In this document: piece after piece, positions 1-64,000 of the stretch
How positions within the stretch are numbered: position 1 is the first letter of the stretch
Layout: every line of letters starts with the position of its first letter
DNA from: Thermoleophilaceae bacterium
GTDB taxonomy: Bacteria > Actinomycetota > Thermoleophilia > Solirubrobacterales > Thermoleophilaceae
DNA length: 64,000 bases
Direction of reading: 5' to 3'
Assembly (NCBI GenBank): GCA_030447875.1
Contig: JAUJOA010000004.1
Span: forward strand, 1 to 64,000
Translations under genes and position numbers: made by a program
The notes under the pieces: model-generated
What the model was told of the DNA's origin: nothing
Seen by the model: only the letters and a program-made list of their open reading frames with translations
Database searches by the model: none

Positions 1-1147
1 GACGAGCGAAGTTGGTGTTGAGCAGACCCCCGACCGCGCCCTCCACGACGCTGGCTCCGTTGTCGGCCGCGTAGACGGTGCCGAGCGCGAAGAAGTTCGT
101 CTCGACCACGAAGCTGTCCCACACCCGTAGCGGCATGACCTGACACTCCGGGCACAGGCCGGCCTCGCCGATGCCCACCTCGTCGTCGTCGGTGCCGGGC
201 TGCTCGTCGTCGCCCTCGTTCGTGGTGCGCGCCGCCTCCAGCGCGCGGTCCGTGCCGTGGCCGGTAGCGCTGCAGCAGCTGGAGGCGTCGAACGGGTCGT
301 TGTCGTCGTCGAAGAAGTCCCAGCCCGCGATGTCGTCGACGTAGCCGTTGTCGTCGGCGTCCGTGCCGTCGGAGAAGCGCGCGATCAGGTCGGAGGCGTC
401 GAGGATCTCGTCCGCTCCGGTCCCTCCGTCGGCCGCGTTGTCGCCGTCGTCGATGCTCACGCGGGAGTCGCACGCGTAGTCGAGCACGTTGAAGGCACCG
501 TCGCCGTTTGCGTCGTCGTCGCCCTCGTCGCCGTCGAACCCGTCGCACGCGACCTCGCCGCCGAGCGCGTCGGCGTTGGCCGCGACGTCGGGAGCAGGTA
601 GCTCGTCCCCGTTGAGGTGGACCTTCTCGACGAGCTCCTCAGATTCCCACTCGATGCCGGTGTCCAGGATCGCCACAACCGTCTCGGGGCTCCCGGTCGA
701 GTACTTCCACGCCGTGTCCGCGCGAACACCGGCGATCTGCGCGCACGCACCCGACTGAGGATCCCCGTCGTTCAGGTTCGCCCGGCGTCCCTGCTGGTCG
801 AGCTGGTCACAGTCCCGGTAGGTCGTACGCGAGCCCGGAACCAGGTCGCGGGCGGAGTCGGGACTGAACCCGAAGACCGGGAACTGCTCCTCGAAGTAAC
901 TGCGGCAGTCCTTGACGCCGGGCTTTCCCTTCTCCTCGTCGTCGTCCTCGCAGGGATCGAAGTCGGCGTCGTTCGGCGTATCGACGCGCGGGCTCTCGGC
1001 GGGGTCCGGGCGCTCCCCCGAGTCCGGCGACGAGTCGAAGTCACCGAAGTCCGCCAGCGCCGCCGCCAGCGGCACGGTGACAGCCAGCAACGCGCCGATC
1101 ACGATGGCCAGCGCTGACCTGCGGAACCTTCCCCCCATCGTCACCAT
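1..1147 (-). CDS. Secreted subtilisin-like serine protease (S8), 3' end truncated by window edge
   Basis: Minus-strand open frame running off the left edge (absent from ORF track): MVTMGGRFRRSALAIVIGALLAVTVPLAAALA signal peptide, then Asp motif VVAILDTGIEW and His motif GHGT, plus typical DDNGYVDDIAGWDFFDDDNDPFD segment. Confidence 0.88.
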   Translation of the reverse strand, partial: MVTMGGRFRRSALAIVIGALLAVTVPLAAALADFGDFDSSPDSGERPDPAESPRVDTPNDADFDPCEDDDEEKGKPGVKDCRSYFEEQFPVFGFSPDSARDLVPGSRTTYRDCDQLDQQGRRANLNDGDPQSGACAQIAGVRADTAWKYSTGSPETVVAILDTGIEWESEELVEKVHLNGDELPAPDVAANADALGGEVACDGFDGDEGDDDANGDGAFNVLDYACDSRVSIDDGDNAADGGTGADEILDASDLIARFSDGTDADDNGYVDDIAGWDFFDDDNDPFDASSCCSATGHGTDRALEAARTTNEGDDEQPGTDDDEVGIGEAGLCPECQVMPLRVWDSFVVETNFFALGTVYAADNGASVVEGAVGGLLNTNFAR

Positions 1148-1226
1148 TCACTCCTGGCCGGTCGGTAGCGTCGCATACCTCGACCGACCCTGCGCCACAA
1201 GGCGGGCGGCGACACGACAGGAAGCG

Positions 1227-1586
1227 TCACCGCCCGAGCAGCCTCTCGACCAGGGCGGCCGACTCGCGCGCCATCCGCGACCGGGGGACGACCTGGTCGA
1301 AGCCGGCCTCCTCGGCGCGGCGGCGCGTGTCCTGGTCCACGTGCGCGTAGAAGCCGAGGGTCGGGATCCCGTCGAGCTCGCGACCCATCTTCATCGAGCC
1401 GATCAGGGCGGTGCCGTCGTATTCCTCCGCCGTGAGGTCGACCACCAGGAGCTCGGCCCGCGGCGCCTCCGCGCGCGCGGCGTCCTCCGTGTCGAGTCGC
1501 GCGACCTCATGCCCCGCCGCCGCGAGTGAGCCCTCCACCTTCGTGCCGAACAGAAGGTCGGGGCAGAGCACTGCGATCCGACCCAT
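1227..1586 (-). CDS. Response-regulator receiver-like protein
   Basis: 119 aa, receiver-like fold pattern (AVLCPDLLFGTKVEGSLAAAGHEV...LLVVDLTAEEYDG...). Confidence 0.6.
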   Translation of the reverse strand: MGRIAVLCPDLLFGTKVEGSLAAAGHEVARLDTEDAARAEAPRAELLVVDLTAEEYDGTALIGSMKMGRELDGIPTLGFYAHVDQDTRRRAEEAGFDQVVPRSRMARESAALVERLLGR

Positions 1587-1949
1587 CTACTGCGCTCGGC
1601 GCTTGCGGAACTCCTGGCGCACCGACTCCGGCCTACCCCACATCTGTGTCACCTCGACGCGTCCCGAGCGAGTCTCGCGCACAGCCAGCTCCCCCTCGAT
1701 GCCCACCTCGTCGAGCAGGGCGAGCGTCCCGCGCACGGTCTCGGGCGCAGCCGCGTGCCCGAACTCGTGGGCGACGAGGATTCGCCAGTGCCAATCATGC
1801 TTCGAGTGGCCCTGCGCGTTGACCTGGACCAGCATCGTGGCGGCCTCTATGTAGCGGTCCTCGTCGAAGATCCGCAGATCGAACTGCAGGTCTGTCCAGT
1901 CGGACGGGAGCGAGTCGACGATACGCTGGAAGTCGTCCGCCAGGGGCAC
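1587..1949 (-). CDS. Hypothetical protein
   Basis: 120 aa, directly abutting the receiver-like gene on the same strand; protein-like composition. Confidence 0.6.
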   Translation of the reverse strand: MPLADDFQRIVDSLPSDWTDLQFDLRIFDEDRYIEAATMLVQVNAQGHSKHDWHWRILVAHEFGHAAAPETVRGTLALLDEVGIEGELAVRETRSGRVEVTQMWGRPESVRQEFRKRRAQ

Positions 1950-1987
1950 GAGCAGACTGTAGTCAACCCGGCCCTACCATTGACCTC

Positions 1988-2917
1988 ATGACCACGGCGG
2001 CAACCGACGAGTACCAACTCCTCAAGCGGCACGTCGGCCTACTGGATCGCTCCGACCGCGGCAAGCTCCGCCTGTCAGGCGCCGATGTCGCCGAGTTCCT
2101 CCAGGGTCAGCTGACGAACGACATCGAGGCGCTGACGCCGGGCCAGGGCTGCTACGCGGCCCTCCTCACCCACAAGGGGAAGCTTCGCGCCGACGTGCGG
2201 GTTCTCCGCGGGGAGGGATGGTGCCTGCTCGACACGGAGCCCGCGGGCCACGGTCCGCTGGCCAAGACCGTGCAGATGTACAGCATCGGCCGCGACGTCC
2301 GGCTCAGTGACGAGACCTCCGATCGGGCGATCCTCTCCCTCATCGGCCCGGCCTCGGCATCCGGATTGGACGTCGAGCCCGCGGACGGCGAGCACTCTTT
2401 CGTGGAGGGCGCCCATGGCATCTACGTGAGGACCGACATGGGCGTCGACGTGATCTGCGCGGTGGAGGAGGTCGACGCAGTGGTTGCGGCGCTCGGGGTG
2501 GAGTCCGTCTCGGCGGCCACCGCGGAGTGCCTGCGCATCGAGTCGGGGCGCCCCCGCTATGGCCTCGACATGGACGCGGACACCATTCCGCAGGAGGCCG
2601 GCCTGAACGATCGCGCCGTCAGCTTCGCCAAGGGCTGTTACGTGGGCCAGGAGACCGTCGCGCGGCTTCACTACAAGGGCAAGCCGAACCGTCACCTGCG
2701 CGGCCTTCGGCTTGGCGCTCCGGCCGAGCACGGGGATCCCGTGGTCGGCGCCGAGAAGCCCGTCGGCCGCATCGGCTCGACCTGCGTGTCTCCGGCACAC
2801 GGGCCGATTGCGCTGGCGATCCTTCGACGCGACGTCGGGCCGGGTGACACCGTCGTGGTGGGTGAGGCGAGGATTGCCGCGGAGGTCGTGGACCCGCGCT
2901 TCGGCCCGGCGGACTGA
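1988..2917 (+). CDS. ygfZ: Folate-binding protein YgfZ / GcvT-like
   Basis: FLQGQLTNDI and diagnostic KGCYVGQE motif; -10-like TACCAT 7 nt before ATG. Confidence 0.9.
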   Translation: MTTAATDEYQLLKRHVGLLDRSDRGKLRLSGADVAEFLQGQLTNDIEALTPGQGCYAALLTHKGKLRADVRVLRGEGWCLLDTEPAGHGPLAKTVQMYSIGRDVRLSDETSDRAILSLIGPASASGLDVEPADGEHSFVEGAHGIYVRTDMGVDVICAVEEVDAVVAALGVESVSAATAECLRIESGRPRYGLDMDADTIPQEAGLNDRAVSFAKGCYVGQETVARLHYKGKPNRHLRGLRLGAPAEHGDPVVGAEKPVGRIGSTCVSPAHGPIALAILRRDVGPGDTVVVGEARIAAEVVDPRFGPAD

Positions 2918-2993
2918 GCGGAACCATTCACGGGCGTTTCAGCGCCCGCCGGTCGGGATAGCATGGCCGCTTGACCTCGACACAGGGAGCTCG

Positions 2994-3197
2994 GTGACCA
3001 CCTTCACGGCAGACCGTCAGGCAAAGAGGCTGGCGGAGATCGAGGCGCGGCGCGGCACGGCCTGGAAGGTCTACAGCGAGAGCTTGCGGGACCTCGGAGG
3101 CCAGGCATACGAGGACGCCGAGGACCGGTCCTGGGAGCGCCTGCGGGCTGAGCTGCAGCAGCTGGACGAGGAACGCCGGCTCGTCGAGGCGAGCTGA
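2994..3197 (+). CDS. Small hypothetical protein (67 aa)
   Basis: GTG-start ORF VTTFTADRQAKRLAEIEARRGTAWKVYSESLRDLGG..., protein-like and charged. Confidence 0.6.
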   Translation: MTTFTADRQAKRLAEIEARRGTAWKVYSESLRDLGGQAYEDAEDRSWERLRAELQQLDEERRLVEAS

Positions 3198-3289
3198 CCG
3201 CCTCGCTGCCCGACCGCTTGCATCCGCATGGTTGGGATAGGGTTCGCGCCCGAGGGCGGCATGTCGAGGGGGTCCCCGGGAGTGAAGCG

Positions 3290-3718
3290 ATGACCAGCAC
3301 GCGATGGACTCGGGTGGCCGTGCTCCTCCTCCTGGTGTCTCTCGGCATCGGCGGCTGCGGTGGTGACGACTTCGAGAACGAACCGCGTCCGCCCGTGCCG
3401 CTGGCCGTCACGGGCGTGATCACCGAGGACAGAGTCACCATCTCGCCCGACTCTTTCGGCGCGGGGCCCGTCGTCCTCACCGTCTCGAACCAGACGCCCG
3501 ACTCTCACACGGTCACGCTCGAAGGAGGAGGGATCACGCCCGAGGAAGTGGGGCCGATAAATCCCGAGGACACGGCGTCGATTCAGAAGACGCTGCCCGA
3601 GGGCGCCTACACGGTCGAGGCGAACTCGGGCGGGGACGTGTTCGGTGGCATCAAGCCGGGCAGGATCAAGGTCGGGGCCGAGCGCGGCAGCGCTGCGGAC
3701 GATCTAGAGCTCCCCTGA
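3290..3718 (+). CDS. Putative lipoprotein, cupredoxin-like
   Basis: Signal with lipobox-like LGIGGCGG; beta-rich segment VVLTVSNQTPDSHTVTLEG. Confidence 0.65.
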   Translation: MTSTRWTRVAVLLLLVSLGIGGCGGDDFENEPRPPVPLAVTGVITEDRVTISPDSFGAGPVVLTVSNQTPDSHTVTLEGGGITPEEVGPINPEDTASIQKTLPEGAYTVEANSGGDVFGGIKPGRIKVGAERGSAADDLELP

Positions 3719-3791
3719 CGCCGCCGTGAGACCGCCGGGGCGATGGCGCGACCGCTACGATCGGCGCCCCGCGACCCAGGAGTGCTGACGC

Positions 3792-5063
3792 ATGGCTCAA
3801 GTTGACCTGACGAATGTGACCGATGTGGGCGTGGAGCCGGGCACGCTCCCCTCGACCATGACTGCCTGGGTCATCCGCCAGGACCGCGAGGGCGAGCCCG
3901 TGGACGCCTTCCAGCTGGAGGAGATCGAGGTACCGGAGCCCGGCGCGTTCGAGGTGGTCGTCCGGGTGATGGCCGCGGGCGTGAACTTCAACAACGTCTG
4001 GGCGGCGCTCGGCCAGCCCGTCTCGGTCTTTCGCTACCACCCCGAGGAGGACCACCACATCGGCGGCTCGGACGCGTCCGGCATCGTCTGGAAGTGCGGT
4101 GAGGGCGTGACGAAATGGAAGCCCGGCGACGAGGTCGTCATTCACTGCAACCAGGCCTCCTACGAGGACATCGAGGTCCACGGCCTTGACCCGCTCGCCG
4201 CCCCCTCGCAGCAGATCTGGGGCTACGAGACCTCCTGGGGATCGTTCGCGCAGTTCACCAAGGTGCAGGCGCAGCAGCTGATCCCGAAGCCGAAGAACCT
4301 CACATGGGAGGAGGCAGCGTCGTACGGCCTCACCTACTTCACGGCCTACCGCATGCTGATCAAGCAGTGCAACATCCAGCAGGGCGACCGCGTGCTCGTC
4401 TGGGGTGCGGCCGGCGGGCTGGGAGTGTTCGCGCTCCAGCTCTGCAAGGCGGCCGGTGCGCAGGCGGTGGGCGTCGTGTCGAGCGCCGAGAAGGGCGAGC
4501 TCGTGGAGCGCCTCGGCGCAGTCGGCTGGATCGACCGCAACGAGTTCAGCGGGATGATGCGCAAGGGAGGCGAGTCGGCTGACGAGGAGAAGGCCCGCTT
4601 CAAGGAGTCGCGCCGCTTCTCGAAGCAGGTGAAGGAGATGCTCGGCTCGGAGCCCGACTACGTGTTCGAGCACGTCGGCCAGGCCACCTTCCCCACCTCG
4701 GTGCTCACCGTCAAGCCGTTCGGCAAGGTCGTGATCTGCGGCGCAACTTCAGGCTTCAACCTCGACTTCGACGTGCGCTACCTGTGGATGCGCCAGAAGC
4801 AGATCATCGGCTCGCACTTCGCGAACGCCTGGGAGGCAAACCGCGCGAGCGCGCTGATCGAGCAGGGATTGATACGCCCGGTGCTCTGGCGGACGATGGG
4901 CTTCGACGGCGTGGCCGAGGCGCACCAGCTGATGCGCGAGAACAAGCACCTCGGCAAGATCGCGATCCTGGTCGGGGCCGAGGAAGAGGACTCGGGAAGT
5001 CGGCCGACGGGCCGGGGGCGATCCGGGCGGAGGTCGGCGCTTGATCGGTCCGGCCGGAGCTAA
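3792..5063 (+). CDS. ccrA: Crotonyl-CoA carboxylase/reductase
   Basis: 423 aa MDR-type reductase with Ccr-typical sequence (HHIGGSDASGIVWKCGEGV, VLVWGAAGGLGVFALQL, FEHVGQATFPTSVLTVKPFGKVVICGATSGFNLDFDVRYLWMRQKQIIGSHFAN). Confidence 0.93.
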   Translation: MAQVDLTNVTDVGVEPGTLPSTMTAWVIRQDREGEPVDAFQLEEIEVPEPGAFEVVVRVMAAGVNFNNVWAALGQPVSVFRYHPEEDHHIGGSDASGIVWKCGEGVTKWKPGDEVVIHCNQASYEDIEVHGLDPLAAPSQQIWGYETSWGSFAQFTKVQAQQLIPKPKNLTWEEAASYGLTYFTAYRMLIKQCNIQQGDRVLVWGAAGGLGVFALQLCKAAGAQAVGVVSSAEKGELVERLGAVGWIDRNEFSGMMRKGGESADEEKARFKESRRFSKQVKEMLGSEPDYVFEHVGQATFPTSVLTVKPFGKVVICGATSGFNLDFDVRYLWMRQKQIIGSHFANAWEANRASALIEQGLIRPVLWRTMGFDGVAEAHQLMRENKHLGKIAILVGAEEEDSGSRPTGRGRSGRRSALDRSGRS

Positions 5064-5378
5064 GCTCGTCCAGATCGACTGGCTCGCCAACCCGTTCCGA
5101 GGCGACAAGTTCGAGCAGGCCTGGCGGCCCGTCGCGGAGGCGGCGCTCGACTACGGTGCCAGCGGATACGCGTTCGTCCGCTCGCAGGACGATCGTCTTC
5201 ACTTCACGCAGCTCGCCGTCTTCGAGGACAAGCTGGCCTTCGAGCGCTACTGGTACTCCGAGGAGGTCTCCGAGGCGCGGCGGCCGCGGCCGGGATGTTC
5301 CAGATCCCCGTCGTGCCCGTATGGCACGAGGTGATCGACTCCGGCGCCCTGGAGTCCGAGAGCGCCGCCGCCCGGTAA
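5041..5378 (+). CDS. Small hypothetical (dimeric alpha-beta-like) protein, apparently interrupted by a 1-nt frameshift
   Basis: Frame 1 encodes IGPAGAKLVQIDWLANPFRG...YWYSEEVSEAR; continuation AAAAGMFQIPVVPVWHEVIDSGALESESAAAR* lies in the next frame after the GC tract at ~5272-5294. Confidence 0.55.
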
Positions 5379-5450
5379 CCGGCGCCAACTCGCACGTCAC
5401 AAGCCAACCTCAACGGTGATGCGAGGGGCTCGGCGCTGGCGCGGACGGCT

Positions 5451-7638
5451 GTGCCCGCGCCATGCCTGAAGAGGCTGGCGCTCGCGTCGGCGATGCTTGC
5501 CGCGCTGCTTTTGCCGGCGTCGGCATCCGCGGCGCCGCCCACTCCCCTTCGGGCACGACTGCGAGCCGCAGAACGGCGTCCTCTTCTGTGAGACCGAGGA
5601 CCTCGACGATCGCGTGCCGAGCTTCGACGGGACGCCGCTCGACGTGGACGTGACGCTGCCGGAGGACGCCGAGCGAGGCGAGCCGCTTCCGACCATCGTG
5701 ATGCTCCACGGGTACGGCGGCAACAAGAGGGACTTCGAGGCGGAGTCGCCCGAAGGCGATGCCGACGACAGCGAGACGACGTACCACTACAACAACGTCC
5801 ACTTCGCGCAGCAGGGCTATGCCGTCCTCAACTACACCGCGCGCGGCTTCGGCCGCTCGTGCGGGCGAACAGAGCGGTCGAACATGACCCCGGACTGCCT
5901 CGCGAACAAGAGCTACATCCATCTGGCCGACCAGCGGTGGGAAGGGCGCGACAGCCAGCATCTCCTCGGCAGGCTGGTGGACCAGGGCATCACCGATCGG
6001 CATGCGATCGGCACCACCGGCATCTCCTATGGCGGCGGTCAGAGCATCGAGCTCGCCTACCTGCGCGACAGGATCCGGAAGCTCGACGGCTCCTTCAAGC
6101 GGTGGCGCAGTCCCGAGGGCAAGCGGCTCGAGATCTCCGCCGCATATCCGCGCTGGCCGTGGTCCGACCTGGTCTACTCGCTGCTGCCGAACGGCCGCTT
6201 CCTCGACTTCCGGACCGCGCCCAAGAGCCAGAGCCTCGACCCGCTCGGCGTGCCGATCCAGAGTTACATCAGCGGCCTCTTCGCGCTCGGAGGGGTTACG
6301 GGGACCTACTGCGGCGCCCCGCCTCGCACGCCTCCCTGCAATGACCCGAGCGCCGACCTCACGAGCGCGTTCGCCGAGGTGGTCAAGGGAGAGCCGATAA
6401 GCGCGAGGGCACGTGCCTTCGCGAGGGAGCTGGTCAGGTTCCACTCGGGCTTCCCGATCCCGAAGAACGGGACGGAACCGGCGCCGCTCCTCCTCCAGAG
6501 CGGCTGGACCGACGATCTCTTCCCGCCGTCCGAGACGATCCGCGTCTACAACGACCTGCGCACGGACGATCCCGATGCCCCCGTCTCGCTTCAGTTTGGC
6601 GACCTCGGCCACGCGCGCGCATCGAACAAGGAGAACTCGGACCGCGCCTTCAACGACCAGGGGGTCGCGTTCTTCGACCGCTATCTGCAGGCCTCGGGCG
6701 CCCGGAAGGCTCCGGAGCCCGGGCGAGTCACCGCGTATACGCAGACCTGCCCGCAGGACGCTCCGGCGGACGGGCCGTTCAAGGCCAAGCGCTACAGCTC
6801 GCTCGACCGCGGCGCCCTCGAGTTCGCCCGGTCCTCATCGCAGACCGTCAGCTCGGGTGGCGGCAACCCGGCCACAAGCACCGCTGTAGACCCGATCGCG
6901 GGCGGCCGTGACGCCTGCCGAGAGGTCGACGACGAGAACGAGCCGGGCACGGCAGTCGTCCGCGGGCCCGTCAGCCGCGGCTTCACCCTTCTCGGCCTTC
7001 CCACCATCACGGCGAACGTCGACACGAACGGCAACTTCGGGCAGCTCGATTCGCGCCTCTGGGACGTCGCCCCGAACGGAAAGCAAAGGCTCATCAGTCG
7101 CAGCGGATACCGGCTCGAGAACGACCAGGAGGGGAGGATCACCTTCCAGCAGCACGGCAACGGCTACTGCTTCGCCAGCGGCCATCGACCGAAGCTCCAG
7201 CTGCTCGGCCGCGACGCGCCGTACTACCGCCCGAGCAACACGCCGTTCTCGATAGAAGTATCCGACGTGGACATCGAGCTGCCCACCGCCGAGAAGGACC
7301 CGGTACCTGCGCTCAGGCTGTCGGTCGACCCCGACGAGGCCAGAAGCGGCAGACGAACCCGATTCACCTTCACGGTCAGAAGCCGCGACGACGAGTGTGC
7401 CCGGAAGGACAGCGTCCAGCCGGATCCCTCGGTACGAGTCGAGGGCGTCAAGGTCCGGTTCGACGGCATCGTCGGTGAGACGGACGAGAACGGCCGGTTC
7501 TCCGTGACGCGGCGCGTCTCGGACGCCACCAAGGCCCGGGCGGCGAAGTCGGGGTATCAGCGCGACACCGAAGCCGTGGAAGTCGACGCCGCGGGGCCGG
7601 GATCACCCTTCGGGGGGGACCGGTTCCGGCGCAGGTGA
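5451..7638 (+). CDS. Secreted CocE/NonD-type (X-Pro dipeptidyl-peptidase S15-like) alpha/beta hydrolase; signal peptide in a different frame
   Basis: TIVMLHGYGGNKRDFE, GTTGISYGGGQSIELAY nucleophile motif, C-terminal beta domain; open frame from 5497. Signal peptide VPAPCLKRLALASAMLAALLLPASASAAPPTP in another frame from GTG 5451. Confidence 0.85.
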
Positions 7639-9788
7639 GCCGCAGGCCGCCAGGCCGTAGCGCGAGGCGCTTGGTCATTGCTGCCGTTGTCGCGGCCGCT
7701 CTTCTCACCGTGGCCGCTCCGGCCTCCGGTGAGATCCCGAGCTCTTTGACGAGCGCCTGCGAGCTACGCGACGCCGCCGACGGCGACGCCTCCAGGGCCC
7801 AGCTGCCCTATCACTTCTGCGACGACGGCGTGCCGTCCCATGGCGGGCGTGACCCGAACCCGGGCGCGAAGAAGGCGATCGCCGTGCCGGAGCGCTACGC
7901 CGGCTACCGGGGCCTGCCGAGAAAGGCGCCTGCGGAGGAGGACGCCGGAGCCGACAAGCGGGGAAACATCGCGCTCGACGCCGACCTCTCCTTCCCGGAT
8001 CCCGAGAAGAGCCCCATGCCCAAGCGCGGCTATCCGCTCGTCGTGATGATGCACGGCTGCTGCGGCGGCAGCAAGGCCGACTGGGAGGAGACCACGATCG
8101 ACGCCCCCGAGTCGAGCGAGAAGTGGCACTACAGCAATGCCTGGTTCGCCTCGCGCGGCTACGTCGTCCTGACCTACACGTCGCGCGGGTTCGTGGACGG
8201 CTCGGGCGATGGCTCGACCGGCGAATCGCGGCTCCAGCACCGTCGCTTCGAGATGAACGACTTCCAGCACCTCACAGGTCAGATCGCCGACCAGCGGTTC
8301 AGGATCGCGGGCGAGCGGACCAGGGTCGATCCTCGCAAGATCGTGGCCACCGGGGGGTCGTACGGCGGCTGGTTCTCGTGGATGGCACTGACCGACCCCA
8401 GCTGGCGAAGCCCGCAGGGCGAGCGCATGCAGCTCGCCGCGGCGGCGCCGAAGTACGGCCTGACCGATCTGCTCTATTCGCTCGTGCCAAACGGGGCGCA
8501 CGGCCGGAGCGAGCTGCCGCCCAGCGACGGCAGCGGCACCACGAGCCCGATCGGCTTTCCGAAGCAGTCGATCGTCGCCGGGCTCTACGCGTCGGGCAAG
8601 ACCGGCATCCCGCCCGGCTCGAGACACGCCACGTTCCCCGAGTCGATCGACAGGGCCGTCGTCTGCGCGCAGTCGTACTACGACCCGGTGGAGAGCAACC
8701 CGCTCTGCGCGTCCACGCTCGCGACGACGCTTCCAAGCTTCGTCAAGAAGCAATCCCCCTACTACCAGAACCGGTTCTTCAGGCGACTGGAGAGGGGCGA
8801 TCCCAGGGCGCGCGTCCCGGTCTTCAGCGCGGGCACCTTCACCGACCCGCTCTTCCCGCCCTCCGAGCATCGCCGGATGGCCGAGCGGCTGAAGTCGGTC
8901 GATCCTCGCTACCCGGTGCAGGAGTACTACGGCGACTATCAGCACTTCGTGCAGAACAAGCGCAAGGAGTGGAGCGACCTGTGCGGCGACGAGGTCTGCG
9001 ACATCTCCGACTATCCGAGGCGGAACTTCAACAGGACTCCCGACGGCTTCTCCCGGCTCGGCGTCACCACGCGCCTCAATCGCCTGATCGACCACTACGC
9101 GAGGCCGCCCGCCAACCGCCGGGAGCCGAAGCCTCGCCGGGACGTGACGGGCGCGCTCCAGATCTGCCCCCAGAACGCCACGGACAAGTTTCCGGTCGAT
9201 CAGCCGGGAAAGCGGTTCACCGCCTCGAGCTTCGACCGGCTCGCCCCACATAGCCTGCGGCTCGAGATGAAGGGAAGCCGGACCACCACCAGCAAGGCCG
9301 CGGACCCTCATTCGCAACGATCCGACCCCGTGGCGAACCAGGTCGCGAACGGGGGTCGCTGCCCGGTCGAGACCACGCCCGCCGGACCGGGCGTGGCCAC
9401 CTACACCTCAAGCAGGCTCGACCGCCACTACACCATGCTCGGCCGTACCCGGGTGATCGCGCCGCATACCGGAAGCGGATCAGGAATCCAGCTGAACGCA
9501 CGCCTGTACGACGTCTTCCCCGACGGCAAGCAGGTCATGGTCGACCGCGGGGTGCGGCGCGTGACGAGGGCGAACGAGACCACCGTCTTCGACCTGCACG
9601 GCAATGGCTGGCGCTTTCCGCAGGGCCACCGGGTCCGCATCGAGTTGACCCAGGACGACTCGCCGTACATCCGCCCGTCGACCCAGCCCTCGACCCTCAC
9701 CCTCTCGGGCGTCACGCTGAAGATCCCGGTCAGGGAGGGCAGCCGGGACGGGGGCCGTCGGAGTTCACGTCCGTTCCGCCGGCGATGA
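7635..9788 (+). CDS. Secreted CocE/NonD-type (S15-like) alpha/beta hydrolase, tandem paralogue
   Basis: Signal peptide; PLVVMMHGCCGGSKADWE; KIVATGGSYGGWFSWMAL; same overall layout as 5451-7638. Confidence 0.87.
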   Translation: MSRRPPGRSARRLVIAAVVAAALLTVAAPASGEIPSSLTSACELRDAADGDASRAQLPYHFCDDGVPSHGGRDPNPGAKKAIAVPERYAGYRGLPRKAPAEEDAGADKRGNIALDADLSFPDPEKSPMPKRGYPLVVMMHGCCGGSKADWEETTIDAPESSEKWHYSNAWFASRGYVVLTYTSRGFVDGSGDGSTGESRLQHRRFEMNDFQHLTGQIADQRFRIAGERTRVDPRKIVATGGSYGGWFSWMALTDPSWRSPQGERMQLAAAAPKYGLTDLLYSLVPNGAHGRSELPPSDGSGTTSPIGFPKQSIVAGLYASGKTGIPPGSRHATFPESIDRAVVCAQSYYDPVESNPLCASTLATTLPSFVKKQSPYYQNRFFRRLERGDPRARVPVFSAGTFTDPLFPPSEHRRMAERLKSVDPRYPVQEYYGDYQHFVQNKRKEWSDLCGDEVCDISDYPRRNFNRTPDGFSRLGVTTRLNRLIDHYARPPANRREPKPRRDVTGALQICPQNATDKFPVDQPGKRFTASSFDRLAPHSLRLEMKGSRTTTSKAADPHSQRSDPVANQVANGGRCPVETTPAGPGVATYTSSRLDRHYTMLGRTRVIAPHTGSGSGIQLNARLYDVFPDGKQVMVDRGVRRVTRANETTVFDLHGNGWRFPQGHRVRIELTQDDSPYIRPSTQPSTLTLSGVTLKIPVREGSRDGGRRSSRPFRRR

Positions 9789-9795
9789 CCGTCCG

Positions 9796-10086
9796 TCAGC
9801 CCTGCTCGAGCGGGGCCATGGTCAGCCCGGAGTCCTTCAGCTGCTCCCAGTAGTGCTCGGCCGGCTCCTTGGGGCCGGTCCAGACGATCGCCTGACCGGT
9901 GTTGTGAATGCGGTCGGCGATCGCGTACCCGTGATCGAGGGTCACCCCGGGAATCACGCGCGCGAGGGCGGCTGCCACGCCGTCGAACGTGTTGTGGTCG
10001 TCGTTCAGCACGATCACCCGCCACGCGCCCCCGATCCCGCTTCCGGGTCCCTGGGTGCGTGGTCGCTCGATCGTCTGGGCGTTCAT
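9796..10086 (-). CDS. clpS: ATP-dependent Clp protease adaptor ClpS
   Basis: WRVIVLNDDHNTFDGVAAALARVIPG ... A(I)ADRIHNTGQAIVWTGPKEPAEHYWEQLKDSGLTMAPLE. Confidence 0.9.
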   Translation of the reverse strand: MNAQTIERPRTQGPGSGIGGAWRVIVLNDDHNTFDGVAAALARVIPGVTLDHGYAIADRIHNTGQAIVWTGPKEPAEHYWEQLKDSGLTMAPLEQG

Positions 10087-10952
10087 CGTGCGCTGCTCGC
10101 CTCCGGATTGGCGCGCACCTCGGTCCGCTTGCGCCAGTAGCGCTCGAGCCCGAGCCACAGCTGGTCCGGCGGTGCCGCCTGAAAGTAGCGCTCGACCACT
10201 TCCTCGTCCCCCCCGGCCTCGTGGCGCACCTCCGCCTCGACGGCGGCGATGAAGGCATCGCGACCGTGAGCCCGAGCCCGCTCAGCCGAGCGCACCAGCG
10301 CCTCGCGCATGTGGAGGACGCGCGCGTCCGCGGGCTCGACGCGACCGAAGTGAGTGAGGCACAGCGCGCGAGGAGCCCAGTCGCGGAGCGTGTCGAGCGA
10401 CCGGTCCCACGCCTCGATGTCGACGTCCGGCGGAGGCGTGGGCGCGAGCGCCAGGCCCGCCGGCGGGATCGTCACACCGCCGACGTCGCCTACGTAGGCG
10501 TCGCCCGTCGCGTCGTCCAGGTACGACACGTGATGGGAGGCATGGCCGGGGGTGTAAGCGACGCGAAGGCCCTCCACCGTCTCGCCGCCGCTCAGCGCCG
10601 TGATGTTGTCCACCGGAACCGGCGCCACCTCGCCCCAGAGCCGCTCCATGTCTCGTCCGTAGAGCTTCTGCGCGCTGGCCAGCAGCTTCGTCGGGTCGGT
10701 GAGGTGAGGGGCGCCGCGTTCGTGCACGTACACACGCAGGTCGGGAAAGCGGCGCACGAGCACTCCCGCGGCGCCGGCGTGGTCGAGATGGATGTGGGTA
10801 AGCAGCAGGGCTCGGGGCGGCTGGTCGCCCAGCTTCGTCAGCAGAGTGTTGACGCACGTCGAGGGGCCGGGGTCGACCACCACGCCACCGAGGTCATACG
10901 CGCAGATGACTCGATCGCGGCCGAGATGCATGACATCGATCGGTCGGGGCAC
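10083..10952 (-). CDS. MBL-fold metallo-hydrolase
   Basis: LLLTHIHLDHAGAAG (HxHxDH), TPGHASHHVSYL; stop overlaps clpS start (ATGA). Confidence 0.9.
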   Translation of the reverse strand: MPRPIDVMHLGRDRVICAYDLGGVVVDPGPSTCVNTLLTKLGDQPPRALLLTHIHLDHAGAAGVLVRRFPDLRVYVHERGAPHLTDPTKLLASAQKLYGRDMERLWGEVAPVPVDNITALSGGETVEGLRVAYTPGHASHHVSYLDDATGDAYVGDVGGVTIPPAGLALAPTPPPDVDIEAWDRSLDTLRDWAPRALCLTHFGRVEPADARVLHMREALVRSAERARAHGRDAFIAAVEAEVRHEAGGDEEVVERYFQAAPPDQLWLGLERYWRKRTEVRANPEASSAR

Positions 10953-10961
10953 TCGCTGACC

Positions 10962-12497
10962 TTACAAAGCGGGCCTCCGGTTCGTCGGCGACGCTCGTTC
11001 GCGATCGCCGCTCTCGAGCCGTTCGAGGAACCGCCCGCCGTCGGGGCCCACCGTCACGTGGATCGCCCCGGGCTCGTAGACCCAGTCGATCACGGCCAGC
11101 GCACGCAGCCGCTCGAGCGCGTAGACGAGCGCGCGCCGCTCGTCATCGCGAAGGTCGCGGGCGATGTCGAACGCGTAGCCGGTGGTGTGGAGCGAGAAGC
11201 CGCGAGTGGCCTCAGGGTTCGACTCGGCGAGCAGGCGCGTGTAGGGAACGTCGCGGACGGTGCTCGTCAGCGTCAGCGTCCCCTCGCCCGCCACTTCGCG
11301 CACCTGACGGGCGATGTGGAGGAGCGTGGCGAACGCCGCGGGCCGAAGGCCGCGGTAGAGCGATCTCCGCTCGTCGAGCTTCGGAGCGAGCTCGCCCATG
11401 CCGGGATCGATCCGATAGCCGAGCCTTCGAGGCGCCGACGGCAGCGCGATTAGCTCACCGCGATCGTAGGCTGCTCTCAGGCCATCGGCGCTCTCGTACG
11501 GCGGGTTCTCAGGACGTGGCCGCAGCACCTCCTCGGCGCTCGCCTTGCGCCCATGCAGGTCGGCCAGCCGGCTCAGCTCGTCGGGGGACTCGCGGTAGAG
11601 GCGCAGGATCTCGCGCGCGGCCTCGACCCGGAAGAGATACGTGCGCGAGTCATCGCCCAGGCGGCGAAGCTTGTCGTAGGTCCGTGGGTTGCGCAGCGGC
11701 GACGAATCGAAGTAGAGCTGCGCGTAGGAGATGTCGTTGTCCCTGACGGTCTGCCTGGTCGTGGCGCTCACCGGCTCGGGAGCGAGATAGGCGGCGATGA
11801 TGTCCTCGAGGTTGCCGATGCCCATGTGGTACGCGGCAACGGCCAGGTCCTCGCGACCGAGGTGGCGCTCGGAGAGCGACAGGTAGCGCGCCGCTCCGTC
11901 GAGCGCCTTGGCCGGGTCGAACCGCTCGTCCACACGCCTGCGTCGCTCGCTGAGGCGATCGACCCGCCTCGACGCGTCGCGCCGCGCCGCCGGCCTCCCC
12001 CGTCCCTCCGCGCGGCCGGCCTCACGCTGGATCGCCCGGGTGAGGCGCTTGCTCTCGGCCAGATCGATCGACATGTCGAGCAGGTCGGTGCCGGTGCTCG
12101 GGAGGATCTGGCCGAGCCCCGACGCGCTCTCCGGCGTAGGTCCCGCGATCACCTCGGGGCGCCCGGCGCTCTCGAGGAATATGACCGCCTCGAGCGTCGC
12201 AGGGTCCACGCCGTGGCGCTTCGTCGACCGGCGAATCAGCGGCTTCCAACGAACTACCCGCTCCGCGGTGCGCTCCGCGCCGCCCGGGCTCAGCGCGTAG
12301 AGGACGTGGGCCGATCCGTCGCGGCCGCGGCGCAGGAACTCATCGTCGGCGTCCTTGCGGTACGCGAACGGATCCTGCCCCGAGATCCGGACGGTCTCCG
12401 GACTCTCGAGAGGGTCTTCGCCGCCCCCCACCAGCGCCGCGACTCCTACGCCGGCTGCGAGCAGGACCACGGCCAGGGCGATGACGGCGCGCCTCAT
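10962..12497 (-). CDS. Bimodular peptidoglycan hydrolase: lytic transglycosylase (SLT) + M15-like carboxypeptidase domain
   Basis: SLT motifs VDPATLEAVIFLESAGRP, ASGLGQILPSTG, AVAAYHMGIGNLE; C-terminal SLHTTGYAFD fits the M15 SxHxxGxAxD motif, followed by EPGAIHVTVG. Confidence 0.8.
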   Translation of the reverse strand: MRRAVIALAVVLLAAGVGVAALVGGGEDPLESPETVRISGQDPFAYRKDADDEFLRRGRDGSAHVLYALSPGGAERTAERVVRWKPLIRRSTKRHGVDPATLEAVIFLESAGRPEVIAGPTPESASGLGQILPSTGTDLLDMSIDLAESKRLTRAIQREAGRAEGRGRPAARRDASRRVDRLSERRRRVDERFDPAKALDGAARYLSLSERHLGREDLAVAAYHMGIGNLEDIIAAYLAPEPVSATTRQTVRDNDISYAQLYFDSSPLRNPRTYDKLRRLGDDSRTYLFRVEAAREILRLYRESPDELSRLADLHGRKASAEEVLRPRPENPPYESADGLRAAYDRGELIALPSAPRRLGYRIDPGMGELAPKLDERRSLYRGLRPAAFATLLHIARQVREVAGEGTLTLTSTVRDVPYTRLLAESNPEATRGFSLHTTGYAFDIARDLRDDERRALVYALERLRALAVIDWVYEPGAIHVTVGPDGGRFLERLESGDRERASPTNRRPAL

Positions 12498-12594
12498 CCG
12501 CCGGAGGTATAGACCACCGGCCTGAGGGCCCGCTAAAGGCGATCGGGGCGGTCGCCGCGGGGGCGTATCCCCGACTCAGCCGTAGAATGACCGC

Positions 12595-14586
12595 ATGAGC
12601 GAGCACCGCCTGCCCGAGCCCGACCGGCCCTGGGTCATGCGGACCTACGCAGGGCACTCGAGCGCCCGCGAGTCGAACGAGCTCTATCGCCGGAACCTCG
12701 AGAAGGGCCAGACCGGCCTGTCGGTGGCGTTCGACCTCCCCACCCAGACCGGCTACGACCCCGACCACGAGCTCGCGCGCGGCGAGGTCGGCAAGGTCGG
12801 GGTCTCGATCGCCCACAAGGGCGACATGCAGACGCTGCTCGGCGGCATCCCGCTCGACCAGATGAACACCTCGATGACGATCAATGCCACCGCGGCCTGG
12901 CTGCTGGGGCTCTACATGGCCGTGGCCGAGGAGAACGGCGTGGATCCCGGGCGGCTCCAGGGCACGACCCAGAACGACATCATCAAGGAGTTCCTCTCGC
13001 GCGGGACCTACGCGTTTCCGCCCGCTCCGTCGATGCGGCTGATCCGGGACATGATCGCCTTCACCGTCGACGCGGTGCCGAAGTGGAACCCGATCAACGT
13101 CTGCTCCTACCACCTCCAGGAGGCGGGCGCCACCCCCGTCCAGGAGATCGCCTACTCGCTCTCGACCGCCCAGGCGGTGCTCGACGAGGTCCGCTCGCGC
13201 GTGCCGGAGGACACCTTCCCGCGCGTCTTCGGGCGCATCTCGTTCTTCGTGAACGCCGGGATCCGCTTCGTCGAGGAGCACGCCAAGCTGCGGGCGCTCG
13301 GCGAGCTGTGGGAGCAGCTCGGACGCGAGCGCTACGGCGTGGAGGATCCGCGCTACCTGCGCCTTCGCTATGGCGTGCAGGTCAACTCCCTGGGCCTGAC
13401 CGAGTCCCAGCCCGAGAACAACGTGATCCGGATCGTGCTCGAGGCGCTTGCCGTCACGCTCGGGAGAAACGCCCGTGCCCGGGCGATCCAGCTGCCGGCG
13501 TGGAACGAGGCACTGGGCCTTCCGCGGCCTTGGGACCAGCAGTGGTCGCTCAGGATCCAGCAGATCCTGGCCTATGAGACCGACCTGCTCGAGTACCCCG
13601 ACATCTTCGAGGGCTCGAAGGTGATGAAGGGGCTCGTGGAGGAGCTGGTGGAGGGCGCGCGTGCGGAGATGGCCGTGGTGGCCGAGCACGGCGGCGCGGT
13701 GGAGGCCGTCGACTACATGAAGACGCAGCTGGTCGAGTCGCACCGCGCGCGCATAGCCGCGATCGAGAGCGGCGAGCAGAAGGTCATCGGGCAGAACGCC
13801 TTCACTTCGACCGAGCCCTCGCCGCTCAGAGAGGGCGAGGACGCCGGGATCATGACCGTCGATCCGGGCGTGGAGCGAGCGCAGATCGAGGCGGTGGAGA
13901 CGTGGCGCTCCGAACGCGACGCCGCCGCCGTGGCCGCCGCCCTGGAGGAGCTGACGACCGCGGCCCGCGATGACTCCGTGAACGTCATGCCCGCCACACT
14001 GGCCGCTGCCAGGGCCGGCGCGACCACCGGCGAGTGGGCCGCGGCGCTGCGAGAGGTCTTCGGCGAGTATCGCGCGCCCACGGGCGTGTCCGGCGCCGCC
14101 GCGGCGCCCGACGGCGCCGCCCTGGCGGAGCTGCGCGAGAAGGTCGAGCGGGTGTCGACCGCGCTCGGACGCCGGATCAAGATCCTCGTCGGGAAGCCCG
14201 GCCTCGACGGCCACTCCAACGGGGCCGAGCAGATCGCCGTCCGGGCGCGGGATGCGGGGATGGACGTGGTCTACGAGGGCATCCGGCTGTCACCGGCGCG
14301 CATCGCCCAGGCGGCCGTGCAGGAGGGCGTTCACGTCGTCGGTCTCTCCATCCTCTCGGGATCACATCGAGAGCTGATCCCGACCGTTCTGCATCAGCTC
14401 GACGAGGCCGGCGCAAACGTCCCGGTGGTCGTGGGCGGCATCATCCCGCCCGCCGACGAGATCGCCCTGCTAGAGGCCGGCGTGGCACGCGTCTACACGC
14501 CCAAGGACTTCGAGATAAGCAGGATCATGGGCGACGTCGTGGACCTGGTCGCAGACCGATATGGCGTGGCCGCGGAGGCCGCTTGA
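12595..14586 (+). CDS. ecm: Ethylmalonyl-CoA mutase (B12-dependent; MeaA family)
   Basis: RTYAGHSSARESNELYRRNLEKGQTGLSVAFDLPTQTGYDPDH...ARGEVGKVGV...DQMNTSMTINATA (Ecm-type rather than MCM-type); fused B12 domain GKPGLDGHSNG (DxHxxG). Confidence 0.9.
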   Translation: MSEHRLPEPDRPWVMRTYAGHSSARESNELYRRNLEKGQTGLSVAFDLPTQTGYDPDHELARGEVGKVGVSIAHKGDMQTLLGGIPLDQMNTSMTINATAAWLLGLYMAVAEENGVDPGRLQGTTQNDIIKEFLSRGTYAFPPAPSMRLIRDMIAFTVDAVPKWNPINVCSYHLQEAGATPVQEIAYSLSTAQAVLDEVRSRVPEDTFPRVFGRISFFVNAGIRFVEEHAKLRALGELWEQLGRERYGVEDPRYLRLRYGVQVNSLGLTESQPENNVIRIVLEALAVTLGRNARARAIQLPAWNEALGLPRPWDQQWSLRIQQILAYETDLLEYPDIFEGSKVMKGLVEELVEGARAEMAVVAEHGGAVEAVDYMKTQLVESHRARIAAIESGEQKVIGQNAFTSTEPSPLREGEDAGIMTVDPGVERAQIEAVETWRSERDAAAVAAALEELTTAARDDSVNVMPATLAAARAGATTGEWAAALREVFGEYRAPTGVSGAAAAPDGAALAELREKVERVSTALGRRIKILVGKPGLDGHSNGAEQIAVRARDAGMDVVYEGIRLSPARIAQAAVQEGVHVVGLSILSGSHRELIPTVLHQLDEAGANVPVVVGGIIPPADEIALLEAGVARVYTPKDFEISRIMGDVVDLVADRYGVAAEAA

Positions 14587-14608
14587 CCCGCACGCCGCTC
14601 GAGCCTGA

Positions 14609-15571
14609 TTGGCCGTAGACGGCGCGACGCTCGGCCGCCGGCTGCGCGAGCGGGACACCGCCGCCGCGCCCGCGGCACTGAACCTCATCGAGGATCGCTC
14701 CCCGGCGGGCCGGGAGCAGGCGGCGGCGCTGCTCGGCGAGGTCTCCCCCGGCGCCCTTGGCGGCGAGGCGCCGGCCCACCTGATCGGAGTGACGGGACCG
14801 CCCGGCGCGGGCAAGTCCTCGCTCCTGTCGGCGCTCGTTGACCTGTGGCGCGGGCGGGACCGGACCGTGGCGGTGCTGGCCGTGGATCCTTCCTCGAAGC
14901 GCTCGGGCGGCTCGTTGCTGGGTGACCGCGCCAGGATCGACCACGACCCCGCCGACGACGGCATCCTGATTCGCTCCACGGCGGCCGGCACGCGCCTGGG
15001 CGGCCTAGCCCCACCGACCCGCGAAGCGACGCAGGCCCTGGCCGCGGCGTTCGACCTCGTGGTGGTCGAGACCGTCGGCGTGGGCCAGTCCGAGACCGAC
15101 GTGGAGGACGTGTCCGACACGGTGGCCGTCGTGGTCCAGCCGGGGTCGGGCGACACGCTGCAGTTCCTGAAGGCCGGGATCATGGAGGTTCCGGACGTGC
15201 TGGTCGTGACGAAAGCCGATCAGGGCGGCACCGCCCTCCGTGCCCGGCGCGACCTCGCCGGTGCCCTGGGCGCCCTCGGCTGCCCGGAGACGCCCGTGCT
15301 CGCCGTCTCCTCGCTGCCGCCGCCCACCGGCGTCGAGGAGCTCGTGGAGGCGCTCGAGGCGCACCGCTCGCGCCTGGACGTCCGGGCCGTCCGGCTTCGG
15401 GCCCGGCGAATGGCTGCGCTCGCCGACTTCACCGCCGAGCACGGTGAGAGGGCGTTGAGGGCGTTGGGGGGGCGACGTGCGGCCGAGGCCTATCTCGCCG
15501 ATCAGGATCCAACGCTCGACGCGTCGGCGCTCGGCGGACGGCTCGAGCAGCGGGCGCGGTCGTCGGCATGA
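14609..15571 (+). CDS. meaB: MeaB/ArgK-family P-loop GTPase (mutase chaperone)
   Basis: GVTGPPGAGKSSLLSAL, AVDPSSKRSGGSLLGDRAR, VVETVGVGQSETDV; directly downstream of ecm. Confidence 0.92.
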   Translation: MAVDGATLGRRLRERDTAAAPAALNLIEDRSPAGREQAAALLGEVSPGALGGEAPAHLIGVTGPPGAGKSSLLSALVDLWRGRDRTVAVLAVDPSSKRSGGSLLGDRARIDHDPADDGILIRSTAAGTRLGGLAPPTREATQALAAAFDLVVVETVGVGQSETDVEDVSDTVAVVVQPGSGDTLQFLKAGIMEVPDVLVVTKADQGGTALRARRDLAGALGALGCPETPVLAVSSLPPPTGVEELVEALEAHRSRLDVRAVRLRARRMAALADFTAEHGERALRALGGRRAAEAYLADQDPTLDASALGGRLEQRARSSA

Positions 15572-15723
15572 GCTTCCTCGTACAGGTCATCGTGTTGCTG
15601 GCGGTCTTCGGCGCCGTCAGCTTGATCGCCAAACTGGCGGGTGCTGAGAGTCTTGGCACGGCGCTCGGCTTCGGCCAGATCGCCTTTGTCCTGGCGCTGA
15701 TGGTCCTGCTGATGCGCCGCTAG
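15568..15723 (+). CDS. Small membrane protein (51 aa)
   Basis: MSFLVQVIVLLAVFGAVSLIAKLAGAESLGTALGFGQIAFVLALMVLLMRR*, ATGA overlap with meaB stop. Confidence 0.6.
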   Translation: MSFLVQVIVLLAVFGAVSLIAKLAGAESLGTALGFGQIAFVLALMVLLMRR

Positions 15724-15759
15724 CCGTTTCGAGCTGGACGGCCACGCGATAATGACCGC

Positions 15760-16389
15760 ATGGAGGGATCTGCGCGAGACTCGGTGGACACCGCTGCGAG
15801 CTGGTTGCGCTGCTACCGCTGCTGGTCCCGCAACCTCGAGGTCCAGGTGCACTACGAGGGCATCCTCAAGGTGGACCCCGACAGCGGCGAGGCGGTCGAC
15901 GCGGTCGAGGAGGTCCAGGAGGCCGTCGTGCAGTGCCTCGACTGCCTGCACGACCAGCCGCACCTCAACCTGACCCTCTACGAGGACGGGAACCGACGCG
16001 TGAGTCGCGTAGAGGCCGTCGAGGACCGCTGGGAGCGCATGGTCGCCGGCACTCCGTGGGTCGCGTCGTGCACGGTCACCGTCGACGGCGACCAGGTGGA
16101 GACGTGCTCCGGCCCCGAGGCCGCCGACTCGCTCGCGTTCGGCGCCTTCGGCGACCACGGCACGCGCGAGTTCTTCACCCACGTGCGCTTCCACAAGCAC
16201 GACGGTGACCAGATCGTCATCCACATGCTCGTTGAGCTCTATGCGCGCTCGGCCGAGGAGGCCGCCGAAGTGCTGGAGTCAGCGGCCCGGGGGGGCGCTG
16301 ACGATCACCTCGCTGGCCGAGGAATCGCGCCCACCGGCGGCGACGCCGGGCGGCGACGAGCACTAGCGGCCGGCCTCAGCGGCCGCTAG
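15760..16389 (+). CDS. Hypothetical protein with CxxC...CxxC (zinc-ribbon-like) N-terminus
   Basis: CYRCW...CLDCLH; -10-like GATAAT 6 nt before ATG. Confidence 0.6.
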   Translation: MEGSARDSVDTAASWLRCYRCWSRNLEVQVHYEGILKVDPDSGEAVDAVEEVQEAVVQCLDCLHDQPHLNLTLYEDGNRRVSRVEAVEDRWERMVAGTPWVASCTVTVDGDQVETCSGPEAADSLAFGAFGDHGTREFFTHVRFHKHDGDQIVIHMLVELYARSAEEAAEVLESAARGGADDHLAGRGIAPTGGDAGRRRALAAGLSGR

Positions 16390-16392
16390 TGC
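16360..16392. terminator. Perfect 13-bp inverted repeat hairpin between convergent genes (putative bidirectional terminator)
   Basis: GCACTAGCGGCCG-gcctcag-CGGCCGCTAGTGC between the + ORF ending at 16389 and pckA ending at 16429; no U-tract. Confidence 0.6.
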
Positions 16393-16428
16393 GAGAACCG
16401 AGGACGTCGGAGACCGAAGGTTTGCAGC

Positions 16429-17976
16429 CTAGGAGACCGCCGCGACGATCTCGTCGGAGAGCGCGGGGAACTTCTTCAGGAACTCCTCTCGCTCGCCCTT
16501 CAGACGCTCGACGATGCCGGCGTAGTCGTCGCCCCTGCCCTGCGACTCGTACACGTCGCGCGGGCGCAGAACGCCGGCGTCCTCTGCGTCGATGCCGGGC
16601 ACGCCGGTCGCGACCTGATAGCCGAAGTCGGGGTCGTCCTCCCACTCGATGGTGCCCTCGGCGATTCCCTTGACGATGGCCGAGGAATGCGGGATCCGTA
16701 CCTTCTGCGAGCGCTCGTCCGAATCCGGCCCGCCCACGCGACCGGTGTTCAGCAGGTAGACGTCCAGGCTGTGATCCGCCATCAGCTCGAGGAAGCGGTT
16801 GCCCTGCAGGTCGTGCTCGTCGGGGAAGAAGGGGTTCGTGCCCGGCACGCGCAGGAACTTCCCGGCCTCCTCGGCGCCGCCCGCGCTCGTACCCTGCGTC
16901 TCGCCGAGCATGAAGTACGCGGCAGCCTGCTCGGCGTTCAGCTTGGCGACCGCCGGGATGATGTTCTCGTTGCGGTTGAGGATCAGCAGGAAGTCGGCCG
17001 ACTCGAGGTCGCGCGCGTCGCCCGCCTCGATCGAGCTGAACGAGAAGGTGGCTCGCCCGTTCTGCGTGTAGCTCGTGTCGAAGAAGTCGAGCTCGCCGGA
17101 GTCGTCCTGGGAGACGTTCTCGAGGTAGGCCTCGGGGCGCGTGACGGCGCCGTAGATCGTAGGCTCGTCCTCCTGGCTGAGCGCGAACGTCTTCGCGAAG
17201 CAGCCGGCCTCGGTCGCGTAGACCTTTCCGCCGGGCATCATCGCCACGAAGTCGTCTTGAACCGGCAGCGAGCCGTTCTGCCGGGTGAACGTGGTGGTCG
17301 TCTTGCCCGTGCCGGACAGTCCGACGATGAGCCCCACCTTGTCGCCCGAGCCCGTTGGAATGACCTTGCACCCAGCGTGGAGCGGTAGGCCGCCGCGGTC
17401 GTAGACGAGCTTGTTCCACATCCGTAGCCCGCCCTTCTTGGACTCGCCGAAGTAGTCCGAGTTGCAGACGCGGGTCACGCCCTGCTCGAGATCGACGGCG
17501 ATCACGCGGTCGTTCGGATACCCCTTGACCTGGAGGTTCGGGGTGTAGATGACCGTGAGCTCCGGCTCGAAGCCGTCGGTGCTCTCGGGGTCGAAGTAGA
17601 GCTGCTTCTGCATGCCCGCGACGTTCGCGTTCGCCTCCTCGACATACAGGCGCGTGGGCGTGCGGAAGTCGGGGTCGTCGCCGATGTAGCCGTCGACGAC
17701 GAGCATGTCCCGACCCGCGATGTAGTCGTCCTGGAGGCTGGCGATCCGCTCGCCCTCTTCGCGTGAGATCGCCTGCTCGGAGCTCGCCTCCGGATCGTCG
17801 ACCACCAGGAACGTGGAGGCCTTCGAGCGCGCTAGCACCTGGGTCTGGAGGTTGAGGTTGCCGTAACGCGTCTCCTGGGCGTTCGGCATGGCTGCCGCGA
17901 GCTCCTTCAGCTGCTCCGCGGAGAGGTTGGCTTTGACGGACTTCGCGTCGGGCAGCGGGGCCATCTGCTTCGCCAT
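16429..17976 (-). CDS. pckA: Phosphoenolpyruvate carboxykinase (ATP)
   Basis: FFDTSYTQNGRATFSF, GLIVGLSGTGKTTTTF P-loop, RNENIIPAVAKL; SD AGGAGG upstream. Confidence 0.95.
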   Translation of the reverse strand: MAKQMAPLPDAKSVKANLSAEQLKELAAAMPNAQETRYGNLNLQTQVLARSKASTFLVVDDPEASSEQAISREEGERIASLQDDYIAGRDMLVVDGYIGDDPDFRTPTRLYVEEANANVAGMQKQLYFDPESTDGFEPELTVIYTPNLQVKGYPNDRVIAVDLEQGVTRVCNSDYFGESKKGGLRMWNKLVYDRGGLPLHAGCKVIPTGSGDKVGLIVGLSGTGKTTTTFTRQNGSLPVQDDFVAMMPGGKVYATEAGCFAKTFALSQEDEPTIYGAVTRPEAYLENVSQDDSGELDFFDTSYTQNGRATFSFSSIEAGDARDLESADFLLILNRNENIIPAVAKLNAEQAAAYFMLGETQGTSAGGAEEAGKFLRVPGTNPFFPDEHDLQGNRFLELMADHSLDVYLLNTGRVGGPDSDERSQKVRIPHSSAIVKGIAEGTIEWEDDPDFGYQVATGVPGIDAEDAGVLRPRDVYESQGRGDDYAGIVERLKGEREEFLKKFPALSDEIVAAVS

Positions 17977-18118
17977 GGGTTTCGGCTCGACCTCCTAGTT
18001 GAACGGCGTTTTCTTGCGGGCGGGTACAGATTATCCGGCGGCGCGAAAGCCGGAAAGCCGGGGTCGCCGGCGCCCCAAGCGGTTAGCACCCGGACATCCA
18101 CGGCCTACACTCGAGAGC

Positions 18119-18799
18119 GTGGACGCCGGCCGACAACACTCCGGACGCGGTGGCCGGACGCGATCGGTCCTGCGCTTCGTGGCCGCCGTGATGGTCACGA
18201 GCGGCATCCTGCTGCTTGTCGACGCCGGCATGACGGTGGCGTGGCAGGAGCCCGTGTCGGCGGTGATCGGCTGGCGGGCGCAGTCGGCGCTCGAGGACCA
18301 GCTCGAGCAGACGCAGGCCGAGATCACTCCGGATGGGGTGCTCAGCCCGCGGGAGCTCGAGGCCGCGGCCAAGCGCCAGGCCGAGCGCACATCGCCGGGC
18401 CAGGCCCTCGGCAAGATCGAGCTTCCGACGCTCGACCGCGATTACGTGATGGTCGAGGGCACCGGCGAGGCGCCGCTCCGCAAGGGCCCCGGGCACTATC
18501 CGGACACGCCCCTGCCGGGCCAGCGCGGCACGGTGGCCGTGGCGGGACACCGGACGACCTACCTCGCCCCCTTCCGCACGATCGACCGCTTGGAGCGGGG
18601 CGACTCGATCGTGCTCGACATGCCCTATGGGACCTTCACCTACGAAGTGGAGCGTCAGCGAATCGTGCCGCCGACCGAGACGTCGGTCACGAGGCGGGTG
18701 GGGCACGACCAGCTCGTCCTCAGCGCGTGCCACCCGCTCTACAGCGCCGCGGAGCGGATCATCGTCTTCGCCCGTCTGACGGACGTGGAGCCCGCCTAA
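18119..18799 (+). CDS. Sortase (class E-like)
   Basis: N-terminal TM; GTVAVAGHRTTYLAPF (His), QLVLSACHPLY (Cys), ERIIVFARL (Arg). Confidence 0.88.
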   Translation: MDAGRQHSGRGGRTRSVLRFVAAVMVTSGILLLVDAGMTVAWQEPVSAVIGWRAQSALEDQLEQTQAEITPDGVLSPRELEAAAKRQAERTSPGQALGKIELPTLDRDYVMVEGTGEAPLRKGPGHYPDTPLPGQRGTVAVAGHRTTYLAPFRTIDRLERGDSIVLDMPYGTFTYEVERQRIVPPTETSVTRRVGHDQLVLSACHPLYSAAERIIVFARLTDVEPA

Positions 18800-18826
18800 C
18801 CGTCCGCCCACTCCGCACACCCGCCG

Positions 18827-19075
18827 CTAAAGTCGCCGGTCGACGCCGTCGAGCACGAGGGAAGTGGCGGGGGTCTCCGAGGCGCGCGCCCCCTCGTCGA
18901 GCGTCGAATCGTCGCGGGACTCGAAGAACAGAACCAGGCCGACCAGCAGGGCGAGCGAGATCGCGAACACGGCGAGCCAGTAGAGAACCTTCAGAGCGAT
19001 GGCAACTGGACTCTTGCAGCTTTCGCCTCCACGACGTCTTAATCGGCAGCGGCTTGCGAGGGCGCGCGCCGCCAT
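18827..19075 (-). CDS. Small single-pass membrane protein (start uncertain)
   Basis: ALKVLYWLAVFAISLALLVGLVLFFESRDDSTLDEG...; 5' region overlaps the divergent ligase gene. Confidence 0.45.
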   Translation of the reverse strand: MAARALASRCRLRRRGGESCKSPVAIALKVLYWLAVFAISLALLVGLVLFFESRDDSTLDEGARASETPATSLVLDGVDRRL

Positions 19076-21101
19076 CGAGCCGCTTCACACGAGTCCGGCC
19101 GTCATTCCGGCGCTCCTGGCGATAGCCCTGATACTCATTCTCGGGGGATCCGAGGGCGGGTTTTCGCCTCGCAGTTGGTACCCCGTCGCCATCTTGCTGC
19201 TGGCGCTCCTCACCGTCGCGGCGCTGACAGTCCCGGCGCGACGGCCGATCGCCCGCTCCGTTCTCGTGGCGCTCGCGTTGCTTGCGGGCTACGCCGCCTG
19301 GAGCTATCTCTCGATCACTTGGGCCGATAATCAGGGCGAGGCGTGGGACGGCGCGAACCGCTCCGTGATGTACGTGATCGTCTTCGCCCTCTTTGCGCTG
19401 TGGCGCCTCTCCCGGTGGGAGGTGGCCACGGTCGTAGGCTTCCTGGGGCTTGGCATCGCGGCGCTGGGGCTTTTCGTTCTCCTACGCGCCGACGCGAGCG
19501 CCGACGCCCTGCCGTACTTCCTTGACGGGCGCCTCACAGATCCGGTCGGCTACGTCAACGCCAACGTGGCCTTCTGGTTCACCGGATTCTTCCCGTGCTT
19601 GCTGATCGCAACGAGGAGGGAGGTGAACCCGGTGGTTCGCGGACTGGCGCTCGGGGGAGCCGAGCTTCTCGTGGGGCTGACGCTCATGGGCCAGAGCCGC
19701 GGCTGGCTCTTCTCATTGCCCGTGATCCTCGTGCTCTTCCTGGTCGTGGTCCCGGGCAGGGCGCGGGGTGCCCTCGCGATCCTCGTCGTGGCGGCCGGCG
19801 CCGTGCTGTGGCTAGGGCCGGTGCTCGATATCCGCGAAGGGATCCGGGCCGGCGACGCTCCCGAGCCGCTGCTCGACGAGGCCACCGACGCGCTCCTCCT
19901 GACGACCTGGATCAGCACGCTCATCGGGCTCGCCGTCGCCTTCGCCGATCGACGAGTTCGCCTGTCCGAGCGCCGGAGCCGCCGGATCTCCGCCGCGTTC
20001 GTGGCCGCCGTCGCCGCGGTCGCGATCTCGGGCGCCACGGTGGCCGCGGTCAGCCTGGGCGATCCGCTCACGCGGGTCGCCACCGCCTGGGACCAGTTCA
20101 AGGCGGGCGGCGACGAGAGCGGCGGCGATGACAGGCTCTCGGGCGCCGTAGGGACCAACCGCTACGACTTCTGGCTCGTCGCCTGGTCACAGTTCGAACA
20201 GCACCCGCTCACCGGCGCCGGCATCGACAACTTCCAGCAGGACTACCTCGCGCGGGGATCGAGCACGGAGCGACCGCGCCACACGCACAGCCTCGAGCTG
20301 AAGGTCATCTCACAGACAGGGCTAGTGGGCGCCGTCCTACTGGTCGGCGCCTTCGCCGCTGCCCTGTTCGCGGCGCTGCGCGCCGCCTGGCGGCGGGAGG
20401 GGCTTGCGGGAGCAACGGCCGGTATCGCGACGATGGTCTTCCTGTACTGGTTCGTCCACGGGTCGGTCGACTGGTTCTGGGAGTTTCCGGCGCTCGGGGC
20501 GGCCGCATTCGCCATGCTCGGGCTGGCCGCCTCGCTGACGCCGGAGCGGCAGCGGGACACCGGACAGGGCACCGCCGCCCGGAGGCTTGTCAGGCGGCCG
20601 CTGGCCATCGGGGCGGTCCTGATCGGGACATTGGTCGGCGGGGCGGGACTCGTGCCGCCCTGGCTGGCGCAGCGGCACGTCGACCGAGCGCTCGAGGTCT
20701 GGCCCACGGGTGCACAGGAGGCGTTCGATCGTCTCGATCAGGCGGCCTCGCTGAACCCGCTCTCGAGCCAGCCGGCCGTTACCGCGGCCGCCATCGCCCT
20801 GCAGCTGAACCGGCCGTACACCGCGGACGCGAGCTATCGCTTCGCGCTCGCCCGCAACCCTCGTAGCGCCTTCGCGACACTCGAGGCGGGCGCCCTGGCG
20901 TCACAGCTCGGGCGCCCGCGCGACGCGCGGAGGCTCCTCGAGCGTGCCGGCGCGCTCAACCCGCGCGATGAGATCACCCAGGCCGCCCTACGGCGGCACG
21001 GGCGGGACGGCAAGGTCCTCGACGCCGCTGAGATCTACGAGGAGGCGCTCGAGCGAAGCCGGCAAGTCGGTGGCGCCGGCGCCACCGGAGGGCGGCGATA
21101 G
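18999..21101 (+). CDS. O-antigen ligase (Wzy_C) family protein with C-terminal TPR-like region
   Basis: Multi-TM, GVGTNRYDFWLVAWSQFEQHPLTGAGIDNFQQDYL...HTHSLELKVISQTGLVGAVLL; C-terminal helical repeats. Confidence 0.85.
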   Translation: MATGLLQLSPPRRLNRQRLARARAAIEPLHTSPAVIPALLAIALILILGGSEGGFSPRSWYPVAILLLALLTVAALTVPARRPIARSVLVALALLAGYAAWSYLSITWADNQGEAWDGANRSVMYVIVFALFALWRLSRWEVATVVGFLGLGIAALGLFVLLRADASADALPYFLDGRLTDPVGYVNANVAFWFTGFFPCLLIATRREVNPVVRGLALGGAELLVGLTLMGQSRGWLFSLPVILVLFLVVVPGRARGALAILVVAAGAVLWLGPVLDIREGIRAGDAPEPLLDEATDALLLTTWISTLIGLAVAFADRRVRLSERRSRRISAAFVAAVAAVAISGATVAAVSLGDPLTRVATAWDQFKAGGDESGGDDRLSGAVGTNRYDFWLVAWSQFEQHPLTGAGIDNFQQDYLARGSSTERPRHTHSLELKVISQTGLVGAVLLVGAFAAALFAALRAAWRREGLAGATAGIATMVFLYWFVHGSVDWFWEFPALGAAAFAMLGLAASLTPERQRDTGQGTAARRLVRRPLAIGAVLIGTLVGGAGLVPPWLAQRHVDRALEVWPTGAQEAFDRLDQAASLNPLSSQPAVTAAAIALQLNRPYTADASYRFALARNPRSAFATLEAGALASQLGRPRDARRLLERAGALNPRDEITQAALRRHGRDGKVLDAAEIYEEALERSRQVGGAGATGGRR

Positions 21102-21277
21102 GCGGTTCGAGCGACGGTCGAGACGGTCATCTTCAACAGCGCTGAGCTGGTTCCCGCCTTGCGCCCGCTAGGGCGATCTGCTATGAAAGGGAGGGGTCTG
21201 CCAGCTCGCTGTAACCAGGGAGGGCCAGCAGCAAGTCCAGCTGGCAAGGCCAGCGTAAGACAAGGAGCGTTTTACCT

Positions 21278-21634
21278 ATGCGGGGGATCACAAAGAAGAT
21301 CGCACTCGGCTCGGCAGTGTTCGCGCTCGCCGTGCCGGCATCCGCTATCGCCCAAGAGTCGGTCGTAGGCGGATATAACGAGTCGGAGGTCGTCGACCCG
21401 GGAGACCCGAGTACGACGGGTGATCCGGCCGACCCCGCCGCCTCGGGCCAGTCGGAGTCCGGGAGCAACGGTTCCGGTGGAAGCTACGATGGAACGAGCC
21501 AGTCGGAGTCCGGCTCGGGCGGCAGCCTGCCGTTCACGGGCCTTGACGTCGCCCTGCTGGCCGTCGCGGGCGCCGGACTCGTCGCTCTCGGCTTCGGGAT
21601 GCGGCGGCTCACGCGCAATCCGGACGCCGCCTGA
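21278..21634 (+). CDS. LPXTG-type (LPFTG) cell-wall anchored protein
   Basis: Signal peptide, Ser/Gly-rich linker, then LPFTG + TM + RR tail (LPFTGLDVALLAVAGAGLVALGFGMRRLTRN). Confidence 0.88.
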   Translation: MRGITKKIALGSAVFALAVPASAIAQESVVGGYNESEVVDPGDPSTTGDPADPAASGQSESGSNGSGGSYDGTSQSESGSGGSLPFTGLDVALLAVAGAGLVALGFGMRRLTRNPDAA

Positions 21635-21702
21635 CCACAGCGCCGCTAGGCGCAACAGGAAGCACCGCTAACGGCGAAGGGCGCTCCGTCCGATAGTAGG
21701 GT

Positions 21703-23226
21703 GTGGACGGAGCGAAAGTGGCAGGGCGCCCAGTGACCACCAGCGATGATGCCGTCGGGCTGCGGCCCGTCGCGGATCCTCCGGTCGCGACACCGGGGGC
21801 GCCAAAGACCCACATGCCCGCGCAGCGGCTGCTCGAAGGGCGTGGCTGGATCCTCGTCCGCCTGGCCAGCGACTCGTTGCTGCTCATGCTGGCCGCGGCG
21901 GCCGCGTATGCGGGGGGCACCGCCGCCGCCCTCGGGTCGGAGGGCCAAGCGGCGATCTGGCTCTATCCCCCGCTGACCGTCGGCCTGCTGGCTCTGCGCG
22001 GCGCGTACGGACGGCGACTTCATGTGCGCCCGCTCGACGGCATCGGATCCCTGGTGGGCGCCACCTCACTCGCCGCCATCGCGCTACTCGCCGCTACCAC
22101 CATCCTCCAGCCGGAGACCCAGACCGCGCCGTTCATCGTGCGGGTCTGGTTCTTCGGCACGGTGTACGTGGTCGGCGGCCACCTCCTCCTGGCGCTCACT
22201 CAGCGGCGGGCACGCGTCAACGGAGTCGTAGGAAAGCCCACTCTCATCGTCGGGGCCGGAAGGATCGGCGCTCAGGTGGAACGGCGGCTCACCGAACAGC
22301 CGGAGCTCGGCCTGCGTCCCATCGGCTACCTGGATTCCGATCCCCCGCCGCCGGATCTCGTGCCCGGCCGGCGCGCCCCGGTGCTCGGCCCGCCGACGGA
22401 GCTCGCTCGGCTGGCGAAGGAGACAGGCGCGCAGCACGTCGTCTTCGCCTTCCTGTCCGCGCCCGACCACGTCCTGGTGCCGCTCGTGCGCGAATGCGAG
22501 GACCGCGGGCTCGAGATGTCACTGGTCCCGCGCCTCTTCGACAGCATCAACGTTCGCGTGGGACTCGAGCACATCGGTGGCCTACCGCTCTACGGCCTGC
22601 GCGCGGTGAACCCGAAGGGCTGGCAGTTCGCCGTGAAGCACGGGCTTGGCGTGGCGCTCGCGGGCATGCTGCTGCTGCTTCTGAGCCCCGTGATGCTGGC
22701 CGCCGCCGCGGCGGTCAAGCTGTCGTCACCGGGTCCCGCCCTGTTCCGCCAGCGCCGGATCGGGCGCGACGGTCGCGAGTTCGACATGCTCAAGTTCCGG
22801 TCGATGCAACCGGCCGACGCGACAGAGACCACGGCCGCCTCGCCCGTACCGCTCGAGGGCACCGCTCCCGGCGGCGTCGAGGGTGCGGACCGGCGCACTC
22901 CGGTCGGCGCGTTCCTCCGACGGACCTCGCTCGACGAGCTGCCTCAGCTGCTCAACGTCCTGAAGGGCGAGATGAGCCTGGTGGGGCCGCGCCCGGAGCG
23001 CCCCGAGTTCGTGGAGCTCTTCGGGCAGTCGATCCGCCGCTACGACGACCGGCATCGTGTGAAGTCGGGCATCACCGGATGGGCTCAGGTGCACGGGCTG
23101 CGAGGGAAGACCTCGCTGGCCGACCGCGTGGAGTGGGACAACTACTACATCGAGAACTGGTCGCTGGGACTCGATCTCAAGATCCTGCTAATGACGCTCG
23201 CCGTGCTCTTCCGCCCAGCCGAGTAG
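21703..23226 (+). CDS. Exopolysaccharide polyprenyl glycosylphosphotransferase (WbaP/bacterial sugar transferase family)
   Basis: PALFRQRRIGRDGREFDMLKFRSM ... RRTSLDELPQLLNVLKGEMSLVGPRPERPEFV ... HRVKSGITGWAQVHGLRG. Confidence 0.94.
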   Translation: MDGAKVAGRPVTTSDDAVGLRPVADPPVATPGAPKTHMPAQRLLEGRGWILVRLASDSLLLMLAAAAAYAGGTAAALGSEGQAAIWLYPPLTVGLLALRGAYGRRLHVRPLDGIGSLVGATSLAAIALLAATTILQPETQTAPFIVRVWFFGTVYVVGGHLLLALTQRRARVNGVVGKPTLIVGAGRIGAQVERRLTEQPELGLRPIGYLDSDPPPPDLVPGRRAPVLGPPTELARLAKETGAQHVVFAFLSAPDHVLVPLVRECEDRGLEMSLVPRLFDSINVRVGLEHIGGLPLYGLRAVNPKGWQFAVKHGLGVALAGMLLLLLSPVMLAAAAAVKLSSPGPALFRQRRIGRDGREFDMLKFRSMQPADATETTAASPVPLEGTAPGGVEGADRRTPVGAFLRRTSLDELPQLLNVLKGEMSLVGPRPERPEFVELFGQSIRRYDDRHRVKSGITGWAQVHGLRGKTSLADRVEWDNYYIENWSLGLDLKILLMTLAVLFRPAE

Positions 23227-23235
23227 CCAGCTTGC

Positions 23236-24603
23236 TCAACCAGTGGCTGACCGCTGTTCCGGCGTCCGGGATGCGAGAAGCGACTCGACAAGCCGCTCGA
23301 CGGAGCGGTGAGTCTCCTCCAAGCCGACGCGAGCGTCGACGACGATGAATCCCTGGCGCGCGGCCGTAGCGATGTACCGCCGCTCCATGCCCTCGAGGAT
23401 TCGGGCGGCCTGATCTCCTCGCTTGCGATCAGCAGCCGTCGCGGCATCGACGTCCAGGAGGATGCCGAGATCGGGCGTCGGCGCCGCCTTGGACAGCAGG
23501 GTTTCAGCCAGGCGGTGCCGGCCGTACCGGAGCTCAAGGTCCACGAGCGAATCGACAAGCGACCGATCGCAGACGACGGTCGTCCCGGTCAGGCGGGGAC
23601 GCGCGGCTCGGCGAAGGTAGCGCGCGTGGGTCGCGGCGACGACCACGACCCAGATCCAAGAGACGAGCGGGCGCCGCCGGCCGATCTCCCCGGGACGTCG
23701 CTGCTTCCTGGTCGACTCCCCGCCCGTGGCCACTGGGTCGGCGATCGTTCGCTCACGGCGAAGCACGCGCTTGACCGCCGATGCGACGGCGTCGAGCGAT
23801 CCAAGGTTCGTGCCCAAGCGACCCCAAGTCACGGTCGCCGGCTGCTGTGACCTCTCCATCTGGCCTCGCACAACCTCGGCCGCCGTAGACTTTCCGGCGC
23901 CGTCCATGCCGCTGATCGCTATCAGGAATCCTCGCCGCCTACGGGATCCGCTCACGACAGTCACGCCGCGGCCGAAGAGACGGGAGAGGCGTGACCGCAG
24001 GCGGAGGCCCAGCGCCGCCCGCGCCGGTGCACACCTGACCGCAGCGCGTGCGGCGTGAAGATAGGGAAGGCGACCGCGCCGAGCCAGGCGCGCTACTCGG
24101 TCGGGTCTACCGATGAGCTGGGCGACCGGGTGCATTTGCTCGTATCCGGCCACGGCCTCCAGCCGGTCCCTACGGTCTGGGCTCTCGAGCAGCGGCCGCG
24201 CCCGGCGGAGCGTCTCGTCGATCGGGCGACCGGCGATCAGCTCGGCGCCCAGTATCAGGAGACGGTCCTCTGGTGACGCGGTGGGCGGGAGCCCGTCGGG
24301 GCTCCACGCGCGGGCGCGAACTCCGGCGAGCGAGGGATAGTGATCCGACCAAGCCTCCGACGGCATGACGTCGATGGCTGGGCCCACCCCTCCGGGCCAC
24401 GACCAGACCGTCCGCCCAGACCCGCGTGCACTCGAATGCAGGCCGGCTCGAGACAGGATCCGGCCAAGCTCCGCTTGGGCTTCCGGCGCCACGAGAAGGT
24501 CGATGTCGCGTCCGCGCAGGTCGCCCCCCCGCCACAGGAGAATCTCGCTACCGAGGCGAGCGGTGAGCTCGCTCATCAGCGACCTGGCCCATTCGTTGTC
24601 CAC
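23236..24603 (-). CDS. Bimodular protein: N-terminal nucleotidyltransferase-like + C-terminal thymidylate-kinase-like P-loop kinase
   Basis: N-term LLWRGGDLRGRDIDLLV...; C-term FLIAISGMDGAGKSTAAEVV ... TVVCDRSLVDSLVDLELRYG ... LLDVDAATAADRKR. Confidence 0.75.
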   Translation of the reverse strand: MDNEWARSLMSELTARLGSEILLWRGGDLRGRDIDLLVAPEAQAELGRILSRAGLHSSARGSGRTVWSWPGGVGPAIDVMPSEAWSDHYPSLAGVRARAWSPDGLPPTASPEDRLLILGAELIAGRPIDETLRRARPLLESPDRRDRLEAVAGYEQMHPVAQLIGRPDRVARLARRGRLPYLHAARAAVRCAPARAALGLRLRSRLSRLFGRGVTVVSGSRRRRGFLIAISGMDGAGKSTAAEVVRGQMERSQQPATVTWGRLGTNLGSLDAVASAVKRVLRRERTIADPVATGGESTRKQRRPGEIGRRRPLVSWIWVVVVAATHARYLRRAARPRLTGTTVVCDRSLVDSLVDLELRYGRHRLAETLLSKAAPTPDLGILLDVDAATAADRKRGDQAARILEGMERRYIATAARQGFIVVDARVGLEETHRSVERLVESLLASRTPEQRSATG

Positions 24604-24665
24604 GGCGCCTATCTTGGCATCGCGCCCTGCTCCGAGTGGCCGCGACGGCGGGTGTTCGTGAAACG

Positions 24666-25796
24666 ATGGACGCCCTAGTAACGGACGTGCACACGCGCAG
24701 CGCCGTGGCCGGTCTGCGGGCGCTTGGACGTGCGGGCGTCAGGACGTTGGCACTGGGCCCGTCACGCGGCGCCGCGGGACTGTGGTCTCGTCACTCCGCC
24801 GCCCGGCTCACCGGCCCCGACGTTCTCGAAGAACCGCTGAGCTTTTCGGCGAGGATCGCGCGGCTCGGCACCGAGTTCGGTCCGTTCGTGGTGTACCCGG
24901 TCCAGGAGGAGGCCGTGGACGCACTTCTGGCGCGTGCATCGTCGCTTCCGAATGGGGTCGTGCTGCCGTATCGCGACGAGAAGGCCGTACACGCCCTTCG
25001 CGACAAGGAACGGCTGAGCGCGCTGGCCGGGGAAGCCGGACTCAAGGTCCCGCTGATCATGGAGGTCGGGACCGCGGGCGAGCTGCGCGGCCGGCGGGTC
25101 CGGACGCCCTGTGTGGTCAAGGCCGTACTGCCCGAGCAGGGACTCTCCCTGACCCATGTCGTCAACAGCCAGAGACAGCTCGACAGCTTGCTGGAGGGGC
25201 TCACCGCCGAGGAGTCGCTGCTCGTCCAAGAACACGTAGTGGGGCCGCTGATTGCGGTCGCACTAGTCGTGGATCACACCGGTCGGGTCGTGGCCAGGTT
25301 CCAGCAGCGAGCGCGGCGGACCTGGCCGCCCGAGGCCGGTGCCAGCCGGCTCGCCGAGAGTGTGCCGGCTGACCCGCGCCTCGTCTCCATGGCCGCCCGA
25401 CTGCTCGCGAACGCCGGCTACGCCGGCTTGGCGGAGCTGCAGTTCGTCGACGGCGGCCGTGGACCGATGCTCGTCGATGTCAACCCGCGCTTCTATGGCT
25501 CACTGCCGCTGGCGCTCGCGTCCGGAGTGAATCTCGCGGCGGCCTGGCACGCGGTCGTGACGGGCGAGCGCTTCATCTCCCCGGATCCGTACCGGGTGGG
25601 TGTGACCTACCGCTGGATGGAGGCGGATCTGCTGGCCGCGCTCCGAGGCTCCCCGCACCTGCTGCTTCGCAAGGGGCCGCGACCGACGGTGGGCGCGATG
25701 TGGGCGCCGGACGATCCGCTCCCCGGTCCGATCCTGGCTGCGACCGCTCTTGGGTCTCGACTCAGGAAGCGGTTGGCCCGGATCATCCGCCGCTGA
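24666..25796 (+). CDS. ATP-grasp domain protein (copy A)
   Basis: MDALVTDVHTRSAVAGLRALGRAG..., CVVKAVLPEQG, LLVQEHVVGPL, LAELQFVDGGRGPMLVDVNPRFYGSLPLALASGVNLAAAWHA. Confidence 0.85.
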   Translation: MDALVTDVHTRSAVAGLRALGRAGVRTLALGPSRGAAGLWSRHSAARLTGPDVLEEPLSFSARIARLGTEFGPFVVYPVQEEAVDALLARASSLPNGVVLPYRDEKAVHALRDKERLSALAGEAGLKVPLIMEVGTAGELRGRRVRTPCVVKAVLPEQGLSLTHVVNSQRQLDSLLEGLTAEESLLVQEHVVGPLIAVALVVDHTGRVVARFQQRARRTWPPEAGASRLAESVPADPRLVSMAARLLANAGYAGLAELQFVDGGRGPMLVDVNPRFYGSLPLALASGVNLAAAWHAVVTGERFISPDPYRVGVTYRWMEADLLAALRGSPHLLLRKGPRPTVGAMWAPDDPLPGPILAATALGSRLRKRLARIIRR

Positions 25797-25809
25797 GCTT
25801 CCCGAGAAG

Positions 25810-26604
25810 TCAGCCGCGGACGCCCATGAGCGCTCGTGCAGCCCTGGCGAGTCGCGCTGCCCGCCCGCCACGGGGACTGGAGGGTGGCCGGTGGCATGCG
25901 TCCTCCGGAAGGCCGCGGGTCCGAAGCGACTCGCGACAGCGCTCGACGTCGTAGTCGAGCGACCTGAGCTCCGCCCGGCTGCGTTCGAGGTCGAGCACCA
26001 TGAACCGGACGACCGGATGCCGCTCGCGGGCTTGCCCCACGCTCCCTGGATTGAGCACGTACCGCTGCCCTCGGTCGAGGTCGACCGAGCCGCTTCTTCC
26101 CCTGAGGAGGGCACCGCGCCGCCTCTCATAGACCGCTGGGCGGTGCGTGTGCCCGAGAATCAGCAGCCTGGCGCCGGGACGCGCCTCGGCGAGTCGTTCC
26201 AGCTCATCTCCTGCCTGTCGCTCGGATGTCACGTACGTCCTCGGGTCGTCCAGCGACCCATGTGCCATCACGACAGCGTCGGTCTCGAGCACCGGGGGCA
26301 GCTCGGCCAGGTAACCGCGTGTGCGGTCGGTCAGGACCTTCTTCGTCCAGCAAAGGGTCGAGCGGGCGAGTCCGCCAGCGTCCTCGTCGTCCAGCGACCC
26401 GAGCGCCATCAAGTCGTGATTCCCGGCCACGCACAGCGCCGGCAAGCCGCTCACGCGCTCGACGCACTCGTTGGGAAACGGACCGTAGCCGACGAGATCT
26501 CCCGCGCACAGATAGCCGTCGATGGCCTCGCGCGCGAGACCCGCAAGCGCCGCTTCCAGGGCGTGCAGGTTCCCATGGATGTCCGAGATGATCCCGAGGC
26601 GCAC
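25810..26604 (-). CDS. Calcineurin-like metallophosphoesterase
   Basis: RLGIISDIHGNLHALEAAL, CAGDLVGYGP, CVAGNHDLMALG, LILGHTHRPAVY. Confidence 0.9.
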   Translation of the reverse strand: MRLGIISDIHGNLHALEAALAGLAREAIDGYLCAGDLVGYGPFPNECVERVSGLPALCVAGNHDLMALGSLDDEDAGGLARSTLCWTKKVLTDRTRGYLAELPPVLETDAVVMAHGSLDDPRTYVTSERQAGDELERLAEARPGARLLILGHTHRPAVYERRRGALLRGRSGSVDLDRGQRYVLNPGSVGQARERHPVVRFMVLDLERSRAELRSLDYDVERCRESLRTRGLPEDACHRPPSSPRGGRAARLARAARALMGVRG

Positions 26605-26611
26605 GCGCAGA

Positions 26612-27847
26612 TCAGCCTGAGCGAATGGGCGGAAGACCGGCTCGTCCGCGCGCACGCTCGACAAGCCGCGCAGAGATCTTCGTCGATAGGAAGGGAAACG
26701 GGTCGTCCCAAGCGAACGAGGCGTTGACGTCGCATCGAAGCGCCCACGGAAGCCATCTCCTGAACGGGACGCCGAGCGCCTTGGCGGCCGCGGCGTCGCG
26801 CCGCGGCCTACACCAGCGCACGCCGGCTCGAGCTCGGCTCGGTCGCGGAAGCGGTCGGCCGGCTCGTTCGGCATAGGCGATCGCCGGTAGGTTGACTCCC
26901 GCCGCCGCGCCTACGTGCCCCCACAGGGTGAACCGCGGATTGATCTCGAGCAGCTGCAGGCGATCGTCGGGCCCCCGTTTGAAGTCGAACTTCCCCGGGC
27001 CTCGAAAGTCGAGTCGACTCACGAGTTCGCGCCCGAGCGACAGGACGCTCGAGTCGTCCGTCGTGGTGAGTGCGGTCGTGATCCCAAACCGGGGCGGATA
27101 GGTCCTGATCTTGCGCCCCGTGAACTCCGCGGCGAAGTTTCCCGCCCCATCGACATAGACGTGATAGCTCTCGATTCTCGTCTCTGGCCCGGGAATGAGC
27201 TCCTGGAAGAGGAACTGCGTGTCCGCCTCCGCAAGCCGCGGCCATAGGCGCCGTAGCGCCTCGGGCGAGTCGGCGGGCAGCACCTTCGCCGAGAGAGCCC
27301 GCAGCGACTTCGGTCGCCCGCTCCGGGCCTCTTCCGCGAAGTCGTTGATGCGCTCCCACCGCTCGTCTCGATAGGGCAGCGGCTTCACGATCACGGGAAA
27401 GTCGAGCGCCACGTCCTCGGGCCCCGACCCCGCCGCCGGCCGAAGGGTGAGGGAGCGCGGCACCGGCAGGTCGAGCCGTTCCGCCAAGAGCCGGAAGCGG
27501 GACTTGTCGAGCAGGTCGTCGACGAGCTCCGCGTCGGGCATCAGAAACCGGTAAGCGGGCGCAAGCTGGCCGCGATTGTCCGAGACGAAGCGAAGGCTCT
27601 CATCCGACTCGTAGAACAGCACCGGCGGCTCAGGCTCTCCGCCGGCGCGGTCGACCAGCGCGCCAGCGAGGGACGGCGTGGACAGGTCGATGGCGTCGCG
27701 GGTGAAGCGCGAGAACCGCACGGGAGCGTCGGGCCCTGCGACGACGGCACAGCGGATGCCGCCGAGCCCAAGCGGCCGGACCAGGTCCATGTCGCCCATT
27801 ACGCAGGCGAGCGGCTCGTTCGTCGCCACAGGATCCTTTACGGCCAA
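26612..27847 (-). CDS. ATP-grasp domain protein (divergent family)
   Basis: FPVIVKPLPYRDERWERIND, FLFQELIPGPETRIESYHVYVD, GKFDFKRGPDDRLQLLEINPRFTLWGHVGAAAGVNLPAIAYA. Confidence 0.85.
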   Translation of the reverse strand: MAVKDPVATNEPLACVMGDMDLVRPLGLGGIRCAVVAGPDAPVRFSRFTRDAIDLSTPSLAGALVDRAGGEPEPPVLFYESDESLRFVSDNRGQLAPAYRFLMPDAELVDDLLDKSRFRLLAERLDLPVPRSLTLRPAAGSGPEDVALDFPVIVKPLPYRDERWERINDFAEEARSGRPKSLRALSAKVLPADSPEALRRLWPRLAEADTQFLFQELIPGPETRIESYHVYVDGAGNFAAEFTGRKIRTYPPRFGITTALTTTDDSSVLSLGRELVSRLDFRGPGKFDFKRGPDDRLQLLEINPRFTLWGHVGAAAGVNLPAIAYAERAGRPLPRPSRARAGVRWCRPRRDAAAAKALGVPFRRWLPWALRCDVNASFAWDDPFPFLSTKISARLVERARGRAGLPPIRSG

Positions 27848-27869
27848 CCGAGCAGCCTGGGGCCGACCC

Positions 27870-29081
27870 CTACTCCCGCATCGCCCGCTCGAAGGCGTGC
27901 CACGCTGGCTTCGGAGTTAGGTCGGTCGTGTGAAGGCCGAACTGGTGCTCGCGGTCATCGGGGTCATCACCCTTGTTGCGAAGGTTGTAGGTGATCACCG
28001 CCCTCACATAGTCCCAATCCGCGGCGATCCGATAGTTCGCAAGCGTGTACTGGGCCTGCTCCTGCGGGCTGACGTTGCACCACTTGTAATCGGGGCTCTC
28101 GCGATCCGGCTCGATGCACGTGGACGACCCGAGCTCGGTCAGCCAGATCTCCTTGTCGCCGTCGCCATGGGCCGACATGATCTCGTGGATCCAAGGTGGG
28201 CCGCAGCGGTAGTCCCACTTCGCGTAGTCGACTCCCTTCACGGGCGGCCTGCACGGCGCTGCCGGATCACGGTTCTCGCTGTAGGGATGAATGGATATCG
28301 CGTCGAAATGGCCCTGGATGTCGTGCTCGTCGTAGAGCGCGGTGAGGAACTCGCCGTCCGAGAACGAGAGAACCCCGCCGATGACCGTGAGCTCGGGGGC
28401 GATGCGCTTGACCGGGCGGTAGGCCGCCTTGACCAGCGCCGCATAGTCGGCGGCCTGGTCGTCGGATACGAGGAACGTCTCCGTGACCTCGTTCGGCTCG
28501 TTCCAGATCTCGAGCGCCTCCATCCGATCTCCGAAGCGGCGCGCGACCTCGGTCGCCGCATCGCCATAGTCGGAGGGGTCCGCCGGTGGATACCTCGTCA
28601 CGCCCCGGTCCCAGTAGGCGCCGCCGCAGAGCTCGCCGGTGTCCGGATCGCGCTTGAGCCGATCCGGCGCAGAAGACGCCCAGCATGGTGTGGCGAAAAG
28701 GGTCGCGATGACCTTCAGATCGCGCTCCGCAGCGAGGTCGAGGAATCTGGCCACCTTGTCGGCGTAGGCCTCCGAGTAGCGATTGTCGCCGTAGAACTCG
28801 AAGCTCGACCAGCTGATTCTCGTCCGCACGGCGCTCGCGCCGGCGTCCCGCAGGCGATCCAGCTCCGGCGCAACCGAACGCTCGAAGTCATCGACGTCGC
28901 CGGCGCCGTCGTAGGGGGGATGGATCTCGGCACCGCGGAGCGGCACGCTTGCCTGAACGGGCGCCGTACCGGTGGTGTCCCGCTGGAGGTCGGGCGGTAG
29001 CGCGAGGACGACCAGGAGGCTCACCGGTGCTAAGGACAGCGCCATCGATCGCCGCGCGAACGCGCCGGTAGGAAACCGCAT
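27870..29081 (-). CDS. Secreted glycoside hydrolase, TIM-barrel (GH5/GH39-like), copy A
   Basis: Signal peptide; EALEIWNEPNEV acid/base motif; EIWLTELGSSTC nucleophile motif; TAGGCT 6 nt before ATG. Confidence 0.85.
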   Translation of the reverse strand: MRFPTGAFARRSMALSLAPVSLLVVLALPPDLQRDTTGTAPVQASVPLRGAEIHPPYDGAGDVDDFERSVAPELDRLRDAGASAVRTRISWSSFEFYGDNRYSEAYADKVARFLDLAAERDLKVIATLFATPCWASSAPDRLKRDPDTGELCGGAYWDRGVTRYPPADPSDYGDAATEVARRFGDRMEALEIWNEPNEVTETFLVSDDQAADYAALVKAAYRPVKRIAPELTVIGGVLSFSDGEFLTALYDEHDIQGHFDAISIHPYSENRDPAAPCRPPVKGVDYAKWDYRCGPPWIHEIMSAHGDGDKEIWLTELGSSTCIEPDRESPDYKWCNVSPQEQAQYTLANYRIAADWDYVRAVITYNLRNKGDDPDDREHQFGLHTTDLTPKPAWHAFERAMRE

Positions 29082-29100
29082 GCCGACAGCCTAATGAGGC

Positions 29101-30306
29101 ATGCGATCAAGCCGGAGCTCCGCCGCCGCGGCCGATATCGTGCGTTGCTTGAGGGGACCCGCTCGCGGTTCCATAGACGCGCTCGTGACCGACGCGCATG
29201 TCGCGAGCGCGGTCTCCGGGTTGCGCGGACTTGGTCGGGCCGGTCACAGGCTGCTTGCGGTCGGGCCTTCGAGTACCGCGGGCGGGCTGTGGTCACGCTA
29301 CGCGGCGGACGACGCGGTTGTACCGAGCGCAGTCGAAGAGCCGGCGGCATTTGCCGCCGCGGTGTCCCGGCTCTCGCTCGAGCGGGGCTCTCCGATCGTC
29401 TATCCCGGCGGTGAGGCGGCGCTCACCGCACTCACCGACGCCGCCGTCGAGCTGCCGCGGCGACCGCGGCTGCCGTATCCGGTCGACCTCCAAGGCGCCC
29501 TGTCAAAGATCCGTGACAAGCGAATGCTTCCCAAGCTGGCGGGAACGGCCGGCTTCCGCACGCCGACAACGCTTCTCGAGGGGAGACCCGGCGACATCCT
29601 CGCCGCGGAGGTGCCGGTTCCCTGCGTCGTCAAGCCGGCCATGCCCGGCCGCGAGCTTGGCTCAGCGCGTGTCATCGAATCGCAGTTCGCCTTCCGCGCT
29701 CTCTTGGGCGGCCTCGAGTCCGACGCGCCGCTCCTCGTGCAGGAGCGAGTCACGGGGCCACTGGTGGTGCTCGCCGTCGTGGTGGGCAGGGATGGCGGCC
29801 CGGTCGCGCGCTTCCAGCAGCGAGTGCATCGCACCTGGCCCGCCGACGCGGGGACGAGCACGTTGGCCGTCAGCGTCCCGCCGGACGACGAGCTGGTGGA
29901 GCAGGCGACGTCGATGCTCGTCGCGGCCGGGTACTGGGGACTTGCACAACTGGACTTCGTCTTGTCGGATACTGAACCAGTCCTGATCGACGTGAACCCC
30001 CGCTTCTACACGTCGCTCCCCCTGGCGCTAGCTTCCGGGGTCAACCTTCCGGCCGCATGGCATGCGGTGGCGGTCGGTCGGCCATCCTCGCAACCACATG
30101 CATACCGCACCGGCGTCACCTACCGCTGGCTCGAGGGGGATCTCACGGCGGCCGTCAGAGGAAACCCTGGAGTCCTTCGCCGACGCTCCCCGCGTCCGCG
30201 GGCCGGTGCGATGTGGGCCTCCGACGATCCAGTCGCAAGCACCATGCTCGCGCTCGGGGCGGTCGGCGTCCGGCTGCGACGACGGATCCCACGAGGAGGG
30301 CGGTGA
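29101..30306 (+). CDS. ATP-grasp domain protein (copy B, paralogue of 24666-25796); start uncertain
   Basis: DALVTDAHVASAVSGLRGLGRAGH..., CVVKPAMPGRE, PLLVQERVTGPL, LAQLDFVLSDTEPVLIDVNPRFYTSLPLALASGVNLPAAWHA. Confidence 0.85.
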   Translation: MRSSRSSAAAADIVRCLRGPARGSIDALVTDAHVASAVSGLRGLGRAGHRLLAVGPSSTAGGLWSRYAADDAVVPSAVEEPAAFAAAVSRLSLERGSPIVYPGGEAALTALTDAAVELPRRPRLPYPVDLQGALSKIRDKRMLPKLAGTAGFRTPTTLLEGRPGDILAAEVPVPCVVKPAMPGRELGSARVIESQFAFRALLGGLESDAPLLVQERVTGPLVVLAVVVGRDGGPVARFQQRVHRTWPADAGTSTLAVSVPPDDELVEQATSMLVAAGYWGLAQLDFVLSDTEPVLIDVNPRFYTSLPLALASGVNLPAAWHAVAVGRPSSQPHAYRTGVTYRWLEGDLTAAVRGNPGVLRRRSPRPRAGAMWASDDPVASTMLALGAVGVRLRRRIPRGGR

Positions 30307-31154
30307 CCGCGCCCCGGGCGTGGGTAGAGGTCGCGCGCCGCATCCGCGAGCGTCGGTCGATCGTCCTCTGCTATCACGGCGTCGCGCCGTCGGGGCCACT
30401 CGATGACCCCGGGTTCCTGCGCGTCAATCCCGGAGGCTTTCGCCGGCAGGTCGAGCTGCTGATCGAAGCCGGCTTCGATTTCCTGCCTGTCGCTCAGTTC
30501 GCCGCCAAGCTGGGGAGCGAGGGACCGCCACCCGGGCTCGCGGCGCTCAGCTTCGACGATGGCATGGACGACAACCACGACGTGTTGCTTCCGATACTCA
30601 AGGAATACGGGCTCCCAGCGACCGTATATGTGATGACCGGGTACATCGGATGCCCCAACCCCTTCATGCCGCCTGAGTCGCGAGCGCGGATGATGACGGC
30701 CGACCAACTGCGTGTCCTTGTGGCCGCGGACGTCGAGATCGGCGCCCACTCGGTGTCTCATCCCGATCTGTCGATGCTCGGCCGCGAGGCGTGCTTGCGC
30801 GAGATGGTCGAAAGCCGAGAGACACTCGAGCGGCTGACTGGACGGCCGGTCGACACATTCGCGTATCCCTCTTGCAAGTACGGGCCCGCGGCGCTGGCCG
30901 CTGTCAGGGAGGCGGGATTCACCGCCGCCGTGACCTGCCACGGGCGCGGCGGTTGGAGCAGGTACGAGTTGAAGCGCTCGATGATCACGGGGAAGGACGG
31001 GATGGCGAGCTTCCTGTTGAAGCTCGCGGACGCATACGAGCCGCTGTTCGACAGCCGCCCCGGGCGTGTGTCGAGGGTCATCAGCAGGGGCGCGCGGCGT
31101 CGAGCGAGGCTTCTCGCCGAGCGTGGTGGACGCGGACGGTCACGGGATGGATAG
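30303..31154 (+). CDS. Polysaccharide deacetylase family protein
   Basis: IVLCYHGVAP, LSFDDGMDDN, EIGAHSVSHPDLSML, DTFAYPSCKYG. Confidence 0.9.
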   Translation: MTAPRAWVEVARRIRERRSIVLCYHGVAPSGPLDDPGFLRVNPGGFRRQVELLIEAGFDFLPVAQFAAKLGSEGPPPGLAALSFDDGMDDNHDVLLPILKEYGLPATVYVMTGYIGCPNPFMPPESRARMMTADQLRVLVAADVEIGAHSVSHPDLSMLGREACLREMVESRETLERLTGRPVDTFAYPSCKYGPAALAAVREAGFTAAVTCHGRGGWSRYELKRSMITGKDGMASFLLKLADAYEPLFDSRPGRVSRVISRGARRRARLLAERGGRGRSRDG

Positions 31155-32628
31155 CCCCATCACCGGCCCTACGAGCGCCGCGGCTCGGGCGGGCGAGCGA
31201 GCGGCGAAGAACGTCATCGCGCGCGCGGTCGCCGAGATCATCGGGAAGCTGGCCTCACTCGTCCTGTTCGCCGCGCTGGCGCGATCGACGGGTCAGACGG
31301 GGCTGGGCGTCTTCGTGCTCGCGTTCGCGTTCTGCCAGCTTGCGACGACGCCCACAGGACTGGGTCTCGACCGCTTCTATCTCCGCCACGTCGCTCGCGA
31401 CCACTCGCGGATCGACGAGTTCTTCAACGTGGTCGCGCTGAAGCTCACGCTCGCCGTGCCGGTCGTGACGATCAGCGTCATCGTCGTCCAGCTCCTCGGC
31501 TACGACGAAGAGGCTCGTCTCGCCGTGTACGTCCTGATGCCGGGGCTGCTGTTCGACTCGCTCCAGCGTACGGTCGCCAACATCTTCACCGCGCGCGAGC
31601 GGAGTGACCTCATCGCCGTGTCGATCGTCGTCCAGCGCGTCGGCGCGGCGGTCGTCGGCATCGCCCTCCTCTCGAGCGGGTACGGCGTGATCGCCGTGGC
31701 GATCACCTACAGCGCGGGCGCCGCCGGCGGCTTCATCCTGGGGCTCGCCCTGCTGGGCCGAAGCTTCGGCCTTCCGCGGTTGTGGGCGGCGACCAGCGTT
31801 TGGCGCAGCCTGACGAGCCGCAGCCTCCCGTTCGCGGCGCAGGACGCGTCCGGCGCACTCCTCGCGCGACTCGACACGGTCATCCTCTCCCTGCTGGCGA
31901 CGCAGGCCGCCGTCGGACGTTATGGCGCCGCCTACCGGCTGCTCGAGTCGACCTTCTTTCTGTCGCTGTCGATCAACGGCGCTTTTGCAGCGATGTACAC
32001 GTACCTAGAGCGGGACACCGAGCCGACGGTGCAGGCGGTCTTCGAGCGCTCGGTCAGGCTCTCGCTTGCCGGACTCGTGCCCTTCGCGCTCATATTCGGC
32101 ATCCTTGCCGAGCCGCTGACCAAGATCTTCTTCGGAGCTGATTTCGCCTCCGCCGCCGAGCCGCTCCGCCTCCTGGCACCCGTCGTCGTCCTGATGGGAC
32201 TGGTCTACATCTGCTCGTCCCTGGTCGTGTCGCGCAGAAGCCCCAAGACAATGGTCGTGCTCACCGCCGGAATGGTGATCGCCAACGTCGCACTCAACCT
32301 CCTGCTCATTCCGGCATACGGGGATGTCGGCGCGGCGGCCGCCATGCTGCTGACGCTTACGCTGGCGACTCCCATCGCCCTGCTGATCGCCGCCAGGACG
32401 GTCGGTGGCCTCAGCTGGGGCCCCATGCTCGTCACGCCCGCGCTGGCCGGCCTGGCGATGGCCGTCGTGATGGCTCCGCTGGCCTCGAGCTTCGTACCGG
32501 CGCTGATCCTCGGCCTGGCTTCGTACGCGGCGGCGTTCGTGCTGATCGAGCGTGTCGTCAACCCAGGCGACCTCGAGTTCCTCACGACCATGGTCAGGCG
32601 GCGGCTTTCCGCGAGGGTCGCCGGATGA
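31147..32628 (+). CDS. Lipopolysaccharide/polysaccharide flippase (Wzx-like, MATE/MOP superfamily)
   Basis: 494-codon multi-TM protein; SLPFAAQDASGALLARLDTVILSLLATQAAVGRYGAAYRLLE. Confidence 0.88.
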   Translation: MDSPITGPTSAAARAGERAAKNVIARAVAEIIGKLASLVLFAALARSTGQTGLGVFVLAFAFCQLATTPTGLGLDRFYLRHVARDHSRIDEFFNVVALKLTLAVPVVTISVIVVQLLGYDEEARLAVYVLMPGLLFDSLQRTVANIFTARERSDLIAVSIVVQRVGAAVVGIALLSSGYGVIAVAITYSAGAAGGFILGLALLGRSFGLPRLWAATSVWRSLTSRSLPFAAQDASGALLARLDTVILSLLATQAAVGRYGAAYRLLESTFFLSLSINGAFAAMYTYLERDTEPTVQAVFERSVRLSLAGLVPFALIFGILAEPLTKIFFGADFASAAEPLRLLAPVVVLMGLVYICSSLVVSRRSPKTMVVLTAGMVIANVALNLLLIPAYGDVGAAAAMLLTLTLATPIALLIAARTVGGLSWGPMLVTPALAGLAMAVVMAPLASSFVPALILGLASYAAAFVLIERVVNPGDLEFLTTMVRRRLSARVAG

Positions 32629-33722
32629 AGGTTCTAGCGATCGCCTCCTACGGCGATCTCGGTGGCTCGCAGTTCAGGCTTGCCACCTTCATCGACCATC
32701 GGCCCGCGGGCGTGGAGGCCGAGGTGCTCCTCGTGAGCGACGGACCGCTTCGGGCGTATCTCGCCGTTCGGGGCATCCGGACGCTCATCGCGTCGGGCTA
32801 CGACGGCCGTCCTGGGCTCGGCCACGCGGTCAGATTCACCCGCTCGCTCCACGGGCTGCTGATGCGCCGGCGCCCTGACGTGGTCTGGGCGATGGGTCAG
32901 AAGGCCGCCCTTCTAGCCGCGCCGGCGTGCCGAGCTCACCGCATACCGATCGTCTGGCACAAGGTCGACTTCTCGCGGGATGCCACGCTCGCCAAGCCGG
33001 TCGCGGCGGCGGTCAACGGTGTCGTTGCCCCGAGCCGGGCGCTGGTCGACGCGCTCGGACCCCTTCGCTCCGCTCGCTTCCTCGGCGTCGTTCACCCGGC
33101 GTTGCGGCTCGGTGACGTGGAGCCACAGAGCGATCCCGACCGCCCGGTGATCGGAACGGTCGCACGGCTCGTTCCGTACAAGGGACATCACCACATCATC
33201 CGGGCCGCCGCCGCGCTGTCGAGCGACTTTCCCGGGCTGCGAGTCGTGCTCGCCGGGGGGCCGGCCGCCGAGTACCCTGACTATCCCGCGCGGCTCGAGG
33301 CGCTAGCCGCTGAGCTCGGGATGAAGGAGCGGGTCGAGATGCCAGGTTTCACCGAAGACGTCGCAGCGGTCCTCTCGCGGATGACCGTGTTCGTCAACGC
33401 CACCTATCGCGATGAGCAGGGGTTCGGGCTGGAGGGACTGAGCGGTGCGATGCTGGAGGCCAGTTGGGTCGGCGTCCCGGTGGTGGCTACTCGCGGCGGC
33501 GGCACGGCCGAGGGTGTGCAGGACGGCGTCACCGGGACGCTCGTGAACGGAGCCGATTCAGGCCAGCTTGCCTCCGCCATTCGACCGTATCTGCGCGACC
33601 CGGCGCTCGCCGCCCGCGCGGGGGCGGACGGCCGGCGGTTCGCGCGGAGCCGGTTCGCTCCCGAGGTCGCTTCACGCCGGCTGTTCGCGGTGCTCGACGA
33701 GGTCGCAAGCGCCCGCAGCTAA
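32625..33722 (+). CDS. Glycosyltransferase (GT4-like)
   Basis: IGTVARLVPYKGHHHIIRAA ... GLSGAMLEASWVGVPVVATRGGGTAEGVQDGVTG. Confidence 0.9.
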   Translation: MKVLAIASYGDLGGSQFRLATFIDHRPAGVEAEVLLVSDGPLRAYLAVRGIRTLIASGYDGRPGLGHAVRFTRSLHGLLMRRRPDVVWAMGQKAALLAAPACRAHRIPIVWHKVDFSRDATLAKPVAAAVNGVVAPSRALVDALGPLRSARFLGVVHPALRLGDVEPQSDPDRPVIGTVARLVPYKGHHHIIRAAAALSSDFPGLRVVLAGGPAAEYPDYPARLEALAAELGMKERVEMPGFTEDVAAVLSRMTVFVNATYRDEQGFGLEGLSGAMLEASWVGVPVVATRGGGTAEGVQDGVTGTLVNGADSGQLASAIRPYLRDPALAARAGADGRRFARSRFAPEVASRRLFAVLDEVASARS

Positions 33723-34840
33723 CGGGACCCGCTCGCGACTCGATCATAGACGTCCACCGTGCGCTCGATCATGAGCTCGAGCCCGAAGTGCTGAGCGTGC
33801 CGGCGGCGCGAGGCCTCGGACATCTGGGCGCGCCGCTCCGGATCCGCGAGCAGCGTCGTGATTCGGTCGGCGAGCGCCATGGGATCATTGGCCGGGCCGA
33901 GCAATCCGGTCGTCCCATCCTCGAGCGCCTCGGCCGTCCCGCCCACGTCCGTCGCGACCTGCGGAATTCCGCATGCCATCGCCTCGAGGATCGAGATCGG
34001 GAACGCCTCCCACGCGGACGGAAGGACGAAGACGTCGATCGAGCGCAGCTGACGAGAGGCTGGCGGCTTGAAGTCGAGGAAGTGGACCCGTCGATCGACG
34101 CCAAGCGCTCTCGCTCGACGCTCGAGGTTCTGCCGCAGCTCACCGTCGCCCACCACCGCAAGTTGGGCCTCGGGGAGGCGCTCGAGCACGAAAGCCGCGG
34201 CTTCGACGAAGACGTGCACCGCCTTCTGGGGCCGCAGGACCGCCAAGCAGGCGGCCAGCGGCCCGGCTTCGCGAAGCGCTTCGAGCTCAGGGTCCCGCTC
34301 CAGTCCCTCCTCGCACGGCAGACTGCCGTTGTGCACGACATGAAGGCGCTCAGGCGAAGCGACGTGCTTTTCGAGCGCAAGCTCGCGCTCGGATTCCGCT
34401 ACGCAGATGATCGCGTCGGTAAGCGGGCCAAGTGCTCGCTCGATCCCGACCGAGAAGGCTCGTCGCGACAGCCCCCACGGCCCGACGAACGGAAAGCAGT
34501 GCGGCGTGTAGACGATCGGGGTGCGCTTCACACGCGCAGCGATCCGACCCAGGACGCCGGCCTTGGCCGAGTGGGCATGCACCACGTCGAACCGATCGTT
34601 CATCAGTCCGAGCAGCCCACGAAGGGCACGAAGGTCCTGGGCGGGCTCTCCATAGCCTCGCTCGAACGGCAGCTTCGCGATCGGAATGCCGGCCGCTTCG
34701 AGGCGAGAATGGATGATCGACCGCTCGGGTCCCGCCACCCACGCCTTCCATCCCCGCTCCTCGAGGCCGAGCGCGAGGCGCATCACGTTCTCGGCAACCC
34801 CTCCATCGGGCGGCTCGAACACGAGCAGGCAGCGCCGCAC
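33719..34840 (-). CDS. Glycosyltransferase (GT4-like)
   Basis: DVVHAHSAKAGVLGRIAA..., LRPQKAVHVFVEAA, PSAWEAFPISILEAMACGIPQVATDVGGTAEALEDGTTG; GTG start at 34840 is more likely than the longer ORF. Confidence 0.9.
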   Translation of the reverse strand: MRRCLLVFEPPDGGVAENVMRLALGLEERGWKAWVAGPERSIIHSRLEAAGIPIAKLPFERGYGEPAQDLRALRGLLGLMNDRFDVVHAHSAKAGVLGRIAARVKRTPIVYTPHCFPFVGPWGLSRRAFSVGIERALGPLTDAIICVAESERELALEKHVASPERLHVVHNGSLPCEEGLERDPELEALREAGPLAACLAVLRPQKAVHVFVEAAAFVLERLPEAQLAVVGDGELRQNLERRARALGVDRRVHFLDFKPPASRQLRSIDVFVLPSAWEAFPISILEAMACGIPQVATDVGGTAEALEDGTTGLLGPANDPMALADRITTLLADPERRAQMSEASRRRHAQHFGLELMIERTVDVYDRVASGSR

Positions 34841-34865
34841 GCCCTGACCCTCGCTCGTGTCCGGG

Positions 34866-35822
34866 TCAGCGCTGACCAGCGCCGGCTGTGACGGCCGTGG
34901 AGCGGGAATACCAGTCGATCGTCCGCTCCAGGCCCTCGCGCCATGAGATGCTCGGCGTGTACCCGAACTCGGACTCCGCCAGCGAGATGTCGGCGAGCGA
35001 ATGCGGAACGTCGCCAGGGCGCGCGGGCGCGTACTCCGGCTCGACCGCCACACCCATGTAGCTGCTCATCGCCTCGAGCAGCTCGTTCAAGCTGATTCGC
35101 TCGCCGCGGGCGACGTTGTAGATCCCAGCGTCGTTCGGGCCCGTAGCGGCCTTGAGGTTCGCCGATACGGCGTTGGCGACGAAGGTGAAGTCCCGGCTGT
35201 TCGTGCCGTCGCCGAAGATCGTCGGCCGCCTGCCCTCAAGCGCAGCCAGCACGAACTTCGGGATGACTGCGGCATAGTACGAGGTTGGGTCCTGGAGCGG
35301 CCCGAAGACGTTGAAGTAGCGGAGGCAGGCGGTCTCGAGCTCGTAGGCCGTCGAGAACGCGCGGCAGTACTGCTCGGCCGCGAGCTTCGATACCGCGTAC
35401 GGCGAGATGGGCATCGGTCGCATGTCCTCCCGTTTGGGAAGCGCGGGATTGGCTCCGTAGATGCTCGAGGATGACGCGAAGACGACGCGCCTCACGCCCG
35501 CGTCGCGCGCACTCAGGAGCACGTTGAGCGTGCCGTCGACATTCGTCCCGTTGACCGTGAGCGGATCCTGGATCGATCGCGGTACCGAGGGGAGCGCCGC
35601 CTGGTGGAAGACGACGTCGACTTTCCGCGTCGCCGTCGCGGCCCGCTCGTAGCTGCGCACATCGCCCTCGAGGAGCTCGATGTCGTTTGCGAACTCCGTC
35701 AGGTTGAGCCGTGACCCTGTCGAGAAGTTGTCGAGCACCCGCACGAAATGCCCGTGCTCGAGTAGTGCTCGCACCAGATTCGCGCCGATGAACCCGGCTC
35801 CGCCGGTGACGAGCGCCCTCAT
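34866..35822 (-). CDS. NAD-dependent sugar epimerase (UDP-glucose 4-epimerase-like SDR)
   Basis: MRALVTGGAGFIGANLVRALLEHG; SSSSIYG; SPYAVSKLAAEQY; TATGCT 6 nt before ATG. Confidence 0.93.
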   Translation of the reverse strand: MRALVTGGAGFIGANLVRALLEHGHFVRVLDNFSTGSRLNLTEFANDIELLEGDVRSYERAATATRKVDVVFHQAALPSVPRSIQDPLTVNGTNVDGTLNVLLSARDAGVRRVVFASSSSIYGANPALPKREDMRPMPISPYAVSKLAAEQYCRAFSTAYELETACLRYFNVFGPLQDPTSYYAAVIPKFVLAALEGRRPTIFGDGTNSRDFTFVANAVSANLKAATGPNDAGIYNVARGERISLNELLEAMSSYMGVAVEPEYAPARPGDVPHSLADISLAESEFGYTPSISWREGLERTIDWYSRSTAVTAGAGQR

Positions 35823-35910
35823 CGGGCGAGCATAGCTCGGCCGACGGCCGCTTCCCGAGTGCAGGGCCCTGGACGGATGGTCGATGGCCCGGTGCGCCGC
35901 TAAAGGAAGC

Positions 35911-37437
35911 ATGCGGGACAGCCGTTATGGAGGTATGCGCCGTCGACCCTTCCGCCTTCTCAGCGCGCCTCTGGTTGTATCGATCCTGCTCGTCGCGCTC
36001 GTTCCCGCCGGCACGGCGATGGGCGCGACGAAGTACCGCGGGGCTCAGACACATCCGCTCTGGTCGAGCTCGCAGGTGTCCGACTTCGACCGTGAGCTCG
36101 ATCTGCTCCGCAACGCGGGTGCGAACACCGTGCGGATCGACATCACTTGGTCGAGCCTTCAGACGGCTGGCAAGGACCGCTTCTCGAGCTGGTACGTCGA
36201 CAAGATCGACACCTTCATGAGGCATGCGGAGGCACGCGGGATCAAGGTCATCCCGAGCTTCCATGCGACGCCGTGCTGGGCTTCTTCAGCCCCATCGAGC
36301 CTCAAGCAGGACTGCGAGGGGAAGTGGTGGGACCGCGGCGTCACCAAGTATCCGCCGGAGGACATGGCCGAGTACGCCAAGGCGGCGGCTTGGGTCGCGA
36401 ACCGCTGGGGCCGTTACATGGCGGGGCTTCAGATCTGGAACGAGCCGAACGAGGAGTCCCAGAACTTCTGGAAGACGCCCGATCAAGCCGGTGACTACGC
36501 CCGCCTGCTAAAGGCCGCGTACCCGGCGGTCAAGGCCGTGCAGCCGAACCTCACGGTGGCGGCGGGCGCGCTGTCGTTCTCCGACGGAGATTTCACCAAG
36601 GAGCTCTACGACCACGGGATCAAGGGCAACTTCGACGTGTTCTCCTTCCATCCGTACTCCGAGAGCCGGCCGCCGACATACACGGCGGAGGGCGACTCAC
36701 GCAAGTGGTCGTTCGCATCGGGCATTCCCTGGATTCGCAAGATCATGCTCGCCCGCGGCGACGGCAAGCCAATCTGGCTCACGGAGTTCGGCTGGACCAC
36801 CTGCAACCCCACCACCGACTACGGGCGCCGGCGCTGCGTAACCGAGGACCAGCAGGCTAGCTACACCGAGAAGGCATGGCAGATGCTCGCAGGCTGGCGA
36901 TACGTGAAAGCCGCGACCCAGTACAACCTTCGCAACAAGGGCACGGACCCGGCGGGGATCGAAGACCAATACGGGCTCGTGCACCGTGACTTCAGCCCCA
37001 AGCCCGGCTATCGGGCCTTTCGGAGCGGCCTCGCCGCGAACGTCGCGACCGTCACCTCTTCTAGCACCGTGCCGACAGCCGCGACGGTGCTCGACGTGGC
37101 CGCACCGGCGGAGACGGTCAGCGTCTCCAGTGACGGGGTGTTGCGGGCGCGGGTCGCCTGTCCACGAGAGGCATCACGCGGTTGTCGCGGAACGCTTCGC
37201 ATCCGCACGTCCAACGAGGTCGAATTCCTCGGAGAGCTTCGGATCGTGCGGCTGGCGCGGCGCTCATTCTCCATCGACCGAAGCGACGAGCAAGTGCTCA
37301 ACCTCCAACTCAGCGCCCGGAAGTACGAGCTTCTCCGGCGGGCGGGAGCCCTCCGGGCGCGCGCCAGCGTCAGGAAGCTGAGCGGAGCGGACATGCCCTC
37401 GGTGTCTAGCCGCGCCTTCACCCTCAAGCCGGGTTGA
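35911..37437 (+). CDS. Secreted glycoside hydrolase (GH5/GH39-like), copy B
   Basis: Same architecture as 27870-29081: WSSLQTAG..., FHATPCWASSAP, LQIWNEPNEESQ, PIWLTEFGWTTC, AATQYNLRNKGTDP; extra C-terminal beta-like domain. Confidence 0.86.
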   Translation: MRDSRYGGMRRRPFRLLSAPLVVSILLVALVPAGTAMGATKYRGAQTHPLWSSSQVSDFDRELDLLRNAGANTVRIDITWSSLQTAGKDRFSSWYVDKIDTFMRHAEARGIKVIPSFHATPCWASSAPSSLKQDCEGKWWDRGVTKYPPEDMAEYAKAAAWVANRWGRYMAGLQIWNEPNEESQNFWKTPDQAGDYARLLKAAYPAVKAVQPNLTVAAGALSFSDGDFTKELYDHGIKGNFDVFSFHPYSESRPPTYTAEGDSRKWSFASGIPWIRKIMLARGDGKPIWLTEFGWTTCNPTTDYGRRRCVTEDQQASYTEKAWQMLAGWRYVKAATQYNLRNKGTDPAGIEDQYGLVHRDFSPKPGYRAFRSGLAANVATVTSSSTVPTAATVLDVAAPAETVSVSSDGVLRARVACPREASRGCRGTLRIRTSNEVEFLGELRIVRLARRSFSIDRSDEQVLNLQLSARKYELLRRAGALRARASVRKLSGADMPSVSSRAFTLKPG

Positions 37438-37495
37438 GGCTGCCGCGCAGCTGAGCCCGTCGGAAGCCACCCGGTACCTCCGGTAGCCTCCCGCT

Positions 37496-38959
37496 GTGGT
37501 GAAGGGTCTTCGCCGGCGCGGTCTCAAGCTGACGCACTCGGAGCTAGCCGCCACCCTTGCGGTCGTCCTGGGCCTTCTGGTGAGCGGAGCGGCGTTCGCC
37601 CTCAGCGCCTACACGGTCAGTCCGTTAGCGGCCCCAATCGCCCTCGTCGGCATCACGTTCGCGGTCCTCACCTTCGTTCGCCCGGCGATCGGCCTCGCGG
37701 GAGCGCTGCTTGCCACCCCGCTCGAGATCGCGAACCTCAACGTCCTGAGTGGCGCCATCTCCCCCACCGACGCAGCCCTCGCGCTGGTCGCGGGCGCATG
37801 GCTCTGCCGAGCCCTCCTTCGCCCCGAGACCGTGGCGAAGCCGGCTGTCAGGGATCTGCCGGTCATCGTCCTACTGATGATCGTCGCGCTCGGAATCGGG
37901 AAGGCCACGGATCCGACGCCCGTCATACGGGTCTTCGTCGTTTGGACGCTCTTCTACTTTGCCTATCTGCAGGCACAGACCCTCACGACGCGCGAGATGA
38001 AGGGCGTGGTGGGCGCGTTTCTCGTCGGAGCGGGGATCCTCGGCCTCATAGGAACGGTGGACTATCTCCGCTCGGGTGAGACTGGGCTCCTCGCGGGAGG
38101 CGAGACGACGCTCGCCCGCGCCGAGGGTACGTTCGGCAACCCGAACTCCTACGCGTCTTTGCTGGTCCTGGCGTTGCTGCCCGGCCTGGCGCTCGTGATT
38201 GCCGACGTCCGGCGCGCCGGGTGGCTTCTGGTGCCGGCGGCCGGCGCCCTCGGGGGCGTCGTCTTCTCGCTGTCCCGGGGGGGAATCGCGACGTTCGTGC
38301 TGGGCCTTCTTCTCCTCCTCCTCTGGGGTCGCGCCCGTTGGGTGGCGGTCGGAGTCGCAGCGCTGTTCGTCGCCCTGACCCTCGCAAATGCGAATCCGCT
38401 CATCGGGTCACAACAGTTCGAGGTGGTGGGTCAGCGCCTATCGACCCTCGACAGCCAGCAGTTCGAGGTCAGCGACCGCCCGCGAATCTGGGGAGCCGCC
38501 GTCGACATGGCGATCGAGAATCCGTTCATCGGCGTGGGAATGAACCAGTTCCAGTTCGAAGCCGCGAGGCGCGGCGTGGTCACGCGCGGCGAGCCGTTCG
38601 AGAACGCTCACAGCATTCCGCTGAGCCTCGCGGCCGAGACCGGAATCCTTGGGCTCGCGGCGTTCCTCGCGTTCGTCGGTCAGCTCGTCGCGCGTGCCGT
38701 CAAGGCGATCGGCGCCGCTCGGGGCTCGACCGAGTATGCACTCGCCTTGGGCATGTCCGCGGCACTCCTGGCCTTCATGCTTCAGGGCCTTACGATCGTG
38801 CAGCTGCGGACGCCGATCCTTGCGGGAACCTTCTTCGTGCTCGCGGGGATGCTGACGGCCCTCGCCGACCGCGTCGCTCGAGAGCCGGTGACCGCGCGAG
38901 CGGCTCCCGCTCAGTCCTTTCGGGAGCCCGCCTTGGCGAGTCGCGAATCGCCCTTCTGA
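37496..38959 (+). CDS. O-antigen ligase (Wzy_C) family protein
   Basis: Multi-TM; TFGNPNSYASLLVLALLPGLAL; IWGAAVDMAIENPFIGVGMNQF ... FENAHSIPLSLAAETGILGLAAFL. Confidence 0.88.
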   Translation: MVKGLRRRGLKLTHSELAATLAVVLGLLVSGAAFALSAYTVSPLAAPIALVGITFAVLTFVRPAIGLAGALLATPLEIANLNVLSGAISPTDAALALVAGAWLCRALLRPETVAKPAVRDLPVIVLLMIVALGIGKATDPTPVIRVFVVWTLFYFAYLQAQTLTTREMKGVVGAFLVGAGILGLIGTVDYLRSGETGLLAGGETTLARAEGTFGNPNSYASLLVLALLPGLALVIADVRRAGWLLVPAAGALGGVVFSLSRGGIATFVLGLLLLLLWGRARWVAVGVAALFVALTLANANPLIGSQQFEVVGQRLSTLDSQQFEVSDRPRIWGAAVDMAIENPFIGVGMNQFQFEAARRGVVTRGEPFENAHSIPLSLAAETGILGLAAFLAFVGQLVARAVKAIGAARGSTEYALALGMSAALLAFMLQGLTIVQLRTPILAGTFFVLAGMLTALADRVAREPVTARAAPAQSFREPALASRESPF

Positions 38960-40269
38960 CCGTTGTCGCTGTGGTAGTACTCGTACTTCCTCACTTCGGC
39001 GCGGCTGTCGCGGTTGAGCAGCAAGCCGATCACGGGCGCCTGTACCGCCTCTAGCTGTCGCAGCGCGCTTCGCACAGTGTCATCGGTCGAGCTGTGAAGG
39101 TCGACGACCAAGATCACGCCGTCCACCCAGCCGCTGATCACCGACGCATCCGCCCCGACGCTGAGCGGCGGGCAATCGACGATCACGACATCGGCGTGGG
39201 AGCTGAGAGCCGACATCGCGGTCCGGCCGCGACGCGACTCCAGAAGAGCCGACGGACTCGGCGGCAGCGGGCCCGCCGGGACGAGCTCCAGGCCCGGGCG
39301 GCCCGTCGGATAGATGATGCGCTCTATGTCGACCGCCTCGACCAGATAGTTGCTGAAGCCGGGATGCAAGAGCTCTTGATCCGGAATCACCTCGTTCTGG
39401 AGCGCGGGCCGTCGGAAGTCAGCCTCAACGACGATGGCTTTCAGTCCAACCTCGGCGCTCGATAGCGCAAGCTGAGCCACCGTCGTGGTCTTCCCCTCCG
39501 ACTCGCCGCCACTGGTCACGGCGATCGACTGCAGCGGCCTTCCGCCTGTCGCGAACTGCAGGTTCGTACGCAGGATGCGGTGAGCTTCGCGAAAAGCCGC
39601 TATCGACGACTCAGAACGGCCTCGACGGGGCACTCGGGCAAGAACCGGGGCGTCGAAGCGCGACTCGACGTCCTCGGATGTGCGCAGCCGGCGATCGACG
39701 CGATCCCGCAGGAAGGCGAGCCCGACTCCCAGCGCAAGTCCCACGATGCTCGCCAGCAGCACGTAGAGCGTCGGCTTCGGCCGGGCGGGGGTGATGGGCA
39801 GCGGGGCGGCGTCGGCCAGGGAGACCTCCGCCTTGGTCGTGTCGGCGAGCTCCCGGTCGGCGTAGTCGATGAACACGTCGGCGTAGGCGTCAGCGATGGC
39901 CTTCGCTCGTGCCGGGTCCGGGTCCTCAGCCGTGATCTTCAGGACCTGTGTCTCCGGAATCGGCTCGAACGATGTTGCTTCGAGCACCTCCCCGCGCGTC
40001 GTACCGTCGGCCAGCCGAGCCGCCACGAGCTGCGCGACGTTCGGGCTGTCGATGATGTCAGCATAGGATCGGGCGACAGTCTGCGCCGCCTGAACGGAGT
40101 CGAAGCTCTGCGTCTCGGCCGGCAGCGAGATCAGCAGGGTGCTGTCGGTGTCGTATACCTTCTCGAGCGTCTTCGAGACGATCGCCGCGGAGCCGGCGAA
40201 GATCAGGAAAGTGGCAAGAATCGTCCACTTTCGCCGCCATATCACGCCCAGCGGCGTGTCGTTTCTCAT
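38911..40269 (-). CDS. Wzz-type chain-length determinant / BY-family tyrosine autokinase
   Basis: N-term LGVIWRRKWTILATFLIFAGSA, PKPTLYVLLASIVGLALGVGLAFLRDRVDRR; Walker A SGGESEGKTTT, Walker B DVVIVDCPPL. Leaderless-type start at 40269 preferred (TAGGAT-N7-ATG). Confidence 0.92.
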   Translation of the reverse strand: MRNDTPLGVIWRRKWTILATFLIFAGSAAIVSKTLEKVYDTDSTLLISLPAETQSFDSVQAAQTVARSYADIIDSPNVAQLVAARLADGTTRGEVLEATSFEPIPETQVLKITAEDPDPARAKAIADAYADVFIDYADRELADTTKAEVSLADAAPLPITPARPKPTLYVLLASIVGLALGVGLAFLRDRVDRRLRTSEDVESRFDAPVLARVPRRGRSESSIAAFREAHRILRTNLQFATGGRPLQSIAVTSGGESEGKTTTVAQLALSSAEVGLKAIVVEADFRRPALQNEVIPDQELLHPGFSNYLVEAVDIERIIYPTGRPGLELVPAGPLPPSPSALLESRRGRTAMSALSSHADVVIVDCPPLSVGADASVISGWVDGVILVVDLHSSTDDTVRSALRQLEAVQAPVIGLLLNRDSRAEVRKYEYYHSDNGQKGDSRLAKAGSRKD

Positions 40270-40338
40270 GTTGGACATCCTATCTGCGGGGTTCGAGACC
40301 AGGGTGATGCGACCATCCTGGTTCCTTTCGGCAGAAAC

Positions 40339-41121
40339 TTGATCGATCTTCACTCTCACATACTTCCTGGCGTCGACGACGGCGTCGGTGACATCGACGA
40401 GAGCATCGCCATGGCCCGGGCGGCGGTGGCCGTTGGGGTACGGGCGATCGTCGCCACCCCCCACGTCAACTTCGACTACGACTTCGACGTCTCTCAAGTG
40501 GGGCAGCGCGTGGGCGAGCTCAACCTCGCGCTGGCGCGTGAGGAGATACCGCTTGCCGTGCTCCCCGGCGGCGAGCTGGCGATGTCGCGGCTCGCCGAGA
40601 TGACCGACGAGGCACTCGACAACGTCCGGATCGCCGACGGTCCGTACCTGCTCGTGGAGAGTCCCTACTCGTCGACTCCCGTGTTGATCGATGAGCTTCT
40701 GTTCGGCCTTCAGCTACGCGGCTTCCGGCCGATCCTGGCGCATCCCGAGCGCTCGCCCCTCTTTCACAGGGACATCGACCGCCTTCGTGCCCTCGTACAG
40801 CGTGGCGTGCTCTGCTCGGTGAACGCCGGGTCGATGGCGGGCGTCTTTGGATCGACGGTTCGGCGCTTCGCCTTGCAGCTTTTCAGCGAGCGGCTGGTGC
40901 ACGACGTCGCCTCCGACGCTCACGACCTCGTCAAACGGCCACCTAACCCGGCCGCCGGCTTCGACAGCGCGGAACGAGAATTGCCGGGCATAGCCGCCCA
41001 GATGCAGTGGTTCACGGAAACCGCGCCAGCCGCGATCGTCGCCGGCCAGGCGATTCCACCGCAGCCGGATCCACCGAAGTTGAGGCGCCGGCGGCTTCCC
41101 CGCCTGCTTCGCTCTAGCTGA
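40339..41121 (+). CDS. CpsB/CapC-type (PHP) tyrosine-protein phosphatase
   Basis: LIDLHSHILPGVDDGVGDIDESIAMARAAVAVGVRAIVATPH, ILAHPERSPLFHRD, VASDAHD. TTG start inferred. Confidence 0.9.
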   Translation: MIDLHSHILPGVDDGVGDIDESIAMARAAVAVGVRAIVATPHVNFDYDFDVSQVGQRVGELNLALAREEIPLAVLPGGELAMSRLAEMTDEALDNVRIADGPYLLVESPYSSTPVLIDELLFGLQLRGFRPILAHPERSPLFHRDIDRLRALVQRGVLCSVNAGSMAGVFGSTVRRFALQLFSERLVHDVASDAHDLVKRPPNPAAGFDSAERELPGIAAQMQWFTETAPAAIVAGQAIPPQPDPPKLRRRRLPRLLRSS

Positions 41122-41938
41122 CGCCCGTCGACGCCCCGGTGCCCCGCGTCGCGGACTTCCCTCCGCCGAAGACCTCATCGAGAATGACGTGGAGGTTTGG
41201 CCCTCCGAAGGTGCGCTGGAGGTGCGCGGCCACCTCCGGGCGCGTGCTGCCGGCGACGGCCATCTGACGCGCGACTACTCGTGCCGCCTCGAAGTCGCGA
41301 GCGGAGCGGTTCTCGTCGTGGCCGAGCCCCGGGGAACGGGGCTCGCTTTCCCGGGCCTGCTCGTCGGCCCCATAGGCTGGCCCGGTCACCCCGATCGCTT
41401 CCGACGCGGGAGTTGCCTGCGGTCGACGGGCCAGAGAAGCGAAGGGGTTCAACCCCCTATCCGTCGGCGCCGTGTCGGTCGCCTGAGCTTCGCCGGTCGG
41501 CGACTCGATCGTCACTGGTCTCCGTTCGACCGACGCCATGCCTCCACGCGGTGCGTCGGCGGACCGCTCATCATCGACGAGCTGGTCGGCCGCCTCGTTG
41601 AACGCGTCGAGCACTCGGTCTAGTTGCCGCCGCAGCGCGTCGGCCTGCTCGAGCTGCAGGAGGAGCGACTCTCCCCGCCGCATCACGGCGTCGCTCAGAT
41701 CGGCGAGCCGGCGACGGCGCTCGGCGACCAGCGACTCGGCCTCTCGGCGCGCATCCCCGATCCTGCGCTGCGCCTGTTCGTCCGCCTCGCGCAGCCTGGT
41801 GACCGCCATCTCTTCCGCCTCGCGCCGGACGGCATCCCCGACGTCCTCGGCCGAGCTGACCACCAGCCGGACGTGCTCGCTCAGCTCGGAGGCGATGTCC
41901 CCGTGCCGCCAGCGCTCCGTACCATTTCCCTGCTCCAA
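41114..41938 (-). CDS. Coiled-coil (DivIVA-like) hypothetical protein
   Basis: Long charged coiled coil SSAEDVGDAVRREAEEMAVTRLREADEQAQRRIGDARREAESLVAERRRRL. Confidence 0.65.
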   Translation of the reverse strand: MEQGNGTERWRHGDIASELSEHVRLVVSSAEDVGDAVRREAEEMAVTRLREADEQAQRRIGDARREAESLVAERRRRLADLSDAVMRRGESLLLQLEQADALRRQLDRVLDAFNEAADQLVDDERSADAPRGGMASVERRPVTIESPTGEAQATDTAPTDRGLNPFASLARRPQATPASEAIGVTGPAYGADEQARESEPRSPGLGHDENRSARDFEAARVVARQMAVAGSTRPEVAAHLQRTFGGPNLHVILDEVFGGGKSATRGTGASTGVS

Positions 41939-41947
41939 GCTACCGCC

Positions 41948-42529
41948 CTAGTCCCTGACCTGCAGTGGTTCCTCTCGCTCGCTCACCGTATCATCGGAAG
42001 GCGACTTGGACCCGCCCGAGTCCATGCCGGGTCGACGCGGCACCAACACGGCCCGCCTGAACGTCGCGACCAGCACCCCATCCTGGTTGTAGGCGTCAGT
42101 CCTTACCTTGACCACCCCGCGGTCGGGCTTCGACCTCGAGGGGGAGACCTCGAGCACCTCGCTCTCCACGAACAGCGTGTCGCCGTGGAAGAGCGGCGCG
42201 GGGTGCGAGAGCTCCTCCGTCGCGAGGTTCGCGATCGCCTTTCCGGAGACGTCCGCCACCGACATGCCGAGCGCCAGCGAGTACACCAGCGGACCAACCA
42301 CAACGTTCCGCCCCTGCTGTGACCGGCTGGCGTAGACGTCGTTGATGTGCAGCGGATGGTGATTCATCGTGGTGAGGCAAAACAGGTGGTCGTCCGCCTC
42401 GGTCACCGTCTTCGCCGGCCAGTGCTTGTAGAGGGCGCCGACCTCGAAGTCCTCGAGGTAGCGACCGTATGGCCGTGCCCCACTGGCCTCCCGTGAAGCC
42501 TGGTCTAGCTGGATCGACTCTTGAGCCAA
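41948..42529 (-). CDS. MaoC-like dehydratase, candidate mesaconyl-CoA hydratase; start uncertain
   Basis: GRYLEDFEVGALYKHWPAKTVTEADDHLFCLTTMNHHPLHINDVYA ... VVVGPLVYSLALGMS; divergent from mcl. Confidence 0.82.
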   Translation of the reverse strand: MAQESIQLDQASREASGARPYGRYLEDFEVGALYKHWPAKTVTEADDHLFCLTTMNHHPLHINDVYASRSQQGRNVVVGPLVYSLALGMSVADVSGKAIANLATEELSHPAPLFHGDTLFVESEVLEVSPSRSKPDRGVVKVRTDAYNQDGVLVATFRRAVLVPRRPGMDSGGSKSPSDDTVSEREEPLQVRD

Positions 42530-42679
42530 TGCGCTCCTGTCCTGGTCGGCGTCTAGTCCCTGCGAGGCTCGGGGTCCTCGGGGTGATGCAGTGACGGGCA
42601 TGTTAATGATGCCCGTCGTTAGATTGCCGCCGGCGGCGAAGCCCGCGGCACGTCCGTCGACAACGATCAGGAGATCCCC

Positions 42680-43729
42680 TTGCGCAACCCTCGCGAGTTC
42701 GCACATCCGCTCGCCGTCGGGGCACCCGACCCGCTCCTCGAGATCCCGGTCAAGCCATCGCGCATGATCCACTTCTTCGACCCGAGCAATCCGAAGATGG
42801 CGGCGAAGCTGCCCGACGTCGCCGGGGCGACCGACATCCTGCTCGGAAATCTCGAGGACGCCGTGCCGGTCGATCGCAAGGTGGCCGCCCGCGAGGGACT
42901 GGTGAAAATAGGGCGTGAGGTCGATCTCGGTGAGACGGCTCTATGGACCCGCGTGAACAGCCTTGACAGCCCTTGGGCGCTCGACGACTTGCTCCGCCTC
43001 GTAGCGGAGATCGGTGGCCGGCTAGAGGTCATCATGGTGCCGAAGGTCGAGGGCCCTTGGGACATCCACTACGTGGATCGCCTTCTCGCTCAGCTGGAGG
43101 CGAAGCACGGGCTGTCGAGGCCGATCCTCGTCCACGCGATCCTCGAGACGGCGCTCGGCGTGACGAACCTCGAGGAGATCGCTGCCGCCAGTCCACGCAT
43201 GCAGGGTATGAGCTTCGGCCCCGCGGACCTCGCCGCCTCCCGCCGGATGAAGACGACGCGCGTCGGGGGTGGCCACCCGGGCTACAGCGTCGTGGCCGAC
43301 CCCGACGACACCGACCCCGACGCGCCGCGACCGACCGCGCAGCAGGACCTCTGGCACTACTCGATCGGCCGCATGGTCGACGCGTGCGCCGCCACCGACA
43401 TCCTGCCTTTCTACGGGCCCTTCGGGGACATCGGCGACGCCCTGGGCTGCGAGGCGCAGTTCCGCGCCGCTTTTCTGATGGGATGCGTGGGCGCTTGGTC
43501 GCTTCATCCCCGGCAGATCGAGATCGCGAAGCGGGTGTTCAGCCCCGATCCCGAGGAGGTGGCGTTCGCGAAGAAGGTCATCGATGCGATCCCCGACGGG
43601 CGCGGTGTCCACATGATCGACGGCAAGATGCAGGACGACGCGACCTGGAAGCAGTGCAAGGTCATGGTCAGCCTCGCGGAGATGCTGGCCAGGAAGGACG
43701 CAGATCTCGCTGAGGCCTACGGGCTCTAG
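42680..43729 (+). CDS. mcl: Malyl-CoA/beta-methylmalyl-CoA lyase (CitE-like)
   Basis: [48 protein letters not shown] ... [23 protein letters not shown] ... [27 protein letters not shown]. Confidence 0.9.
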
Positions 43730-43758
43730 CTTTCAACTCCGGTAGCTTTCCCGCGCCA

Positions 43759-45030
43759 ATGCGCTTCTTTGAGTTCGAGTCGCGCCGGATCCTCGCCCGC
43801 GAGGGCATTCCGCTGTCGGAGCACGGCTTCGCCACCACGCCGGAGGAAGCGAGGCGGATCGCGGGCGAGATTGCGGGCCCGGTGGTCATAAAGTCGCAGG
43901 TGCTCACCGGCGGTCGGATGAAGGCCGGTGGAGTGAGATTCGCGGACACTCCGCAGGAAGCCGGGGCTCACGCACGGGACATCCTCGCGCTCGAGATCAA
44001 CGGGCACATGCCCCGCGGAGTCCTGGTCGACGCGCGCGCCGCGATCAAGCAGGAGTACTACGCGGGCGTGATCTATGACGGCGTGCGCAAGCTCCCGACG
44101 TTCGTCTTCTCCGACATGGGCGGTATCGACATCGAGGAGGTCGCGGCGGCCCACCCCGACCACATCGGGCGCGGGCACTTCTCGACGATCCTGCCGCACA
44201 TGGACTTCCGCGCCAAGGACGTGGTGGCCGCTGTCGGGGTAACCGGCTCAGAGTTGAACCGCCTCACTCCCATTCTGGCGCGCCTCGGGCAGCTGTTCGT
44301 CAAGTACGACATGACGCTAGCCGAGATCAACCCCCTCGCCCAACTGGAGGACGGGACATTCGTGGCGGTGGACGCTCACATGGACATGGAGAACGAGGGT
44401 CGTCCACGGCAGCACGAGTTGCTCGCGGAGCTAGGCGTGGGAGGCGAGGAGACGCGCGAGGCGCGCGAGCCCACGGAGTTCGAGATCAAGGGCGAGGAGA
44501 TCGACGCGGCCGACCACCGCGGCGTCGCTGGCAACGTAACGGAGTTCGAGGGCAACCTCGGCCTCGTCATCGGCGCAGGCGGCGGATCACTCACCCTGTT
44601 CGACGCAGTCCAAGCGCTCGGCGGAAAGCCCGCCAACTACTGCGAGATCGGGGGCAACCCGAGCGTCTCGAAGGCCTGCAACCTGACGAAGCTGGTGCTC
44701 TCGAAGCCCGGCGTCGACAAGATCGCGGTGATGATGAGCATCGTCTCTAACACGCGCGTCGACATCGTCGCCCGGGGCGTCATCAAGGCGTGCGTAGAGC
44801 TCGGACACGACCCCGCCGAGAAGATCGCCATCTTCCGAATACCGGGGGCCTGGGAGGACGAGGGCTTCAAGCTCCTCGAGCGCTACGGCGTCGAGTACTG
44901 CGATCGCAGCGTGTCGATGCACGAGGCGGCGCGGCGAGCAGTCGAGAAGGTCGCCTCGGCCGACGGCCGGTCAGCCGCCGACGAGCCGCGGCTCGAGGGT
45001 CGGACCTCAGGCGAGGTGGAGGAGGTCTAG
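43759..45030 (+). CDS. Succinate--CoA / malate--CoA ligase-type beta subunit
   Basis: ATP-grasp SucC-like: FFEFESRRILAREGIP, PVVIKSQVLTGGRMKAGGVRFA, VKYDMTLAEINPLAQLEDGTFVAVDAHMDM, EFEGNLGLVIGAGGGSLTLFDAVQALGGKPANYCEIGG. Confidence 0.9.
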   Translation: MRFFEFESRRILAREGIPLSEHGFATTPEEARRIAGEIAGPVVIKSQVLTGGRMKAGGVRFADTPQEAGAHARDILALEINGHMPRGVLVDARAAIKQEYYAGVIYDGVRKLPTFVFSDMGGIDIEEVAAAHPDHIGRGHFSTILPHMDFRAKDVVAAVGVTGSELNRLTPILARLGQLFVKYDMTLAEINPLAQLEDGTFVAVDAHMDMENEGRPRQHELLAELGVGGEETREAREPTEFEIKGEEIDAADHRGVAGNVTEFEGNLGLVIGAGGGSLTLFDAVQALGGKPANYCEIGGNPSVSKACNLTKLVLSKPGVDKIAVMMSIVSNTRVDIVARGVIKACVELGHDPAEKIAIFRIPGAWEDEGFKLLERYGVEYCDRSVSMHEAARRAVEKVASADGRSAADEPRLEGRTSGEVEEV

Positions 45031-45032
45031 GC

Positions 45033-45947
45033 GTGTCGATCCTGATCGACCAGAACACCACGTTCATCGTGCAGGGCATCACGGGGCGCGAGGCGGTCAA
45101 CCTCACCCGCGAGTGTCTGGACTACGGGTCCAGGATCATCGGCGGCGTGACCCCCGGCCGCAAGGGGCGTGAGGTGCACGGCGTGCCGGTGTACGACTCG
45201 GTCGCCCAGCTCGTCGAGAGCGTCGGCATGGTGCCAGACGGCTCTGTCGTAACCGTGCCGCCCACCTTCACGCGCGATGCCGTCTTCGAGGCGATCGAGG
45301 CAGGCGTCAAGCTCGTCGTGATCGTCACCGAACGGATCCCGCGCTACGACGTGGCGCAGATGGTCGAGCTGGCGAGTCTTCGAGGAGCGCGCATCATCGG
45401 CCCCAACTGCCTCGGGGTCATCCGTCCCGGAGTCGCGAAGATGGGCGGGATCGGAGGCCCCGCGAAGGATGCCGCCAAGGCGTATCAGCCAGGGCCCGTC
45501 GGTGTGATGTCGCGCAGCGGGGGAATGACGACCGAGATCTCCTCGACGCTCACGGCCGCCGGCCTGGGCGTCTCGACTGCGATCTCGATCGGCGGCGACG
45601 CGATCATCGGCTCAACCTACGCCGAGCTGATGCCGCTGTTCGAGGCCGACGACCAGACGGAGGCGATCGTGATCTACTCGGAGCCGGGCGGCCGCATGGA
45701 GGCTGAGCTGGCGCGCTGGGTGAGGGAGAACAAATCGCGGCTGCCGGTCGTGGCCTTCATGGCCGGGCGCTTCATGGACGAGATGCCGGGCATGAGCTTC
45801 GGCCACGCCGGTACGATCGTCGAGGGCAAGGCCGACACCGCGGCGGAGAAGATCGCGCGCCTCCATGAGGCGGGGATCGCCGTCGCCGAGGAGATCGCCG
45901 AGATCCCAGGCCTGGTCGCGGAGCGAATCGGAAAGGTGATGGCCTGA
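45033..45947 (+). CDS. Succinate--CoA / malate--CoA ligase-type alpha subunit
   Basis: VSILIDQNTTFIVQGITGREA, IIGGVTPGRKG, ARIIGPNCLGVIRPG, GVMSRSGGMTTEI, MSFGHAGTIVEGKADTA (phospho-His). Confidence 0.93.
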   Translation: MSILIDQNTTFIVQGITGREAVNLTRECLDYGSRIIGGVTPGRKGREVHGVPVYDSVAQLVESVGMVPDGSVVTVPPTFTRDAVFEAIEAGVKLVVIVTERIPRYDVAQMVELASLRGARIIGPNCLGVIRPGVAKMGGIGGPAKDAAKAYQPGPVGVMSRSGGMTTEISSTLTAAGLGVSTAISIGGDAIIGSTYAELMPLFEADDQTEAIVIYSEPGGRMEAELARWVRENKSRLPVVAFMAGRFMDEMPGMSFGHAGTIVEGKADTAAEKIARLHEAGIAVAEEIAEIPGLVAERIGKVMA

Positions 45948-46183
45948 TGGCGGCCATGTTCATCGACGTCGAGGTAGACGAGTCCATCCACGCTGACGCC
46001 GAGATGGCGAAGAAGCTCGAGCAGGTCTGCCCGGTCGACATCTACGCCGAGCGGGACGGGCGCGTCGCGATCCTGGACGAGAACCTCGATGAGTGCGTGC
46101 TCTGCGAGCTGTGCATCAACGCCGCGCCGACCGGGAGCGTCCGAGTCAGGAAGCTCTACGACGGGACGGCTCTCGGCGACTGA
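45947..46183 (+). CDS. FixX-like single-cluster ferredoxin
   Basis: VCPVDIYA ... CVLCELC (CP + CxxCxxC arrangement); stop/start overlap with upstream ligase alpha subunit. Confidence 0.75.
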   Translation: MAAMFIDVEVDESIHADAEMAKKLEQVCPVDIYAERDGRVAILDENLDECVLCELCINAAPTGSVRVRKLYDGTALGD

Positions 46184-46197
46184 GGGCCGAGGCGCCG

Positions 46198-46569
46198 CTA
46201 GCCGCGGGCCTTGGGTGTGCGGGCTCGCTCCTCGTGACGACCCACCACGCTGGCGATGAGCCTAAGAATCTGGTCAGGGCCGGCCGCCTTGGCGTGCCCC
46301 GTCTCGAACGCCTCACGCCAGTGCGTGACCTTGCCGTCGGCCGCCAGCTCGTTGAAGTGTGAGCGGGCGACCGTCAGGCGGACCTTCGCGTCGGTCGCCG
46401 GCTCCTTAGTGATCTTTGGACCCGGCACCTCGACCCGGTACAGCTGGACGTCGCCCCTTCCCCGCAGCTCGAGAGCAACCACGAGCTTCAGCTGCCGAAG
46501 GGTCGGCACCTCGTCCTGAACACGCAACACCGCCTGCTCGACAAGGCTTTTCGTATCTGTGTTCGACAT
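46198..46569 (-). CDS. Hypothetical protein
   Basis: 123 aa, protein-like: MSNTDTKSLVEQAVLRVQDEVPTLRQLKLVVALELRGRGDVQLYRVEVPGP... Confidence 0.6.
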   Translation of the reverse strand: MSNTDTKSLVEQAVLRVQDEVPTLRQLKLVVALELRGRGDVQLYRVEVPGPKITKEPATDAKVRLTVARSHFNELAADGKVTHWREAFETGHAKAAGPDQILRLIASVVGRHEERARTPKARG

Positions 46570-46608
46570 GCCGCAACGATCGTAACGAGTGGCGGCGACC
46601 GCGCGGAC

Positions 46609-47277
46609 TCACACCGCTTCCGGTGCTCCGGCCCGGTTTCGCTCGCCCAGACAGGCAAGGCCGGTCCCGACCAAGTACACGGTCCATGTCACGAGCCCGA
46701 GGAACTTGCTGCCGTCCTCGAGCAGGTGGTGCCCCGCGAAGTACCGGTCGAGTGCCGCCGAAGCGACGAACAGCGCAGCCGCGATCATCGGCAAGACGAA
46801 GCTCGTGCGAACGAAGAACGAGCGGAACGCGAGCGCGATGGCCACCGCGAACGCCGCGAAGCCCCCGTAGATGAGCACTTCCGCCTGAGGAACGTAGGCG
46901 GGGAAGAAGGAGTCGTGCAGCGAGAACATGTCGTCGACCAGAAGCGCCGTGGTCAAGAGGCCGGCATAGAGGAACGGGCTGCGATCCGGCCTGACGCGCG
47001 CCCGCTCGAGGTAGCACACGAGATAGCACGTCACGGCACCCGCGGCCCAGACCAGCACCCCCAAGTTCGAGAGGAAGCCCACGTAGCTGCAGGCGACATC
47101 GTCGCAGCCCGACTCGCTGACGGCGGTCGCCGGCTCGCGCGTGAAGTAGGCGATCGGCCTGTCGGTCACGGCGCTGGCGAGGACGACAGCGCCAAGCACG
47201 CCCGCCGCAACGACGTACAGGCCCGCCATGACGGGGACGACGTGGGGAATCCGGGCGTAGGAGCGCCCGACGGTCAA
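46609..47277 (-). CDS. Multi-pass membrane protein of unknown function
   Basis: 222 aa with repeated TM segments. Confidence 0.7.
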   Translation of the reverse strand: MTVGRSYARIPHVVPVMAGLYVVAAGVLGAVVLASAVTDRPIAYFTREPATAVSESGCDDVACSYVGFLSNLGVLVWAAGAVTCYLVCYLERARVRPDRSPFLYAGLLTTALLVDDMFSLHDSFFPAYVPQAEVLIYGGFAAFAVAIALAFRSFFVRTSFVLPMIAAALFVASAALDRYFAGHHLLEDGSKFLGLVTWTVYLVGTGLACLGERNRAGAPEAV

Positions 47278-48485
47278 GTCTTGTGTCGCTGCAGCAGCTT
47301 CTTTCCGATCACCATCCGCTGAATCTCGGAGGTCCCTTCACCGATCAGGAGCAGCGGCGCGTCGCGATAGAGGCGCTCGATCTCATATTCCTTCGAGTAC
47401 CCGTAGCCGCCGTGGATCCGGAACGCGTCCTCGACGACCTCCTTGCCGATCTCGGAGGCGAACAACTTCGCCATCCCGGCCTCCAGATCCGACCGCTGGC
47501 CGGCGTCCTTCAGGCGCGCCGCCTTCAGCGTGAGCAGGCGCGCCGCCTCCACCTTCGTCGCCATGTCGGCGAGCTTGAACTGGATCGCCTGGTGGTCGGC
47601 GATCTGCTTGCCGAACGTCTTGCGCTCCTGCGAGTAGCGAAGCGCGAGCTCGAGCGCCCGCTGAGCGATGCCAACGCCGCGTGCGGCCACGTTGACGCGG
47701 CCGACCTCGAGCGCGTCCATCATCTGCCCGAAGCCCCTGTTCAGCCCATCCTCCTCCCCGCCGAGCACGTTCTGGGCGGGACAGCGATAGTCCTCATACA
47801 CCAGCTCGGTCGACTCGACCCCCTTGTAGCCCATCTTCTTGATCTTTGGCGGGACGCTCAGCCCCGTAAAGGCGCCCTCGTTGACCGCGGCCCCGGGCTC
47901 CTTCTCGGTGATGAAGCACGTCATGCCCTTGTACGGGGGGGTCGCGTCCGGGTCCGACTTGGCGAGCAGGAAGACGAGCCCCGACATCAGTCCGTTTGTC
48001 ACCCACATCTTCGTGCCGTTGATCACCCAGTCCTCTGAGTCCCGCTTGGCCCGCGTCGAGATCGCCTGCACGTCGGAGCCGAGACCGGGCTCGGACAGCG
48101 AGAAGGCAGCACGGACGTCGCCGTTGGCCATAAGCGGCAGGAAGCGCTCCCTCTGCTCGCCGGTTCCGAACTTCATCAGCAGATAGGAGCCGATGAAGTG
48201 GGTGTTGACGATGCCGGACACCGAGATCCACCCACGGGACAGCTCCTCGACGATCATCGCGTAGGTCGTGAGATCCAGACCCATGCCGCCGTACTCCTCG
48301 GGGATCGTGACCCCGAACAGCCCTAGCTCCTTCATCTGCGAGACGACCGCCTCAGGGAACTTGTCCTCGTGGTCGTGCTCCTCGGCGATCGGAAGCACCC
48401 GCTCATCGACGAACTGGCGCACCATCTCGGTGATAGCGCGCTGCTCATCCGTCTTCTCCGTGTACGGCTCGCTGGCTACGGCCAT
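47274..48485 (-). CDS. Acyl-CoA dehydrogenase; candidate (2S)-methylsuccinyl-CoA dehydrogenase
   Basis: FSLSEPGLGSDVQAISTRA, WVINGTKMWVTNG, ERKTFGKQIADHQAIQFKLADM, AFRIHGGYGYSKEYEIERLYRDA. Confidence 0.92.
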   Translation of the reverse strand: MAVASEPYTEKTDEQRAITEMVRQFVDERVLPIAEEHDHEDKFPEAVVSQMKELGLFGVTIPEEYGGMGLDLTTYAMIVEELSRGWISVSGIVNTHFIGSYLLMKFGTGEQRERFLPLMANGDVRAAFSLSEPGLGSDVQAISTRAKRDSEDWVINGTKMWVTNGLMSGLVFLLAKSDPDATPPYKGMTCFITEKEPGAAVNEGAFTGLSVPPKIKKMGYKGVESTELVYEDYRCPAQNVLGGEEDGLNRGFGQMMDALEVGRVNVAARGVGIAQRALELALRYSQERKTFGKQIADHQAIQFKLADMATKVEAARLLTLKAARLKDAGQRSDLEAGMAKLFASEIGKEVVEDAFRIHGGYGYSKEYEIERLYRDAPLLLIGEGTSEIQRMVIGKKLLQRHKT

Positions 48486-48504
48486 TCGGGCTCCTACGGT
48501 CGGT

Positions 48505-48518
48505 TGACTCGCGAGTCA
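48505..48518. promoter_or_regulatory. Perfect 14-bp palindrome, putative repressor operator upstream of acyl-CoA dehydrogenase
   Basis: TGACTCGCGAGTCA, 20 bp upstream of the ATG at 48485 in a divergent intergenic region. Confidence 0.6.
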
Positions 48519-48629
48519 GTCTACCGTCGGTCGGACGGCTATCGCGCCCCGATATCTCGCCATGGACCCCTTATCCGCGACGAGCGCGCCCGCGCTCGAG
48601 GGCCATCCAAGGGCGGTAGGTTGAAGCCC

Positions 48630-48770
48630 GTGCACTCGGGCGTCCACCAGAAGCCGGTCGGGAGAGCGGCTCCCATCGACGGCCACGCTCCAAGCGCACA
48701 CAGCAGCGCTGACGCGGTTGCGACTGACCTCGACCGTCCGTCGAGTCGCCCTCTCGAGGTGCGTCGATGA
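48630..48770 (+). CDS. Putative 46-aa leaderless small ORF coupled to acyl-CoA synthetase
   Basis: TAGGTT-N7-GTG; VHSGVHQKPVGRAAPIDGHAPSAHSSADAVATDLDRPSSRPLEVRR*; TGA overlaps the next ATG (ATGA at 48767). Confidence 0.35.
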   Translation: MHSGVHQKPVGRAAPIDGHAPSAHSSADAVATDLDRPSSRPLEVRR

Positions 48771-50230
48771 ACTTCGCTCGAGACGTGGTCGATGCGGCGC
48801 CGCGGCGCCGTACCGCACTCATCGCGATAGGCAACGACGGCCGACGCCGCGCCATCGACTTCGGGGAGGTGTCGGACCGGTCGGCGCGCCTGGCGGGCAC
48901 GCTCGCCGCCGCCGGCGTCGGAGTCGGCGATGTGGTGATGACGCTGATCGGCAACCGGCCGGAGTGGGTGTTCGCGATGGTGGCCTGTTTTCGCCTGGGC
49001 GCGGTCGCGCTTCCCTGCACGGAGCAGTTGCGACCAGGAGACCTCCGCGCCCGTATCGACCTGGTCGAGCCACGACTGGTGGTTGCCGACGAGCGAAATC
49101 GGGACACTGCCGAGCGCGCCGGCCTGGGCGGCGCGACCATGACAGTCCCCGATGAGCGGCTCTTCGAGTCGCCGCCGGCTCCGGCCGCCGAGCTCGGCGG
49201 CGACGATCCGGCTCTGGTCGTGTTCACGTCGGGCACATCCGGGGAGCCGAAGCCGATCAGGCACGGGCAGCGCTACCTCATAGGGCAACGCGTGCAGGCG
49301 GAGCACTGGTTTGGAGCGCGGGAGGGCGACCTCTGCTGGTGCACGGCGGCCCCCGGTTGGTCGAAGTCGGCGCGCAACACGTTCGTCACGCCCTGGCTCC
49401 AGGGCGCGACGGCGCTGCTCGCCGACGTGCGTTTCGACCCGGGCGAGCGCCTGGCGATGATCGATAACGAGCAGGTTGGAGTCCTCTGCATGTCGCCGAC
49501 GGAGTACCGTGCGATAGCGAAGGCGATGCCGCTCGGCCGGCTCCCCTCGCTGCGCCACGCTGTGGCGGCCGGCGAACCACTGAACGCTCAGAGCGTGAGC
49601 CTTTGGCGCGAAGCCACCGGTGTCGAGATCCATGACGGCTACGGGCAGACGGAGACCGGCGCCCTGACCGGCATGCCGATCGGGCCGAGGGTACGACCGG
49701 GGTCGATGGGCAAGCCTCTTCCGGGGTTCTCCGTCTGGGTCGACGGCGGTGAGTTGTGCGTCGATCCGACGACCTTGCCCACCTTCTTCCTCGACGGGCC
49801 AAAAGCCACCTGGCGCACGGGCGATCGTGTGCGCCAGGACGACGATGGCTACCTCTGGTTCGTGGGGCGGGCGGACGACATGATCGTCTCTTCGGGCTAT
49901 CGCATCGGTCCGTTCGAGGTCGAGTCGGCTCTCGTCTCGCATCCGGCCGTCGCCGAGGCGGCCGCCGTCCCGGCGCCCGACGATGTTCGCGGGTCAGTCG
50001 TTCGCGCGGTCGTGGTGCTGCGCGAGGGGAGCACGCCAAGCGACGCGCTCGTGCGCGAGCTGCAGGCACACGTGCGATCTCGAACGGCGCCTTACAAGTA
50101 CCCGCGAATTGTCGATTTCGCGCCTGACCTCCCAAAGACCTCGAGCGGAAAGGTCAGGCGGGCGGCGCTCCGGCAACCACCCTACGGCTCGCACGGGATT
50201 ACGCCCGAGTCGAGCGTCCGCCCGTCCTGA
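48767..50230 (+). CDS. AMP-forming acyl-CoA synthetase
   Basis: LVVFTSGTSGEPKPIRHGQRYL, EIHDGYGQTETGALTGMPIGP, GDRVRQDDDGYLWFVGRADDMIVSSGYRIGPFEVE, PKTSSGKVRRAALR. Confidence 0.94.
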   Translation: MNFARDVVDAAPRRRTALIAIGNDGRRRAIDFGEVSDRSARLAGTLAAAGVGVGDVVMTLIGNRPEWVFAMVACFRLGAVALPCTEQLRPGDLRARIDLVEPRLVVADERNRDTAERAGLGGATMTVPDERLFESPPAPAAELGGDDPALVVFTSGTSGEPKPIRHGQRYLIGQRVQAEHWFGAREGDLCWCTAAPGWSKSARNTFVTPWLQGATALLADVRFDPGERLAMIDNEQVGVLCMSPTEYRAIAKAMPLGRLPSLRHAVAAGEPLNAQSVSLWREATGVEIHDGYGQTETGALTGMPIGPRVRPGSMGKPLPGFSVWVDGGELCVDPTTLPTFFLDGPKATWRTGDRVRQDDDGYLWFVGRADDMIVSSGYRIGPFEVESALVSHPAVAEAAAVPAPDDVRGSVVRAVVVLREGSTPSDALVRELQAHVRSRTAPYKYPRIVDFAPDLPKTSSGKVRRAALRQPPYGSHGITPESSVRPS

Positions 50231-51075
50231 CTCACGAACGCGAACGTGGCGACTCCCGGCTCGAGGTCGAGCCGAAGGGCGCCATAGTCTGTGTCGTTCC
50301 CGAACGCCAGGCGAGGGTCGTCGGACACAAGCGGGTACTGCTCATGTCCGCCGGCACCCGAGACGAACTCCGTGAGCCCATCGATCGGCTCGAACCTCTG
50401 CATGTTGTGCTCATGGCCGTTCACGACGATGCTCGCCTTACCGGTGAGAGCGTCCCAGAAAGGCTCCATGTAGGGGTGGTCGCCGTGGACGGTCCCGGCG
50501 CTGAAGCGCGCGCGGTGCCAGAATGCCAGTCGGCAGTTCCCTGGGCCCGCTAGCTCCTCCCGGAGCCATGCCAGCTGCTCAGAGGGGTCCTCACGGGCGG
50601 CTTCCGAGTTCACGCTCAGGATCTGCCACCCCCCGATGTCGAAGGAATAGTGGTCGGATAGAGCTCTCCCGAGCGCCTCTCGCCAGTACGGGTCGTAGCC
50701 TTCCTCGTGCTGCGGCCAGTCGTGGTTTCCCGGCGTCGGGGCGGTGAGCTCACGGAATCGTCCGTAGACGGGCTCGTAGCGCAGGTCGAAGTCCTCGGCC
50801 GTCCCATCCTCATACACGTCTCCGAGGTAGATGAGTCGATCGAGGCCCCGCTCGGCAATCATGTTCGCGACCGCCTTCGCCTCCTCTCCCCCGTCGGCGC
50901 CGTCCCCCACGGCCCAGACCGTCGCCCGCGACCCCACGTCAGCCGTGGCCGCATCTCGCTCGAGCGCACCCGAAAGCAGCGCGAGCGCTCCGGCGACGAG
51001 CAGAAGCGCGAGCGTGGCGGCGCCGATCCAGACGAACGGCTGTCTCCGGACCTTGATTCTCGCCCTGCGGAGCAC
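50182..51075 (-). CDS. Membrane-anchored/secreted metallophosphoesterase
   Basis: N-terminal TM; RLIYLGDVYEDGTAEDF, TPGNHDWPQHEEGY, VNGHEHNMQRF. Confidence 0.9.
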   Translation of the reverse strand: MLRRARIKVRRQPFVWIGAATLALLLVAGALALLSGALERDAATADVGSRATVWAVGDGADGGEEAKAVANMIAERGLDRLIYLGDVYEDGTAEDFDLRYEPVYGRFRELTAPTPGNHDWPQHEEGYDPYWREALGRALSDHYSFDIGGWQILSVNSEAAREDPSEQLAWLREELAGPGNCRLAFWHRARFSAGTVHGDHPYMEPFWDALTGKASIVVNGHEHNMQRFEPIDGLTEFVSGAGGHEQYPLVSDDPRLAFGNDTDYGALRLDLEPGVATFAFVSQDGRTLDSGVIPCEP

Positions 51076-51164
51076 GATATGGATGCTAGGTCGTCTCCGG
51101 TGCGGGCGGCATCGCCGACGGATCGAGGTGAGGATCGGCCGGTAGGCGGGTAGCCTCGAACCAT

Positions 51165-53117
<1,953 letters not shown>

Positions 53118-53151
53118 CCGAAGCGCGCGCCGCCGGCCTGAGGGCTCGTCC

Positions 53152-54501
53152 CTAGAGGATCGCCATGTAGCGGTCGAGCTCCCACTGGGTGACCTGCACG
53201 CGGTAGTCCTCCCACTCCTGACGCTTGATCTCGATGAAGCGATTGAACATGTGCTCGCCGAGCGTACGGAGCACGAGCTCGGACTCGGCGGTCAGCTCAA
53301 TCGCCTCGCCGAGCGTCTCTGGAAGCTGCTCGATCCCCTGCCGACGTCGCTCGTCGGGCGACAGGTGGTAGAGGTTGCGCTCCATCGGCTCGGGCAGCTC
53401 GTAGCCCTTCTCGATCCCCTCGAGCCCCGCCTGCAGCAGCGCGGCGAAGGTGAGGTAGGGATTGCACGCCGGATCCGGACAGCGAAGCTCCATGCGCGTG
53501 GCCTGCTCCTTGCCGGGGTGGTACAGCGGCACCCGCACGAGCGCCGAGCGGTTGCGCCGCGACCAGGCGGTGTAGACCGGCGCCTCGTAGCCCGGCACGA
53601 GGCGCTTGTATGAGTTGACCCACTGGGCGAAGATCGAGGAGACCTCGCGCGCGTGCTTCAGCTGACCGGCGATGAACGCCTTCCCGGTCGGCGACAGGAA
53701 GTACTCGTCGTCGGCGTCGTAGAAGGCGTTGCGGCCGTCCTTGAAGAGCGACTGGTGCGTGTGCATGCCCGAGCCGTTCTCGCCGAACAGCGGCTTCGGC
53801 ATGAAGGTCGCGTGCCAGCCGTACTTCATGGCGTACTCCTTGACCGTGATGCGGTAGGTCATGCAGTCGTCGGCCATCTTGAGCGCCGGGGCGTAACGCA
53901 TGTCGATCTCGTGCTGCGAGGGGCCCACCTCGTGGTGGGTGTACTCAATGTGGATCCCGAGCTCCTCGAGCGCGAGCACCGTCTCGCGCCGTACATCCGA
54001 GCCTGCGTCGAGCGTCGTCAGGTCGAAGTAGCCGCCCTCGTCGAGGACCTCCGGCTGGCCGTTCTCGGGCCTAGCGCTGCGGAAGTAGAAGTACTCGAGC
54101 TCGGGACCGACGTTGAAGGTGTCGAAGCCCATGTTGGCGGCGCGCTCGAGCGCCCGGCGCAGCACATAGCGCGGGTCGCCTTCGTAGGGCTCGCGGCTGG
54201 GCGTCACCACGTCGCAGAACATCCTGGCGACGCCCTTGTCCTCGGGGCGCCACGGCAGGACCTTGAAGGTCGAAGGGTCCGGCATGGCGATCATGTCCGA
54301 CTCCTCGATCGCGTTGAAGCCGGTGATCGAGGACCCGTCGAAGCCCATCCCGCCCTCGAAGGCATCGTCGATCTCCGCCTTGTTGATCGAGAAGCTCTTC
54401 AGCTGACCGAGGATGTCCGTGAACCAGAAGCGGATGAAGCGGATGTCGTGCTCGTCGATCAGAGCCTTTACGTCGTCGGCAGTCTGCGGCTGATCAGCCA
54501 T
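53152..54501 (-). CDS. glnA: Glutamine synthetase type I
   Basis: GFDGSSITGF, NVGPELEYFYF, YTHHEVGPSQHEIDMRY, FMPKPLFGENGSGMHTHQSL, SRRNRSALVRVP. Confidence 0.97.
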   Translation of the reverse strand: MADQPQTADDVKALIDEHDIRFIRFWFTDILGQLKSFSINKAEIDDAFEGGMGFDGSSITGFNAIEESDMIAMPDPSTFKVLPWRPEDKGVARMFCDVVTPSREPYEGDPRYVLRRALERAANMGFDTFNVGPELEYFYFRSARPENGQPEVLDEGGYFDLTTLDAGSDVRRETVLALEELGIHIEYTHHEVGPSQHEIDMRYAPALKMADDCMTYRITVKEYAMKYGWHATFMPKPLFGENGSGMHTHQSLFKDGRNAFYDADDEYFLSPTGKAFIAGQLKHAREVSSIFAQWVNSYKRLVPGYEAPVYTAWSRRNRSALVRVPLYHPGKEQATRMELRCPDPACNPYLTFAALLQAGLEGIEKGYELPEPMERNLYHLSPDERRRQGIEQLPETLGEAIELTAESELVLRTLGEHMFNRFIEIKRQEWEDYRVQVTQWELDRYMAIL

Positions 54502-54563
54502 TGAGAAGTGCTCCTCGGGTTCGAATTCGGGCGGCGGAAGGCGCGTAGGCTAATGCTTCGTAG

Positions 54564-54584
54564 TTGACCGTTGACAGCTGACAG
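54564..54584 (+). repeat. Three tandem 7-bp repeats (block 1) upstream of glnA
   Basis: TTGACCG|TTGACAG|CTGACAG exactly contiguous. Confidence 0.8.
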
Positions 54585-54670
54585 TCCATGGAGCGGCAGG
54601 ACGGTTCCGGCTGGCTGCTCCAGCTGAACGCCAGTGCCGTCGCGCTCGAGTGCACCCCGGGCCGACGGAA

Positions 54671-54691
54671 CCGTCAACTGTCAGCTGTCAA
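54671..54691 (-). repeat. Three tandem 7-bp repeats (block 2, inverted relative to block 1)
   Basis: Plus strand CCGTCAA|CTGTCAG|CTGTCAA = reverse complement TTGACAG|CTGACAG|TTGACGG. Confidence 0.8.
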
Positions 54692-54718
54692 ACCCAGTGC
54701 ATAGGCGCGGATCGCGCC

Positions 54719-55093
54719 CTATGCGAGCCACTGCTGCGCCCACGCCTTCAGCGCGCGCACCGTCGGCTCGAGCGCCCGACCTTTGTCGGTCAGCTCGTAC
54801 TCGACGCCGACCGGCACGCCGTCCAGCACCCGCCGCTCGACGATGCCCTCCGCCTCGAGCTCCTTCATCCGCTCCGACAGCAAGCGGTCGGAGAGATCCG
54901 GAACCAGCTGGCGAACCTCCGAGAACCGCAGAGGGCCCTCCAGCAGCACGAGAAGGATCGCGCCCGTCCAGCGCTTGCCCACCAGCTCGACGGCACGGTG
55001 ATAGAGCCCGCAGCATTCCTGGCGACACGACGAGGGTCGCTCCTCGTGACGCATGCTCTCCGAGACCGTCCCCGCTGGCGCGCCGCCGGCCAT
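54719..55093 (-). CDS. HxlR-family winged-helix transcriptional regulator
   Basis: LVGKRWTGAILLVLLEGPLRFSEVRQLVPDLSDRLLSERMKELEAEGIVERRVLDGVPVGVEYELTDKGRALEP. Confidence 0.92.
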   Translation of the reverse strand: MAGGAPAGTVSESMRHEERPSSCRQECCGLYHRAVELVGKRWTGAILLVLLEGPLRFSEVRQLVPDLSDRLLSERMKELEAEGIVERRVLDGVPVGVEYELTDKGRALEPTVRALKAWAQQWLA

Positions 55094-55131
55094 AGGACGC
55101 AAGCTTAGTCCGAGAGCGGCGCCACGACGAT

Positions 55132-55695
55132 TCAGGCCGCCTGCTTCAGGCGACCCTCCTCGGCGGAGCCGTCCAGCGGGACGTCGCCCGCCCGCGTCAC
55201 GAGGTTCGTGAACGTGCCGAGCGCGATGTGCGCCACCAGCTCCAGTATCTGCTCGTCGGTCCAGTCGGCCTCGCGGGCCTCCTCGTGGAGGTGAAGCGGG
55301 GGCGGACCCTCGCTCTCGAGCAGCGCCTTTACGTAGCGGAGCAGGACGGCCTCACGCTCGTCGCGTGAGTCGAACTCTCGCGCGAGCGCGATCTCGTCGA
55401 TGCCGAGCCCGGCCTCGCGCGCTGTGCGCGACACCGTGCCGAGCGCGTAATCGCTCCCCTGGTGCTCGGCGACGGCGAGCGCGACGCGCTGCTGCGTCTT
55501 CAGAGGAAGCGCGCCGTGGCGAAGCTCCGACCGGAAGCGCGCATAGGCGCGAAGGGCGGCCGGTGACCCGGCCATGACCCCTAGGAAGTTCGACAGCTGG
55601 CCGCCCCCGGCGAGGGCACCCTTGAGCACGGGAAGGCTGCGCTCTGGAGCGGTCAGCTCGTCATGAACCTGGAACCTGCTCTCCTTGGTCTTCAT
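55132..55695 (-). CDS. Carboxymuconolactone decarboxylase / AhpD-like protein
   Basis: LPLKTQQRVALAVAEHQGSDYALGTVSRTAREAGL...; EQILELVAHIALGTFTNLVTRAGDVPLD. Confidence 0.85.
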   Translation of the reverse strand: MKTKESRFQVHDELTAPERSLPVLKGALAGGGQLSNFLGVMAGSPAALRAYARFRSELRHGALPLKTQQRVALAVAEHQGSDYALGTVSRTAREAGLGIDEIALAREFDSRDEREAVLLRYVKALLESEGPPPLHLHEEAREADWTDEQILELVAHIALGTFTNLVTRAGDVPLDGSAEEGRLKQAA

Positions 55696-55716
55696 AGCTT
55701 CACTTTCTGCACGCCG

Positions 55717-55735
55717 CTTACGCGGCGTAAGTATA
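55717..55735 (-). promoter_or_regulatory. Candidate promoter -10 (TATACT) overlapped by 15-bp palindrome CTTACGCGGCGTAAG
   Basis: Palindrome 55717-55731, TATACT (minus) 55735-55730, just upstream of the AhpD-like gene start at 55695. Confidence 0.6.
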
Positions 55736-55870
55736 GGTGATCGGATGAGATCCCGCTATCACGTGTACGCGGATACCGCTGCAGGGGATCTATCTATCCC
55801 GGCGCCGTTAAGGCTTCTTAAGGTGGGTCGCGGCGCCACGGGCGAGCGCTTGCCGCGACGGCGCGGAGGC

Positions 55871-56251
55871 TCAGCGCGGTGCTACGACCGGCGGGTAAGC
55901 CTGCTGCCCGCCGGAGGTGGCGCCGTCGGCACCGTCCGCCCGGCCGCTTGCCGCGGCTACCAGAGCCAGGAAGAGCGCGAGGATGACCGCCCAGAGAGCG
56001 AGTCGATCCGGCCGTGAGCCCGCGCGCTCCGAAGCGCTCGGACGTGGACGCCGTCGCACGGGGGCCGGGTCGCCGGTGATGCGCACGGTCCTGCGGTGAG
56101 GGTCGGGCCGCGCCGCCGGTCGAGACAGCGGCTCCCGACGCTGCGGTGCTTCCACGGCTCGCAGTGGGCGCGCCCGAGGAGCGCCTTGCGGCGCCCCACG
56201 GCGAGCATAGTCATCCTGTGCCCGCCGCTGGCGGGCCTCGGCATGTTCCAT
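55871..56251 (-). CDS. Small Arg/Pro-rich single-pass membrane protein downstream of c-di-AMP riboswitch
   Basis: 126 aa; basic disordered N-terminus then LALWAVILALFLALVAAASG TM; ATG 13 nt after riboswitch P1. Confidence 0.6.
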   Translation of the reverse strand: MEHAEARQRRAQDDYARRGAPQGAPRARPLRAVEAPQRREPLSRPAARPDPHRRTVRITGDPAPVRRRPRPSASERAGSRPDRLALWAVILALFLALVAAASGRADGADGATSGGQQAYPPVVAPR

Positions 56252-56263
56252 CGACTCTCTTTC

Positions 56264-56402
56264 TCGCCTACGGAGTTAGCTGACGGGCTCGCGCTGAAAG
56301 AGCTGCGCTACGCCGCACGAACGGCGATTCGCCCCAGGCCTTTGCGGCCACTGGTTCCCCCGTGTCCCGCCCCCTGTGAACGAGACCTCGGCTTATCGGC
56401 GC
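56264..56402 (-). promoter_or_regulatory. c-di-AMP riboswitch (ydaO/yuaA class)
   Basis: Minus strand: GCCGATAAGCCG...ACACGGGGGAACCAGTGG...CCTGGGGCGAATCGCC...GAGCCCGTCAGCTAACTCCGTAGGCGAGAAAG, matching the remembered ydaO core (ACGGAGGAACC...GGGGUUAAUC...CACCCGACAGCUAACUCCGGAGGC). -10-like TACGAT at 56412-56407. Confidence 0.9.
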
Positions 56403-56498
56403 GCGGATCGTAGCAACGGGTTATGACGCCCTCATTCTCGACGGCGTCGGCAAACGCCCCTAAATCCGCGATCAGCGCTTCGCGTATCCTCGCCCGGC

Positions 56499-57305
56499 GT
56501 GGATGTTGCAGTCGTCACCGGGGCAGGGCGCGGGCTCGGCCGTGCGCTGGCCACCCGGCTGGCCGAGCGGGGGCTCTCGGTCCTGGTGACCGACATCGAC
56601 CTCGACTCCGCCGAGCGGGCCGCCGCCGAGATCGGCGAGCGCGCCCGGGCGGCGGCACTCGACGTGCGCGACCGAGCGGCATGCCGGCAGGTGGCGGAGC
56701 AGGCGGAGCGGCTCGGGCGTCTGGCGGTCTGGGTCAACAACGCGGGCGTGCTCCGCACGGGTCGAGCGTGGGACCAAAGCGATGACGAGATCGACTTGAT
56801 GATGGGCGCCAACCTCGCCGGCGTCATCAACGGGTCGCGCGCCGCCGTGGCGCGGATGCGGGCAAACGGGGGTGGGCGCATCCTCAACATCGCGTCGCTC
56901 TCCTCCCTCGGCCCCTCCCCCGGCCTTGCCGTCTACGGGGCGACCAAGCACGGCGTCCTCGCCTTCTCGCTCTCACTCCAGGCCGAGCTGGTCGACGCGG
57001 ACGTTCCGATCGACATCCGCAGCGTGTGCCCGCACGCCATCGAGACCGACATGGTCCGCGAGCGCGCCGACGATCCCGAGGCCGCGATCATATGGTCGGG
57101 CACGGATCTCCTGGGAGCCGAGGAGGTGGCGGATCGAGCGATGAGCGCCCTCTACGGCAAGCGGCTCGTCACCGTTATTCCGGCGCATATGGGAGTTCTG
57201 ATGAGGGCGGTGGACGCCGCGCCGCGACTCGGCGTGCGTACCCTTCCGCTGTTTCGGTGGCTGGGCGAGCGCAACCGGCGGCGCTGGGTCGGCGCCGGCG
57301 GCTGA
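56499..57305 (+). CDS. Short-chain dehydrogenase/reductase
   Basis: VAVVTGAGRGLGRALATRL, VNNAGVL, YGATKHGVLAF; TATCCT-N8-GTG start. Confidence 0.93.
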   Translation: MDVAVVTGAGRGLGRALATRLAERGLSVLVTDIDLDSAERAAAEIGERARAAALDVRDRAACRQVAEQAERLGRLAVWVNNAGVLRTGRAWDQSDDEIDLMMGANLAGVINGSRAAVARMRANGGGRILNIASLSSLGPSPGLAVYGATKHGVLAFSLSLQAELVDADVPIDIRSVCPHAIETDMVRERADDPEAAIIWSGTDLLGAEEVADRAMSALYGKRLVTVIPAHMGVLMRAVDAAPRLGVRTLPLFRWLGERNRRRWVGAGG

Positions 57306-57320
57306 TCGCACCGCGGGCGC

Positions 57321-57806
57321 CTACCTGCCGGCGACCTCGGCTACGTATGCGGCGACCGCCTGGGCGTTCTCGCCCTCGAGCAGGCCCGCGGGCATCCGGT
57401 CCTGCCCGGTCCCACCGTTCTCGATCGCGGCCAGGACGCGCGCGTCGTCGAGCTGGCCGAGCTCATCGAGGCTCGGGCCGGTGACGCCCTGCGCGTTGGC
57501 CGCCTCAAGCGAGTGGCAGGTCGCGCAGGTCTGCCGGAAGAGCTCCTTCCCGCGCCCGATCTCCGGCGAGGGCGCGCTGCTCCCCAGGACGCCACCCGAG
57601 CCCACTGCCTCCTCCCGGTTTGCGATCACCGCGGCCGGCACCGCTATCCCCAGTCCGATGAAGAGAAGCGGAAAGAGGACCTTCGATGCGCGGTTTCCAC
57701 GCGTGAGGTAAGCCTGGCGAGCGCGCCCCGGGCCGCCCGTGAAAGCCACGAATACCACGCCTATGGCGATCAGCACGAACGGCGTGACGAACAGGATCCA
57801 GTACAT
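57321..57806 (-). CDS. Membrane-anchored c-type cytochrome
   Basis: Two N-terminal TM segments; FRQTCATCHSLEAANAQGVTGPSLDEL (CxxCH); GTGQDRMPAGLLEGENAQAVAAYVAEVAG. Confidence 0.92.
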   Translation of the reverse strand: MYWILFVTPFVLIAIGVVFVAFTGGPGRARQAYLTRGNRASKVLFPLLFIGLGIAVPAAVIANREEAVGSGGVLGSSAPSPEIGRGKELFRQTCATCHSLEAANAQGVTGPSLDELGQLDDARVLAAIENGGTGQDRMPAGLLEGENAQAVAAYVAEVAGR

Positions 57807-57878
57807 CGGGGCGGGATCCTAGTGAACCCGCAGACGGTGACGCTCCGCCGACGCGGGCCTCGGCGGGGTGTCGAGGCG

Positions 57879-58940
57879 CTAGGCCGCCAGCGCCTGGAGC
57901 TCGCGCTCTTCGGCCAGCTTCTGGAGCGCCCGACGCTCGAGCTTGCGCACGCCCTCCGCGGATAGGCCGGTCAGCTTGGCGACCTCGCGGAGCGGTAGCG
58001 GATCTGTGCCGCCCAGTCCGAACCGGAGCTCGATCACGCGCCGAGCGCTTGGTTCGAGGCGGTCGAGCGCGCGCTTGATCGACTGCTCCTCGAGCTCGAC
58101 CGCGACCTCCTCGAGAGGCGTTGGCCCCTCGAACGGGACCAGCGACCCCAGGGCGGTGTCGCCGTCGTCGCCGACCGGGGTCTCGAGGCTCACGGGCACC
58201 CGCTCGGCCGACCGCACCTCGTCCACCCGCTCGGGCTCCATGCCGAGCGCCGCGGCGATCTCGTCGGTCGTGGGGTCGCGCCCCATCTCGGCGCCGAGCT
58301 TGCGCTCCACGCTCCGGATCCTCATCAGCTCCTGACCGACGTGGACGGGAATTCGAATCGTGCGGGAGTGCTGCTGGAGGCCCCGCTGCATCGCCTGCCT
58401 GATCCACCAGGTGGCGTAGGTCGAGAACTTGAAGCCGCGCCGGTAGTCGAACTTCTCGACCGCGCGGATGAGCCCGAGGATGCCTTCCTGAATCAGATCC
58501 AGGAATGGCAGCCCGAGGCCCCGATAGCGCTTGGCATTCGCGACGACGAGCCGCAGGTTGGACTCAATCATCCGGTCCTTGGCCGCCTGGTCGCCGCGCT
58601 CGACGCGCTTGGCGAGTTCGACCTCCTGCGCCGCGGTGAGGAGCGGTCGGGCGGCGATGTCTCGGAGAAACAACTGGAGGGAGTCGCTCGTGGCCAGCGC
58701 CACCTCGTCCTGGCTGTAGCTCGGGCCGGCCTCGGCGTTCCTACCGCAGTCGTCCGTGACCTCGATCCCGCGGCGCTCCGCCTCCGCGCAGATGACGTCC
58801 ACGGCGGTCTCCTCGATGCCGAGCTCCTCGGCAAGGGTGGCTATCTCGGACACCTCGAGGCAGCCGGTCGCCTCCGCGCGCACGAATACGGGCTCAAGCT
58901 CCGGTGAGACCGCGGCTGAGGATTCCGAGAGATCGGCCAT
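57879..58940 (-). CDS. RNA polymerase sigma factor, RpoD/sigma-70 family
   Basis: [65 protein letters not shown]; region 4 [12 protein letters not shown]...[26 protein letters not shown]. Confidence 0.96.
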
Positions 58941-58969
58941 AGGAAAAGGATTCCCGCCCGCGAGGCGGA

Positions 58970-59128
58970 CTAACCCCGGCGCGCCCCGCCGGGGGCGGCC
59001 GGTGCCGGACCGCCCGAGCCGAGGCGGTCGATGAAGAGCAGGCCGCCGGCGGTCGCCAGCGCGAGCGGATAGAACCCCACCAACAGCGCCGCCGCGATGG
59101 CCGCGCGCCGAGCAAGTGAATCCTCCAT
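58970..59128 (-). CDS. Small single-pass membrane protein (52 aa)
   Basis: [52 protein letters not shown]. Confidence 0.5.
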
Positions 59129-59140
59129 GTCCCCCGTCCC

Positions 59141-59160
59141 TGCGACCGGAATCGGTCGCA
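59141..59160. promoter_or_regulatory. Perfect 8-bp-arm inverted repeat (4-nt loop)
   Basis: TGCGACCG-gaat-CGGTCGCA, between gltD and the 52-aa membrane ORF. Confidence 0.45.
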
Positions 59161-59254
59161 AGCGGCTACTGCCCGATCGACGAGAGACATAAACCCCCGG
59201 CGCGAGCCTCTTCGCAACTAGCGAGAAGCCCTTCGCCGCGAGCCCATCGGACCC

Positions 59255-60706
59255 CTACCCCATGGACAGGGCTTCGATCAGGTCGTGGGCCTCCTCGCCG
59301 GCGTCCAGCCCGTGAAGGTGCCGGTCGACCGCTCGCGCGGCCTGGCGACCCTCCGCGATGGCCCACACGATCAGCGACTGGCCGCGACGCGCGTCGCCGC
59401 ACGCGAAGACGCCGGGCACCGAGCTCGCGTAGTCGTCCGTCGCTACGTTGCCGCGCGGGTCGAGCTCCACGCCCAGCTGCTCGACAAGGCCCTCCCGCTG
59501 CGGGTGGAGAAAGCCCATCGCGAGCAGGACCAGCTCGGCGGGAATCGCGAACTCGGTTCCATCGATCTTGTCGAAGCTCGGTGGCGAGCCGACCTCGTAC
59601 CCGTGCAGCTGGGTGACCTTGCCGTCCTCGCCGGTGAACGAGGTGGTCATGACGCTGAAGCGCCGCTCACCGCCCTCCTCATGCGCCGCGGACGTGCGAA
59701 GGATCATCGGCCACTGCGGCCAGGGGGTGCGGTCGTCGGGTCGCTCCGGCGGCGGCTCGGGGAGCAGCTCGAACTGCGTGACGCTCGCGGGCGACTCCCG
59801 GTGGGAGTTGCCGAGGCAGTCGGCGCCCGTGTCGCCGCCGCCGATGATCACGACGTGCTTCCCTGCGGCGCTGATAGGCGTCCCGTCCGGAAAGTCGCCC
59901 GCCACGAAGCGGTTTCGCAGCTCGAGGTACTCCATGGCGAAGTGCACGCCGTCGAGGTCACGGCCGGGTACCGGCAGATCGCGCGGGATCGTCGAGCCGG
60001 TGGCGACCACGATCGCGTCGAAGCGCTCCCGCAGCTCATCGCCGGTGATGTCCCGGCCCACGTCGATCCCGGTCTCGAACACGACGCCTTCTTCGGCGAG
60101 GATGTCCACTCGGCGCTGCACCACGCCCTTGTCGAGCTTGAAGTCCGGCACGCCGTAGCGGAGGAGCCCGCCGATCCTGTCGTTCCGCTCGTAAAGCGTG
60201 ACCGTATGGCCGAACTGGTTGAGCTCCGCCGCCGCGGCCAGCCCGGCGGGACCGGAGCCGACGACGGCGACCGACCGGCCGCTGCGGATCGCCGGGGGCC
60301 GTGGCTTGACCCAACCCTCCTCGAAGGCGCGGTCGATGATCGCGACCTCGATGTTCTTGATCGTGACCGGGTCGTCGTTGATGTCGAGCACGCACGCGGC
60401 CTCGCACGGCGCGGGGCAGATGCGGCCGGTGAACTCAGGGAAGTTGTTCGTGGCGTGGAGCTGGTCGATCGCCTCGCGCCAGCGGTCGCGGTAGACCAGG
60501 TCGTTCCAGTCGGGAATCAGGTTGCCGAGCGGGCAGCCCTGGTGGCAGAACGGCACGCCGCACTCCATGCAGCGCGCGCCTTGCTCGCGAAGCTGCGCCA
60601 CCGGGGGCCTGAGCTCGAACTCCTTGAAGTCGTGGACCCGCTCCTCGATCGGCCGCTTCGATGCGGCCTGGCGATGGATCTTGAGGAAGCCACCGACCTC
60701 ACCCAC
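59255..60706 (-). CDS. gltD: Glutamate synthase small subunit
   Basis: GFLKIHRQAASKRPIEERVHDFKEFE, CMECGVPFCHQGCPLGNLIPDWNDLVYR, VGSGPAGLAAAAELN; GTG start overlaps gltB stop. Confidence 0.95.
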   Translation of the reverse strand: MGEVGGFLKIHRQAASKRPIEERVHDFKEFELRPPVAQLREQGARCMECGVPFCHQGCPLGNLIPDWNDLVYRDRWREAIDQLHATNNFPEFTGRICPAPCEAACVLDINDDPVTIKNIEVAIIDRAFEEGWVKPRPPAIRSGRSVAVVGSGPAGLAAAAELNQFGHTVTLYERNDRIGGLLRYGVPDFKLDKGVVQRRVDILAEEGVVFETGIDVGRDITGDELRERFDAIVVATGSTIPRDLPVPGRDLDGVHFAMEYLELRNRFVAGDFPDGTPISAAGKHVVIIGGGDTGADCLGNSHRESPASVTQFELLPEPPPERPDDRTPWPQWPMILRTSAAHEEGGERRFSVMTTSFTGEDGKVTQLHGYEVGSPPSFDKIDGTEFAIPAELVLLAMGFLHPQREGLVEQLGVELDPRGNVATDDYASSVPGVFACGDARRGQSLIVWAIAEGRQAARAVDRHLHGLDAGEEAHDLIEALSMG

Positions 60707-63700
60707 CGGCCGCCACCACCTCTTCCTCGCTGCCGCTCGGGCTTCCGATGTGTGACGCGTCGCCGCCACCGGTGGCAGCGCGCTCCGCCGCCGCGGTGAG
60801 CGCCCGCTTGTAGTCGACCGGCATGACCGTGACCCAGGCGCCGGTGAGCCCCTCCCAGTCGCGCAGCACGCGCGCGGCCACGGAGCTGTCCGTGCGCTCG
60901 CCGTGCTCGGCCACGAGGCGGCGGACCTCCTCGAGGTCCTCGGTCGTGGGCGTCTCGAGCTCGACGATCTGGCGGTTGCAGCGCGCGGGGAAGGCCCCCG
61001 CCTCGTCCAGGACGTAGGCGACTCCGCCGCTCATTCCGGCGGCGAAGTTGCGCCCGGTCGGCCCGAGCACGATCACGCGCCCGCCGGTCATGTACTCGCA
61101 GCCGTGGTCACCGCAGCCCTCGACGACGGCGCTCACGCCCGAGTTGCGTACCGCGAAGCGCTCGCCGGCGAGGCCGCGGAAGAACGCCCGACCGGCCGTC
61201 GCGCCGTAGAGCACCGTGTTCCCGATGACCACGTTCTCCTCGGCGGTGAAGCCCGACCCTTCGGGCGGGCGGACGGCCATCACTCCGCCGGACAGGCCTT
61301 TCCCGGTGTAGTCATTGGCGTCGCCGTGCAGGATGAGCGTGACGCCCGGCGCCAGCCACGCGCCGAAGCTCTGTCCGGCCGACCCCTCGAGGCGCGCGAC
61401 GATCGAGTCCTCGGGCAGCCCATTCGCGCCGTAGCGACGGGCGATCTCGCCCGAGAGGAGGCCGCCTACGCCGCGGTGCTTGTTCTTGACCGGCAGCGTC
61501 ACCTCCACGGACGGCCCGCCGTCGAGCGTCGCGGCGGCCAGCTCGATCAACTCGTGGTCGCGGTGGTCGTCGAGGACGGGATCCTGGGCGCGCACCCGCC
61601 GGCGCGCCACCTCCGGCGGCACGTCGGGCGTGCGCAGGAGCTCCGTCAGGTCGACCCCGCGCGCCTTCCAGTGCTCGATCGCCTCCTCCGCCTGGAGCAG
61701 CTCCGTACGGCCGACGAGGTCCTCGAACTTCCGGACGCCGAGCTGCGCCATCAGCCGGCGAACCTCCTCGGCGATGAAGAAGAAGTAGTTGACCACGTGC
61801 TCCGGCTGGCCGCGAAAGCGCTTGCGCAGCTCGGGGTCCTGGGTGGCGATCCCGACCGGGCAGGTGTTCAGGTGGCAGGCGCGCATCATGATGCAGCCCA
61901 TCGTGATTAGCGGCGCCGTGGAGAAGCCGAACTCCTCGGCTCCGAGCAGAGCGCCGATCACCACGTCGCGGCCGGTCTTCATCTGGCCGTCGGCCTGAAC
62001 GACGATGCGATCGCGCAGCTTGTTGAGCACAAGCGTCTGCTGAGTCTCCGCCAGCCCGATCTCCCACGGCACGCCCGCCGACTGGATCGAGGAGACGGGC
62101 GAGGCGCCGGTGCCGCCGTCGTGGCCCGAGATGGTCACGTGGTCCGAGTTCGCCTTGGCGACGCCCGCGGCCACCGTGCCTACGCCGACCTCGGAGACGA
62201 GCTTGACGCTCACGCGCGCCTGCGGGTTGGCGCAGCGGAGGTCGAAGATCAGCTGCTTGAGATCCTCGATCGAATAGATGTCGTGGTGCGGCGGGGGTGA
62301 GATCAGCCCCACCCCGGGCGTCGAGTGCCGGATCTTCGCGATGTAGTCGTCGACCTTGTGACCCGGCAGCTGCCCTCCCTCGCCGGGCTTCGCGCCCTGC
62401 GCCATCTTGATCTGCAGGTCGTCGGCGTTGACGAGGTACTCGGCGGTCACCCCGAAGCGGCCGGACGCGACCTGCTTGATGGCCGAGCGGCGGCTGTCGC
62501 CGTTCGGCTCGGGCGTGTAGCGGCGTGGATCCTCGCCGCCCTCGCCGGTGTTCGACTTGCCGCCCAGCCGGTTCATCGCGATCGCCAGCGTCTCGTGCGC
62601 CTCGGCGGAGAGCGAGCCGAGCGACATCGCGCCGGTGGCGAACCGCTTGACGATCTCCTCGGCGGGCTCGACCTCCTCGAGCGCGATGGGGTCGTCGGGC
62701 AGCTTGAGCTTGAGCAGCCCGCGAAGCGTGGCGCGCCGCTTCGACTCGTCGTTCACAGTCTGGGTGAACTGCTCGTAGGCCTCGGGACCGCCGGCGCGTA
62801 CGGCGTGCTGCACGCCGGCGATCGTGTCCGGGTTCCACTGGTGGTGCTCGCCGTCCCGCCGCCAGGCGTGGACGCCGCCCACGTTCAGGATCTCCGCGTC
62901 CAGCGGCTGCGATTCCCGCGGGTAGGCGCGGCGATGACGAGCGAGAGTCTCCACCGCCAGCACGTCGAGGCCGATGCCCCCGATCCGCGACGTCGTGCCG
63001 GTGAAGTAGCGGTCGATCAACTCCCGCTCGAGGCCGACGGCCTCGAAGATCTGTGCGCCCGAGTAGCTGCGAACCGTGGAGATGCCCATCTTGCTGATCG
63101 TCTTGAGAATCCCCTTGCCGGCCGCCTTGACCATGTTGCGCTCGGCCTCGGCCGCGCCCTCGACGCCGGGCAGGAGGTCATGGTCGAACATCTCGTGCAG
63201 GGTCTCGAGCGCGAGGTAGGGGTTGACCGCGGCCGCCCCGTAACCGAGCAGGCAGCAGAGGTGGTGCACCTCGCGCGGCTCACCGGATTCCACGACGAGG
63301 CCGCAGCGCAGCCGCGTGCCCTCCCTCACCAGGTGGTGGTGGACGGCCGAGACCGCCAGCAGGGCGGGGATCGGCGCGCGGTCCGGCCCGGCGGCGCGGT
63401 CGGAGAGGATCAGGATGTTGTCGCCGACCTCGATGCAGCTCGACGCCTCGCTCGCCAGGCGCTCGAGCGCGCGCTCGAGCCCCTTCGGTCCCTCCTCGAC
63501 CGGCCAGGTGGCGTCGAGCGTGTTCGCGCGGAAGACGTGGTGGTTGATCTGGCGCAGCTTCTCGAGCTCGCTGCTCGTGAGCAGCGGGTGCGGTATCACG
63601 AGCTGGTGCGCGTGCTCGGCGGTCTCCCCGAGCAGGTTCTCCTCAGGCCCGACCTTCGTCGAGAGGCTCATCACGAGCTCCTCGCGGATCGGGTCGATCG

Positions 63701-64000
63701 GCGGGTTCGTCACCTGCGCGAAGAGCTGCTTGAAGTAGGACGGGAGAAGTGGCCCGCGGTCGGACAGCACCGCCAGCGCGAAGTCGTTGCCCATCGAGCC
63801 GATCGGCTCGGCGGCCGATGTGCCCCCCATCTGGGCGAGCGTCACCCTCAGGTCCTCCTGCGTGTAGCCGAAGAGCCGCTGTCGCGTGCGCAGCGGCTCG
63901 GCGGCGAGCTCACGCGGGGCCACCTCGTCGAGCTCCTCCAGGCGGCATGAGCGCGTCCGGTACCAGTGGCCGTACGGCTTGCTCGTACCGATCTCGTGCT
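60699..64000 (-). CDS. gltB: Glutamate synthase large subunit, 5' end truncated by window edge
   Basis: GGKSNTGEGGEDPRRY, KMAQGAKPGEGGQLPGHKVDDYIAKIRHSTPGVGLISPPPHHDIYSIEDL, ACHLNTCPVGIATQDPELRKRF, GXGXG glutamate-synthase C-domain; frame stays open to the right edge. Confidence 0.96.
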   Translation of the reverse strand, partial: HEIGTSKPYGHWYRTRSCRLEELDEVAPRELAAEPLRTRQRLFGYTQEDLRVTLAQMGGTSAAEPIGSMGNDFALAVLSDRGPLLPSYFKQLFAQVTNPPIDPIREELVMSLSTKVGPEENLLGETAEHAHQLVIPHPLLTSSELEKLRQINHHVFRANTLDATWPVEEGPKGLERALERLASEASSCIEVGDNILILSDRAAGPDRAPIPALLAVSAVHHHLVREGTRLRCGLVVESGEPREVHHLCCLLGYGAAAVNPYLALETLHEMFDHDLLPGVEGAAEAERNMVKAAGKGILKTISKMGISTVRSYSGAQIFEAVGLERELIDRYFTGTTSRIGGIGLDVLAVETLARHRRAYPRESQPLDAEILNVGGVHAWRRDGEHHQWNPDTIAGVQHAVRAGGPEAYEQFTQTVNDESKRRATLRGLLKLKLPDDPIALEEVEPAEEIVKRFATGAMSLGSLSAEAHETLAIAMNRLGGKSNTGEGGEDPRRYTPEPNGDSRRSAIKQVASGRFGVTAEYLVNADDLQIKMAQGAKPGEGGQLPGHKVDDYIAKIRHSTPGVGLISPPPHHDIYSIEDLKQLIFDLRCANPQARVSVKLVSEVGVGTVAAGVAKANSDHVTISGHDGGTGASPVSSIQSAGVPWEIGLAETQQTLVLNKLRDRIVVQADGQMKTGRDVVIGALLGAEEFGFSTAPLITMGCIMMRACHLNTCPVGIATQDPELRKRFRGQPEHVVNYFFFIAEEVRRLMAQLGVRKFEDLVGRTELLQAEEAIEHWKARGVDLTELLRTPDVPPEVARRRVRAQDPVLDDHRDHELIELAAATLDGGPSVEVTLPVKNKHRGVGGLLSGEIARRYGANGLPEDSIVARLEGSAGQSFGAWLAPGVTLILHGDANDYTGKGLSGGVMAVRPPEGSGFTAEENVVIGNTVLYGATAGRAFFRGLAGERFAVRNSGVSAVVEGCGDHGCEYMTGGRVIVLGPTGRNFAAGMSGGVAYVLDEAGAFPARCNRQIVELETPTTEDLEEVRRLVAEHGERTDSSVAARVLRDWEGLTGAWVTVMPVDYKRALTAAAERAATGGGDASHIGSPSGSEEEVVAAGG

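What the first reader, a model, noticed from the sequence alone, without database searches (positions are those of the whole stretch)
55871..56412. c-di-AMP riboswitch controlling an uncharacterised small Arg/Pro-rich membrane protein
Seen: on the minus strand the ydaO/yuaA core is nearly complete (CACGGGGGAACC, GGGGCGAATC, GAGCCCGTCAGCTAACTCCGTAGGCG) and ends 13 nt before an ATG. A TACGAT -10 sits right before the predicted 5' end. Established: ydaO-class riboswitches bind c-di-AMP and usually control K+/osmolyte transport or cell-wall hydrolases. Here the only downstream gene encodes 126 aa: a basic, disordered N-terminus of ~80 aa plus one TM helix, resembling none of the usual targets. Inference: a new member of the c-di-AMP regulon, possibly an envelope or ion-homeostasis effector.
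Basis: partly seen in the sequence, partly recalled or inferred. Interest (0 to 1): 0.78.

Follow-up and report, generated by a model that had tools for sequence, protein, structure and literature searches.

The report
c-di-AMP riboswitch on orphan membrane anchor
A genuine RNA switch for the messenger c-di-AMP sits in front of a small, unnamed membrane protein kept across a whole order of soil bacteria, and in some relatives the same gene also carries a cell-wall-binding, hydrolase-like half, so the orphan very probably belongs to the known c-di-AMP cell-wall programme.

Summary
The riboswitch is real: RF00379 at 56403-56250 (-), 81.3 bits against a cutoff of 38, full length, the only Rfam hit in the window. 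The genome has five such switches and a DisA-like cyclase. The other four switches precede ordinary cell-wall hydrolases. The 126-aa ORF is a real gene. Homologues occur throughout Solirubrobacterales; 35 of 39 loci from named genomes have RF00379 directly upstream. The order cytochrome c - switch - gene - CMD - HxlR - glnA is widely conserved, and close pairs show purifying selection. No Pfam or NCBIfam model matches. The protein is a disordered basic tail with a conserved RRTVxIxG box, then PDRxAxWA and one C-terminal membrane helix. In some lineages the gene at this locus continues past the helix into PG_binding_1 plus an RlpA-type DPBB domain, so "resembling none of the usual targets" is only half right. 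No terminator follows the aptamer. A conserved aptamer loop (CUCUUUC) is complementary to GAAAGAG, 5 nt before the AUG, so the likely mechanism is pseudoknot masking of the ribosome site: translation off at high c-di-AMP. The riboswitch class is known; the orphan family and its RlpA link appear undescribed. Protein function remains inferred.

The parts
56407..56415 (-). Extended -10 promoter element TGCTACGAT
   Evidence: TGnTAnnnT upstream of 46/49 related aptamers vs 3% of shuffles; read
56250..56403 (-). c-di-AMP riboswitch aptamer (RF00379, ydaO/yuaA)
   Evidence: cmscan 81.3 bits, GA 38, full length
56296..56302 (-). Aptamer hairpin loop CUCUUUC, 5' strand of the proposed pseudoknot
   Evidence: Complementary to the 3' tail, at least 6 contiguous Watson-Crick pairs in 44 of 51 related leaders; covariation weak
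56257..56263 (-). GAAAGAG, ribosome-binding site and 3' strand of the proposed pseudoknot, 5 nt before the ATG
   Evidence: Sequence; conserved in tails of related leaders
55871..56251 (-). 126-aa orphan membrane-anchor gene, the riboswitch's target
   Evidence: ORF, order-wide homologues, purifying selection
56072..56095 (-). Conserved cytosolic box RRTVRITG (residues 53-60)
   Evidence: RRTVxIxG conserved in alignments A1-A3; R54, T55, I58 and G60 at 90% or more in A3
55943..56011 (-). PDR plus single membrane helix (PDRLALWAVILALFLALVAAASG, residues 81-103)
   Evidence: P81, D82, R83, A85, A88 invariant; helix 83-110 in the AlphaFold2 model

Best explanation
A c-di-AMP riboswitch controls, most likely at translation, a single-pass membrane protein (N-terminus in the cytosol, C-terminus outside). 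When c-di-AMP is high, the ligand-bound aptamer stabilises a pseudoknot between the loop CUCUUUC and GAAAGAG, which hides the ribosome-binding site, so the gene is off; when c-di-AMP is low, the site is free and the protein is made together with the wall hydrolases under sister switches. The protein is the anchor-only form of an RlpA-like family: lineages differ in whether the extracytoplasmic PG-binding and DPBB half is present. Its likely job is to act at the membrane on the cell-wall remodelling machinery through its basic disordered tail and RRTVxIxG box. Shown: riboswitch homology, gene conservation, linkage, synteny, fused orthologues, absence of a terminator, loop-SD complementarity. 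Inferred: ligand binding by this copy, off-polarity, translational control, topology, protein role.
For: RF00379 at 81.3 bits; five switches in the genome, the other four before two Transglycosylas genes, an M23 gene and an M23/PcsB-type gene; DAC domain with DisA-like C-terminus present. 35 of 39 relatives from named genomes have RF00379 directly upstream, as do most of the genome search relatives. Conserved order cytC-[switch-gene]-CMD-HxlR-glnA. CMD has its own TATACT promoter overlapped by an inverted repeat, so the small gene is the direct target. No intrinsic terminator. Loop-tail complementarity in 44/51 leaders; the crystallised ydaO RNA has the same loop-tail complementarity and a described pseudoknot (PMC5393176). 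Translational off-control with a CTCC:GGAG pseudoknot is reported or proposed for the C. glutamicum nlpC c-di-AMP switch (PMC9960051). Fused PG_binding_1 + DPBB_1 orthologues, one (L115) carrying every motif of the small family as well, also argue for the topology because a PG-binding domain must lie outside.
Against: Loop and tail are nearly invariant, so covariation support for the pseudoknot is marginal (own-partner helix 6.71 vs 6.58 for swapped partners, 48 of 1000 swaps as good; no excess once G-U pairs are allowed). L016 and L115 break the pairing. Three orthologues at the same locus (L126, L130, L132) lack the switch above cutoff, so the gene can do without it. In Streptomyces rpfA the homologous switch is reported to end transcription without a canonical terminator (PMC10117811, PMC9960051). 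No experiment shows any function for the small protein.
Confidence: 0.7

Rival explanations
1. Same riboswitch and gene, but control is by premature transcription termination, as reported for Streptomyces rpfA and Bacillus ydaO.
For: The Streptomyces rpfA switch is described as causing premature termination although no canonical terminator was found (PMC10117811, PMC9960051).
Against: No terminator-like hairpin with a U-run in 55690-56560; the ATG starts 5 nt after the pseudoknot strand, leaving no room for a separate expression platform. A GC-rich hairpin in the first codons has no U-run.
Confidence: 0.2
2. The 126-aa ORF is not a functional gene (or is a decaying remnant of an RlpA-like gene), and the riboswitch really serves the downstream CMD gene or nothing.
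For: Protein is low-complexity and Arg/Pro-rich with no domain-model match; some relatives carry the longer, enzyme-like form; the tail of about 20 aa after the helix could be a remnant.
Against: Homologues throughout the order with invariant P81-D82-R83, A85, A88, and dN/dS about 0.06-0.33 in close pairs. The anchor-only form is the rule in the sampled loci of this family, mostly with the stop right after the helix. CMD has its own conserved promoter with an inverted repeat.
Confidence: 0.06
3. The small protein is a plain signal-peptide-like product without its own activity, kept only because its translation or mRNA matters (a leader-peptide or decoy role).
For: Many copies end with a signal-peptide-like A-x-A directly after the hydrophobic helix; fused orthologues use the same segment as export anchor.
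Against: The cytosolic RRTVxIxG box is kept in anchor-only forms and is missing from several fused forms, which points to a function of the cytosolic part; no regulated gene follows directly.
Confidence: 0.1

Closest known systems
ydaO/yuaA c-di-AMP riboswitch (RF00379)
   Same: Full-length match of sequence and structure, conserved core, and the same kind of loop-to-3'-tail complementarity as the crystallised ydaO RNA.
   Different: Nothing in the aptamer; the target gene family is new, and the 3' pseudoknot strand doubles as ribosome-binding site.
Corynebacterium glutamicum nlpC c-di-AMP riboswitch (PMC9960051)
   Same: Actinobacterial, no canonical terminator, proposed translational control by an SD-pairing pseudoknot.
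   Different: Its target is an NlpC/P60 peptidase leading a seven-gene operon; here it is a small anchor gene, probably transcribed alone.
RlpA-like proteins with PG_binding_1 and DPBB_1 (PF01471, PF03330)
   Same: Orthologues at the same locus behind the same switch share the N-terminal and membrane module (L115, L151, L152, L021).
   Different: The window protein has no extracytoplasmic domain; it ends 23 aa after the membrane helix.
Streptomyces coelicolor rpfA c-di-AMP riboswitch
   Same: Actinobacterial cell-wall regulon.
   Different: Enzyme target and reported transcriptional control.

Membership tests
RF00379 c-di-AMP riboswitch | Covariance-model score above gathering threshold, full length | tested here: met
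   81.3 vs 38 bits, positions 1-134
RF00379 c-di-AMP riboswitch | Conserved core and loop-to-3'-tail pseudoknot complementarity | tested here: met
   Core; CUCUUUC:GAAAGAG, 7 pairs; same arrangement in the crystallised RNA
RF00379 c-di-AMP riboswitch | Organism makes c-di-AMP | tested here: met
   Gene evidence only: DAC domain in own genome, 91 bits, in a DisA-like ORF
RF00379 c-di-AMP riboswitch | Binds c-di-AMP and switches expression | not testable with these tools
   Needs in-line probing or reporter assays
Actinobacterial c-di-AMP cell-wall regulon | Switch upstream of a peptidoglycan-acting protein | tested here: inconclusive
   Window protein has no enzyme or PG-binding domain, but orthologues at the locus do
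RlpA-like lytic transglycosylase | DPBB_1 domain | tested here: not met
   No Pfam match in the window protein; next ORF downstream is CMD
Orphan RPDR membrane-anchor family (this report) | RRTVxIxG box, PDRxAxWA, C-terminal membrane helix, RF00379 upstream, cytC/CMD/HxlR/glnA locus | tested here: met

The most novel reading that the evidence does not exclude
A secreted RlpA-like wall protein has repeatedly lost its enzyme-like half, while its cytosolic tail, membrane anchor and c-di-AMP switch were kept under selection; the anchor alone is a new kind of c-di-AMP-controlled regulator or scaffold of cell-wall remodelling.
Probability: 0.35. Interest if true: 0.68.

Novelty: new member of a known kind. 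Interest (0 to 1): 0.5.

Why it matters
It adds an unnamed, order-wide protein family to the c-di-AMP cell-wall regulon and gives it a first functional handle through fused PG-binding/RlpA-type orthologues. It also supplies dozens of natural leaders, plus three orthologues without the switch, for testing whether actinobacterial c-di-AMP riboswitches work by hiding the ribosome-binding site, which has experimental support in one species so far in the literature I could read.

Tried and rejected
Pfam and NCBIfam for the small protein: nothing meaningful. A first regular expression for the pseudoknot failed through my own error and was corrected. A terminator or consensus sigma-70 promoter: none found. 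Minimum-energy folding of the leader: not significantly more stable than shuffles (z -0.83), not informative for a pseudoknotted aptamer. Covariation of the pseudoknot: too little variation for a firm result. Nelson 2013, Jones 2014 and St-Onge 2017 are not held in the library, so the original descriptions of the aptamer and of rpfA termination were read second-hand. The riboswitch serving the CMD gene was rejected: CMD has its own conserved promoter. Direction of domain change (loss or gain of the RlpA half): the glnA tree needs at least four changes; with the root at the midpoint the fused form looks older, but the root is not established.

Full report
THE OBSERVATION. cmscan of the whole window gives one Rfam match, RF00379 at 56403..56250 on the minus strand, 81.3 bits against a gathering score of 38, over the full model. 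The -10 belongs to an extended element TGnTAnnnT that precedes 46 of 49 related aptamers and 3% of shuffled sequences.

THE GENOME. The window lies in a partial genome (77% complete) with five RF00379 copies above cutoff. The other four precede a Transglycosylas-domain protein, a PG_binding_1 + Transglycosylas protein, an M23 peptidase and an M23 peptidase with a PcsB-type coiled coil. All 61 genomes searched (this one and 60 relatives) have RF00379, mostly several copies. A DAC domain in a DisA-like ORF is present, so the ligand is very probably made.

THE GENE. The 126-aa ORF has tblastn matches in 31 of 61 genomes, its own included, and a profile of 22 family members finds it in 59 of 299 genomes of the class, all listed as same order or closer. 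In named genomes the 39 relatives are labelled mostly Thermoleophilaceae, Solirubrobacteraceae and Solirubrobacterales, including Conexibacter arvalis DSM 23288; one MAG is labelled Pseudonocardiales and may be misassigned. RF00379 lies directly upstream in 35 of these 39; L119 is cut by the contig end, and L126, L130 and L132 lack it. The locus order cytochrome c - switch - gene - CMD - HxlR - glnA is widely conserved, including in the three copies without a switch. Codon positions 1, 2 and 3 differ in 0.38, 0.34 and 0.53 of comparisons and the closest pairs have dN/dS about 0.06-0.33.

ANATOMY OF THE PROTEIN. The aligned family has a short N-terminal motif, a variable Arg/Pro-rich tail, the box RRTVxIxG, a run of arginines, then PDRxAxWA and one membrane helix; most members stop within a few residues after it. 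AlphaFold2 gives an N-terminal helix 3-18, a confident helix 83-110 and little else. Pfam and NCBIfam hold no model for it.

THE LINK TO A USUAL TARGET. In some lineages the gene at this locus continues after the membrane helix into PG_binding_1 and DPBB_1, the RlpA-type domain: L021, L115, L151 and L152 were checked with Pfam, and L150, L153-L155 and L134-L139 by translation or tblastn. L115 has every motif of the small family, RRTVHITG and HRPDRIAMWAVLLG included, plus two PG_binding_1 and one DPBB_1. These genes also follow RF00379 and mostly share the neighbourhood, though CMD is inverted in some. A glnA tree needs at least four changes between fused and anchor-only forms. The root is at the midpoint, so loss versus gain is open, although fused forms occupy the deepest branches as drawn. 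Because a PG-binding domain must lie outside the cell, the fused forms also indicate N-inside, C-outside topology for the anchor.

HOW THE SWITCH PROBABLY WORKS. No terminator-like site lies in 55690-56560. The aptamer hairpin loop CUCUUUC (56302-56296) is complementary to GAAAGAG (56263-56257), which sits 5 nt before the ATG as ribosome-binding site. Forty-four of 51 related leaders have at least six contiguous Watson-Crick pairs here. The crystallised ydaO RNA, whose sequence is printed in PMC5393176, has CUCCUUCG and CGAAGGAG in the same places, and a pseudoknot is described there. For the C. glutamicum nlpC switch, reporters indicated translational control and a CTCC:GGAG pseudoknot was proposed (PMC9960051). 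Hence the inference: high c-di-AMP, closed pseudoknot, no translation. The weak point is covariation: the two strands hardly vary, and own partners beat swapped partners only marginally.

NOVELTY. The riboswitch is an ordinary member of a known class. The protein family, its order-wide tie to the switch and its relation to RlpA-like proteins appear undescribed in the papers I could search, but the library lacks most subscription papers and the original 2013 gene lists. Protein function is inferred, not shown.

Noticed in passing
55695-55800 (-), upstream of CMD 55132-55695: The CMD (PF02627) promoter TATACTTACGCCGCGTAAGC carries an inverted repeat CTTAC-N5-GTAAG overlapping the -10; it is conserved in many relatives, next to an HxlR-type regulator (54719-55102 -), whose operator it may be.
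   Followed up: partly
L126, L130, L132: Orthologues at the same locus without RF00379 above cutoff; in L130 the -10 (TTAGGAT) is kept and an ATG follows shortly after it, as if the switch had been deleted.
   Followed up: partly
L005:1501-1640: The RF00379 copy before the M23/PcsB-type gene has a very short hairpin (CGCCAUGCGC) and no CUCUUUC:GAAAGAG pseudoknot, so it may use another expression platform.
   Followed up: no
L016:1346-1495: A family leader in which both the loop (AACCGAA) and the ribosome site (GAGGUGA) differ from the consensus and the 7-bp pairing is lost.
   Followed up: no
L009, L018, L021, L095, L099, L103, L104, L135, L138, L139: RNase P RNA (RF00010) lies within about 0.1 to 2 kb of the switch in many relatives but is absent from this window.
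   Followed up: partly
L100/L027: The ORF of this MAG is out of frame at its start relative to its close relative L096 (apparently a one-base shift), either an assembly error or a broken copy.
   Followed up: no
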